Origin: Betaproteobacteria bacterium
GTDB lineage: Bacteria > Pseudomonadota > Gammaproteobacteria > Burkholderiales > SG8-41
Reading direction: 5' to 3'
Assembly: GCA_016202605.1 (NCBI GenBank)
Contig: JACQOJ010000099.1
Span: 1 to 48,209, forward strand
DNA length: 48,209 nt
A program made the position numbers and the translations under genes. Numbering within the stretch: position 1 is the stretch's first letter; the number at the start of each line of letters is the position of its first letter. Below the pieces are notes generated by a model. The model was given only the letters and a program-made list of their open reading frames with translations. It did not search any database and was not told the DNA's origin. This document shows positions 1-48,209 of this stretch, one piece after another.

Positions 1-352
1 AGGGATGACGGTGCGCGGCTATCTCGACAAGGTCAAGTGTCCGACGCTGCTCGTCACCGGCGAGTTCGATCCGCTGTGCCCGCTCGAAGACGCGGTCGAG
101 GCTTTCAACGATCTCAAGGTGCCGAAGGACATGTGGGTGTTCGAAAACCAGTATCACCCGCTGTGGGGCATCGCCAACCTCGGCGGCATGGACTGCCACG
201 ACTACGTGCTCGACTGGCTGCACGCCCTGTTCTCGGGCAAGCGCGTGCCGAAGAAGAGCGGGCGCATCGCCTACATCCGGGAAAACGGCGACGGCCCGTG
301 GGGCCGGTGCGACTGGACGTCGCCGATCAAACCGGGTCAGGCGTACTTCTGA
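1..352 (+). CDS. alpha/beta hydrolase, C-terminal part (5' end outside window)
   Basis: VKCPTLLVTGEFDPLCPLEDA followed by QYHPLWG is typical of the hydrolase C-terminal Asp/His region; frame is open to the window start. Confidence 0.7.
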   Translation, partial: GMTVRGYLDKVKCPTLLVTGEFDPLCPLEDAVEAFNDLKVPKDMWVFENQYHPLWGIANLGGMDCHDYVLDWLHALFSGKRVPKKSGRIAYIRENGDGPWGRCDWTSPIKPGQAYF

Positions 353-566
353 CCGGAAATTCTACGTCGAGTCGTAGGAATTGTTGTTCCCCCGGATTTC
401 ATGTCATTTCATCCGGGCTACGGAGACCTCATCGTGTGCCCGGAAAGCAGCGCCAGGGATCCAGACATTGTCGCCTTCCGCGACTGGGTGCTCGCCGAGG
501 CCGCCGCAAGCGTGGCGCTCGTCAAGATTCCGGAAATTTAGCGTCTTGAAGCTTGGCGCGCGGGCT

Positions 567-1553
567 TCACTGCGGCTGAATGCCGACCGCCTTCAGCAGC
601 TTCGCGTACTTTCCGATCTCCGTGCGGATCAGACTGCTGAACTCCTCGGGCGTGCTCGTGGCGCTGTCCACGCCGAGGGTGGCGAATCGTTTCTTGACAT
701 CGGCATCTTTAAGGATTCGTCCCAGCTCCGTGTTGAGCCGCGTGATGATGGCCTGCGGCGTGCCGGCCGGCGCGAGTACGCCCCACCAGCTGGTCATTGC
801 GTAGCCTTGCACCCCGGAGGCTGCCACGGTGGGCACCCCCGGTACGAGCGGGGTGGGTTCGGGGCCGGTCACCGCGAGCGCGCGCAGCTTCCCGGCCTGA
901 ACGTGCGGCAGCACCACTGCCATGTCGGAGAACACCACGTCCACCTCGCCTGACAGGAGCGCGGTGGTGATGAGCGCGGAGCCCTTGAACGGCACGTGCA
1001 GCATGTCCGTCTGGGTCATCCCCTTGTAGAGCTCGGCCGAGAGGTGCGAAATGCTGCCCGGCCCGCTGGAGCCGTAATTGATCTTGCCTTTGTGCTTCTT
1101 CACCAGCGCGGTGAACTCCTTGAACGTTTTCGCCGGCACGGAGGGGTGCACCACGACGATTTGCGGCGCCACGACGGCGAGCGTGATCGGCGCAAAATCC
1201 TTGAGCGGATCATAGCCGACGTTCTTGTAGACATTGTGGTTGATGGCCACCGGCCCGACGTTGCCCACGAGCAGCGTGTAGCCGTCGGCAGGCGACTTTG
1301 CCGCCACCGCCGATCCCAGGCTGCCGGCCACGCCGGCGCGGTTTTCGACGATGGCTTGCTGTTTCCAGGCTTCGGTGAGCTTCTGACCCAGGATGCGCGC
1401 GATGGTGTCGGAGGTGCCCCCTGCGGGAAACGGCGCGATTACGCGAATCGGTTTGGCGGGATAAGTCTGCGCGGCCGCCGATGCGGGCAATGCGCCGATC
1501 ACGACGGCGAGCGAAGCGCCAACGAGCAATGTTTTCACGACGTGCTCCTCCAC
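567..1553 (-). CDS. tripartite tricarboxylate transporter substrate-binding protein (Bug/TctC family)
   Basis: Signal peptide, then YPAKPIRVIAPFPAGGTSDTIAR, VENRAGVAGSLG, MLHVPFKGSA, GKLRALAVTG. Confidence 0.93.
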   Translation of the reverse strand: MEEHVVKTLLVGASLAVVIGALPASAAAQTYPAKPIRVIAPFPAGGTSDTIARILGQKLTEAWKQQAIVENRAGVAGSLGSAVAAKSPADGYTLLVGNVGPVAINHNVYKNVGYDPLKDFAPITLAVVAPQIVVVHPSVPAKTFKEFTALVKKHKGKINYGSSGPGSISHLSAELYKGMTQTDMLHVPFKGSALITTALLSGEVDVVFSDMAVVLPHVQAGKLRALAVTGPEPTPLVPGVPTVAASGVQGYAMTSWWGVLAPAGTPQAIITRLNTELGRILKDADVKKRFATLGVDSATSTPEEFSSLIRTEIGKYAKLLKAVGIQPQ

Positions 1554-1677
1554 TTTATGCCGGGGCGGGGACGCGCCGGCGGGTTGTGCATGCGGCTTTT
1601 GTTGAAATCAGTGTGCCTCATGCCGCCGGCCCGTGCAAGGGGCCGGGCGCCGCGGTCCCGAAACCACCGCCGGGAGG

Positions 1678-2082
1678 CTACGGGAGCTGGATCTTGCCGC
1701 CGCCGGGCAATCCGCCCGGTCCGATTCCGCCCATGCCCCCCTGCGGCACGACGATCGAAGAGGCCGCCTGGCGGCGCAGTTCCTGCAGTTCCTTCATCGT
1801 GCGTTCCACCGCCTCCTTGGCGGCGGCCCCGAACTTCCGGGTGGCTTCTTCGAGCGACCGGGCGTCGATTTCGAAGTTGATCGGCAGCGGTCCCGCGTTG
1901 GTGAGGATCTGCGCTTCTCCGGCGTAGACCGTCTTGCGGCCGGGGTCCGGCGCGCCGTCGCTCTTCACCGGGACCAGGGCGCGAATCGTTCCGACCTTGC
2001 GATCGGTGTAGATCTCCTCGCGGTAGAGCGCCGCGGAATCCATTTTCCCTTCGCCGGCGCGTTCATTCGGATTCAAAGCCAT
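1678..2082 (-). CDS. conserved hypothetical cytoplasmic protein
   Basis: ORF with likely start MALNPNERAGEGKMDS; ALYREEIYTDRKVGTIRALVPV region looks conserved; Gly/Pro-rich tail. Exact start uncertain. Confidence 0.6.
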   Translation of the reverse strand: MALNPNERAGEGKMDSAALYREEIYTDRKVGTIRALVPVKSDGAPDPGRKTVYAGEAQILTNAGPLPINFEIDARSLEEATRKFGAAAKEAVERTMKELQELRRQAASSIVVPQGGMGGIGPGGLPGGGKIQLP

Positions 2083-2218
2083 TGTTGCCTCGCTGCTCAG
2101 GTATCGACAGGGCACAAGCGTAACAGAAAAGCCGGGGAAATTTTAGCGCGCGGCGTGACAAACCGCGAACAACAGCCGAAAATTAGCCGCGATAGACGCG
2201 AAAAAGAGGAGCAGTGAC

Positions 2219-2626
2219 ATGGCGGACATCGACGCTGCGACCCGGACGGCGGCGCCGCCGGAAAGCCTCGTGCGGCTCACGCACGTGGTCTACGGCCTGC
2301 ACGCATTCAGCGCGGTCATGGGCGTACTGGGTCCCGCCTTCATCGTGACGGCTTTTCTCACCGGCTGGCCGTCCATCATCGGCGTGATCATCAACTACGT
2401 GAAGCGCGGCGACGCGCGCGGCACCTACCTCGACTCGCACTTCGGCTGGCAGATACGGACTTTCTGGTACGCCCTGCTTTGGGCGGCGATCGGGCTGCTG
2501 TTGATCGCGACCGTGTTCGGCATGGTGATCGGCGTCCCGCTGCTGGTCGTGGTGGGGCTCTGGGTGCTCTACCGCATCGTCCGCGGCTGGATCACGCTGA
2601 ACGACGGGCAGCCGATGCCCGTGTGA
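2219..2626 (+). CDS. small membrane protein, DUF4870-like
   Basis: Three hydrophobic helices; purine-rich RBS gaggagcag upstream. Confidence 0.7.
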   Translation: MADIDAATRTAAPPESLVRLTHVVYGLHAFSAVMGVLGPAFIVTAFLTGWPSIIGVIINYVKRGDARGTYLDSHFGWQIRTFWYALLWAAIGLLLIATVFGMVIGVPLLVVVGLWVLYRIVRGWITLNDGQPMPV

Positions 2627-2640
2627 ATCGCGGACCCCGC

Positions 2641-4149
2641 ATGTCCCGGATCGTTCTCTGCACCGTCAACGCGCGTTACGTGCACGCCGCGCTCGGCCTG
2701 CGCTATCTCGCCGCCAACATGGGCGAGTTACAGGGCGGGACGAAGATCGTCGAATTCGTGCTCGGCGCGCGCCCCGCGGACATGGTGGAGACGCTGCTCG
2801 CCGAAAAGCCGCGCATCGCCGGTTTCGGCGTCTACATCTGGAACGTCGAGGAAATCACCCGGATGGTGGCGCTCATGAAGCGCGTGGCGCCGGAGGTGGT
2901 CGTCGTGGTGGGCGGTCCGGAGGTCAGCTACGAAGTCGGGGAGCAGCGCATCTGCACGCTGGCCGATTACGTGGTCACCGGCTGGGGCGACGCGACATTC
3001 CCGAAGTTGTGCCGAGATATCCTTGCCGACCGGTTGCCGCACGACAAGGTGCTTGCGGGCGAGCAGCCGGCTCTCGATGCGATCGCGCTGCCGTACGCCC
3101 TTTACAACGAGGAGGATATCGCGAAACGATTTCTTTACGTCGAAGCCTCGCGCGGATGCCCGTTCAAATGCGAATTCTGCCTGTCGGCGCTCGACAGGAC
3201 GGCATGGCCGTTCGACCTCGACGCGTTCCTCGCCGAACTCGCGGCACTGTATGATCGTGGCGCGCGGCACTTTCGTTTCGTGGACCGCACCTTCAATCTG
3301 AAAGTCGCCGCGGGCGTGCGGATCCTGGAATTCTTTCTCGCGCGGCTGGACGACAGACTGTTCGTGCACTTCGAAGTCATTCCCGACCATCTGCCCGAGC
3401 GGCTGAAGGAAGCGATCGCGAGGTTTGCGGCGGGGTCATTGCAGTTCGAGGTGGGCATCCAGACGTGGAACCCGGAGGCGCAGGCGCTCATTTCGCGCAG
3501 GCAGGACAACACGAAGGCGGAAGCAAACCTGCGCTGGCTCCGGAACCACTCCAGTGCCCTCATCCACGTCGACCTGATCGCCGGGCTTCCGGGCGAGGGC
3601 ATCGAGAGCTTCGGGCGCGGATTCGACCGCCTTCACGCGCTTGGCCCGCACGAGATACAGGTGGGGATACTCAAGCGGCTGCGCGGCACGCCGATCGCAC
3701 GCCATACCGGGGCGTTTGCGATGCGCTACAATCCCGATCCGCCCTATAACGTGCTCGCCACCGACCGCATCGGTTTCGCGGACATGCAACGTATATCGCG
3801 TTTCGCCCGCTATTGGGAAATGGTGGGAAATTCGGGACGGTTCCGCGGAGCGCTGCCGTTGCTGCTCGGCGATGCGCCGTTCGAGCGGTTCATGCGTTTT
3901 TCGGACTGGCTGTTCGCGCAGACCGGCAGGACCCACGAAATCGCGCTCGATCGCCTGTTCGAGCTGGTCTATGCGTTCACGACGACGGAACTCGCCGTTC
4001 CGCCCGAACGCGCCGCCGAATTGCTCCTGAGCGACTACGCGGCGAGCGGCGCGCGAGGCCGGCTGAGCTTCATGCCGGCGCTGACGCGAAACCGTGTATT
4101 GCCTCCGGCGAAAGGCCGCGGCTGGATGCGCCAGGCGCGACATCTATGA
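2641..4149 (+). CDS. B12-binding domain radical SAM protein (DUF4080-like)
   Basis: MSRIVLCTVNARYVHAALGLRYL N-terminus; EASRGCPFKCEFC gives the CxxxCxxC cluster motif; internal start chosen over the 2479 ORF start. Confidence 0.88.
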   Translation: MSRIVLCTVNARYVHAALGLRYLAANMGELQGGTKIVEFVLGARPADMVETLLAEKPRIAGFGVYIWNVEEITRMVALMKRVAPEVVVVVGGPEVSYEVGEQRICTLADYVVTGWGDATFPKLCRDILADRLPHDKVLAGEQPALDAIALPYALYNEEDIAKRFLYVEASRGCPFKCEFCLSALDRTAWPFDLDAFLAELAALYDRGARHFRFVDRTFNLKVAAGVRILEFFLARLDDRLFVHFEVIPDHLPERLKEAIARFAAGSLQFEVGIQTWNPEAQALISRRQDNTKAEANLRWLRNHSSALIHVDLIAGLPGEGIESFGRGFDRLHALGPHEIQVGILKRLRGTPIARHTGAFAMRYNPDPPYNVLATDRIGFADMQRISRFARYWEMVGNSGRFRGALPLLLGDAPFERFMRFSDWLFAQTGRTHEIALDRLFELVYAFTTTELAVPPERAAELLLSDYAASGARGRLSFMPALTRNRVLPPAKGRGWMRQARHL

Positions 4150-4535
4150 GACGCTTCGACCCGCGGGAACACGCGCGGAACGTTCTGGGCGAGCGGCTGC
4201 AGAGCTGCGGCGAATCGCCGGTAACGGGTTTTTATCGTGACGGCTGCTGCAACACGGGGCCGGACGACCCCGGCATGCACAGTATCTGCGCGATCATGAC
4301 GGCGGAGTTTCTCGCCTTCAGCCGTTCCCGCGGCAACGACCTGACGACGCCCGCGCCGGACTTCGGCTTTCCAGGGCTGCAACCCGGCGACCGCTGGTGC
4401 CTGTGCGCCGCGCGCTGGAAGGAGGCGCTCGACGCGGGAATGGCGCCCAGGGTGGTTCTTACCGCGACCCATGAAGCGACCCTCGGGTTCGTGTCGCTCG
4501 ATGACCTCAAGAAGCACGCGATCGATCTCGTCTGA
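4146..4535 (+). CDS. DUF2237 family protein
   Basis: GFYRDGCCNTGPDDPGMHSICAIMT...LQPGDRWCLCAARWKEA; ATGA overlap with the upstream radical SAM gene. Confidence 0.88.
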   Translation: MRRFDPREHARNVLGERLQSCGESPVTGFYRDGCCNTGPDDPGMHSICAIMTAEFLAFSRSRGNDLTTPAPDFGFPGLQPGDRWCLCAARWKEALDAGMAPRVVLTATHEATLGFVSLDDLKKHAIDLV

Positions 4536-4547
4536 CAGCGTCGGGCA

Positions 4548-4943
4548 ATGACAGACGGGAGCGCGCCGGCGGTGCGGATCGACAAGTGGCTGTGGGCCGC
4601 GCGGTTTTTCAAAACCCGTTCCGCGGCACAGCAGGCCGTGGAAGGCGGCAAGGTCAAGCTCAACGGTGAGCGCAGCAAGCCCTCCAGGGATCTCAAGGCG
4701 GGCGACGAGCTTGTGATCCACATCGGTGCCTACGAGTGGGTGATCCGCGTTGCCCGGCTCTCGGAAAAACGCGGTCCGGCCACCGTCGCGCGCACGCTCT
4801 ATGTCGAGGACGAAGCGAGCCGCAGCCGCCGCACCGAGCAGGTCGCGTTGCGCCGGTTTGCCGCGGTCCCCGGCGGCGAGCGCCGCGGCCGCCCCACCAA
4901 GCGCGAGCGGCGGCAGCTCGAGCGCTGGCGCCACCGCTCGTAG
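4548..4943 (+). CDS. hslR: S4-domain RNA-binding protein, Hsp15 family
   Basis: VRIDKWLWAARFFKTRSAAQQAVEGGKVKLNG S4 motif with basic tail. Confidence 0.85.
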   Translation: MTDGSAPAVRIDKWLWAARFFKTRSAAQQAVEGGKVKLNGERSKPSRDLKAGDELVIHIGAYEWVIRVARLSEKRGPATVARTLYVEDEASRSRRTEQVALRRFAAVPGGERRGRPTKRERRQLERWRHRS

Positions 4944-4958
4944 TTCTTCGCAGGAGAT

Positions 4959-6335
4959 TCAGGCGGACCGGGATTCTTCCGCCGCGCGATCCTCCGGCCA
5001 GCGCAGCGCGCGGGCGAGCGATTCGACGCGGCGGGAAACGGCCATCCTGCCTTCGTTGACGTAGGCTTCGTGGTTGAGCTCGACTTCGTCGAGTTCGTAG
5101 AGATAGTTCACCATCATGCCCGCCGATTGCGTCAGCCCCCGGGAAGAGGGATCGGCGCCCCAGTTGATGCGTTCCAGGCGCGCGCCGTTGCGCAGATGAA
5201 ACCGGGCCACGGCATCGAGCGGCTGGCCGTCGCCGCGCCGGGCGCGCGTGAGGTAGTGCGCGCACAGCCGCTGGAGTATCTCGCGCATCTCATCACCCGG
5301 CGCCGCGCTGCGACGCGCGGTCTGGCTCCTGGTCTTCGTCACCCACGCCGCGAGCTCGCTCTTGCCCTCGATTGCCGCGAGCTGCGCGATGTTCGCATCA
5401 AGCCACGCCCGGAAGCCGGGCACCGGAGACAGCGTGCTGAACGTTTTCACCTTGGGCAGTTCCTCGTGGAGTTCGCCGGCGACCTGCTTGATGAGGAAAT
5501 CGCCGAACGAGATGCCATGAAGCCCCGCCTGGCAGTCGCTGATCGAGTAGAAGATCGCCGTGTCCGCGCGTTCCGGATCCACGACCTCGCTCGCGGGATC
5601 GAGCAATTCGTGGATCTTCGCCGCGAGCCCCCTGACCAGCGCCACTTCCACGAAGATCAACGGGTCGTCCGGCAGCGACGGATGGAAGAACGCGAAACAG
5701 CGCCGGTCGGCCGCGAGGCGCCGCCGCAGATCGTCCCAGCCGTTGATCGCGTGCACCGCCTCGTAGCGGATCAATTTTTCCAGGATGTGCGCCGGCGTGC
5801 GCCAGTCGATCCGTTGCAGGGAGATGAAGCCGCGGTTGAACCACGAGCGCAGGAGATGCACGAAATCCGCCTCGACCGGTCGCAATCGCGGCCGGGCGGG
5901 CAGTTGCTGCAGCACCAGTCCGCGCATTTCCACCAGTGCGGCGGTTCCGCCGGGGGCCATGTTGATGCGCCGGAGCAATTCCTGGCGCGGGGCCTCGACC
6001 GCGTGCGCCAGCGCCGCGAGCATCTCCCCGTCCGGGTTCGCGCGGTAGGCCTCGATCGCCCGCATGACGGCCTCGCTGTCGGGGGAGAACTCGCGCTCCA
6101 GGCAGTCGAAGAACTCGGCGCGCCCGGCGTCGTCGAGAGCGGAATACGCGGCGACGATTTCCATGGCGAGCGCGGCGCTGGACGGCTCGCCCCGTTCGAT
6201 CAGCAGCGCATGGCACAGTTCACTCAGTTTCGCGACGCGGTCGCGGCGCGCGACAACGGCGCGCAACCGCGGACTCAGCAGGACGCGGCCGCGTTCGGCG
6301 ATGGATCGGATCAGTTTGTTGAAAAACGAAGGCAT
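4959..6335 (-). CDS. malonyl-CoA decarboxylase
   Basis: Motifs RRINMAPGGTAALVEMR, WFNRGFISLQRIDWRTPAHILEKLIRYEAVH, FFHPSLPDDPLIFVEVAL, TFSTLSPVPGFRAWL. Confidence 0.93.
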   Translation of the reverse strand: MPSFFNKLIRSIAERGRVLLSPRLRAVVARRDRVAKLSELCHALLIERGEPSSAALAMEIVAAYSALDDAGRAEFFDCLEREFSPDSEAVMRAIEAYRANPDGEMLAALAHAVEAPRQELLRRINMAPGGTAALVEMRGLVLQQLPARPRLRPVEADFVHLLRSWFNRGFISLQRIDWRTPAHILEKLIRYEAVHAINGWDDLRRRLAADRRCFAFFHPSLPDDPLIFVEVALVRGLAAKIHELLDPASEVVDPERADTAIFYSISDCQAGLHGISFGDFLIKQVAGELHEELPKVKTFSTLSPVPGFRAWLDANIAQLAAIEGKSELAAWVTKTRSQTARRSAAPGDEMREILQRLCAHYLTRARRGDGQPLDAVARFHLRNGARLERINWGADPSSRGLTQSAGMMVNYLYELDEVELNHEAYVNEGRMAVSRRVESLARALRWPEDRAAEESRSA

Positions 6336-6415
6336 GGCGCTTCTAGATTACCCTGTGCCGGCAAACCAACCAAGTCCCCGCTGCCCGGTATCCATCGGGT
6401 GCCTCACTCGATTCG

Positions 6416-7960
6416 CTAGCTACGCTCCGCGCCGGGCCGGCCGTCCTCGACGGCGTAGGCGACGAGTGTCCGTATCGGCGACTGCGGGTCCCGGACGTCG
6501 TCGAGCGTGCGCAACTGCGCGAGACAGCGTCTGGCGGACAGTTCCATTGCCGTATAGCCGCGGCGCGTCGGATTGGCATGCTTGATGTGCGGATTGTCCG
6601 GGGCCCAGGCCTCGACCTCCCTGCGCGGCCGGCCCTGCGAGCTGATGGATGTGCCGACGAACTCCGTCGCGACGACCGGGGCGCGCGGGTCGTCGAAATC
6701 GATCCTGAGATCGGCTACCACCGACATGTGCACGTCCCCGCCGATCACGACCGGATTCGCGATGCGCCCGTCCGCGATGTGGCTCAGGATCCGCTTGCGC
6801 GCTTCCGGATAGCCGTCCCAGCCGTCGGTCCAGAAGGACTGCCCTGCGCCGGGCATGCGGTCCGCCTGCGCCATCAACGTCTGCTGCGCGATGATGTTCC
6901 AGCGCGCGCGCGAAGCGGACAGTCCGTCCAGCAGCCACTTTTCCTGCGCGGCGCCGAGCAGGGTGCGATGCGGATCGAGCCGCTCGGCGCAATCTTCGAC
7001 CACGTTGCTGCCGCCGCGTCCGGGGCGGGTGCAGACCTGCGGCGATTTGTACTGGCGCCCGTCGAGAATATGAAACCGGGCGATCCCGCCGAAGGCCGCG
7101 CGCGCGTAGAGCTGCATGTGGGGGCCGCGGGGGCGCGCCCAGCCCGGCAGCGGCATGTGTTCGTAGTACGCCTGATACGCCGCCGCGCGCCGTCTCAGGA
7201 ACAGCTCCGGGGGCGTGCGCTCCTCCGAATGGTCTCCCGCGTAATCGTTGTCCACCTCGTGGTCGTCCCAGGTCACCAGCCAGGGAAAGGACGCGTGCGC
7301 CGCCTGCAGGTCGGGATCGCTCTTGTAGAGCGCGTGCCGGTTGCGGTACTCGCGCAGCGTGATCGGCTCGCCCGCCTCGTGCTTGCGCACGTGATTGCGG
7401 CCCCAGGACGACTCGTAGATGTAATCGCCGAGATGGATGACGAGGTCGAGATCCTCGCGCGACATGTGACGGTAGGCCGCGTAGTAGCCCTGCTCGTACT
7501 GCTGGCAGGACGCGAACGCGAAGCGCATGCGCTCGGCCGCCGCATCCGGTGCGGGCGCGGTCCGGGTGCGGCCGATGGGGCTTGCCGCGCCGCCGGCGTG
7601 AAAGCGATACCAGTACCAGCGGGCGGGCTCGAGCCCGGTCAGTTCCACATGCACCGAATGTGCAAGTTCGGGCGTGGCGACGGCCTTTCCCTTGCGGACG
7701 ATGCTCCCGAAGGATTCGTCCGCGGCGAGTTCCCATCCGATTTCGACCGTTTGCGGAGGCATGCCGCCGCCTTCCAGCGGACGCGGCGCGAGGCGCGTCC
7801 ATAATACGAAACCCGCAGGCTGCGGATACCCGGAAGCGACGCCCAGCGTGAACGGGTCGCTCGCGAACCGGGGGCGCGCCAGCGCCCGCGGAATCGGGAG
7901 GAGGGCGGAAGCCGCAAGGCCGGCGGCGTCAACAAGAAAGCGGCGTCGGGAAAGCGACAT
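6416..7960 (-). CDS. alkaline phosphatase D (PhoD) family protein, Tat-exported
   Basis: Twin-arginine SRRRFLV signal; FTLGVASGYPQPAGFVLWTRLAP; HLGDYIYE; TWDDHEVDNDYAGD; GGDVHMS. Confidence 0.92.
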   Translation of the reverse strand: MSLSRRRFLVDAAGLAASALLPIPRALARPRFASDPFTLGVASGYPQPAGFVLWTRLAPRPLEGGGMPPQTVEIGWELAADESFGSIVRKGKAVATPELAHSVHVELTGLEPARWYWYRFHAGGAASPIGRTRTAPAPDAAAERMRFAFASCQQYEQGYYAAYRHMSREDLDLVIHLGDYIYESSWGRNHVRKHEAGEPITLREYRNRHALYKSDPDLQAAHASFPWLVTWDDHEVDNDYAGDHSEERTPPELFLRRRAAAYQAYYEHMPLPGWARPRGPHMQLYARAAFGGIARFHILDGRQYKSPQVCTRPGRGGSNVVEDCAERLDPHRTLLGAAQEKWLLDGLSASRARWNIIAQQTLMAQADRMPGAGQSFWTDGWDGYPEARKRILSHIADGRIANPVVIGGDVHMSVVADLRIDFDDPRAPVVATEFVGTSISSQGRPRREVEAWAPDNPHIKHANPTRRGYTAMELSARRCLAQLRTLDDVRDPQSPIRTLVAYAVEDGRPGAERS

Positions 7961-8146
7961 GATGATCACTATAACGCGGCTGCGTGGATACTCGTGGACA
8001 CGGTCGCGGCCGCAAGGGCATCTCGGCATAGGCGCTGCAGGCCAAAAAACGCTGCGATCAGATGCGACGCTAATACCGATGGGGACGACCGGCCACGCCG
8101 GCGATCCGCGCGCCTTGAACCGGTCTTGTTCGTTAAGCGCCGAGAG

Positions 8147-8749
8147 TCAGTAGCCTTGAGGCCCGAAGACCGTAATGCCCAGTCGGCGTTCCAGAGCGCG
8201 CCCGAACCGATACTTCATTTCCGGTCCCTCATAAGTCATCGGCGGGGTTCCGAGAAAACCCGATTCCGCCTCCACCCGCAATACGGTGAACGATGGCCCC
8301 GGTTGCGAGGCGATTCCAGGCAGCGCGCGCTCGAGATCCGCAATGTTTTCTATGGTCCTGGTCCGGGGAATTCCCGCGGCCTGCGCCAGGGCCGCGTAGT
8401 CAGCCCCGCCCTGGTTGACCATCGGCATGCCGCCGACCGTCTGGTATACGCGGTTATCGACCACGAAATGCTTCAGGTTGCGTGGCGCCTGGGCCGCCTC
8501 CGTGAGCAGGCAGCCGAGATTCATGCACAGCGAGCCGTCAGCGTTCAACACCCAGACCGGCGTGTTGGGCAGCGCCAGGGCGAGCCCGAGCGCGAAGCTC
8601 GCGGCAAATCCCATCGCGCCATGCATGTAGAAGCTGTCCTCGCTTTTCGTTGCGGCCCACCACTCGTTGGCCGCCATGCCGAGCGCGCAGACCACCGCCG
8701 CATCGCCGCGGTGAGCGGCAAGCACTTCCAATGCCTCTCTCGTTTTCAT
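8147..8749 (-). CDS. TPP-dependent decarboxylase beta subunit (sulfopyruvate/phosphonopyruvate decarboxylase-like, ComE-type)
   Basis: TPP-binding NADGSLCMNLG...VVDNRVY; short split subunit; 4-bp overlap with the alpha gene. Confidence 0.82.
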   Translation of the reverse strand: MKTREALEVLAAHRGDAAVVCALGMAANEWWAATKSEDSFYMHGAMGFAASFALGLALALPNTPVWVLNADGSLCMNLGCLLTEAAQAPRNLKHFVVDNRVYQTVGGMPMVNQGGADYAALAQAAGIPRTRTIENIADLERALPGIASQPGPSFTVLRVEAESGFLGTPPMTYEGPEMKYRFGRALERRLGITVFGPQGY

Positions 8750-9249
8750 GAATGTTCTCCCTTGACGAGGTGCCGCGTCAGAAACGCGATAAAGGGACGC
8801 TTCTGCAGGCGGCAAGCCTCATAGGCATGCGGGATATGGACCAGATCCTCGGGACGATCGAATACGTGGTAGGGAAAATCGTAGGTTTGCAACAGCGGAA
8901 AAGTGCGTCGTCCCTGTACTTCCTGATAGATCCGGTGATCGTCGATGGAACCACGCTGGCTCACAATGCAGAAAACCGGAATCTGGTGGCGCAGGTTGAG
9001 TGTGGCGAGTTCCCCGGTGCAGGTGAGGAGCCCGGTGTTTCCTATCACCACGACCGAGCGCACGCCGCCGAAGAAAGCGCCGCTGCAAATGGCGACCGCT
9101 TCCGCCTCACGCGCAACCGGCACGTGGCGAATCGACGGATCGGCCGACAACCGCCGGATGAGGGGCGCGACCCAATCGTCGGGAAGCGTGGCGGCGAGAC
9201 GCACGCCGCACTTCACCAGTTCTTCGTGAATGCGCTCATTGACATCCAT
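8746..9249 (-). CDS. TPP-dependent decarboxylase alpha subunit (sulfopyruvate/phosphonopyruvate decarboxylase-like, ComD-type)
   Basis: PYR domain with catalytic Glu region VPVAREAEAVAICSGAFFGG; stop overlaps the beta start. Confidence 0.8.
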   Translation of the reverse strand: MDVNERIHEELVKCGVRLAATLPDDWVAPLIRRLSADPSIRHVPVAREAEAVAICSGAFFGGVRSVVVIGNTGLLTCTGELATLNLRHQIPVFCIVSQRGSIDDHRIYQEVQGRRTFPLLQTYDFPYHVFDRPEDLVHIPHAYEACRLQKRPFIAFLTRHLVKGEHS

Positions 9250-9253
9250 GCGT

Positions 9254-10492
9254 CTACTCCTCTTGTTGGCTGGTTCGGATGGGCGGCAGGTCATGGGCGC
9301 CGTCTCCCGGACGGCGGACGACGCGACCGTTGAATACGACGAGCGGCCGGGGCGCGAGGCGTGCCACCGGGTCGTCTTCCGGCCCGCAGTCGGCGACGGC
9401 AAAGCAGGCCGGCGCGCCAGTCCGGCACCAGTCCGTATCCGCGCTTAATCCCATCGCGTGTGCCGCGCGCAAGCTTACCGCTTCGAGCAGGAAATCCGGA
9501 TCGGCGAGCTGGGCGACGATTCCGAGTACCTGTGCCGCGAGCAGCGGGTCCGCATTGCCGGTCGGCAGAAACGGGTCTTGGACGTTGTCGGAGCCGCAAG
9601 CCACATTGATTCCCGCGGCCAGAATCTCGGCGACAGGCGGCACTCCGCGCAGCCCGGATTCGCGGCCCTGGAGATAGAGGTTCGTGAGCGGCAGAGCGAT
9701 TACATGCAGACGCGCTTCGGCTGCGAGCCCGATTGCCTCCGCGCGCACGGCGGCAGGCGCAACCGCGAGCGAGCAGCAGTGCGATGCCGCAACGCGGCCC
9801 TCCAGGCCGTAACCGCGGGTAAGACGGGCAAGTTCAGCCATATTCTGCACCGCGGGCTCCAGCGTCTCGTCGAGATGGAGATCGACCATGCCCCCGGCCT
9901 TTTCGGCAAGCTCGAGCGTCCGGCGCATCAGCGTCGGCGCCTCCGCGCCGCGGTTTCCCGTGGCCCCGCCCACGGCGTCACACCCCAGATGCAGCGCATC
10001 CGCGAGCGCTCGCCAGGATTCCTCGTCGTTCACGGGCGCGGAGGCAGGCAGGAACGCGACGACCTGGATGGTTATGCGATCCGAAAACGCTTCCCTGAGC
10101 GCAAGCGCCGCCTCGACATGCCGAAGCCCCACCGTCTTGTCGACGTCGGCGTGTGTCCGGAGCGTCGCCACCCCGTGGCTGATCGCCCACTGGATCACGC
10201 GTTCCCCGCGCTGCCGGTGATCTTCCGGCGTGAGGTTCGGGCGCAGCTTTCCAAAACGGGCGCGCGCATCCGCGAGGTCCGTGGAGGCGCCCACACGACC
10301 GACGAGACAGGCCTTGTCCAGGTGGTGATGGGGGTCGGCCAGCGCGGGAAGGAGAAGCCGACCACCCACATGCCACTCTTCACGTCCCGTTTCGGGCACG
10401 GATTTCGCAATGAGGCTGATGCGGCCGGCGTCGACGGCAATGTCGACAGCGTCGCCGGAACCCGGCTTCCACGGGTGGACGCCCCGAATCAT
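9254..10492 (-). CDS. amidohydrolase, cytosine deaminase-like (CodA/TrzA-type)
   Basis: ADPHHHLDKAC, VDLHLDET, ASHCCSLA, INVACGSDNVQDPF metal ligands; a GTG start at 10504 is also possible. Confidence 0.85.
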   Translation of the reverse strand: MIRGVHPWKPGSGDAVDIAVDAGRISLIAKSVPETGREEWHVGGRLLLPALADPHHHLDKACLVGRVGASTDLADARARFGKLRPNLTPEDHRQRGERVIQWAISHGVATLRTHADVDKTVGLRHVEAALALREAFSDRITIQVVAFLPASAPVNDEESWRALADALHLGCDAVGGATGNRGAEAPTLMRRTLELAEKAGGMVDLHLDETLEPAVQNMAELARLTRGYGLEGRVAASHCCSLAVAPAAVRAEAIGLAAEARLHVIALPLTNLYLQGRESGLRGVPPVAEILAAGINVACGSDNVQDPFLPTGNADPLLAAQVLGIVAQLADPDFLLEAVSLRAAHAMGLSADTDWCRTGAPACFAVADCGPEDDPVARLAPRPLVVFNGRVVRRPGDGAHDLPPIRTSQQEE

Positions 10493-10517
10493 CAGATCAT
10501 GCACGCGTCCGTCCTTG

Positions 10518-11333
10518 TCAGGATTCCGAGAGGATGCCTTGCGCGAGGAAGCGGCGCCGGACACGGTCGATGTATTCCACGAATTTCCGGTCGCTGCGGG
10601 TCTGCGCCCCGCGCGGGCGGCCGAGATCGATATCGAGCACTTCCGCAATCCTGCCGGGCCGCGCCGACATCACCGCCACCCGGTCGGACAGAAAAATGGC
10701 TTCCTCGATGCTGTGGGTGATGAACAACACGGTATTGCGGTCGCGCAGCCACATCCGCTGCAGGTCGAGATTCATCTGCTCACGGGTCAGGGCGTCCAGC
10801 GCACCAAAAGGTTCGTCCATCAGCAGCAGGCCGGGACTTTGCACCAGTGCGCGGCAAATCGCGACCCGTTGACGCATCCCGCCGGAGAGTTCGCTCGGAT
10901 ATTTTTCCTCGAAACCCGTCAGCCCCACGGAATGCAGCAGTTCGGTCGCTTTATTCAGGTGCGCTTTCTGGTCGAGCCTCTTGATCTCCACCGGCAGCAT
11001 CACGTTGGAGAGCACGCTGCGCCAGTCGAGCAGCACGTCGCGCTGGAACACGATTCCTGCTTCGTCGACCGGCCCGTTGACGGGCTTGCCCCCGACCTTG
11101 ATGGTGCCGGAGGAAACCGGGATCAGTCCGGAAATCAACATCAGCAGCGTGCTCTTGCCGCAGCCGCTGGGGCCGACGATGGAAACGAACTCTCCGGATC
11201 CCAGATTCAGCGAGACTTCATCGAGCGCGTGCACGGGGCCGCTCTTGGCGGTCCGGTAGTGCTTGGTGACGCCGGCGACTTCGACCGAAACGTCATTGGC
11301 GGAGTGCGTGATCATTTCGCGTTGCGCAGTCAT
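10518..11333 (-). CDS. ABC transporter ATP-binding protein (SsuB/TauB/NrtD-like)
   Basis: Walker A GPSGCGKST, signature LSGGMRQRV, Walker B LLLMDEPFGALDA. Confidence 0.93.
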   Translation of the reverse strand: MTAQREMITHSANDVSVEVAGVTKHYRTAKSGPVHALDEVSLNLGSGEFVSIVGPSGCGKSTLLMLISGLIPVSSGTIKVGGKPVNGPVDEAGIVFQRDVLLDWRSVLSNVMLPVEIKRLDQKAHLNKATELLHSVGLTGFEEKYPSELSGGMRQRVAICRALVQSPGLLLMDEPFGALDALTREQMNLDLQRMWLRDRNTVLFITHSIEEAIFLSDRVAVMSARPGRIAEVLDIDLGRPRGAQTRSDRKFVEYIDRVRRRFLAQGILSES

Positions 11334-11376
11334 CGAATTCCTGTGGGGACGCCGTTCTTTCACGCAGGAGCCGGCG

Positions 11377-12195
11377 TCACTCCACGCGTTCGGTAATCTG
11401 CCGGTGCCACGGTATGACCATGCGCTCGACCCACACGACGATGTTGAAGAGAATCACGCCCATCAGCGAGAGTATCACCACGGAAGAGAAGAGCAGGGGC
11501 GTGTCGAGACGCACTTGAGCGATCAGCTGGAGGTAGCCCAGGCCTTTCTCGGCCGCGATGAATTCCCCGACGATCGCCCCGATCACCGCCTGACCGATGC
11601 CGACCTTGAGGCCGCCGAAGATGTTCGGCAGCGCCTTCGGAAAACGGATCTTGATGAACGTCTGCAGTTGTCCGGCGCCCATCGACTCGGCGAGATAGAT
11701 CATTTCCTTTTCCACCGAGCGCATCCCGATCACCGTGTTGATCACGATCGGAAAAAAGGAGATCAGAAAGGCGACCAGCACCTTCGGCAGAATGCCGTAG
11801 CCGAACCACATCACGAGGATGGGCGCAAGCGCAACCTTTGGTACGGTCTGCAGCGAGACCATCAGCGGAAACGCGACGCGTTCGAAGATTCGCGAATAAA
11901 CGATCGCCACGGCAAGGGGAATGCCCACGACGACGCTGAGTCCGAAACCGAGGATCACCTCCTGCAGGCTGGCCCAGGCGTTATCCATCAGCAAGGCCCA
12001 GTCAGCGTAGATCTTGACAATGATTACCGATGGGCTCGGCAGGATGTAGACCGGCACATCCAGCAATCGGGTGGCCGCCTCCCAGGCAAGAAAGATCAAC
12101 AGCAGGATGCCGAGCGCCGCGCCCTGCTCGGTGAACCACGCCCAGACTCTGGCGCCCGCTGACGGCTGTAGGTCGATTGAGGATGCGGTGGACAC
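11377..12195 (-). CDS. ABC transporter permease (SsuC/TauC-like)
   Basis: Multiple TM helices; EAA-type loop ESMGAGQLQTFIKIRFPKALPNIFGGLKVGIGQAVIGAIVGEF. Confidence 0.92.
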   Translation of the reverse strand: MSTASSIDLQPSAGARVWAWFTEQGAALGILLLIFLAWEAATRLLDVPVYILPSPSVIIVKIYADWALLMDNAWASLQEVILGFGLSVVVGIPLAVAIVYSRIFERVAFPLMVSLQTVPKVALAPILVMWFGYGILPKVLVAFLISFFPIVINTVIGMRSVEKEMIYLAESMGAGQLQTFIKIRFPKALPNIFGGLKVGIGQAVIGAIVGEFIAAEKGLGYLQLIAQVRLDTPLLFSSVVILSLMGVILFNIVVWVERMVIPWHRQITERVE

Positions 12196-12331
12196 GGTTT
12201 TACTCCTTCAGCAGGGCAAAGCGCGACACCGCCGCCCGCGGCGGCATGCGCCCGCATGCATGCCGGATTCTGGCAGCCGGCGCGAAAACCCGGTTATGCG
12301 CTGGCCCGGGCTCCGGCGTTGCTGCTGCCGC

Positions 12332-13345
12332 TTACTTCAGGAAATCGTTGGTGTAGTAGAGCCCGATGTCCTTGCGCTCCTTGATGGCGCCGGTGGCCAT
12401 AAGAAGGTCCAGACACGTTTTCCAGTCGTTTTCGCTCTGCCAGCCGATCGGCCTGCCCGTGGGGGCGTTGGTGGACTCTACCGTGGCCTTCACCTGCGCC
12501 AGGAGCACGTCAGGGTTCTCCTTGACCTTCATGTACTTGTTCATGATCTCTGCCGCGCCCTTGGGATCCTTCATTGCATCCGCATAACCTTTGGCGGTGG
12601 CGCGCATCAGTTTGGCTACTGTTCCCGGATTCTGTCTGGCGAAATTATTGCTGATGTAATAGGAAGCGCCCAGCAGGTTGAGTCCGAAATCCGCGACCTT
12701 CATGACGTTGAATTTGACGCCGGTGCGCTGTTCGAGCACAGGCAGTTCGTTACTGAGGTAAACCGACATCACGTCGACCTTGCGGGACAGAAACTGGGAA
12801 GTGCGCGCGGAGTTGTCCATCTGGATCCGCGTGATCCTGGAAAGATCGATCTTGTTGATCTTGGTAAATGGTTCCAGCATGTCGGTAAAGGTTTCGCCGA
12901 CAGATATACCGATCCGCTTGCCTTCCAGGTCCTTGGGCGTCTTCAGCGGCACGTCCGGGAAAGAGATCACGCCCATCGGCGCTCTGGTCTGGTAGAGTGC
13001 GGCCACCTTGACGGGCATGTTCTGGCTCACGGCTTGCGCGGCGGCCACGGCTGGGCCATATCCGATGTTCTCGGTCCCGGCGGCGAGAAGCCGCAGCACC
13101 GTCTGCGCGCCCTGACCTTCGGCCAGATCGACATCGAGTCCTTCCGCGGCAAAGTAGCCCTTGTCCAGCGCGACGAAGAGCGGCGCGTATTCGCCTTTCA
13201 GCTTCCAGGTGAAGCGCACCTGGACTTTTTCCTTGGCCGCGCCCGCCGCGGACTGCGCCATTGCCGTCCCGCCGGAAAACGAGAAAACGACGAACAGCGC
13301 TGCGAGCAGGCCGGCGACCGATAACCCGTTACGCCTGGTGTTCAT
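12332..13345 (-). CDS. ABC transporter substrate-binding protein (NMT1/THI5, SsuA-like)
   Basis: Signal peptide, then VQVRFTWKLKGEYAPLFVALDKGYFAAEGLDVDLAEGQGAQTVLRLLAAGTENIGYG. Confidence 0.92.
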   Translation of the reverse strand: MNTRRNGLSVAGLLAALFVVFSFSGGTAMAQSAAGAAKEKVQVRFTWKLKGEYAPLFVALDKGYFAAEGLDVDLAEGQGAQTVLRLLAAGTENIGYGPAVAAAQAVSQNMPVKVAALYQTRAPMGVISFPDVPLKTPKDLEGKRIGISVGETFTDMLEPFTKINKIDLSRITRIQMDNSARTSQFLSRKVDVMSVYLSNELPVLEQRTGVKFNVMKVADFGLNLLGASYYISNNFARQNPGTVAKLMRATAKGYADAMKDPKGAAEIMNKYMKVKENPDVLLAQVKATVESTNAPTGRPIGWQSENDWKTCLDLLMATGAIKERKDIGLYYTNDFLK

Positions 13346-13489
13346 GGTCTTTCACTCCTCTGATGAATAAATCGGCGTGATTCCATCACCGCTTGACCCG
13401 GTGTTCCCGCAAGTATCCGTTTGCCCCGGGGCCGCGGCGGCAGGGGTGACGCAAACCGCGTGCCAGCCAGGGTTGAAGGGCACTTTTGT

Positions 13490-13506
13490 GATCACACAGT
13501 GTGATC
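13490..13506. promoter_or_regulatory. operator copy 1, GATCACACAGTGTGATC, upstream of the ABC/decarboxylase operon
   Basis: Perfect inverted repeat GATCACAC-A-GTGTGATC; matches two other intergenic sites in the window. Confidence 0.75.
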
Positions 13507-13522
13507 TGCGTAATGCGGGGTG

Positions 13523-14509
13523 TCAAGCCGCCTCTTCGTAGAGTTCGACCTTGTTGCCGTCGGGATCGGCGACGTAGATCGTCCGCCCGTAGATCCCGTC
13601 ATGCAGATCCTGAAAGAACCGTACGTTCGCACGCCTCAGCCGGTCGGCGAGCCCCTGCACGTCGTGCACCCTGAAGGCCATGTGATCGATCTGCTGGGGC
13701 TTGTCCGGCCCGCCGGTGGTGAGCGCAATGCCCTGATGAAGCGGGACAAACGGTCGCCCGTCGGCAAGCGGCTTGGCCTTGCGCTCCGTGAAGCCGAGCA
13801 ATTCGATGTAGAAGCGCCGCGAGGCCTCGAGATCCACCACCTGCAGCAGCATGTGCGCGAATCCCAGCGTGCGGGGCTTGCGCTGCGCCTCGATCCAGGC
13901 GCCGGTTTCGCTCGAATCCGAGAGCACGCAGAAGTATTGCGCCCAGACTTCCAATGCGGTCTGTTCCCATTCCTCACTGACGCCGGAGATGCAGTCGGTG
14001 AGCGCAACGACATCGTAGTCTCGCAGATAGGCCTCGCGGATCGTCGTCTCGACACAGGCATTGGTGGTAGTGCCGGTGACGAAGAGCGTCTGCGTGCCCA
14101 GCATCCGTAAAAGCTGTTCAAGCCGCGTCGCGTAGAACGCACCAAAGCGGTGCTTGCGCACCACAAACGACGGGTTGATGGCGGCGAGATCCTTGAGTTC
14201 GTCGATGATGGCCTCGTCCCAGGTTCCGGCAAGGGCGGAGACCTGCTTGCGTTTCGCGGTATGCGCGGCAAGCTTCTTCCGGGCGCGGACCGCATCCATC
14301 TGGAAATGCTCCTGAACCGTCCAGATCACCGGCATACCGGCCGCCTGGCAGCGCTCGACGAGTCCCTTCAACGCGGGCACGATCGTGGCGAGCCGTTTGG
14401 TATCCACCCCGGATATGCCAAGCGTGCCCTTGTCGTGCACGAATGCATTCTGCATGTCGATGACGAGCAGCGCGCTCGTCTTCAACTCAAGCGTATCGAG
14501 CGCCATCAT
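13523..14509 (-). CDS. isochorismatase-family cysteine hydrolase fused to a C-terminal VOC (glyoxalase/dioxygenase) domain
   Basis: N-terminal LLVIDMQNAFV, VVRKHRFGAFYAT, VTGTTTNACVETTIREAY; C-terminal GFAHMLLQVVDLEASRRFYIELLGF...HMAFRV...YVADPDGNKVELYE. Confidence 0.9.
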   Translation of the reverse strand: MMALDTLELKTSALLVIDMQNAFVHDKGTLGISGVDTKRLATIVPALKGLVERCQAAGMPVIWTVQEHFQMDAVRARKKLAAHTAKRKQVSALAGTWDEAIIDELKDLAAINPSFVVRKHRFGAFYATRLEQLLRMLGTQTLFVTGTTTNACVETTIREAYLRDYDVVALTDCISGVSEEWEQTALEVWAQYFCVLSDSSETGAWIEAQRKPRTLGFAHMLLQVVDLEASRRFYIELLGFTERKAKPLADGRPFVPLHQGIALTTGGPDKPQQIDHMAFRVHDVQGLADRLRRANVRFFQDLHDGIYGRTIYVADPDGNKVELYEEAA

Positions 14510-14706
14510 CTCCCCTCCGGTTCGTTGTCGATGCCGAGGCGACCGGCGCGGCCCCAACTGTCCTTGGGCACGTCCTGAATGATGACGTGCAGGTGATCGG
14601 GCTTGCAGCCGGCGTGTTCCACCATCGCATCGGTGATTGCGGCGACCAGCTTGCGTTTTTGCTCGACGCTGCGTCCCGTCCACATTTGTACGGTTACAAC
14701 AGGCAT
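14506..14706 (-). CDS. 4-oxalocrotonate tautomerase family protein
   Basis: 66 aa, MPVVTVQMWTGRSVEQKRKLVAAITDAMVEH with Pro2 (catalytic Pro-1); 4-bp overlap with the downstream gene. Confidence 0.9.
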   Translation of the reverse strand: MPVVTVQMWTGRSVEQKRKLVAAITDAMVEHAGCKPDHLHVIIQDVPKDSWGRAGRLGIDNEPEGR

Positions 14707-14707
14707 G

Positions 14708-15391
14708 TCAGGCCTCCATTATGTGCACAGTTTGTTGAGCCGCCCAGCCGGGCGCCATGGGCGCAAAGCCGGCCGCGAAATCGCTGCCCGCGCGATCTTC
14801 ACCGCGCACGAGCCAGATCGGACGATTCTGGTAATTCACCAGCGGCCGCTCTTCCATCGCGCACCGGTTGGGAGGAAAACGCGGGTCGCGGTTGTAAAAC
14901 GAGGTTGCCGGCATGTAGCGGATGACATAGTGCGCGCCGCCGGGCACAGCGGGAGGGGTGTTGTCTGCACGTCGCACGTCGGCAACGAAGATCCGTCCGT
15001 TTGCAAGCGCGACGTCGACGACGGCGCCGGCCAGGGGATCGGCTGGCCAGTAACGGCCCGCGCTGCGGCGGGCTTCGTCCCAGGACGCGGCGTCGAGATA
15101 GAGTTCACTGTCCCAGAGAACGATGTCGGGGCCGAGCAACAGCGAAACGGCGTCAAGCACTTCGGCGGTTTCGCACACATCCAGAAACTTCCACGGATCG
15201 AAGAGAATGGCTGCGCGCCCGAACGGGTTGTGAGTGCCGGACAATAGCGCCTGCCGCGGCGGGCGCGCGAGAAGCGTGTTCGCGGCAGCGACGATCGGCG
15301 CGAGCAAGCGGGCCTGCAATCGCCGGGACCCCGGAGAGCTCTGCGAGAGAATCGCCGTCATATCCGATGGGTTGAGGATCGTTGCGTTCAC
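14708..15391 (-). CDS. uncharacterised protein, possibly phytanoyl-CoA dioxygenase-like
   Basis: GTG start proposed at 15391, giving a GTGA overlap with the upstream gene; LLGPDIVLWDSELYL and YVIRYMPATSFYNRDPRF suggest the PhyH superfamily, but ligands not verified. Confidence 0.5.
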   Translation of the reverse strand: MNATILNPSDMTAILSQSSPGSRRLQARLLAPIVAAANTLLARPPRQALLSGTHNPFGRAAILFDPWKFLDVCETAEVLDAVSLLLGPDIVLWDSELYLDAASWDEARRSAGRYWPADPLAGAVVDVALANGRIFVADVRRADNTPPAVPGGAHYVIRYMPATSFYNRDPRFPPNRCAMEERPLVNYQNRPIWLVRGEDRAGSDFAAGFAPMAPGWAAQQTVHIMEA

Positions 15392-16752
15392 GCGGGCAGG
15401 GGATCGCTCTGCGGGCGAGTGACGCATCGGCCTCGCCCATGCAAGGCCTCATTGACGCACCCGTTATCGTACACGATCTCCCCTCGTGCGATCGTCATCA
15501 CCGGCCAGCCCCTCAGCTTCCAGCCTTCATAGATGCAGTGCCCGTGCCCGCTATGCTTCACCGTTCGTTCCTCGTCGAGATCGACCAGCACCAGGTCCGC
15601 ATCGGCGCCGGCCTGCAATGAGCCCTTCTGCGGCCACAGGCCGAAGCGCCGCGCCGGATGCCAGGAATTGAGCTGGACCAGACGCGAGAGCGACAGCCCG
15701 CGCTGATGCACCCCGAAATTCAGCATGAGCGCCAGTTCCCAGGGGAACGACACCACCCCCGGCAGTTCCTTCCACAGGTCTTCGCCTTTCTTGGGGAAAA
15801 ACGGCACATGGTCGGTGCCCAGGCTGTAGACGCTGCCGTTGAAAATGCCCCGCCACAGGCCCTCGAGATCTTCCCTCGGCCGCAGCGGCGGAGAGATCTT
15901 GGCTTTCATGTCGAGATCGGGGTCATAGCAGGTTCGAGTCAGGTAGTGCGGGCAGGTTTCCACCGTCACATCGATGCCACGACCGCGCGCCTCGGCGGCA
16001 AGGACCGGTCCTTGCCCGACCGAGGTGTGCACGATATGCAGCGGGCAGCGCGTGCGCTCGGCGAGAAACAGCATGCGCTTGATGGTTTCCTCCTCACAGA
16101 ACGACGGTCGCGATTCGGTGTAGGCGCCGAGGTCCTGGCGTCCGGTGGCCTTGAGTTCGTCCTTGAGCCAGGAGGCGATACCGGTGTTCTCGCAGTGCAC
16201 GCTGATCACACCGCCGGGAATTTTCACGAGGTGGCGCATCGTGGCGTATACCCAGCCGTCGGTTGCCGGCACGATACCGATGGGGTTGTCGGGCTCGTAG
16301 CCGAAGTAGCATTTGAAGGAACGCACGCCGGTTTCACGCACCACGTCGGGGATGTCGTTGATGTGATCTTCGCGCTGGATGCCGAAATGGAAACCGAAGT
16401 CGATGAGGACGTTCTCTTCCCCGATCGCGCGACGCTCCTTGTAAAACGGGACGTACGGGCCGGCCTTGTTGCGAATGTAGAGCAGGATGGTCGTGAGCCC
16501 GCCCGAGGCGGCGGCGGCGGTTTCACTGCGCATGTCCTCGTTGTAGGGATAGTTCACCCCGAGGTGGCAATGTGGATCGATCAGCCCGGGCATCAACACC
16601 CGCCCGCCGGCGTCGATCACGCGCTTTGCTTCGGGCAGCGCATCGTTCGCACCGGTGAGCGCGATGCGTCCCGCCTGCACGGCGACGCCGCCCACGAACT
16701 CTCCGTCGTGCGTGACAACGCGCGCGCTGCGAATGACGAGGTCCACTTTCAT
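15388..16752 (-). CDS. dihydropyrimidinase/hydantoinase/allantoinase-like amidohydrolase
   Basis: LIDPHCHLGV, RSFKCYFGYE, SVHCEN, HIVHTSVGQG, SLGTDHVPFFP metal-site motifs. Confidence 0.9.
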   Translation of the reverse strand: MKVDLVIRSARVVTHDGEFVGGVAVQAGRIALTGANDALPEAKRVIDAGGRVLMPGLIDPHCHLGVNYPYNEDMRSETAAAASGGLTTILLYIRNKAGPYVPFYKERRAIGEENVLIDFGFHFGIQREDHINDIPDVVRETGVRSFKCYFGYEPDNPIGIVPATDGWVYATMRHLVKIPGGVISVHCENTGIASWLKDELKATGRQDLGAYTESRPSFCEEETIKRMLFLAERTRCPLHIVHTSVGQGPVLAAEARGRGIDVTVETCPHYLTRTCYDPDLDMKAKISPPLRPREDLEGLWRGIFNGSVYSLGTDHVPFFPKKGEDLWKELPGVVSFPWELALMLNFGVHQRGLSLSRLVQLNSWHPARRFGLWPQKGSLQAGADADLVLVDLDEERTVKHSGHGHCIYEGWKLRGWPVMTIARGEIVYDNGCVNEALHGRGRCVTRPQSDPLPA

Positions 16753-17640
16753 CTATTTTTCTCCCATGATCGTCTCGATCCGCTCGCGGATCCCGCTCCA
16801 CTGGCTCTGTCCCACGGTGATCGGCGCGCGCATTCCCATCCCCCGCGCCCAGACGAATTTCCGCCCAAGGTCCTGTGCCGCATCGCGATCGACCCCGCCG
16901 GGCGGCGCGGCGAGATCGACCACCAGCGCATGCGACGGCAGTTTCTCCAGTACGTTGCGTCCTATAACCGGCGCGGGAACAGTGGACACGATGGTGTCGA
17001 GCCGCGGCGCCAGTTGCTCGAGTTCGTCGAGCGTATGGCTTTCGGCACCCGCGGCGTGGGCGGCGGCACGCTGGACCTTGTTGCGCGCGGCAACGTGTGT
17101 GCGGGCACCCAGCGCCACCATGTAGCGGGTGACGAGAAACCCTATCGTTCCCTGACCAACGACGCATACGCTCGACTTGTGGATCGTGATGTCGGTGTTC
17201 TCGATCATCACTTTGAGCAATCCTTCCACGATGGCGGGGCCGCGCAACAGCATCAGGTCTTCGTCCCATTCATATTCGTGGAAGGTGATGCCGAGCGCTT
17301 CGCCATGTCTCTTCAGATTCTGGTCGGCCCAGCCCAGAATGACGTGTGCCGGCTTGCGCATGCCTGCCAGCATGTCGCGGTCCGGGATGATGCGCTGCGG
17401 GCACTGCGGTGCAAAGAGCGCGCCATCGGGAGCGATGCCGGGGATCGGAAACAGCGCGAAATCGGCGCCCGCCAGCGCGCTTCTTGCGTCGGGTGCGAGC
17501 GTCACGCCTGAAATGCCGGCGTCGGGCCAGGGAAAGCCGTAGGCGCGCACCCCGGCTCCGGTGGCGGCCGCAAGGCGCGCGATTTCCTGTTCGCGCCGGT
17601 CACCGGCGACGACCGCGATGACGAGTTTTTTCCAGTCCAT
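16753..17640 (-). CDS. dipicolinate synthase subunit A-like (DpsA/SpoVFA) NAD(P)-binding protein
   Basis: VIAVVAGDRREQEIARL; EGLLKVMIENTDITIHKSSVCVVGQGTIGFLVTRYMVALGARTHVAARN; ALVVDLAAPPGGVD. Confidence 0.75.
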   Translation of the reverse strand: MDWKKLVIAVVAGDRREQEIARLAAATGAGVRAYGFPWPDAGISGVTLAPDARSALAGADFALFPIPGIAPDGALFAPQCPQRIIPDRDMLAGMRKPAHVILGWADQNLKRHGEALGITFHEYEWDEDLMLLRGPAIVEGLLKVMIENTDITIHKSSVCVVGQGTIGFLVTRYMVALGARTHVAARNKVQRAAAHAAGAESHTLDELEQLAPRLDTIVSTVPAPVIGRNVLEKLPSHALVVDLAAPPGGVDRDAAQDLGRKFVWARGMGMRAPITVGQSQWSGIRERIETIMGEK

Positions 17641-17642
17641 GG

Positions 17643-18728
17643 TCAGTGTCGTACCAGGGAGATCAGTCCCGCCAGGTCAAGACCGGCGATTCCCATCGCT
17701 TCTGCGGTGCGACCGTTCGCGCGATAGTCGACGCCGACCAGCGTCCCGCCGAGCGTGAACAATGCTTCGGCCACGGGCACCGCGACCCGGGCGATGCCCG
17801 CGAGCACGATGAACGGAAGCAGTCCGTGTCCGAAGTCCTCGAGATAATAACGGTGCGAGAGCGAGTCCGGTGCCCTGATGCGGCTATTGGCTGTGCCGCC
17901 GGCGATGGCGCCGGCGAAATCCTGCGTGTCTTCGACGCCGGCCTCGACCGTGCCGATCCGCTGCATCTCCTCGATCAGGTTGGGCAATTCGTGCCCGAAG
18001 GCGCGGGCGACCGCCAGGCGCTCGTCGTCGAGCGCCTTCATGACGCGCGCGACACCCGGCGTCATGCCTTCAACATAAAACGTGAAGTCACCGGCCTTTG
18101 CCTCGATCCAAGCGGCGCCCAGCACCGCACCCGGCGGATGCAGCACCATATTTACGTTGCAGAAATTCGCCGCCAGCACGTCGCGTACCGGACTTGCACA
18201 GGGGAACAGCCGGCGCGCCGTCTCCAGTGCTCGTTCGCCGCCGGGCAACGCCGCGGCGCGAACCTGCTTTGCGCGGCCGGTAACGGTGACCCGCTGGGGT
18301 TGAAGTTTGCGCGCCACGTAGGACAGCGTCGAAAACTCGGCCAGCGGGGGCACGTCGCTGCACACGCTTCGAAACGCGGTGCGGAACTCGAGTGCGCCAC
18401 CGGTATGGCCGGGATTGAGTATCACCGGCACGCCAGCACTCAGGCCAATTGCGGCGAGGCCGCGGGCAACAGCGGCGTGCGAGAACGTCGGCAGCGTGCA
18501 GACCACGGCGTCGCACCCCTGGAGCGCGGCGGACAGATTGTCTGTGATCAGCGCTGGCCGGGCCGTGCCCTCGCCCAGCACGCCCTCGTACTCGATACCG
18601 CCGATGCGCTGGAACGGTCTGAGCGTATCCGTCGAACGGTTCCACAGCGCAACCTCGTGCCCGGCTTGCATCAGGTCCGCAACCGCAGCCGCTCCACCTG
18701 CGCCGGCCCCGAGTATGGTTACACGCAT
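17643..18728 (-). CDS. NAD(P) octopine/nopaline dehydrogenase family protein
   Basis: N-terminal Rossmann VTILGAGAGGAAAVADL; VILNPGHTGGALEFRTAF; C-terminal SLSHRYYLEDFGHGLLPF. Confidence 0.88.
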   Translation of the reverse strand: MRVTILGAGAGGAAAVADLMQAGHEVALWNRSTDTLRPFQRIGGIEYEGVLGEGTARPALITDNLSAALQGCDAVVCTLPTFSHAAVARGLAAIGLSAGVPVILNPGHTGGALEFRTAFRSVCSDVPPLAEFSTLSYVARKLQPQRVTVTGRAKQVRAAALPGGERALETARRLFPCASPVRDVLAANFCNVNMVLHPPGAVLGAAWIEAKAGDFTFYVEGMTPGVARVMKALDDERLAVARAFGHELPNLIEEMQRIGTVEAGVEDTQDFAGAIAGGTANSRIRAPDSLSHRYYLEDFGHGLLPFIVLAGIARVAVPVAEALFTLGGTLVGVDYRANGRTAEAMGIAGLDLAGLISLVRH

Positions 18729-18868
18729 GTCCTGGTTTCAAAAATATGCGCTGCGGTCCGCTCTGCCCGTCGCGGGATCGGCACTCGACTGCAGGCCGCG
18801 GACAAGGCTGCAAGACGCGCCTCGATGAAGCAACCTGCTAAGAGGGCGGTGTGCGAGGTGTATGCTAT

Positions 18869-18885
18869 GATCACATAATATGATC
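18869..18885. promoter_or_regulatory. operator copy 2, GATCACATAATATGATC, in the divergent opine-DH/gntR intergenic region
   Basis: Same 17-bp pattern as the sites at 13490 and 24878; one mismatch from perfect symmetry. Confidence 0.75.
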
Positions 18886-18977
18886 ACACTCACCGGCGTT
18901 GTCAAGAACGCGGTGGAGAACGCGCCAGCCGTCGCCCGTTCGTTGTCGGTGGCTGCGCTCGAAACAGGACTGCTGCC

Positions 18978-19751
18978 ATGGCCGCGAATACGACCGAGAT
19001 GACACGAAAGGCGAAAAAAACGAACGGCGGCGCCCGCGGTGGACCGCGCCGCCGCGGGGAGTTGCAGGACCGGGTGGTTGCGCAGTTGCGCCGCGGACTG
19101 ATGGTTGGCGCCTTCGTGCCGGGGCAGACGATATCCCTGCGCAAGCTTGCCGGTCACCTCGGCACGAGCGCGATGCCGGTGCGCGAAGCCATCAATCAGC
19201 TCACGGCGGCAAACGTGCTCGAAATGCTTCCCAACCGCACCGTATGCGTGCCGCGCATGACGCCGGCGCGCTTCGAAGAGTTATCGAAGGTACGTCAGGC
19301 TCTGGAAGGCATGGCGGCTGAAATGGCCTGTCGCCGCGCCTCGCCGCAACTGGTGAAGCGGCTGGAAAAGGTGAACGCCGAGTTGCTGCACGCCATCAGG
19401 GCGCGCGATATCCTGGGCTGCCTGGCGAGAAATCAGGAGTTCCATTTTACGCTGTATGAAGCGGCGGATTCCGAAGTGCTCCTGCCGTTGATCGAGCCGC
19501 TGTGGCTGCAGGCGGGGCCGATCATGTATTTTTCGCTGATCTCCCCCGACATGCCCTGGGATGCGAGCGCGCACGGCGACGTGCTCAAAGCCCTGCGGGA
19601 TCACGATGCTGCGGCGGCGCGGCGCGCCATCGAACGCGACATCCGTAATACCGCGTCGTACCTCTTGAAATCCTCGGTGTTCCGCGGCGCCTCCGGGCCG
19701 CTGGTTGCGCTGCGACGAGAATCCGACTTCGACTTTGGCATGTTCGGATAG
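18978..19751 (+). CDS. GntR family transcriptional regulator with FCD-type effector domain
   Basis: LRRGLMVGAFVPGQTISLRKLAGHLGTSAMPVREAINQLTAANVLEMLPNRTVCVP wHTH; helical C-terminal domain with NQEFHFTLYEAA. Confidence 0.92.
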   Translation: MAANTTEMTRKAKKTNGGARGGPRRRGELQDRVVAQLRRGLMVGAFVPGQTISLRKLAGHLGTSAMPVREAINQLTAANVLEMLPNRTVCVPRMTPARFEELSKVRQALEGMAAEMACRRASPQLVKRLEKVNAELLHAIRARDILGCLARNQEFHFTLYEAADSEVLLPLIEPLWLQAGPIMYFSLISPDMPWDASAHGDVLKALRDHDAAAARRAIERDIRNTASYLLKSSVFRGASGPLVALRRESDFDFGMFG

Positions 19752-19884
19752 CGCACTGATATCTCCGGCTCTGGAGCACGGTGCCGCCTTTTGAACCGGC
19801 TCGCAAAGTGATTCGGCTCGTCGCGATCTGCGTCAGGAGACCGGGCCGTCGCTATTCCGGATACGGTATTCGGCGGGCATTCCC

Positions 19885-20916
19885 ATGATGACGGCGGCAG
19901 ACAGCATTCCGGTGTTCGTTTTAACGGGGTTCCTGGGAAGCGGGAAGACGACGCTTCTCAAATCGTTGCTGGCGCATCCCGGGCTCGGCGACACCGCCGT
20001 GGTGATCAACGAGCTCGGCGAGGTCGGACTGGACCATCTGCTGGTGCGGGAGGTGACCGAAGAAGTCGTGCTGCTGGGCTCGGGCTGCGTGTGCTGCGCG
20101 ATGCGCGACGATCTGGTTACCACGCTTTCCGAACTGCACGCTTTGCGCGAAGGCGGCTCAATCCCGGCTTTTTCCCGGGTCGTCGTCGAGACCACGGGTC
20201 TTGCCGACCCCGCGCCCATTGTGCAGACTTTAATCAGCGAGCGCGACCTGCGGCGTGATTACGTTCTCAGCGGGTTGGTGACAACGGTAGATGCTGTCCT
20301 GGGCGAGCGTGAGCTTGACACATACCCGGAATCGGTGAAGCAGGCGGCCATCGCCGACCACCTCGTCGTCACCAAGAGCGACCTCGCGACCGCCGTGCAG
20401 CGGGACAGGTTGGGCGCGCGGCTGTCGATACTCAATCCCGGCGCCCGCGTGGTTCATTCCGCGCCCGGAAGCTTTCCTGGTCCGGAACTGCTGTTCACTC
20501 TCGCGGGGTTTGAAGGCGGCGCAAGACCCGAAGCGGTACGAAACTGGATCAACGAGGAAGCCTATCGTCCGAGACCCGCACGCCGCGGTGTTCGGCATGA
20601 CGGGCGCATCAGCACGTTCGTCATCCGCATCGCCGAGCCCGTTGACTGGACTCCCTTTGTCGAATGGCTGGAGCTGCTGCTCGCCAGCCGCGGCGAATGC
20701 CTGCTGCGCGTGAAGGGACTCCTCAACGTGGCGGGACGGCCGCGTCCCGTTGTGATCCAGGGAGTACAACACATGTTCTATCCCCCTTCGGAGCTGACGG
20801 ACTGGCCGGATCCGGACCGGGCGACGCGCATCGTGTTCATTACCCGCGATCTCACTCACACGGCGGTCGAAACGTCGCTCCGGCAGGTGCTGGGCGTGGT
20901 GGCCACGTCCAAATAG
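19885..20916 (+). CDS. CobW/COG0523 G3E-family GTPase (metallochaperone)
   Basis: Walker A GFLGSGKTTLL, metal motif GCVCC, VVETTGLADP, TKSD. Confidence 0.94.
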   Translation: MMTAADSIPVFVLTGFLGSGKTTLLKSLLAHPGLGDTAVVINELGEVGLDHLLVREVTEEVVLLGSGCVCCAMRDDLVTTLSELHALREGGSIPAFSRVVVETTGLADPAPIVQTLISERDLRRDYVLSGLVTTVDAVLGERELDTYPESVKQAAIADHLVVTKSDLATAVQRDRLGARLSILNPGARVVHSAPGSFPGPELLFTLAGFEGGARPEAVRNWINEEAYRPRPARRGVRHDGRISTFVIRIAEPVDWTPFVEWLELLLASRGECLLRVKGLLNVAGRPRPVVIQGVQHMFYPPSELTDWPDPDRATRIVFITRDLTHTAVETSLRQVLGVVATSK

Positions 20917-20947
20917 CTCGTGCAACGCTTGTCGCGGCACGCATGCC

Positions 20948-22378
20948 TTAGTCGTAGGTCGTGCTCACCGTCGGCATGTGCCTGAGCGAAAGCCCGGCGC
21001 GTTTCACCACCGCGGCGGCACGCTCGCGCGCTTCACGCCGGAGCGCTGCTTCGTCGAGCGTTTGTACTCTGCCATCCTTGTACAAGGGCTTGCCATCAAC
21101 CCAGGTCTGCGCAATCGAGGCGGGGCTCGCGGAATACACGACAGCCTGGAGCGCGTCGCCGTAAGGCACCCACTCGAAGTGATCGAGGTCGAACAACACG
21201 AAATCAGCTTTCTTGCCACGCTCGATGGATCCGATCTCGCTGTCCCAGCCCAGCAGTTGCGCGCCTTCGATCGTTGCCATGCGCAATGCCTTCCTTGCGC
21301 CGACGAGCGTCGAATCCATGCGGGAATCCTTGAACATGCCTGCGACCATGTACATCTGGCGCATCAGGTTGAGATTACCGCCGGCCGACACGCCGTCGGT
21401 GCCGATGCCGACGCGAATTCCCGCTTCGATCATTTCCGGATACTTGCCGATCCTGGTGGCGCCCTTGGCGAGTTTGACCGAGGTAGCGGGGCAGAACGCC
21501 ACCATCGTTCCCGCCTTGGCCATGCGCCCGATTTCCTCGTCGGTGACGGCGACACAGTGCGCTATGACGAGGTTCGATCCGAGTCCGCCGGCATTGGCGA
21601 TGCGCGAAACCGGCCACACGCCGTATTTGTTTTCGGAGACTTTGGCCTCCTCGATGCTGGTGGCGAGGTGGTAGGTCGTGCCGACGCCCAGCCGCTCGGC
21701 GAGGGCGCGCGAGCCAACGTGCAACTCCAGGCTGCAGGGTTCCTTGCCCTCGATGTTCACCCAGCAGCGCACCCGCCCGCCCGCGGCGCCGTGATGCGCT
21801 CTGACGGTCGCCTCGAGTTCCTTCAACGCCGTTTTCGCATCGGGAAAAAAATGATGCGCCATCATTTCCCCGGTCCAGCCCGCCGGGACTTTTTCGGGGC
21901 GCACGTCGCAGGCGTGTCTGCCGGTGACGCCACGCATTCCGACCTCGCGGATTGCGCGCACCACGCCCGCGACGTCGTTCTGTGCGCCCATGTCGAGGAA
22001 GCATGTGGTGCCGCAACGAAGCATTTCCGCCATGCCGATGAGGGCGCCCACGACTTCATCGCGCCCGCCGACGTTGGCATAGAAGGGCTTCGCCCAGTGA
22101 AACACCCAGGCCCGCGTCGCAAGATTATCCGGAAAGACAGCGCGTGACAGTGTTTCCGATAGATGCACGTGTGAATCGACGAACCCCGGCGTCATGCCGC
22201 AGCGGCTGGCGTCGATGACGGCATCGACGGAATGGCGCGGAGTACGCTTCGCCACTTCGGTGGCAGGGCCGACATCGGCAATGCGGTCGTTTTCGATCAC
22301 GACCGAGGCGCGGGTGAGGACGCGATCCTCGCTGTCGACGGTCAGAATGAACTCGATGTTTTCGATAAGGGTGCGCAT
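20948..22378 (-). CDS. amidohydrolase, AtzA/TrzN/MtaD-like aminohydrolase
   Basis: GFVDSHVHLSETLSR, VIAHCVAVTDEE, FCPATSVKLAKG, VGIGTDGVSAGGNLN; start MRTLIEN at 22378. Confidence 0.9.
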   Translation of the reverse strand: MRTLIENIEFILTVDSEDRVLTRASVVIENDRIADVGPATEVAKRTPRHSVDAVIDASRCGMTPGFVDSHVHLSETLSRAVFPDNLATRAWVFHWAKPFYANVGGRDEVVGALIGMAEMLRCGTTCFLDMGAQNDVAGVVRAIREVGMRGVTGRHACDVRPEKVPAGWTGEMMAHHFFPDAKTALKELEATVRAHHGAAGGRVRCWVNIEGKEPCSLELHVGSRALAERLGVGTTYHLATSIEEAKVSENKYGVWPVSRIANAGGLGSNLVIAHCVAVTDEEIGRMAKAGTMVAFCPATSVKLAKGATRIGKYPEMIEAGIRVGIGTDGVSAGGNLNLMRQMYMVAGMFKDSRMDSTLVGARKALRMATIEGAQLLGWDSEIGSIERGKKADFVLFDLDHFEWVPYGDALQAVVYSASPASIAQTWVDGKPLYKDGRVQTLDEAALRREARERAAAVVKRAGLSLRHMPTVSTTYD

Positions 22379-22444
22379 GGAGTGTTCCGTAGTGGTCTGC
22401 GCGCTGTGGCCGGGAACACCGAATAAGCGGGTGGGCACAACGTC

Positions 22445-23578
22445 TTATTTGATCATCAGCAGCCGGTCGGTGTCCGCATAATCCGAAAGCAGCTCGCATC
22501 CCGACTCGGTGACCAGCATCATGTCCTTGTTCTGCATGCCGAAGCCGTATCCGGTCTGATAGCACAACGGCTCCACGCCCAGCACCATCCCGGCTTCGAG
22601 CTGCGCGTCCCCGTGCTTGCCGATCTCGGGGGTCTTGCCGATGTAGGGATCTTCGTGCAGGTGCAGGCCGATGCCGTGACCGACGAATGAAATCGGCGGC
22701 AGGTCCAGTTCCGAGAGCTTGCGGAGAAATGCCTCGTAGATTGCGCGACAGCCCGCCCCCGGTTTGATCATGTCCATGATGAGATATTTGCACTCGACCA
22801 GGTTCTTCCAGATTTCCTCGGCGTGTGGCGGCGCGCGCTGCACCACCGCCGTGCGACATACGCCGGCCTGGTACCCGGAGATCACCGAGAAGATCTCGAC
22901 GCGGCATACGTCCGCAGTCTGGAGCCGGCGTTCCGACGGACCGACGTTGGGAAGCTGGCTGCGCTCGCCAGTGGCCACGATCATGAGCTTGAAATGCTCG
23001 GCGCCGAGCGTATAGACATTACGGGTCATGTGCGCCGCGATATCCATCTCGGAGTCGCCCGCTTTCACCGCGCCAAGCGCATCCGTGATGGATCGGTCGG
23101 CTATTCGTGAAAGTCGCCGCAACAGCTCGATTTCCTCCCCGGTCTTGATCTTCCGCAGACGCGCGAGAATGACCTCGTCGGGAGCGAAACTCGCCCGCGG
23201 CAGTTCACGGCGCAAGCGATCGAGGTCGCCTGCGGGCAGGTAGTCCATCTCGATGCCGATCGTTGCCGCCGCAAGACCCATTCCCTTCAGTTGATCGGCG
23301 AGCACGGCCATCGCGCTGTCGCTGAATTCCGCCCAGATGCGGACCGGCGTGTCGGGTGCGCGGCGCCTGATCGTGGTCGCCTCCATATCGACGCCGAAAA
23401 TCTCGCTCCTGCCGTCGGCGCTGACGATCACCATGGCGTGGCGGTGCCGGATCAGCGGCTGCGAAGGCACCACGAAGCCCGTGAGATAGGCGAAATTTTC
23501 AGGCGAGCAGGAGATCATGGCGTCCAGTCCTGCCTCTCGCATCGCTTTCACCTGGCGATCGACGATTTCCTTGCGCAT
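22445..23578 (-). CDS. M24 (pita-bread) family protein, creatinase/Xaa-Pro peptidase-like
   Basis: Creatinase N domain MISCSPENFAYLTGF; VGHGIGLHLHEDPYIG; GMVLGVEP; other canonical metal ligands substituted. Confidence 0.88.
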   Translation of the reverse strand: MRKEIVDRQVKAMREAGLDAMISCSPENFAYLTGFVVPSQPLIRHRHAMVIVSADGRSEIFGVDMEATTIRRRAPDTPVRIWAEFSDSAMAVLADQLKGMGLAAATIGIEMDYLPAGDLDRLRRELPRASFAPDEVILARLRKIKTGEEIELLRRLSRIADRSITDALGAVKAGDSEMDIAAHMTRNVYTLGAEHFKLMIVATGERSQLPNVGPSERRLQTADVCRVEIFSVISGYQAGVCRTAVVQRAPPHAEEIWKNLVECKYLIMDMIKPGAGCRAIYEAFLRKLSELDLPPISFVGHGIGLHLHEDPYIGKTPEIGKHGDAQLEAGMVLGVEPLCYQTGYGFGMQNKDMMLVTESGCELLSDYADTDRLLMIK

Positions 23579-23672
23579 TGCGTTCTCCGGCTTTGGACGT
23601 GCCGGCCTCGCAGGCCGGACGCGGTATCGATTACTCGGTCGGGGCGTTCTGAAAAAGAGAATCAGGCGCGAT

Positions 23673-24842
23673 TCAGGATCGTACCCGAAATTTTTCTATT
23701 TTGGCCTCGTCGACCTCGATCCCCATGCCGGCCCCCATGGGCACCTCGATTGCGCCGTCGACGAGCTTCATCGGGGCGCATATGAGATCGTCCTTGTAGT
23801 AAATGCCGCCGATCTGGCCCTTCTGGTACTCCGCGGGCGTCGACACCGGTACGACGCACGAAAACGTGACTGCCGGGGCCGCCGCCGCGAACTGCACGTT
23901 TGCGAGATTGCCGACTCCGGTTTCGATCGAGCCGTTGACGTTGCAGGCGATTCCCGCCGCCCGGCACACTGCGGCAACCTCCAGTGCCTTGTATAGGCCG
24001 CCGGGCTTGGTGGTGTAAATGGAAACGATATCGATCGCATGCTGTGCAGCGATCTGGAGCGCGTCGTGCGCATTCCAGGCCGATTCGTCCGCCATCACCG
24101 GTGTATCAAGCGCGCGCGCCACTTCCGCGATGCGCTCGATACCCATGCAGGGCTGTTCGGCATACTTGAGCCGGAATTTTTCCATTTCGCGCAGGATGAC
24201 CACGGCTTCGCCCGGTGTTCTGTAGCCTTCATTCGCATCCACGCAGATGTCCATTTCCGGTCCTGCGGCATTCCGCACCGCACGCACGACTTCAACATCA
24301 CGCCCGGGATCGACACCGATCTTGACCTTGATCGTGCGGATACCTTCAGCGGCAACCCGGGCCGCCTCCTTTTCCGCCTCTTCGACGGAAATGAGACCGA
24401 TCGAGTGCGTCACCGGGACTCGAGTGCGCGCCTGTCCGCCGAGGAGGGTGTGAACGGGCACGCCGAGGCGCCGTCCCGCAAGGTCGTATGCAGCGAACTC
24501 GACCGCCGCTTTGGCGTAGGGATAACCCTTGATGACCCCATCCATGCGCGCGTGCAGTTCGACGATGTTGGCCGGGTCCACGCCCTTTACCGTCGGGGCG
24601 AGGTAACGTTCGATCACGAATTCAACGATACCTGCGGACTCGCCGAAGTAACGCCCGAACTCGCCACCCCAGTCTTTCAGGGCCGCCGCCTCGCCCCAGC
24701 CGACGCGACCATCGGTGTCGGTCATTCTGACGAGGATGTAGCGTCCGATGGGTTCCGTCAGGCCCGTCCACTTGTGTTCGCGGCGCGCAGGCAACTGAAC
24801 GGTGACCGTGCCGATGGAAGCGATGCTGCTCAAAGACGGCTC
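23673..24842 (-). CDS. enolase-superfamily protein (mandelate racemase/muconate lactonizing enzyme, MLE-like)
   Basis: IRTIKVKIG, DICVDANEGY, YAEQPC, VMADES, YTTKPGG. The annotated ATG ORF to 24914 runs through the operator; a TTG start near 24842 is proposed. Confidence 0.85.
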   Translation of the reverse strand, partial: EPSLSSIASIGTVTVQLPARREHKWTGLTEPIGRYILVRMTDTDGRVGWGEAAALKDWGGEFGRYFGESAGIVEFVIERYLAPTVKGVDPANIVELHARMDGVIKGYPYAKAAVEFAAYDLAGRRLGVPVHTLLGGQARTRVPVTHSIGLISVEEAEKEAARVAAEGIRTIKVKIGVDPGRDVEVVRAVRNAAGPEMDICVDANEGYRTPGEAVVILREMEKFRLKYAEQPCMGIERIAEVARALDTPVMADESAWNAHDALQIAAQHAIDIVSIYTTKPGGLYKALEVAAVCRAAGIACNVNGSIETGVGNLANVQFAAAAPAVTFSCVVPVSTPAEYQKGQIGGIYYKDDLICAPMKLVDGAIEVPMGAGMGIEVDEAKIEKFRVRS

Positions 24843-24877
24843 CTGGGAGGGGGCAACGGTGTTTCGCGGCTTATTGT

Positions 24878-24894
24878 GATCACATAGTGTGATC
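24878..24894. promoter_or_regulatory. operator copy 3, GATCACATAGTGTGATC, upstream of the enolase/M24/amidohydrolase operon
   Basis: Same 17-bp pattern as the sites at 13490 and 18869; one mismatch from perfect symmetry. Confidence 0.75.
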
Positions 24895-25064
24895 ATCGAG
24901 ACGCGGGCTGTCAAGTCGCTGTCGCAGGCGCGCGACAGGGCTGCTTGCAGTGGATCGTTTGCCGTTTGTTTTCCCCGTGAACGAGATCTCGCGCCGATCT
25001 GCCCTGGTCTGCACTACGTTGGATAGCCAGGCTCCGCGTTGGGTTATGATGCACGCCGGATCAC

Positions 25065-26012
25065 ATGAAAACGCTCAACATCATCGGCGCCGGACGGGTC
25101 GGCCGCACGCTCGCGTCCCTGTGGGAAGAGAAGCACACCTTTGCCATCCAGGACGTTCTGGACGGCACGCCCCACGGGGCGCGCTCGGCGGCGGCATTCA
25201 TCGGCGACGGCCGCGCCGTCTCCTGGATCGAGGAGATGCGCGCGGCAGACGTGTGGATGTTGACGCCGCCGGATGGGAAGATCGTGGCCTGCTGCGAAAC
25301 CCTCGCGAAAACCGGCCTGCTGCGCGAAAGCGACGTCGTGTTTCACTGCAGCGGCGCGCTGTCGTCCGCGGAACTCGCCACCGCCCGCGGGTGCGGCGCC
25401 GTCGTGGCCAGCGTGCACCCGCTGAAGAGCATTGCCGATCCGCGCGATGCGGTGCGCAGTTTTGCCGGAACGCATTGTGCCGCCGAGGGCGACCCGGCGG
25501 CGCTGGAAGTGCTGCGCCCTGCTTTCGAGCGCATCGGCGCCCGCGTCTCCGAGATCGAGCCGCGGTTCAAGCCCGTCTATCATGCCGCGAGCGTGATCGT
25601 GTGCAATTACCTGGTCGCGCTGATGGAGACGGGCCTGCGCGGCTACGAGAAGGCGGGGCTCGAGCGGGAAACGGCGCTCGCCATGATGGAGCCGCTGGTG
25701 CGCGAGACCGTGGACAACGTGTTCAGGCTGGGCACGGTGAAGGCGCTGACGGGACCGATCGCGCGCGGCGACGATGCCGTGGTGGCGCATCAGCTCGAAG
25801 CGCTCTCGTCATGGGACCCGGCGATCGCCGCGCTCTACCGTGATCTGGGCGCGATCGCGCTCGATCTGGCGCGCCAACAGGGAGAGGCAGGCGCCGCGGC
25901 GCTCGAACGCCTGCGTAAGTTGCTCGGTGCCGGAGCCGGCAGTGGAAACAAAACAGGTGATGTTGTCATTCCCGATTCCTCTGGAACGACAAGAGAAATC
26001 GCTCGGGAATGA
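25065..26012 (+). CDS. Rossmann-like DUF2520 domain protein
   Basis: LNIIGAGRVGRTLASLW; FHCSGALSSAEL; VASVHPLKSIADP; GTHCAAEGD. Confidence 0.9.
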   Translation: MKTLNIIGAGRVGRTLASLWEEKHTFAIQDVLDGTPHGARSAAAFIGDGRAVSWIEEMRAADVWMLTPPDGKIVACCETLAKTGLLRESDVVFHCSGALSSAELATARGCGAVVASVHPLKSIADPRDAVRSFAGTHCAAEGDPAALEVLRPAFERIGARVSEIEPRFKPVYHAASVIVCNYLVALMETGLRGYEKAGLERETALAMMEPLVRETVDNVFRLGTVKALTGPIARGDDAVVAHQLEALSSWDPAIAALYRDLGAIALDLARQQGEAGAAALERLRKLLGAGAGSGNKTGDVVIPDSSGTTREIARE

Positions 26013-26015
26013 CAA
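25963..26015. repeat. 53-bp inverted repeat, TTGTCATTCCCGA / TCGGGAATGACAA
   Basis: Perfect 13-bp arms with a 27-bp loop, read directly from the sequence. Confidence 0.9.
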
Positions 26016-26016
26016 T

Positions 26017-26952
26017 ATGAAAAACCAGCAATTCATCCGCGGCCAGGTGCTGCGCGGCATCACGCTCAATCGCGAGCCGGGCTATCACTTCACCGGCAAT
26101 TTTCTCGACATCTCGTTCGACCATATCGGGGCCACAGAGGCCCGCCTGTCGATGGACGCGGCGCCGCATTGCTCCGAGCCCGACGGCCAGATGAACCTCG
26201 GCGCATTCGCGGTGCTGGCCGATCTCGCGCTCGCCGCGACGGTGCGCGCGGGGCTGGACGCCGCGGCGCGGCTCGCCACCGTATACATGAACCTGAGCTT
26301 CACGGGTGCGCCGCTCACCGGCCGGCTCGAAGCGGACAGCGGCCTTCAGGGTTTCCTTCAAGGCAGCGCCGGACGCCAGGGTTTGAGCCACGTTACGGTG
26401 TCGAGCGGCGGGGAACGCGTGTGTGTCGGCAGCGGATCGTTCATGGTGCTGAATCCGCCGAAGGGCGTCGAGCTCTACCGCATGCAGCACCGCAAGCGCG
26501 GCGATCCCGTAGTTACGCCGCTCGCCGATACCGAGCTGAAGCGCGACGAAGTGAAGGTGCTGAGCCACGCGGACGCGGCGCTCGAGGTCGTGGCAGCGCA
26601 TGGCGGGTCTTTCATCCGCCGTTTCTGGGGATACGACCCTCACCATGTCGAAGGCGGCGCGGCGTGCACGGTGCGCAACGGCCCGCACATCGGCAACCGC
26701 GTCGGTCACGTGCAGGGCGGCGTGCTGCTGGGACTCGCCGCGGCGACGGCGTGCGGCGCGCTCACTTCGCACTGGATGCTGACGAGCATTTCGGCGTACT
26801 ACATCAGCCCGGGCGAGGGCCGCTCGCTCAAGGCGCGCGCCCGGATCCTGCATCACGGGCGGCTCACCTCGGTGGTGCGCACCCAGATCACCGGCAAGCA
26901 CAACCGCCGCGTGCTGGAAGTGGTGACCACCCACGCCTTTCGCGCCGGGTAG
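26017..26952 (+). CDS. double-hotdog acyl-CoA thioesterase-like protein (PaaI/hotdog fold)
   Basis: Two hotdog repeats: GQMNLGAFAVLADLALAATVR and GNRVGHVQGGVLLGLAAATA. Confidence 0.75.
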   Translation: MKNQQFIRGQVLRGITLNREPGYHFTGNFLDISFDHIGATEARLSMDAAPHCSEPDGQMNLGAFAVLADLALAATVRAGLDAAARLATVYMNLSFTGAPLTGRLEADSGLQGFLQGSAGRQGLSHVTVSSGGERVCVGSGSFMVLNPPKGVELYRMQHRKRGDPVVTPLADTELKRDEVKVLSHADAALEVVAAHGGSFIRRFWGYDPHHVEGGAACTVRNGPHIGNRVGHVQGGVLLGLAAATACGALTSHWMLTSISAYYISPGEGRSLKARARILHHGRLTSVVRTQITGKHNRRVLEVVTTHAFRAG

Positions 26953-27078
26953 CTGCGCGCATATGACTTTTCCCGAACGGTTACGCCCATTTCGCGACAG
27001 GGAGTAAAAAGACTGGAAACCAATGTGTTGCGCCGCTATCCCCTGAGAACGGCGACAACGTAGGAATCAATCCGTACG

Positions 27079-27240
27079 GTGCAATTTACTCCATACCACA
27101 CCAAGTACTTCGCCTACGAGCTCACGCGCCGCTACCCGCCCGACAGCGTGGAGTACTTCGACGACGAAGTGCGCGAGAAACTGAAGCTTCGGGACGAAGA
27201 CTCCAAGGCCTACCTCAACCGCTTCGAGCGGCTGCTCTGA
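27079..27240 (+). pseudogene. remnant of an SNF2/DEAD-family helicase (N-terminal segment joined to an internal segment)
   Basis: VQFTPYHTKYFAYELTRRYPPDSVE resembles the N-terminus of defence-island SNF2 helicases, then YFDDEVREKLKLRDEDSKAYLNRFERLL*; no helicase motifs between. Confidence 0.5.
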
Positions 27241-27473
27241 CGAAGGCGTATCCCGGGACCCGATTCCGAATTACTCGACTTCCGGGCGACTTCAGAGAGA
27301 TCCACGGCTGGGCACGGGAACGGGGGTGCAAGCCGCCTGATGCCGTGCCGATCGCATGTATGGGCGCTGTTTTAGGGGGGGTCGCAGTGAATGTTTCATT
27401 GTGAAAGATGAATATTGCAATGTATAAGATATTGATATAACATGTGGCATCCATGATCCTGAAAGGAGTTGCC

Positions 27474-28049
27474 ATGTCTTCCAATTACTCCAAGAATGCG
27501 CTGATGACGTTTTTGGACACAATGGTCGCAAAGGGATTGATGAATGCCAATACGGCCAACGGCTTGAAAGCAGCTTGCGCCAAAATCTTGGACGATGTCG
27601 CAGATAACGATGATGTGCGGGGAATTGATGTCAATACGGCCGTCATTCGCTATAACAACCGGAATCCCGGGACCCTCGCTCCAAACAGCCTTGCCGAGTA
27701 CAAGCGGCGGGTTTCACGAGCGATTTCGGACTTTGTAAGTTGGGTCGATAACCCTGCTGCTTTCAAGCCGCGGAGCCGTGAGGCACCTGCAAAAAACGGA
27801 CGGCAAGTCGAGACCACAGCCAAGAAACGCCCTGCCGCTCATGGTCGAGATGCGCCTGTGCCTCCTAATCATGTTGCACCGACCGTTTCTGCATCGGCCG
27901 GCCTGCCACTGAGTTATCCGCTAAGGCCGGACTTCCTCGCGCAAGTGGTTATTCCTCGTGACCTGACGGCGGATGAGGCCCGGCGGCTTGGGGCATTTCT
28001 GCTTACGCTTGCTACGGACTTTCGGCCTGCAGGTTTTGGTGACAAGTAA
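27474..28049 (+). CDS. hypothetical protein; N-terminal region resembles an integrase SAM-like/core-binding fold
   Basis: RBS gaaaggag before MSSNYSKN; AT-rich upstream region; LAPNSLAEYKRRVSRAISDFVSW. Confidence 0.6.
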   Translation: MSSNYSKNALMTFLDTMVAKGLMNANTANGLKAACAKILDDVADNDDVRGIDVNTAVIRYNNRNPGTLAPNSLAEYKRRVSRAISDFVSWVDNPAAFKPRSREAPAKNGRQVETTAKKRPAAHGRDAPVPPNHVAPTVSASAGLPLSYPLRPDFLAQVVIPRDLTADEARRLGAFLLTLATDFRPAGFGDK

Positions 28050-28059
28050 GGGGCGGCAA

Positions 28060-28575
28060 ATGACACCGTCCGAATCCCCCGTATCTGTTGCTTCCATTGA
28101 ACGTTGTATTTTCCTGTTGCGCGGGCATCGTATCATTCTGAACGGCGATCTGGCCGTTTTTTACGATGTCGAACCGCGCACGCTGTCTCAGGCGGTAAAA
28201 CGGAACCCTGGTCGGTTTCCAGAAGATTTCATGTTCGTTTTAACCGACGCGGAGTGGCAAAACTTGAAGTCACAAAATGTGATTTCAAGTTGGGGAGGTC
28301 CCCGTTCCCTTCCGATGGCATTTACGGAACAAGGGGTGGCCATGCTCTCCAGCGTGTTGCGCAGCGAACGCGCCGTGCAGGTAAACATCCAGATCATGCG
28401 TGCCTTCGTACAAATGCGCCGTGTCCTCGCTGAGCACAAGGATCTGGCCGTAAAGCTCGACGCGCTCGAGCGGAAATATGACGCCCAGTTCAAGGTCGTG
28501 TTTGATGCCATCCGGCAGATGATGGCGCCGCCGCCGGAAAAGAAGCGACGCACAGGATTCGTGCAAGACGAGTGA
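28060..28575 (+). CDS. ORF6N domain-containing protein
   Basis: IFLLRGHRIILNGDLAVFYDVEPRTLSQAVKRNPGRFPEDFMFVLTDAE...PMAFTEQGVAMLSSVL. Confidence 0.93.
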   Translation: MTPSESPVSVASIERCIFLLRGHRIILNGDLAVFYDVEPRTLSQAVKRNPGRFPEDFMFVLTDAEWQNLKSQNVISSWGGPRSLPMAFTEQGVAMLSSVLRSERAVQVNIQIMRAFVQMRRVLAEHKDLAVKLDALERKYDAQFKVVFDAIRQMMAPPPEKKRRTGFVQDE

Positions 28576-28621
28576 TCGAGCGTAATAACGTCGAGGTGCC
28601 CGCATACAAGTTTGGCGCCGC

Positions 28622-30352
28622 ATGAAGGCGTCAATCCGTAAGAATATGGCCAGCAAGCAAAAACTCGAACTCACTTGGATCGGGAAGGAGAACCGGCCGA
28701 AGCTGGAGCCGCGGATTCTGCTCGAAGACCCGGCGAAGTCGTACCACGCCAAGCATCGGGTTACCGACAACGACTTGTTCGATAACCGGCTCATTTTCGG
28801 TGACAACCTGCTTGCGCTGAAAGCGCTGGCACAAGAGTTCACGGGCAAGGTCAAGTGCATCTATATTGATCCGCCATATAACACGGGCTCGGCGTTTACC
28901 CACTACGATGACGGCATTGAGCATTCGCTCTGGCTCACGTTGATAAGGGCAAGACTTGAGATACTTTGGTCATTGCTGAGCCAGGACGGATCATTATGGA
29001 TCTCGATCGATGACGACGAGATGCCTTATTTGCGCGTACTAATGGATGAGATTGTCGGCAGAGGCAATTTCATAGCACAGAATATTTGGCAGAAGCGCTA
29101 CTCTCGTGAGAATCGAGAGGCAATAGGCGATGTTCATGAGTATGTCATCGTATATGCGAAGGACCCTGTAGGTTTTAAGGAGCGACGTAACAAAGTTCCG
29201 CTAACCGACGAGCAGGCAAAGGTATACAAGAATCCCAACAACGATCCGAAGGGGCGTTGGCGGTCAATTCCAATGACAGCACAGGAGGGGCACGCTACAC
29301 CTGACCAGTTTTATGAAATCGTTGCTCCTGGTGGGAAGGTGCACAAACCTTCCGAGGGACGTTGCTGGGCGCTGTCAAAGAAAACCTTCGAGAAACTCCG
29401 ATCTGAGGGTCGAATTTGGTTTGGGAAGGACGGAAATTCGCAGCCGAACGTCATTCGCTATCTTTCGGAAGTTGAGGGGGTAGTCCCGTGGACATGGTGG
29501 CCAAGCGATGAGGTTGGCCATACTGACGAGTCTAAGAAAGAGATTCATGCATTATTTGGGAAGATCGATGCCTTCGACACCCCCAAGCCCGAACGACTGA
29601 TGAGTCGTATTCTGACGATCGCGACCAATCCTGGCGATCTCGTCCTCGACTCTTTTGCGGGTTCCGGCACCACCGGCGCTGTCGCCCACAAGATGGGCCG
29701 CCGCTGGATCATGGTGGAACTCGGCGAGCACTGCCACACGCACATCATTCCGCGCCTGAAAAAGGTTATCGATGGCGAGGACCCGGGCGGCATTACCGAT
29801 GCGGTCGGATGGAAAGGCGGTGGCGGGTTCCGCTACTACCGGCTCGCGTCGTCGCTGTTGGAGAAGGACAAATGGGGAAATTGGGTGATCAACAAGCAGT
29901 ACAAGGCTGCGATGCTCGCTGAGGCGCTGTGCAAGCTGGAAGGGTTTACCTACGCGCCGAGCGATTCGGTGTACTGGCAGCACGGTCACTCCACCGAGCG
30001 GGATTTCATCTATGTCACCACCGCCCACCTGAGCCACGAGCAGCTCCGGCAGTTGAGCGACGAGGTTGGGCCGGAGCGCTCATTGCTTGTGCTTTGCACC
30101 GCTTTCCGCGGGCGCGGTGACTACCCGAACCTCACGGTGAAGAAAATTCCCAAGCAGGTGCTCTCGCGCTGCGAGTGGGGTCACGACGACTACAGCCTGC
30201 AAGTGGAGAACCTGCCAAGAGCGGAACCGGTTGCCCTCACCCCCGTCCCCTCTCCCGAAGGGCGAGGGGAGAAAAGCGCTCACCCTGACCCCCTCCCCTC
30301 GGGGGAGGGAAAAAAAGCAAATCCGGGGCAGCAGACGTTGGATCTCGCGTAA
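28622..30352 (+). CDS. mod: type III restriction-modification DNA methyltransferase (Mod)
   Basis: DPPYNTG catalytic motif; FAGSGTTG AdoMet motif; GDNLLALKAL; beta-class order. Confidence 0.93.
   Translation: MKASIRKNMASKQKLELTWIGKENRPKLEPRILLEDPAKSYHAKHRVTDNDLFDNRLIFGDNLLALKALAQEFTGKVKCIYIDPPYNTGSAFTHYDDGIEHSLWLTLIRARLEILWSLLSQDGSLWISIDDDEMPYLRVLMDEIVGRGNFIAQNIWQKRYSRENREAIGDVHEYVIVYAKDPVGFKERRNKVPLTDEQAKVYKNPNNDPKGRWRSIPMTAQEGHATPDQFYEIVAPGGKVHKPSEGRCWALSKKTFEKLRSEGRIWFGKDGNSQPNVIRYLSEVEGVVPWTWWPSDEVGHTDESKKEIHALFGKIDAFDTPKPERLMSRILTIATNPGDLVLDSFAGSGTTGAVAHKMGRRWIMVELGEHCHTHIIPRLKKVIDGEDPGGITDAVGWKGGGGFRYYRLASSLLEKDKWGNWVINKQYKAAMLAEALCKLEGFTYAPSDSVYWQHGHSTERDFIYVTTAHLSHEQLRQLSDEVGPERSLLVLCTAFRGRGDYPNLTVKKIPKQVLSRCEWGHDDYSLQVENLPRAEPVALTPVPSPEGRGEKSAHPDPLPSGEGKKANPGQQTLDLA
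30233..30310. repeat. REP-like element of two GC-rich hairpins inside the mod coding sequence
   Basis: cccctctcccgaagggcgagggg (30247-30269) and ccctcccctcgggggaggg (about 30291-30309) form adjacent hairpins. Confidence 0.8.
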
Positions 30353-30366
30353 CGCAGGCAGATGCC

Positions 30367-31023
30367 ATGCAGCGGGGTCGATACAAGGCGGTGGGGCCGG
30401 AAGCTGAGTTCGAACCCGGCTCGCGCGGTCGCGTGCTGCGGAATCTGCTTGGCATTCGGTCGGTGCGCGAGATGGCACGCCGCGAATCAGATGCATTGAT
30501 CGCGGCAACGGACCGATTGCTCGATGAAACGAGAATGGATCAGCGTTTTACCGCGAAAGACATCTGTCGGATACACAAGCTTTGGCTTGAGGGTGTTTAC
30601 ACCTGGGCCGGGCAGTATCGTACTGTCAACGTAACCAAAAGAGGGTTCACGTTTGCGGCGGCAGAACAGGTGCCGCGGCTGATGCGAGAGCTCGAATCAG
30701 GGCCGCTAAGGAAGTACACGCCATGCCAGTTTATGGCTGCGGACGAGCTTTCTCTCGCGTTAGCCGTGGTTCACGCGGAACTGATATTGGTTCATCCGTT
30801 CCGCGAAGGAAATGGGCGTTGCGCGCGTGTCCTCGCGACGTTCATGGGATTTCAGAGTGGATTGCCAGGCTTGAATTTCTGGGGGGTGCGCGGAAAAGAG
30901 AAGCAGCACTACATTGCCGCGATTCATGCGGCAATGGATCGCGATTACGCACCGATGACGGCGGTGTTTCGCCGTGTCATCGCCCAGACTCTGCGATTAC
31001 AGGCTAACGCTTTATCGGGATGA
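30367..31023 (+). CDS. Fic/DOC family protein (putative AMPylase toxin)
   Basis: Canonical HPFREGNGR Fic motif; TWAGQYRTVNVTKRGFTFAAA beta-flap region. Confidence 0.93.
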   Translation: MQRGRYKAVGPEAEFEPGSRGRVLRNLLGIRSVREMARRESDALIAATDRLLDETRMDQRFTAKDICRIHKLWLEGVYTWAGQYRTVNVTKRGFTFAAAEQVPRLMRELESGPLRKYTPCQFMAADELSLALAVVHAELILVHPFREGNGRCARVLATFMGFQSGLPGLNFWGVRGKEKQHYIAAIHAAMDRDYAPMTAVFRRVIAQTLRLQANALSG

Positions 31024-31216
31024 GGGAGATCTTGGCAGCCAACTTGCTCTGCCCGCTGGCCGTTGTCGCAGAGTCGGGTTGTAGATGCGTCAATTGCTTG
31101 AAGGGTGCCCGAATACCTTCAATTGCAGAGGAGCTGGCTACTGACGTGAAGACAGCATGCTTGCGCAAGACGGGATCGCGCAGGTAGGGGTTGGTAGTGG
31201 AAAGCTTTGAACTCAT
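31004..31216 (-). CDS. small putative Fic antitoxin with [ST]xxxE[GN] inhibitory motif
   Basis: MSSKLSTTNPYLRDPVLRKHAVFTSVASSSAIEGIRAPF: S-S-A-I-E-G matches the Fic inhibitory helix motif; convergent with fic. Confidence 0.7.
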   Translation of the reverse strand: MSSKLSTTNPYLRDPVLRKHAVFTSVASSSAIEGIRAPFKQLTHLQPDSATTASGQSKLAAKISLIPIKR

Positions 31217-31255
31217 GGATAAATTATAACATTGAACCGCTCTCGAGTCGCATAG

Positions 31256-33937
31256 ATGAACCGTCACGTAAACGCCATCGCCGGCCGTTTGAGCCTGCGC
31301 CCGCCCCAGCGGCGGTCGCTTGAAATCCTCAACCGCGTCACGGAAATCGCGCCGCCGACAAAGGGCGCGGACATCGAGGCGGCGCTGGCGGCGATTCGCA
31401 GCGAGTTCCCGTCCGTGGCGGATTTCGAGCGTGATTTTCCATCACTGTGCTTCGCGCTGGCGACGGGGGTGGGCAAGACGCGGCTAATGGGCGCCTTCAT
31501 CAGCTACCTGCACCTCGCGCACGGAATCTGCAATTTCTTCGTCCTCGCGCCCAACCTCACGATCTACAACAAGCTGATCACCGACTTTACCCCGAACACT
31601 CCGAAGTACGTGTTCAAGGGCATTGCCGAGTTTGCCACCGATGCGCCGGCGATCATCAACGGCGACAACTACGAGCAGACCGCCACCGAGGCCCTGTTCG
31701 GACGAGTCCGGGTCAACATCTTCAACATTTCGAAGATCAATTCCGAGGTGCGCGGCGGCAGGTCGCCCCGCATCAAGCGGCTGTCGGAATACATCGGCGA
31801 GAGCTATTTCGATTACCTGGCAGGGCTGCCCGATCTGGTGCTCCTGATGGACGAGTCGCACCGCTACCGCGCGAGCGCGGGCGTGCGGGCGATCAACGAG
31901 CTCAAACCGATCCTCGGCCTGGAGCTGACCGCGACACCGTTCATAGAGACGAGCAGGGGATCGGTGGCGTTCAAGAATGTCGTCCTCGACTACCCGCTCG
32001 GTCGCGCGATGGCCGACGGTTTCGTGAAGGAGCCCGCAGTCGTCACGCGCAAGAACTTCAACCCGACCGGCATGTCGCCGGAGGAGGTCGAGCGGCTGAA
32101 GCTTGAGGACGGTATCCGCCTGCATGAGAGCGTCAAGGTCGAACTGGAGACCTACGCGCGCGAGTCGGACCAACCGATCGTCAAGCCGTTCCTGCTGGTG
32201 ATCGCGCGCGACACGACACACGCCGGACAATTGCTCCAGTTGATCCAGTCCGAGACCTTTTTCGAAGGCCGCTACAAGGATAAGGTCATCCAGGTCGACT
32301 CCAGCAGGACGGGGGCCGAGGAAGAGGCGATGATCGAGCGGCTGCTCAAGGTGGAACACACCGAGGAGCCGACCGAGATCGTGATCCACGTCAACATGCT
32401 GAAGGAAGGCTGGGATGTCACGAACCTCTATACCATCGTGCCGCTGCGCGCCGCCAATGCCCGCATCCTGATTGAGCAGTCCATTGGCCGCGGGCTGCGT
32501 CTTCCCTACGGCAAGCGTACGGGCGTGACTGCGGTGGACCGGCTCAACATCGTCGCGCATGATAGGTTCCAGGAGATCATCGATGAGGCCAACAAGCCGG
32601 ATTCCGCAATCCGATTGCGGGCGGTGGTGCTGGATACCGAGCAGCTTGGCCAAAAAACCGCGACGGTGGTCTCGCAATCCCTGCTCGCGACCAGGCTCGG
32701 GCTCCAGCCACCCCGGGTGACAAGCAGCACGACGCTGGGCGGTCAAAGCGAACCCCCCGTATTCAGCAAGCCGGAAGACCAACAGGCGGCGCAGATCGCC
32801 TATGCGGTCATCTGTAAACTGGAGAACGAGCCACAGACACTGCCATCGGTCGAATACCTCAAAAGGCCGGAAATCCAGGCTGCGATCGTGAAGGCCGTCG
32901 AGGAACGGCGTGCACCAACACAATTGGAACTGGAAGGAGTCACTGAAAAACCGGATATCGCCGCCGTGGTGGCGAGGACCGTGGAACAGTTTGTGCAGGA
33001 TACGATCAGCATCCCGCGCATTCAGGTGGTGCCCAAAGGTGAGGTGAAATCGGGTTTCAGGCCGTTCCGGTTGAAGCTCGGCGCTCTCCGCTATCCGGCT
33101 GTGTCCGATGAACTCTGGGTTCAGTATCTGCGTACAGGTGGGACGGAGGTTGTGGCGTTGGGCCGGGGCGGATTGGAGGAATCGAGGCTCGAAGACTATG
33201 TGGTGAGCGGTCTCGTGGACTTCGACGATATCTCCTACGACGACCACGCCGATCTGCTTTACGACCTTGCGACGCAGACCGTGGCGCACTTTCGTGGGTA
33301 CCTCTCCGAGGACGACGCCCGCAAGGTGCTGCGCTGTTACCAGCGCGACATCGCGCGCTTCATCCATGCACAGATGCAGGAGCACTATTGGGAGGAAGTT
33401 GGTGGTTACGAAGTGAAGGTCAGCAAGGGCTTCACGGAGTTGAAGCAAAGGGCCTATACGCAAACGGCGCAGGAGCCGCTGGCTGACTATCGGATATCGC
33501 CGGAGGACAAGAGCAACATGGCGAAGTACTTGTTTGGTGGCTTCACGCGCTGCCTGTATTCTGAGGAGAAGTTCGGTTCAGATGCGGAGCGCAGACTGGC
33601 GGTGATTCTCGAACGCGAAGCGATCAAATGGTTCAAGCCCGCCAAGGGCCAGTTCCAGATTTTCTACCGGCAGGGGGTGGATCACCCGGAGTATCAGCCA
33701 GATTTTGTCGCGGAGAGTTCCGACACGGTTTACATGCTTGAGCCCAAAATGCGGAAAGAACTCGAAGATCCCGTCGTCCTCGCGAAAAAGGATGCCGCCG
33801 TGAAATGGTGCGCAAACGCATCCGATCATGCCGCAAGCTACGGCGGCAAGCCGTGGCGCTACGCGCTTATTCCGCACGACGTCATTGCAGAGAACATGAC
33901 GCTTGGAGCGTTGGCAAAGGAATTCGGCTGCAGCTAA
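31256..33937 (+). CDS. res: type III restriction endonuclease subunit (Res), DEAD-like helicase with C-terminal PD-ExK nuclease
   Basis: FALATGVGKTRLM; LLMDESHRYR; LELTATP; QSIGRGLRLP; C-terminal YQPDFVAESSDTVYMLEPK. Confidence 0.92.
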   Translation: MNRHVNAIAGRLSLRPPQRRSLEILNRVTEIAPPTKGADIEAALAAIRSEFPSVADFERDFPSLCFALATGVGKTRLMGAFISYLHLAHGICNFFVLAPNLTIYNKLITDFTPNTPKYVFKGIAEFATDAPAIINGDNYEQTATEALFGRVRVNIFNISKINSEVRGGRSPRIKRLSEYIGESYFDYLAGLPDLVLLMDESHRYRASAGVRAINELKPILGLELTATPFIETSRGSVAFKNVVLDYPLGRAMADGFVKEPAVVTRKNFNPTGMSPEEVERLKLEDGIRLHESVKVELETYARESDQPIVKPFLLVIARDTTHAGQLLQLIQSETFFEGRYKDKVIQVDSSRTGAEEEAMIERLLKVEHTEEPTEIVIHVNMLKEGWDVTNLYTIVPLRAANARILIEQSIGRGLRLPYGKRTGVTAVDRLNIVAHDRFQEIIDEANKPDSAIRLRAVVLDTEQLGQKTATVVSQSLLATRLGLQPPRVTSSTTLGGQSEPPVFSKPEDQQAAQIAYAVICKLENEPQTLPSVEYLKRPEIQAAIVKAVEERRAPTQLELEGVTEKPDIAAVVARTVEQFVQDTISIPRIQVVPKGEVKSGFRPFRLKLGALRYPAVSDELWVQYLRTGGTEVVALGRGGLEESRLEDYVVSGLVDFDDISYDDHADLLYDLATQTVAHFRGYLSEDDARKVLRCYQRDIARFIHAQMQEHYWEEVGGYEVKVSKGFTELKQRAYTQTAQEPLADYRISPEDKSNMAKYLFGGFTRCLYSEEKFGSDAERRLAVILEREAIKWFKPAKGQFQIFYRQGVDHPEYQPDFVAESSDTVYMLEPKMRKELEDPVVLAKKDAAVKWCANASDHAASYGGKPWRYALIPHDVIAENMTLGALAKEFGCS

Positions 33938-33961
33938 AGTAGGACTCTATGGGAGACCGCC

Positions 33962-34160
33962 ATGGCAGATAAGAAAATGTGGATGGTGCGGGCCGGTGAA
34001 AGCGGCTGTGCAATTCAGAATTTTCGATCCAAAAGCATCGGCGTGGCGCGATGGGCACAAATGAAATTCGCGGTTTCGTTGGCGGACGGCATAAGGATGA
34101 CAAGAGCCTTTACGTGAGCACCGGCGCCTTCGAAGAATGCCGGACGCTACGAGCGGCAAG
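33962..34160 (+). pseudogene. degraded Mrr-like restriction endonuclease remnant
   Basis: Frame 1: MADKKMWMVRAGESGCAIQNF (N-terminal segment). Other frame from 34051: EIRGFVGGRHKDDKSLYVSTGAF (Mrr-like C-terminal segment). Frameshifted and internally deleted. Confidence 0.55.
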
Positions 34161-37100
34161 TCAATGGCAATCCCGACTGGTCGTCACCACCCCGCCCAGC
34201 AGCCGGCTGTAATCGACGAGCTTGCCGGCGATGAGGTGTATGACCTCGCCCTTGCGCTCTATCTTGCCATACACGCCCAGAAGGCTTGATCCCAGCAACT
34301 GCCCGCGCTGCCGCTCGGCGAGATCCCGCCACACCACGACGTTGATGCAGCCCGTTTCGTCCTCCAGCGTGACGAAGGTGACGCCACTCGCGGTGCCGGG
34401 CCGCTGGCGGCAGGTGACGATGCCCGCGGCCCGGACCAGTTGTCCGTGACGTGCCGCCTGCACCTCCCGGGCACAGGACAGGCGCAAGCGCCTGAGGCGG
34501 GGGCGCAACAGTTCGAGCGGGTGGCGCCTGAGGGTGAGCCCGAGCCGGCGGTAATCGGCCACGATGTCCTCACCCTCGGTCGGAGTGAGCAGTTCAGGCT
34601 GCATCTCGGCCCGATGAACGATCTGCAATGGTGCCTTTTGCGTCTCGGCGCCGAGGGCCGCCCACAGTGCGTCCCTGCGGTGTCCCGCGAGCGTGCGCAG
34701 CGCGTCGGCTTCCGCGATGCAGTTGAGATCGTGCCGGCTCAGCTGCGTGCGCGCGAAGAAATCCGCCACGTCCCTGAATGCGCCGAATCCCCTGGCGCTC
34801 AGGATGCGCACGCCGGCTTCCTGCGTCAGTCCCTTCACCATGCGCAGCCCCAGGCGCACGGCGGGTTTCCCGTCCGATCCTCGTTCGAGCGTGCAATCCC
34901 AGCCGCTGGCGCTGACATCCACGGCGCGGACCTCGACCCCATGGCGCCGGGCGTCCTGGACGATCTGTGAGGGGGAGTAGAACCCCAGCGGCTGGCTGTT
35001 GAGCAGCGCTGCGCAGAATGCGGCCGGTTCATGGCACTTGAGCCATGCGGAGACGTAGACGAGCAGCGCGAAGCTTGCGGCATGGCTTTCCGGGAAACCA
35101 TATTCACCGAAGCCCCGGATCATCTGGTAGATCTGCTCCGCATAGTCCCGGGAATAGCCGCGCGCGAGCATGCCCTCGATCAGGCGTCGCTGGAAGGGCT
35201 CCAGGCCGCCCTTGCGCCGCCACGCGGCCATCGCGCGCCGCAGCCTGTCGGCTTCCCCGGCGGTGAACCCGGCGGCCACCACCGCGATCTGCATGACTTG
35301 CTCCTGGAAGATCGAGACGCCGAGGGTGCGCTCCAGCACCTGCCGCACATCGGGCGAAGGGTAGGTGACACGCTCGCTGCCTTCCCGGCGCTTGAGATAG
35401 GGGTGGACCATTCCGCCCTGTATGGGACCGGGGCGCACGATCGCGACTTCGATCACGAGATCGTAATAGCAACGCGGTCTGAGACGGGGAAGCATCGCCA
35501 TCTGGGCGCGGGACTCCACCTGGAACACGCCGATGCTGTCGGCCCGGCACAGCATGTCGTAGATCGCGGGGTCCTCGGCCGGGATGTCCTGCATGCGCAA
35601 TTGGCGGCCGTCGCAGCCGTTGACGAGGTCGAGCGTGCGGCGGATGCAGGAGAGCATGCCGAGCGCCAGCACATCGACCTTGAGCAGTCCCAGCGCGTCC
35701 AGATCGTCCTTGTCCCACTGGATGACCGTGCGCCCCGGCATGGCGGCGTTCTCGATCGGCACCAGGCGCGAGAGCCTGCGGTTGTCGAGCACGAAGCCGC
35801 CGGTGTGCTGCGAGAGGTGGCGCGGAAAGCCCACGAGTTCGTCCACGATCTGCCTGAGCAGGTGCACGGCGGGATTCTCCGGGTCAAAGCCTGCCTCGAT
35901 CAGTTGCTCCGGCTTGATGCGGCTGCCGTCCCACCACGACATCGCCTCCGCGAGTTTGTCCACCTGGTCGAGCGAGAAGCCGAGCGCCTTGCCCGCGTCG
36001 CGCAGCGCGCTCCTGGGGCGGTAGGTGATGACGGTTGCGGTGATCGCCGCCCGGTCGCGTCCGTACTTCTCGAACATGTACTGCATCACCTCTTCGCGGC
36101 GCTGATGCTCGAAGTCCACGTCGATGTCGGGCGGCTCGTTGCGCTCTTTCGAGATGAAGCGCTCGAAGAGCACCTGCATGCGGTCCGGATCGACCTCGGT
36201 GATGCCCAGGCAATAGCACACCGCGGAGTTGGCCGCCGAGCCGCGTCCCTGGCACAGGATGCCGCGCTCCCGGGCAAAGCGCACGATGTCGTGCACCGTC
36301 AGAAAATACGGCTCGTAGCCCATCTCCGCGATGAGCGCAAGCTCATGCTCGACAAGGCGCGTGGCTCTTTCGGGGACGCCGGCCGGGTAGCGGTGCGCGG
36401 CACCGCTCAGGGTCAGCCGGCGCAGGTGTGAAGCGGGTGTTTCTCCCGCGGGCACCAGTTCCTCCGGGTATTCGTATTTCACCTGATCGAGCGAGAAGCG
36501 GCAGCGCCCGGCAACCTCCAGGGTTTCAAGCAACAGTTCCGGCGGATAGACGCGCGCGAGGCGCCCGATCGGGCGCAAATAGCGCTCGCCATTGGGGTAA
36601 AGCGCGGCGCCGGCCTGCGCAACCGGCTTGCCGATGCGGATCGCGGTCAACGCGTTTTGCAGCATGCGGCGAGCGCGCACATGCATGTGCACATCCCCCG
36701 CGGCGACCAACCGCAAGCCGGTCGCGCTGCCGATTGCTCGCAGCCGGTCGAGGTGAAACCGGTCATCCGGCCCCCGCAGCAGTTCGACGGCGATCCAGGC
36801 CCTGCCCGGGAAGGCCCCGGCGAGCCACTGCGCTTCGCCCGCTTCGGGCGCATCGCCCGGAATCCACAGCGCGAGGCATTCATCGATGCCGCGTTCAAGA
36901 TCGGCGCGCGCGAGCCGGTATGCGCCCTTGCGACTGCGGCGGCGGGCGAGCGTGATCAATTCGCACAGATTGCCGTAGCCGTTCAGGCTCTCGGCGAGCA
37001 GCACGAGCTTGACCCCGTCATCGAGCCGGAACTCGCTGCCGACAATGAGCCTGAGCCCCACCGCTCTCGCTTCGACGAAGGCGCGCACCACGCCCGCCAC

Positions 37101-37235
37101 GGAGCATTCGTCGGTGATGGCGAGCGCGGCGTAGCCGAGCCTCGCCGCCTGTCTTACCTGTTCCTCGGGGTGCGAAGCGCCGCTCAGGAAGGTGTAATTG
37201 GTCAGGCAATGCAACTCCGCGTAACCGGGCAGCAT
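34161..37235 (-). CDS. dnaE2: error-prone DNA polymerase III alpha subunit (DnaE2/ImuC)
   Basis: PHP N-terminus YAELHCLTNYTFLSGASHPEE; CQGRGSAANSAVCY; EPPDIDVDFEHQRREEVMQY; DVLALGML. Confidence 0.95.
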   Translation of the reverse strand: MLPGYAELHCLTNYTFLSGASHPEEQVRQAARLGYAALAITDECSVAGVVRAFVEARAVGLRLIVGSEFRLDDGVKLVLLAESLNGYGNLCELITLARRRSRKGAYRLARADLERGIDECLALWIPGDAPEAGEAQWLAGAFPGRAWIAVELLRGPDDRFHLDRLRAIGSATGLRLVAAGDVHMHVRARRMLQNALTAIRIGKPVAQAGAALYPNGERYLRPIGRLARVYPPELLLETLEVAGRCRFSLDQVKYEYPEELVPAGETPASHLRRLTLSGAAHRYPAGVPERATRLVEHELALIAEMGYEPYFLTVHDIVRFARERGILCQGRGSAANSAVCYCLGITEVDPDRMQVLFERFISKERNEPPDIDVDFEHQRREEVMQYMFEKYGRDRAAITATVITYRPRSALRDAGKALGFSLDQVDKLAEAMSWWDGSRIKPEQLIEAGFDPENPAVHLLRQIVDELVGFPRHLSQHTGGFVLDNRRLSRLVPIENAAMPGRTVIQWDKDDLDALGLLKVDVLALGMLSCIRRTLDLVNGCDGRQLRMQDIPAEDPAIYDMLCRADSIGVFQVESRAQMAMLPRLRPRCYYDLVIEVAIVRPGPIQGGMVHPYLKRREGSERVTYPSPDVRQVLERTLGVSIFQEQVMQIAVVAAGFTAGEADRLRRAMAAWRRKGGLEPFQRRLIEGMLARGYSRDYAEQIYQMIRGFGEYGFPESHAASFALLVYVSAWLKCHEPAAFCAALLNSQPLGFYSPSQIVQDARRHGVEVRAVDVSASGWDCTLERGSDGKPAVRLGLRMVKGLTQEAGVRILSARGFGAFRDVADFFARTQLSRHDLNCIAEADALRTLAGHRRDALWAALGAETQKAPLQIVHRAEMQPELLTPTEGEDIVADYRRLGLTLRRHPLELLRPRLRRLRLSCAREVQAARHGQLVRAAGIVTCRQRPGTASGVTFVTLEDETGCINVVVWRDLAERQRGQLLGSSLLGVYGKIERKGEVIHLIAGKLVDYSRLLGGVVTTSRDCH

Positions 37236-37242
37236 GGCAAGC

Positions 37243-38703
37243 CTATGCGAATATGCCGTGCAGGTACCAGCCGGCGGCGGAGCGGTGGTCGCGATACACC
37301 CACAGGGTTTCGCCGTGAGGATTGCGGGCGACGTAGTAATCCCGGCCGATGGGCTCGCCGTCCCACCAGCCCGCTTCGATGCGCTCGGGGCCGGCGATCA
37401 AATGCAGCCGGCCCTGGCAAAGCGGATGTCCCGATTCGGTGAGCAGGGAGCGCGGCAGGGCGAGCAGCCACAGCGGGCGGGGTGCGCGGGGCAGGGCGAC
37501 CGCGGGCGTGCGGTCGCGATGTTTGGGGCTTACCCGGCGGACACTTCGCTCCGGCCGGTGATCCTCATGCGATTGCAGCCGGTAGGCCTTCTCTTCGCCG
37601 AGCCGCGCCGTGAGCTTGTCGATGAGGTGCAGCCATTCGCTGCTCGGTTGCCCGGGCTCCGGCAGCCAGCTTGCGCTGCGTGCGGCGTACGGGAACAACT
37701 GATCCGCTTCGATGCGAATACCGATTACCGGAGCGGGCGGGGCAACGCGGTTCAAGCGCTCGCGCGCCAGCGCCGTGAAGCGCCCGGCGTCGCGCTCGGG
37801 CGCCGCAAAACCAAGCGTGATGCGGCTGGTGCGTCGGCCTGCGTGTGCGAGCGTAAGAGACCACGCCTGCACCCCGGCGCCGCGGCCGCGCAGAAACCCC
37901 TCCAGTTCCTTGAGCAGCCGCGTGAGCGGGAACAGGAGCGCCGTGGCGTCCGTCACCTCGAAGTCGAACTCGATGCCGCTTGCAAAGCGCTCCGGCGGGG
38001 CGAAGTAGGGGCGCGGATCGGGCACGGTGCCGAGCGCCCGGTCGAGATCGCCGAGCAACGCCTCGCCAAAGCGCCGGGCGAAGCCGTCGCGCGGCAGGGC
38101 CAGACAGTGACCGATGTGAATGACGCCGAGCGCAGCAAGCGTGCGGATGACATCGGGCGGCCAGTCGAACAGCGCAAGCGGGATGTCCCGCAGGCGTTCC
38201 GGCAACTGCACGAGGTCGGTGCACGTGCGCGGGACGCGGCCGGCATGCCGCGCCTTGGCGAAGAGCCAGGCCGCCGCAGGCGTGGGTGCGACGCCGATCG
38301 CGGTGTGATAACCGAGTTCCCATGCTTCCTCGCGTATCCGGGCAAGCACCCGGGCAAGCCCCCGATGCAGCCTCAACGCGGATTCGACTTCAAGCAGCAG
38401 GCCTTGGGCAGGCTGGATCGCGACGCAGGGCGTGAACTGATACGCCCAGCCGGCGAGGCTCTCCAGCGCATGGGCTTCGCGATTCGGTTCCCGCTGCAGG
38501 GTGAGCAACTCGCGGGCGCGCGCGCGGGCGGCGGCCACCGGCATGCCGGGCTTCACTCCCCACTCGCGCGCCGCGGCGTTTGCGGCGAACACTATCGGGC
38601 GCGCGCAGGGTCCGTCCGAGATCACGAGCGGTCGCGCTTCGCAACCGGCGCGCTGCGCGATCTGCAAAGACAATGCGGGCAGGTGGAGCGCGATCCACAG
38701 CAT
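37243..38703 (-). CDS. imuB: DNA polymerase Y family protein ImuB
   Basis: MLWIALHLPALSLQ; WGVKPGMPVAAARA; lies between imuA and dnaE2. Confidence 0.93.
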   Translation of the reverse strand: MLWIALHLPALSLQIAQRAGCEARPLVISDGPCARPIVFAANAAAREWGVKPGMPVAAARARARELLTLQREPNREAHALESLAGWAYQFTPCVAIQPAQGLLLEVESALRLHRGLARVLARIREEAWELGYHTAIGVAPTPAAAWLFAKARHAGRVPRTCTDLVQLPERLRDIPLALFDWPPDVIRTLAALGVIHIGHCLALPRDGFARRFGEALLGDLDRALGTVPDPRPYFAPPERFASGIEFDFEVTDATALLFPLTRLLKELEGFLRGRGAGVQAWSLTLAHAGRRTSRITLGFAAPERDAGRFTALARERLNRVAPPAPVIGIRIEADQLFPYAARSASWLPEPGQPSSEWLHLIDKLTARLGEEKAYRLQSHEDHRPERSVRRVSPKHRDRTPAVALPRAPRPLWLLALPRSLLTESGHPLCQGRLHLIAGPERIEAGWWDGEPIGRDYYVARNPHGETLWVYRDHRSAAGWYLHGIFA

Positions 38704-38712
38704 GGCCGTGTC

Positions 38713-39426
38713 TCACCCCGGAAACGCCTGGAGGCTCGCTGCCGCCGGCGCCGCGGTGGAGACCGGGCAAGAGTTCGTCGATGAGGCGCGGGCGCGCCAG
38801 TGTGCGGGGTAGAGGTCGATGCGGATCGGTGTGGGAAGCGGCGCGCCGCGCCGCTTGAGAATGCTCACCGCCAGCTCACCCGCCGCCGAGAGCGACAGGC
38901 GCAGCGGCGCGGCAGAAAGCGCTGAGCCGGTGTGCGCGGGCCGGTAAAGCACGCAAGCGGCCGCACCTCGATCCGCAGCCAGGTTGAGCCGCTGCAGCGC
39001 GCGGTAATCGAGCCCCTTGCGTGCGCCTTCCCACACCAGCACCATTCCGCAGCCGCCGGAGCACGATGCCTGCTCGGCCGCCCAGAGCCGTTCGGTGCCG
39101 TCCGCCTCGACGATGAGCAGGTGCTCGAGCTTCACTCCCGCCGCCTCCCAGGCGCGCGCGAACGGGAGATAGGGCGGGGCGACCAGCACGACCGGCCTGC
39201 CCGCCTCGGTCAAGTACCGCAGCGCGGGCGTCAAGAGAGACAGTTCGCCGATGCCCTGGTCGCGGACCAGGATCTCGGTCAGTGCCCCGGGCGGCCAGCC
39301 CTGTTCGGGCAGCGCCTGATCGAGCGGCTCATAACCTGTCGGAATGCCCCGCCTGCCGGTTCGCGGCACTTCACCCCCGCGCCAGATGGCGGGATTGCGC
39401 AGAACATGATCGAGCGCGCGGCCCAT
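38713..39426 (-). CDS. imuA: translesion synthesis-associated protein ImuA
   Basis: GIPTGYEPLDQALPEQGWPPGALTEILVRDQGIGELSLL; cassette context. Confidence 0.92.
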   Translation of the reverse strand: MGRALDHVLRNPAIWRGGEVPRTGRRGIPTGYEPLDQALPEQGWPPGALTEILVRDQGIGELSLLTPALRYLTEAGRPVVLVAPPYLPFARAWEAAGVKLEHLLIVEADGTERLWAAEQASCSGGCGMVLVWEGARKGLDYRALQRLNLAADRGAAACVLYRPAHTGSALSAAPLRLSLSAAGELAVSILKRRGAPLPTPIRIDLYPAHWRARASSTNSCPVSTAAPAAASLQAFPG

Positions 39427-39444
39427 ATCTTCCGCGAGAGCATC

Positions 39445-40014
39445 TCAATATTTGCGGAAACTGCCGACGACCACGCCGAAAATCTCCAGCTCCTTCGGGC
39501 GCAGCGTCTCGTAAGCCTTGTTCTCGGGCTTCAGCACGTATCGCCCGCCTTCCTTCATCAGGCGCTTGACGGTAAATTCGTTCTCCACGATCGCCACCAC
39601 GATATCGCTCTCCCTGGCGGTGTGCCGCCTCTCGACCACGACGACATCGCCAGGGTGTATGCCGGCGTCGATCATCGAGTCGCCCTTGACCGTGATGAGC
39701 ACGCTCCGGGATGGGCGCGGGACCAGATACTCATCGATGGTCAGGGTTTCCGGCGCAGTATCTGCGGCAGGGCTGGGGAGCCCGGCACGCACGCTTTCCG
39801 CGATCGGCCGCTCGAAAAACCGCTTGCCGGGTTTCAAACGCCGGTCGGGCGAACTTTCGAGAAATCCCTCGGCCTTCAACCGCATCACCATCTCCGCCAC
39901 CGATGCTTTCGAATTGAGGCCGACCAGCGCGCCGATCGACGCATACGACGGCAGCACCCGGTGCCGGGCGTAATAGTCCCGCAGTTTCGCCAGATATTGA
40001 CCGTCGTCCGCCAT
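39445..40014 (-). CDS. lexA: LexA-type repressor (LexA2)
   Basis: wHTH; AG cleavage site SVRAGLPSP; catalytic Ser VKGDSMIDAGIHPGD and Lys FTVKRL. Confidence 0.93.
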   Translation of the reverse strand: MADDGQYLAKLRDYYARHRVLPSYASIGALVGLNSKASVAEMVMRLKAEGFLESSPDRRLKPGKRFFERPIAESVRAGLPSPAADTAPETLTIDEYLVPRPSRSVLITVKGDSMIDAGIHPGDVVVVERRHTARESDIVVAIVENEFTVKRLMKEGGRYVLKPENKAYETLRPKELEIFGVVVGSFRKY

Positions 40015-40025
40015 GGCGCTACGAT

Positions 40026-40043
40026 ACCGAACGATCGTTCGGT
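40026..40043. promoter_or_regulatory. candidate LexA box ACCGAACGATCGTTCGGT
   Basis: Perfect 18-bp palindrome 12 bp from the lexA start codon; contains CGAACNNNNGTTCG. Confidence 0.8.
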
Positions 40044-40236
40044 CGTCAATGATGCGGAATTGCGGGGCGCCGCTACGTCGCGGAAATACATGCCGCGATG
40101 GGCAGCGATTACCGACTGCTGACGGAAATGTTCAGGAAAGTTATCGACCGGATTTGGAAGACGGCTTCTTCCAGTAATCGATGAGGGCTTGCGTGGTGCG
40201 CACGTTAAAGCCTGTTGAAGTCACTCAACCATCGCA

Positions 40237-41328
40237 ATGCCGCTGAAAACCTTATCCGGAAAGCACATCGATCCACGGAAGGGTCGCGGGGCGGGAATCA
40301 ATCCCGAGGGCCGGTTCGAGAAAATCACGCGCGAGGCGTATGACGACGGCTGGAGCACGCCGGAAGACGAACTGCCGCCGCTCAAGACGCACGTAACCGA
40401 GGAGCACGTCAAGAGCATCATCACCCGCAACGACTCGCCGGACATTCCGTTCACGCAGTCGATCAACCCGTACGCCGGATGCGAGCATGGATGCCCCTAT
40501 TGCTACGCCCGCCCGAGCCACGCCTATCGCAACCTCTCGCCCGGCATCGACTTCGAGACGCGGCTCTTCGCCAAAGTGAATGCCGCGGAAAAATTGCGCG
40601 AAGAACTGTCACGGCCCGGATATCGATGCCAGGTGATCTCGCTCGGCGCCAACACCGATCCCTATCAGCCGATCGAGCGTAGTTACAAAATCACGCGCGG
40701 CATCCTGGAGGTGTGCGCGGAATTCAATCAGCCGGTCGGGATCGTCACCAAGAACGCGATGGTCGAGCGCGATGTCGATATCCTCGCACTCATGGCGCGG
40801 AGGCGCCTCGTCAACGTGTTTATCTCGGTCAATAATCTCGATCACGATCTGGCGCGCAGGCTCGAACCGCGCTGTTCGGCGCCGCGGCGCCGCCTCGCGA
40901 CGATGAGACGGTTGAGTGATGCGGGGATCCCGGTGGGTGTTCTGGTGGCGCCGGTGATTCCCTTTCTTACCGATCACCAGATCGAAGCGGTGCTGGAGGC
41001 GGCGTGGGCGCATGGGGCGCGGCAGGCGGGGTACGTGTTGATGCGCCTGCCGTGGGAGATCAAGGACCTGTTCAAGGATTGGCTGGCGCGGCATTATCCG
41101 CTCAAGGCGAAGCACGTCATGAGCCGCGTGCACGCGATGCGCGGCGGACGCGACAATGATCCCGCGTTCGGCAGCCGCATGCGTGGCACCGGCGAGCTCG
41201 CCGACTTGCTGGCGCAGCGTTTCGAGATCGCGTGCAACAGGCTGGGATTCAACCGCGGCAGCCGCCATTTCGCGCTCGACACCGCGCAGTTCACGGCGGC
41301 CGGCCGCGGTCAGATGCCACTATTCTGA
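40237..41328 (+). CDS. PA0069 family radical SAM protein (SplB-related)
   Basis: NPYAGCEHGCPYCYARPSHAY cluster motif; VISLGANTDPYQPIE. Confidence 0.93.
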   Translation: MPLKTLSGKHIDPRKGRGAGINPEGRFEKITREAYDDGWSTPEDELPPLKTHVTEEHVKSIITRNDSPDIPFTQSINPYAGCEHGCPYCYARPSHAYRNLSPGIDFETRLFAKVNAAEKLREELSRPGYRCQVISLGANTDPYQPIERSYKITRGILEVCAEFNQPVGIVTKNAMVERDVDILALMARRRLVNVFISVNNLDHDLARRLEPRCSAPRRRLATMRRLSDAGIPVGVLVAPVIPFLTDHQIEAVLEAAWAHGARQAGYVLMRLPWEIKDLFKDWLARHYPLKAKHVMSRVHAMRGGRDNDPAFGSRMRGTGELADLLAQRFEIACNRLGFNRGSRHFALDTAQFTAAGRGQMPLF

Positions 41329-41354
41329 AGCGCGCCGGACGAGGAGAGCAGCGT

Positions 41355-41495
41355 GAAATCGTCTCGCTGCACGTGGGTGAAGCGCCGGGCAAGTACGGCT
41401 TTCCGAACGGTCACCCGTTCGGCCCTGACCGGCAGGATGCGTTCTGGAAAGAGGCGCTGACCAGTCCTCGAAACGCGGGGGAAGGGGTAGTGTAA
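41355..41495 (+). pseudogene. N-terminal fragment of an AcuC/histone-deacetylase-like protein
   Basis: EIVSLHVGEAPGKYGFPNGHPFGPDRQDAFWKEAL, then a short unrelated tail and stop. Confidence 0.45.
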
Positions 41496-41528
41496 GATTC
41501 GGCGTCGTCGCCGGAGACAAGAACAGAA

Positions 41529-42545
41529 ATGACCCCTGTCCGACTCAGCATCCTCGACCAATCCCCCATCATCAGCGGTCACACGCCGGCGCAGGCGGTG
41601 CACGAGACGATACGGCTCGCGCAGGCGGCGGAACGTCTCGGCTACCACCGTTACTGGCTCGCCGAGCACCACTCGATCGCGGCGCTCGCTGATCCCTGCC
41701 CCGAGATCCTGGTCACCCGCGTCGCCGCGGCGACCTCGACGATCCGCGTCGGCACCGGCGGCGTATTGCTGCCGTACTACAGTCCGTTCAAGGTGGCGGA
41801 GCAGTTTCGCATGCTGGAAGCGCTTTATCCGGGCCGCATCGATCTCGGCATCGGGCGCGCGCCGGGCGGCGACCAGATGACGGCGCTGGCGATGGGAGAA
41901 GGGCGTTATTCCGGCGCCGAGCATTTTCCGGAACAGGTCCGGTATCTTGTCGCCTATCTCGATGACGCGCTGCCGCCCGAGCATCCATTCGCCGGGGTGA
42001 AAGCGATGCCCGCCGGCCGCGCTGCGCCGCCGGTCTGGCTGTTGGGCTCTTCCGATTACAGCGGCGCGCTCGCCGCGCAGCTCGGTCTGCGCTTCGCATT
42101 TGCCCACTTCATCAACGCGCAGGGGGGCGATGCCGTAATGCGCGACTACAAATCGCGCTATCAACCGTCGCGGCGCGAACCGGCGCCGCATGCGCTGCTT
42201 TGCGTGTTCGTCATATGTGCGGAAAGCGCGGAGGAGGCGGAGCGCCTTGCGGGCAGCATCGATCTGCGGCGGCTCAACACGGACCACGGTGTCAACGCGC
42301 CGGTTCCAAACCACGCCGAAGCGGCAGGCTATCCCTATACTGAAGCGGATCGCCGGCGCATCGCATTCCACCGCAGGCGGGTGGTGCTGGGCACGCCTGC
42401 CGAGGTCAGGGACAGGCTGCTGGAACTCCGCTGCACATACGAGGCGGACGAGCTGATGATCATCACCATCACCGGCGATTATGACAGCCGCCTGAAGTCG
42501 TACGAGCTGCTGGCCGGGGCCTGCGGATTGTGTCAGCGCGCGTGA
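41529..42545 (+). CDS. LLM class flavin-dependent oxidoreductase
   Basis: VRLSILDQSPI; YHRYWLAEHHSIAALADPCPEI; RIDLGIGRAPGGD. Confidence 0.93.
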   Translation: MTPVRLSILDQSPIISGHTPAQAVHETIRLAQAAERLGYHRYWLAEHHSIAALADPCPEILVTRVAAATSTIRVGTGGVLLPYYSPFKVAEQFRMLEALYPGRIDLGIGRAPGGDQMTALAMGEGRYSGAEHFPEQVRYLVAYLDDALPPEHPFAGVKAMPAGRAAPPVWLLGSSDYSGALAAQLGLRFAFAHFINAQGGDAVMRDYKSRYQPSRREPAPHALLCVFVICAESAEEAERLAGSIDLRRLNTDHGVNAPVPNHAEAAGYPYTEADRRRIAFHRRRVVLGTPAEVRDRLLELRCTYEADELMIITITGDYDSRLKSYELLAGACGLCQRA

Positions 42546-42637
42546 GCCGCCGCGCGTTATAGGCGCTGTCGGGAGCGATCCCGACCAAGGGTCCGCATTC
42601 CGCGGCGGTTTGAGACTGTTCAGTTGAGGAGACCAGC

Positions 42638-43006
42638 ATGAAAAAGCTGATTGCAGCATTGTGTTTCGCGTTCGCGGCATCGTCGCCGGCATTGGCGCAG
42701 GACAAGGCGCAGGACGCGGAAAAGAAGGCGGCGCCGGCGGCCGGGAAGTCGGCCAAGAAGGAACCGACCGAGAAGCAGAAGGCACAGCAGGCGCGCATGA
42801 AGGCGTGCGCCGAAAAGGCCGGCGACCGGAAGGGCGACGATCGGAAAAAATTCATGAGCGCCTGCCTGAAGGGTGAGGCGGCGGCCGCGACGGAAAAGAA
42901 AACGGCGCAGCAGGCCAGGATGAAAGCTTGCAACAAGGAGGCCGCGGAGAAGAAGCTCAAGGGCGACGAGCGCAAGAAGTTCATGAGCACGTGCCTGAAA
43001 GGTTGA
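42638..43006 (+). CDS. PsiF repeat family protein
   Basis: Signal peptide plus two repeats of QQARMKAC-x-KGD(D/E)RKKFMS(A/T)CLKG. Confidence 0.93.
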   Translation: MKKLIAALCFAFAASSPALAQDKAQDAEKKAAPAAGKSAKKEPTEKQKAQQARMKACAEKAGDRKGDDRKKFMSACLKGEAAAATEKKTAQQARMKACNKEAAEKKLKGDERKKFMSTCLKG

Positions 43007-43075
43007 TCTGACGCAATAACCCGGCGCGGCCCGATTGCGCGGGCCGCCGGCCTGCGGGCATACTGGTCATCCCGT

Positions 43076-43849
43076 ATGCCCTTGCCGCTTATGGATCGAG
43101 TACGCCGCCGTTTATGTGCCTTGCTGGCCGGCCTGGGTCTGCCCTGGGGAGGAACCATGACCGCAGCCGCGCAGGATCCCTACGCCGCGGATCGCAAGCG
43201 CATGCTGGATGAGATCGCGCAAAACACGCGCGCGACGCGCCTGGAGACCGGGCGTGCCGCGCTCGGCGGGCGCGTGATGGCTGCGGTGGGCAAGGTGCCG
43301 CGCCACCGTTTCGTGCCGGCGGGCATGGAGCGGAGCGCCTATCATGACCGGCCGCTGCCGATAGGAAGCGGGCAGACGATCTCGCAGCCTTTCATTGTCG
43401 CCTTGATGACGGATTTCATGGAAATCAAGCCGACGGACAAGGTGCTGGAAATCGGAACCGGTTCGGGCTATCAGGCGGCGGTGCTGGCGGAACTGGCGGC
43501 AACCGTTTATACGATCGAGATCGTCGATGCGCTGGGACGCGAGGCGGCGGAGCGTTTCAGGGCGCTGGGATACCGGAACATCTTCGCGAAGATCGGCGAT
43601 GGCTACCAGGGATGGCCCGAGCACGCGCCATTCGACTCGATCATGGTCACCGCCGCCCCGCGCGAGGTCCCGCAGCCGTTGATCGACCAGTTGAAGCCCG
43701 GCGGGCGGCTCGTCATTCCCCTCGGCGCCCAGTCGGGCGCGCAGACGCTCTACCTGATCGAAAAGCGGCCGGATGGAAATGTCGCGCGGCGCGCGGTGCT
43801 CGCCGTGCGCTTCGTACCGCTCACGGACAAGTCGGGCAGACAGCAATAG
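43076..43849 (+). CDS. pcm: protein-L-isoaspartate O-methyltransferase
   Basis: AYHDRPLPIGSGQTISQPFIVALM; VLEIGTGSGYQAAVLAEL. Confidence 0.94.
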   Translation: MPLPLMDRVRRRLCALLAGLGLPWGGTMTAAAQDPYAADRKRMLDEIAQNTRATRLETGRAALGGRVMAAVGKVPRHRFVPAGMERSAYHDRPLPIGSGQTISQPFIVALMTDFMEIKPTDKVLEIGTGSGYQAAVLAELAATVYTIEIVDALGREAAERFRALGYRNIFAKIGDGYQGWPEHAPFDSIMVTAAPREVPQPLIDQLKPGGRLVIPLGAQSGAQTLYLIEKRPDGNVARRAVLAVRFVPLTDKSGRQQ

Positions 43850-43909
43850 CGTTCCGGATCGAGACCGCCGCTGTTCGCGCTTTGATCCGTGAAGCGGGAC
43901 CGCGATTCG

Positions 43910-44557
43910 CTACGGCAGTCTCGCGATCAGATCCCGGGCGGTGCGCTCGATCATCGTGTGCAGGGTGATGGGCTCCTCGGCGACCATGTCCTGAGCGTAG
44001 AACATCTCCTGCATTCCTTCCCACGCGATCGTTCCGTCACGCGTATCCCAGATCTGGAAGAACAGCCGCACGCGCGCGTATTTCGTCTCCACGATTCGAA
44101 ACCCGAGTGCGCCAAAGCGTTCTTTCTCCCCCTGGTCGAAACGTTGAAGCTTGAGCTGGGCCAGGTAGCGCACGCCGGTGATCGCGCCGACCTGCTGGAG
44201 AATGTCCCGCTTGAACAGGCCGGTGTCGCGGTAATCGTCGTACATGCGCTTGTAGGCTTCGGCCAGCCCCGCCTTGTTGATGGCGCCCAGCGTCTCGGCT
44301 AACGCGACAACGCGAGTCCTCGGGCGCTCGCGCTTGAGCGCCTCCGCGAAAATGAGCGCGACGGCCTGTTTTTCTTCTTCCTGACCCGTGGCGGTCGAAG
44401 GCGTGATGAAACCGACACCGGCGGCTTCGAGATCGCCCCTCTGCAGAGAAATGGCCCGTTCCTGCAGCGTCGGAAATATCTGGGGGGTGAAACAGCCTGC
44501 GAGACCGAGGATGGCGCAGCACGCCGCCGTCTTGACGACATGTTCCAGAACACGCAT
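43910..44557 (-). CDS. uncharacterised lipoprotein
   Basis: Lipobox LGLAGC after a hydrophobic signal; C-terminal YARVRLFFQIWDTRDGTIAWEG. Confidence 0.7.
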   Translation of the reverse strand: MRVLEHVVKTAACCAILGLAGCFTPQIFPTLQERAISLQRGDLEAAGVGFITPSTATGQEEEKQAVALIFAEALKRERPRTRVVALAETLGAINKAGLAEAYKRMYDDYRDTGLFKRDILQQVGAITGVRYLAQLKLQRFDQGEKERFGALGFRIVETKYARVRLFFQIWDTRDGTIAWEGMQEMFYAQDMVAEEPITLHTMIERTARDLIARLP

Positions 44558-44677
44558 CAGGAGTTTCCTTTTTTCTTGGCTGCGGACGCTTCCATCGAGC
44601 GCTGTCGCGTGCGGCAGCGAACAGAGATTGCCTGCCGGGCAGGGAATCAGATCAACGCAGGCCGGAGCGCTTTACGC

Positions 44678-45511
44678 TCAGAATCGATACCGCAGACCGA
44701 GACGCAGGCCCTGTCCGCGATTCAACCCGATCTGGTCCTGGGCCATCAGACCGTAGCTTACGGCCCAATCCGGTGTCAGCCAATGCTGCCCGGTGAGGCC
44801 GAACTGACGGACGTCGGCGGGGTATGCGCCGACCATCTGTCGCGCATAGTCGGTTTCACGCCCCGTGCCATACGCGAGTCCGACGGTGTTGCGCTCGCCA
44901 TAGCGGAGGTTGAGACGAAGTTCGTAGCCGCTGCCCGAGGACGCGCCGGGCGCCCAGGGCAATGCCTGATGAAGGACGCCGCCACCGGCGTCCGGCGCGG
45001 GCGTGTGAAGCCGGAACGCGCCGGGCTCGTAAATGTTGTACTGCAATCCCAGGCTTACACCCCACCCTCCGGGCAGCGATCTGTGCAATTGCCCGGAAAG
45101 AGCGTAGGCCCGCGCAAACATCGGCGAGGTCTCATCCACGCTCGCTTCCAGCGACGACGCCCATCTGCCGCTAACCGGATAACGCAAGCCGCCAAAGGTC
45201 TGGGAATATTCCCCTCCCGAGCGCTGCGTTGCGCGGGTGCCGCCGTACAACGTGTACCTGCGGGTGTCCCAGGCGGCGGCCTCATCGTATGATTGGCCGG
45301 TAGAGGCCGGCAGTCGCAGCCCGGGCTGCCGCGCCAGGCCGGCGGCGGCCGCGGTCAATCCCTCCGGCGTTCGAAGCGGGTTAATGCCTGTCGGCGGCAC
45401 CAGACCTTGAAGCGCCACGAGCTCGGACCCCGCAGCCGCGGCCGGAGCCAATCCGACCCCCGCAGCCCACAACACCGCGACTGTCAGGAGAGTATTAAAC
45501 GGTCGGTTCAT
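44678..45511 (-). CDS. putative outer-membrane beta-barrel protein (YaiO-like)
   Basis: Signal peptide, alternating beta strands, terminal aromatic LGLRYRF. Confidence 0.65.
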   Translation of the reverse strand: MNRPFNTLLTVAVLWAAGVGLAPAAAAGSELVALQGLVPPTGINPLRTPEGLTAAAAGLARQPGLRLPASTGQSYDEAAAWDTRRYTLYGGTRATQRSGGEYSQTFGGLRYPVSGRWASSLEASVDETSPMFARAYALSGQLHRSLPGGWGVSLGLQYNIYEPGAFRLHTPAPDAGGGVLHQALPWAPGASSGSGYELRLNLRYGERNTVGLAYGTGRETDYARQMVGAYPADVRQFGLTGQHWLTPDWAVSYGLMAQDQIGLNRGQGLRLGLRYRF

Positions 45512-45747
45512 GACGCCTTCATTCTAGCGAATTCAAGCCGGGCCGTCATGACCCGGGAACGGATTTCCAGCTTGTGGCGGCGCTGGACGCTCAGGCAAGC
45601 GATGCACGGGACCCCCACGATGCGAATGGGTCTCACCCTCCAGCTCTGCCCCAATTTCAGGCACTGCTGCACCACTGCATCGCGCGCAGCGCGCGATTCT
45701 TCCCGCGAGCCAGCGCTATGTTTTTGAAAAATAGCATAAAAAACTTC

Positions 45748-45763
45748 TGGCATAACAGTTGCT
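45748..45763 (+). promoter_or_regulatory. sigma-54 promoter, TGGCATAACAGTTGCT
   Basis: Matches TGGCAYRNNNNTTGCW with correct -24/-12 spacing, 60 bp upstream of the ybiB start. Confidence 0.75.
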
Positions 45764-45822
45764 GTGAAGGTTCTGAGCGATAACTCGAGGAGCGCGGCAA
45801 ACGTCGGGTGGAGAAAGCAGGC

Positions 45823-46809
45823 ATGAACTGGACGCGATTGATCGAGAAATTGGTAAACGTGGGTTCCGATGATGGTGAATGGTCCGAGCAGGAGGCCTAT
45901 CAACTGTTCGCGGCCATGCTCGACGGCGGAATCGCGGAACTCGAGCTGGGCGCCCTGATCGCGCTCCTGCAGAGGAGTGAAATCACGCTCCCGCAACTGC
46001 TCGGCTTTCACCATGCACTGCTCCAGCGGACGTTTCGTCTCGTGTCTCCGGCGGGGGCCGCGCGCACCGTGGTCGTGGCGAGCTATTGCGGAACGCAGGA
46101 GGAGCCCAATCTGCTCCCGCTGATGATGCTCGTGCTGCAGCGGCTGGGCGTGCCGGTGCTGATTCATGGCGCGCTCAGCGGAGAGGGCCGTGTCCAGACC
46201 GCGTATGTCCTGCGCGAACTCGGCGTCATGCCGGTTGCCAATCTCGGACAAGCGCAGGCGCGGCTCGACGAGCGCAAGATCGCGTTTGTTCCCACCGCGT
46301 TGCTGGCACCGGGCCTCGCGGAGCTGATCGCGCTGAAAGGCCGCCTGGGTTTGAATCGCGTCGGGAAGCTGCTTGCGAAATTGCTCAACCCGCTCGGTGG
46401 CGAATCCCTGGTGGTTGTCGCCGCCGACGATGCGCCGGAGCGGGGCCTGCTGCGCGAACTCCTGCAGGAGCGCGAACCGATGGATGCGCTGCTGCTGGAC
46501 GGGACCGAGGGCGAAGCGTTCGCGAATCCCCGATGCAGACCCAGACTTGAGCACGTCGTTGGCGGCATATCCCGTACGCTTTTTGACGCGGAGACGATCC
46601 CGCTGCGAAACCTCGCGGCGCTGCCGGTGCCCGGCGATGCTGCGAACACCGCGCGGTGGACCCGCCGCGTTCTCGATGGACAGGCGCCGCTGCCGTTGCC
46701 GCTGGTGAATCAGATCGCGTGCTGCCTCTACGGGGCCGGATACACCGACGACCTGAACCAGGCGAAAGCGATCGTCGCGGTGGAGACCGGCAGCCTCATT
46801 GCGGCATAG
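45823..46809 (+). CDS. ybiB: YbiB/TrpD2-like DNA-binding protein of the glycosyltransferase/phosphoribosyltransferase fold
   Basis: Start MNWTRLIEKL; YQLFAAMLDGGIAELELGALIALL; TrpD-like layout. Confidence 0.82.
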   Translation: MNWTRLIEKLVNVGSDDGEWSEQEAYQLFAAMLDGGIAELELGALIALLQRSEITLPQLLGFHHALLQRTFRLVSPAGAARTVVVASYCGTQEEPNLLPLMMLVLQRLGVPVLIHGALSGEGRVQTAYVLRELGVMPVANLGQAQARLDERKIAFVPTALLAPGLAELIALKGRLGLNRVGKLLAKLLNPLGGESLVVVAADDAPERGLLRELLQEREPMDALLLDGTEGEAFANPRCRPRLEHVVGGISRTLFDAETIPLRNLAALPVPGDAANTARWTRRVLDGQAPLPLPLVNQIACCLYGAGYTDDLNQAKAIVAVETGSLIAA

Positions 46810-46927
46810 CGCCCCCGCATACACTCTCGCACCATCGCAATGCGCCCGCCTGCTGCCGCGCACCATAACGCGGCGTTGACGCGCGAAGTGCGTCTTTTAA
46901 TCTGCTGAAAGAGCAGGAAAAAGCTCC

Positions 46928-46943
46928 TGGCATGGCAATTGCG
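46928..46943 (+). promoter_or_regulatory. sigma-54 promoter, TGGCATGGCAATTGCG
   Basis: Matches TGGCAYRNNNNTTGC, about 40 bp upstream of cobA. Confidence 0.7.
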
Positions 46944-46983
46944 TACGAGATCTGCGAATTCATTGCGACTACTGAAGGTCGGC

Positions 46984-47736
46984 ATGGCAGGAAAAGTCTA
47001 TTTGATTGGTGCGGGTCCAGGCGACCTCGAGCTGCTGACGCTCAAGGCGGTGCGCGCGCTGGCGCAGGCCGACGTGGCGCTGGTCGATGATCTGGTCAAT
47101 CGCGAGGTGCTGCAATTCCTGTCGCCGCACGCGCGTGTGATGGAAGTGGGCAAGCGTGGAGGCCGCCGCGCCACCTCGCAGGCATTCATCGAACGGCAGA
47201 TGGTGCAATTCGCCCGGCACGGCTTGTGCGTCGCCCGCGTGAAGGGCGGCGACCCGTTTGTGTTCGGCCGTGGCGGCGAGGAAGTGGAGGCGCTGCGCAA
47301 AGCCGGCATCGAAGTCGAAGTGGTGAACGGCATCACGGCCGGTATCGGCGTGCCGGCGGCGCTGGGCATTCCGCTCACGCACCGCGCTTACTCGCATGGA
47401 GTCACCTTCATCACCGGGCATGTCAAGGAAGGCGGCGAGATGAATTGGGAGGCCTTGGCGCACTCGGGCACGACCCTCGTTATTTATATGGGCATCGCGC
47501 ATCTGCACGAGATTACGGCGCGGCTCGTGACGGCAGGTCTGCCTGCGCATACGCCGGCGGCCGCGATCCAGCATGGCACGCTGCCATCGCAGCGCGAAGC
47601 GATTTCCGCGCTTGATGGCCTGCCTGAAGCCGTTCGCCGCGCAGGATTGGGAAGTCCCGCGATAGTGGTGATCGGTGAGGTCGTCAACCTGGCTGCGCTG
47701 GCGCACGAAGCGCACGCGTTGCGGCGGGTGGCGTGA
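46984..47736 (+). CDS. cobA: uroporphyrinogen-III C-methyltransferase
   Basis: VYLIGAGPGDLELLTLKAVRAL; VARVKGGDPFVFGRGGEE; TFITGHVKEG. Confidence 0.95.
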   Translation: MAGKVYLIGAGPGDLELLTLKAVRALAQADVALVDDLVNREVLQFLSPHARVMEVGKRGGRRATSQAFIERQMVQFARHGLCVARVKGGDPFVFGRGGEEVEALRKAGIEVEVVNGITAGIGVPAALGIPLTHRAYSHGVTFITGHVKEGGEMNWEALAHSGTTLVIYMGIAHLHEITARLVTAGLPAHTPAAAIQHGTLPSQREAISALDGLPEAVRRAGLGSPAIVVIGEVVNLAALAHEAHALRRVA

Positions 47737-47758
47737 GGTGAGGATCGAGGCGGCCGAT

Positions 47759-48209
47759 ATGAACAACATGAAACTGGTGGTGGTGGGCAACGGCATGGTG
47801 GGCCAGCGCTTTCTCGAGCGGCTCGCCGCACGCATGTCGACCGATTCCGTCGACGTGACGGTATTTTGCGAAGAGCCGCGCGCGGCCTACGACCGGGTGC
47901 AGCTCACGAGCTTCTTCGCCGGCAAGTCGGCCATCGACCTCAACGTGGTACCGGCGCGATTCTTCGAAGACCGGGCGATCACACTGCGGCTGAACGACCG
48001 CGTGGTCGAGATCGACCGCCGCCGCAAGCTCGTGCGCTCCGCCCGCTATCGCGAAGTACCGTACGACAAGCTCGTGCTCGCCACCGGCTCCTATCCCTTC
48101 GTGCCCCCGATCCCGGGGCGCGATCGGCGCGGCTGTTTCGTCTATCGTTCGATCGAACATCTCGAAGTGATCCGTGCCGCCGCGCGGCGCGCGCGCGTCG
48201 GGACGGTGA
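47759..48209 (+). CDS. nirB: NAD(P)H nitrite reductase large subunit, N-terminal part (truncated by window end)
   Basis: MNNMKLVVVGNGMVGQRFLERL; ATGSYPFVPPIPG FAD-binding region; directly after cobA. Confidence 0.88.
   Translation, partial: MNNMKLVVVGNGMVGQRFLERLAARMSTDSVDVTVFCEEPRAAYDRVQLTSFFAGKSAIDLNVVPARFFEDRAITLRLNDRVVEIDRRRKLVRSARYREVPYDKLVLATGSYPFVPPIPGRDRRGCFVYRSIEHLEVIRAAARRARVGTV

What the first reader, a model, noticed from the sequence alone, without database searches (positions are those of the whole stretch)
30367..31267. Fic toxin with a convergent antisense candidate antitoxin, lodged between mod and res
fic (HPFREGNGR) starts 14 bp after mod. A 70-aa gene on the opposite strand overlaps its 3' end by about 20 bp and carries SSAIEG, matching the [ST]xxxE[GN] inhibitory helix. 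Known class I antitoxins are usually upstream on the same strand. Here the antitoxin is convergent with fic and divergent (about 40 bp) from res, so its promoter region is shared with res. This could tie restriction expression to toxin neutralisation.
Basis: partly seen in the sequence, partly recalled or inferred. Interest (0 to 1): 0.66.

Follow-up and report, generated by a model that had tools for sequence, protein, structure and literature searches.

The report
Fic toxin–antitoxin pair inside restriction operons
A bacterial growth-stopping enzyme (Fic) and its small antidote, coded head-on from opposite strands, sit between the two genes of a DNA-restriction system; this head-on pairing is already known and is the rule for this Fic family, but relatives show the pair repeatedly sits just in front of the restriction gene and that the antidote has its own built-in start signal.

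Summary
Fic itself has no inhibitory motif. This is a class I FicTA pair. The convergent layout is not new: FicY/AntY of Yersinia (PMC7479194) is convergent and biochemically shown. I found a convergent ant at all 26 Fic relatives examined, never an upstream one. New here: (1) the exact mod-fic><ant-res layout recurs in five other genomes, and an equivalent hsdS-fic><ant-hsdR layout in type I systems, in both Fic clades; (2) the mod-res junction is an exchangeable slot (Fic/Ant, YhcG nuclease, zeta, PIN or nothing); (3) window-type ants have a -10 box 6-7 nt before ATG (17/22; shuffles 0.6) and almost no Shine-Dalgarno, predicting leaderless mRNA from their own promoter. A promoter shared with res is not supported by conservation; the conserved element in the gap is ant's. 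Best reading: an AntY-like FicTA module carried as cargo in restriction operons. Inhibition and toxicity are untested here.

The parts
30367..31023 (+). fic: 218-aa Fic-domain AMP-transferase-type toxin, HPFREGNGR intact, no [ST]xxxE[GNT] motif of its own
   Evidence: Pfam PF02661 E 4e-18; PADLOC PDC-S04 E 3e-69; motif scan empty; AF2 model pLDDT 79 matches VbhT, EcFicT and Fic-1 folds
31004..31216 (-). ant: 70-aa antitoxin, TNPYLRDP N-terminus, SSSAIEG inhibitory-helix motif, low-confidence C-terminal tail
   Evidence: homologs at 67%/65% identity, convergent with fic in all Fic relatives, pN/pS 0.20-0.35, invariant S29/E33/G34, helix 15-28 in model
31223..31231 (-). predicted extended -10 promoter of ant (TGTTATAAT); predicted +1 is the A of the ant ATG (31216), i.e. 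leaderless mRNA
   Evidence: -10 at 6-7 nt before ATG in 17 of 22 window-type homologs, shuffle mean 0.56, max 4 in 5000; no Shine-Dalgarno in 21 of 22
31217..31255 (.). 39-bp head-to-head gap ant/res (27-45 bp in five relatives)
28622..30352 (+). mod, type III methyltransferase; fic starts 14 bp downstream
   Evidence: PADLOC MTase_III E 1e-214
31256..33937 (+). res, type III restriction subunit
   Evidence: PADLOC REase_III E 2.5e-202
27973..28575 (+). ORF6N-domain gene upstream of mod (PADLOC PDC-S05); neighbour, membership in the unit not shown

Best explanation
This is a class I FicTA toxin-antitoxin module of the convergent (AntY-like) kind, carried as exchangeable cargo at the junction between the modification and restriction genes of a type III R-M operon. 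Fic, expressed as the distal part of a mod-fic transcript, is predicted to AMPylate a host target, most likely GyrB/ParE, by analogy with Fic-1 and FicY. Ant, made independently from its own extended -10 promoter as a leaderless mRNA, binds Fic and places its SxxxEG glutamate against bound ATP, so the active site is held off (or, as for Fic-1-AntF, the complex may even deAMPylate). When Ant runs out (locus loss or blocked transcription), Fic would arrest the cell, stabilising the R-M unit and possibly acting as a backup to restriction. Shown here: gene content, conservation, recurrent layout, motif, promoter-like element. Inferred: inhibition, target, leaderless transcription, purpose.
For: Fic domain with intact catalytic motif and no own inhibitory motif; fold matches VbhT-VbhA, EcFicT-EcFicA, Fic-1-AntF. 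Ant: invariant SxxxEG, purifying selection. Convergent ant at 26 of 26 distinct Fic relatives, plus E. coli and Citrobacter copies annotated as 'hypothetical protein'. Published precedent: antY convergent with ficY, AntY inhibits FicY on ParE dose-dependently. mod-fic><ant-res in five further genomes; hsdS-fic><ant-hsdR in L026 and L067, fic><ant-hsdR in L063, and L064 with one extra ORF. Cargo exchange: relatives of this res have YhcG nuclease, zeta, PIN or nothing in the slot, and one YhcG-bearing res nests inside the Fic-bearing clade at 100/99. Conserved ant promoter. Toxin decayed with antitoxin kept in E. coli L077, and orphan ants elsewhere, as expected for TA.
Against: No toxicity, binding or transcription data. 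The Ant model is low confidence (pLDDT 64.5) and no complex could be folded here. The Ant-AntY similarity is confined to 18 columns (probability 80%), so homology over the whole protein is not shown; FicY itself was not in the collections. A different PDC-S04 member showed no phage defence in its native host (PMC12409345). Upstream-on-same-strand, the usual FicTA layout, is not met. Most loci are MAG contigs.
Confidence: 0.75

Rival explanations
1. Antitoxin expression is wired to restriction: overlapping transcription at the ant/res junction sets Fic activity according to R-M operon activity (read-through of mod-fic-res silences ant, or ant RNA/promoter throttles res), giving a built-in fail-safe.
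For: ant is head-to-head with the R gene in both type III and type I loci and in two Fic clades; the gap is only 27-45 bp in type III, so RNA polymerase on the ant promoter would cover the res start.
Against: The ant promoter is equally present where there is no R-M neighbour (L008, L010, L025). No res-side promoter is conserved. About half of the Fic/Ant pairs have no R-M neighbour. Type I gaps are larger.
Confidence: 0.2
2. Pure hitchhiking: defence islands collect TA pairs, and the mod-res junction is just a tolerated insertion site with no functional link.
For: Slot content is swapped freely (YhcG, zeta, PIN, nothing); Fic/Ant pairs also sit next to integrases.
Against: The orientation relative to the R gene recurs in unrelated R-M types, and in a Fic-only sample 4 of 10 loci lie beside type I R-M genes.
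Confidence: 0.35
3. The 70-aa ORF is a spurious antisense ORF and the motif is chance.
For: Short, opposite strand, overlaps fic, no PDB or NCBIfam match.
Against: Conserved across genera with pN/pS no higher than 0.43 in any pair, conserved promoter, annotated relatives next to Fic.
Confidence: 0.02

Closest known systems
FicY-AntY of Yersinia pseudotuberculosis YPIII (PMC7479194)
   Same: Convergent antitoxin downstream of fic, small protein with S/TxxxE motif, separate promoters; AntY inhibits FicY AMPylation of ParE.
   Different: AntY has STAIET and, judging by the identically numbered 52-aa relative L047, no TNPYLRDP N-terminus and no leaderless -10 spacing. R-M context is not discussed in the passages read.
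Fic-1-AntF of Pseudomonas fluorescens (PDB 8wt0)
   Same: Closest solved Fic by sequence; AMPylates GyrB and ParE; external antitoxin.
   Different: antF appears to share a promoter with fic-1; the complex is reported as a deAMPylase by the PDB title.
VbhT-VbhA / EcFicT-EcFicA (class I FicTA)
   Same: FIC fold, antitoxin with [ST]xxxE[GN] helix.
   Different: Antitoxin encoded upstream of fic (stated in the sources read for VbhA and for E. coli Fic).
PADLOC candidate PDC-S04
   Same: fic matches model PDLC04839 at E 3e-69.
   Different: A single-gene candidate in the library; no antitoxin model, and no defence seen for the one PDC-S04 tested in PMC12409345.

Membership tests
Class I Fic (FicTA) toxin-antitoxin | Fic domain with HPFx[D/E]GN[G/K]R | tested here: met
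   HPFREGNGR; PF02661
Class I Fic (FicTA) toxin-antitoxin | No inhibitory [ST]xxxE[GN] motif within the Fic protein | tested here: met
   motif scan of P0002 empty
Class I Fic (FicTA) toxin-antitoxin | Separate small protein with [ST]xxxE[GN] | tested here: met
   S29-SAI-E33-G34, invariant in 14 homologs
Class I Fic (FicTA) toxin-antitoxin | Antitoxin gene upstream, same strand (usual, not required: FicY-AntY) | tested here: not met
   convergent in all 26 relatives; convergent precedent
Class I Fic (FicTA) toxin-antitoxin | Antitoxin binds and inhibits toxin; toxin arrests growth | not testable with these tools
   needs bench work; no complex prediction available
AntY-type convergent antitoxin | Convergent ORF downstream of fic | tested here: met
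AntY-type convergent antitoxin | Sequence homology over the protein | tested here: inconclusive
   hhalign probability 80% over 18 columns against the AntY-like L047 ORF; FicY/AntY sequences not held; their Fics form two clades of one tree
Type III restriction-modification | adjacent mod and res | tested here: met
   PADLOC MTase_III, REase_III
Leaderless mRNA | Transcription start at the start codon | not testable with these tools
   -10 spacing predicts it; needs 5'-end mapping

The most novel reading that the evidence does not exclude
The fic/ant pair is a dedicated fail-safe of restriction operons: ant, a leaderless gene whose promoter opposes the read-through transcript that feeds the R gene, makes Fic activity depend on how the R-M operon is transcribed, so that deregulated or lost restriction triggers arrest. 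The same arrangement would have arisen independently in type I and type III systems.
Probability: 0.15. Interest if true: 0.8.

Novelty: new variant of a known kind. Interest (0 to 1): 0.5.

Why it matters
It turns a single odd locus into a recurrent pattern: a Fic toxin-antitoxin pair placed directly in front of restriction genes of two different R-M types, with an antidote that seems to be made from its own promoter without a leader. It adds a small, mostly unannotated antitoxin family that can be searched for, gives a testable link between restriction and AMPylation toxins, and identifies the mod-res junction as an exchangeable toxin slot.

Tried and rejected
Ant against PDB, NCBIfam, PADLOC: no match; Pfam only sub-threshold Fic_N. 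Ant against plasmids: none. The seven-row ant alignment was too diverged for a contig scan; a three-row one worked. Profile over the phylum: 2 of 399 genomes, so the window-type ant is rare. Close Fic in viral contigs and phage records: none, so not a phage cargo on this evidence. A res promoter in the shared gap: a 5/6 -10 in the window only, not conserved. The generic promoter/terminator scan did not list the ant promoter because it demands a -35. A Fic-Ant co-fold could not be run. 'Chance ORF' rejected by conservation. Literature on Fic in R-M operons: only incidental (Histophilus type I locus listing Fic between hsdS and hsdM).

Full report
Observation. The 87-aa GTG version of ant (to 31267) is less likely than the 70-aa ATG version, because homologs and the promoter agree on the ATG.

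Is ant real? Yes by sequence evidence. Homologs with 65-67% identity over the first about 40 residues occur in other genera. Over the first 40 codons, pN/pS against the window copy is 0.20-0.35 for eight relatives; the median of 35 pairs is 0.31 and the maximum 0.43. In 14 homologs the invariant columns are L5, N9, L12, S29, E33, G34 and P38, which include the three motif residues. The single-chain model has a helix at 15-28 just before the motif and a low-confidence tail (mean pLDDT 64.5).

Is convergence unusual? Not in this family. I examined 26 distinct Fic relatives: the window, L015-L022, L024, L026, L027, L044-L047 and L051-L060 (L023 and L025 carry an ant without fic). Every one has a convergent small ORF of the ant kind and none an upstream one. 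The window plus a motif scan with ATG starts account for 24; L045 and L053 were recognised by eye, L045 with a start other than ATG and L053 with N in place of S/T. E. coli and Citrobacter copies show the partner annotated as 'hypothetical protein'. Convergence is also published: antY is a downstream convergent ORF with S22TAIET27, and AntY inhibits FicY AMPylation of ParE in a dose-dependent way (PMC7479194). The L047 ORF carries STAIET at exactly residues 22-27, so it is probably AntY-like; FicY itself was not available, and the profile match between window-type ants and L047 covers only 18 columns.

Two Fic clades broadly match two ant types: window-type (TNPYLRDP...SSxxEGIRAPF) and AntY-type (SSTAIETG), with intermediates such as L052 and L053.

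Leaderless promoter. In 17 of 22 window-type ants a -10 hexamer (T and A at positions 1-2, T at 6, at least 4 of 6) ends exactly 6 or 7 nt before the ATG; composition shuffles give a mean of 0.56 and a maximum of 4 in 5000. No Shine-Dalgarno-like tetramer occurs in 21 of 22. In the window it is TGTTATAAT, 31223-31231 on the minus strand, which would start the mRNA at the A of the ATG. Eight AntY-type ants show none at this spacing. The rows are related, so the excess is not a formal probability, and the transcript itself is inferred.

R-M context. A scan of one genome from each of 84,980 species with ant as bait found mod-fic><ant-res in L015, L016, L017, L018 and L019. Type I versions: L026 (hsdM-hsdS-fic><ant-hsdR), L067 (hsdM...hsdS-fic><ant-hsdR), L063 (fic><ant-hsdR) and L064 (hsdM-hsdS-fic><ant, one ORF, hsdR); hsdM lies beside the pair in L062 and L024. 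PADLOC confirms the subunits tested. In the ten loci brought in by Fic alone from the window's class, four lie beside type I R-M genes (L062, L063, L064, L067). No formal background rate was computed. So the pair recurs directly 5' of the R gene, ant head-to-head with it, in two R-M types and two Fic clades. About half of the pairs have no R-M neighbour.

The slot. In 13 relatives of this res from the same class, the junction holds nothing (mod and res overlapping or abutting by a few bp; L034, L036, L038, L040, L041), YhcG/DUF1016 nuclease (L031, L042), zeta-like kinase (L033, and by its sequence L037, L039), or PIN (L039, L043); L032 and L035 could not be read. In the res tree L031 (YhcG) nests within the Fic-bearing clade with 100/99 support, so cargo has been exchanged. 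In the Fic tree the R-M-embedded Fics cluster with L021 and L022.

Shared promoter? The gap is 27-45 bp in the six type III loci. The ant -10 is there in all six. A res-side -10 of 5/6 exists only in the window, 4/6 in L016/L018, and nothing convincing in L015. Since mod and res overlap or abut in empty-slot relatives, res is more likely fed by read-through from mod-fic, which runs antisense through ant. Coupling is possible but not shown.

Mechanism. Fic proteins of this kind are held off by a glutamate of an inhibitory helix that prevents productive ATP binding (PMC3667792). The closest solved relative by sequence, 8wt0, is Fic-1-AntF, titled a deAMPylase that regulates DNA gyrase, so the Fic-Ant complex may have a second activity. 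The target GyrB/ParE is inferred by analogy.

Limits. Most loci are MAG contigs. One PDC-S04 protein showed no defence in a native host (PMC12409345), though it need not be of this clade. No binding, toxicity or RNA data exist for this locus.

Noticed in passing
27973-28575: ORF6N-domain gene (PADLOC PDC-S05) lies 46 bp upstream of mod; another candidate-defence single gene next to the R-M operon.
   Followed up: partly
30247-30310: The C-terminal part of mod contains GC-rich palindromic repeat units (CCCCTCTCCCGAAGGGCGAGGGG and similar), found at three other places in this genome with up to 3 mismatches; a dispersed repeat seems to have become part of the mod coding sequence.
   Followed up: partly
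L007 / L023 (around 8001), L025, L014, L028, L009, L011: ant homologs without a detectable fic neighbour; in L023 ant is head-to-head with hsdM and convergent with a DUF4411 gene. Possibly retained antitoxins or antitoxins of other toxins.
   Followed up: partly
L077:6995-7449: E. coli copy in which fic is annotated as frameshifted and incomplete while the convergent ant ORF is intact.
   Followed up: no
L001 (own genome, contig C76): A short Doc/Fic-type ORF and a further broken Fic-domain fragment with a stop codon lie a few hundred bases apart.
   Followed up: no
L031, L033, L037, L039, L042, L043: mod-res junctions of related type III systems carry YhcG nuclease, zeta-type kinase or PIN genes: an exchangeable accessory slot.
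   Followed up: yes
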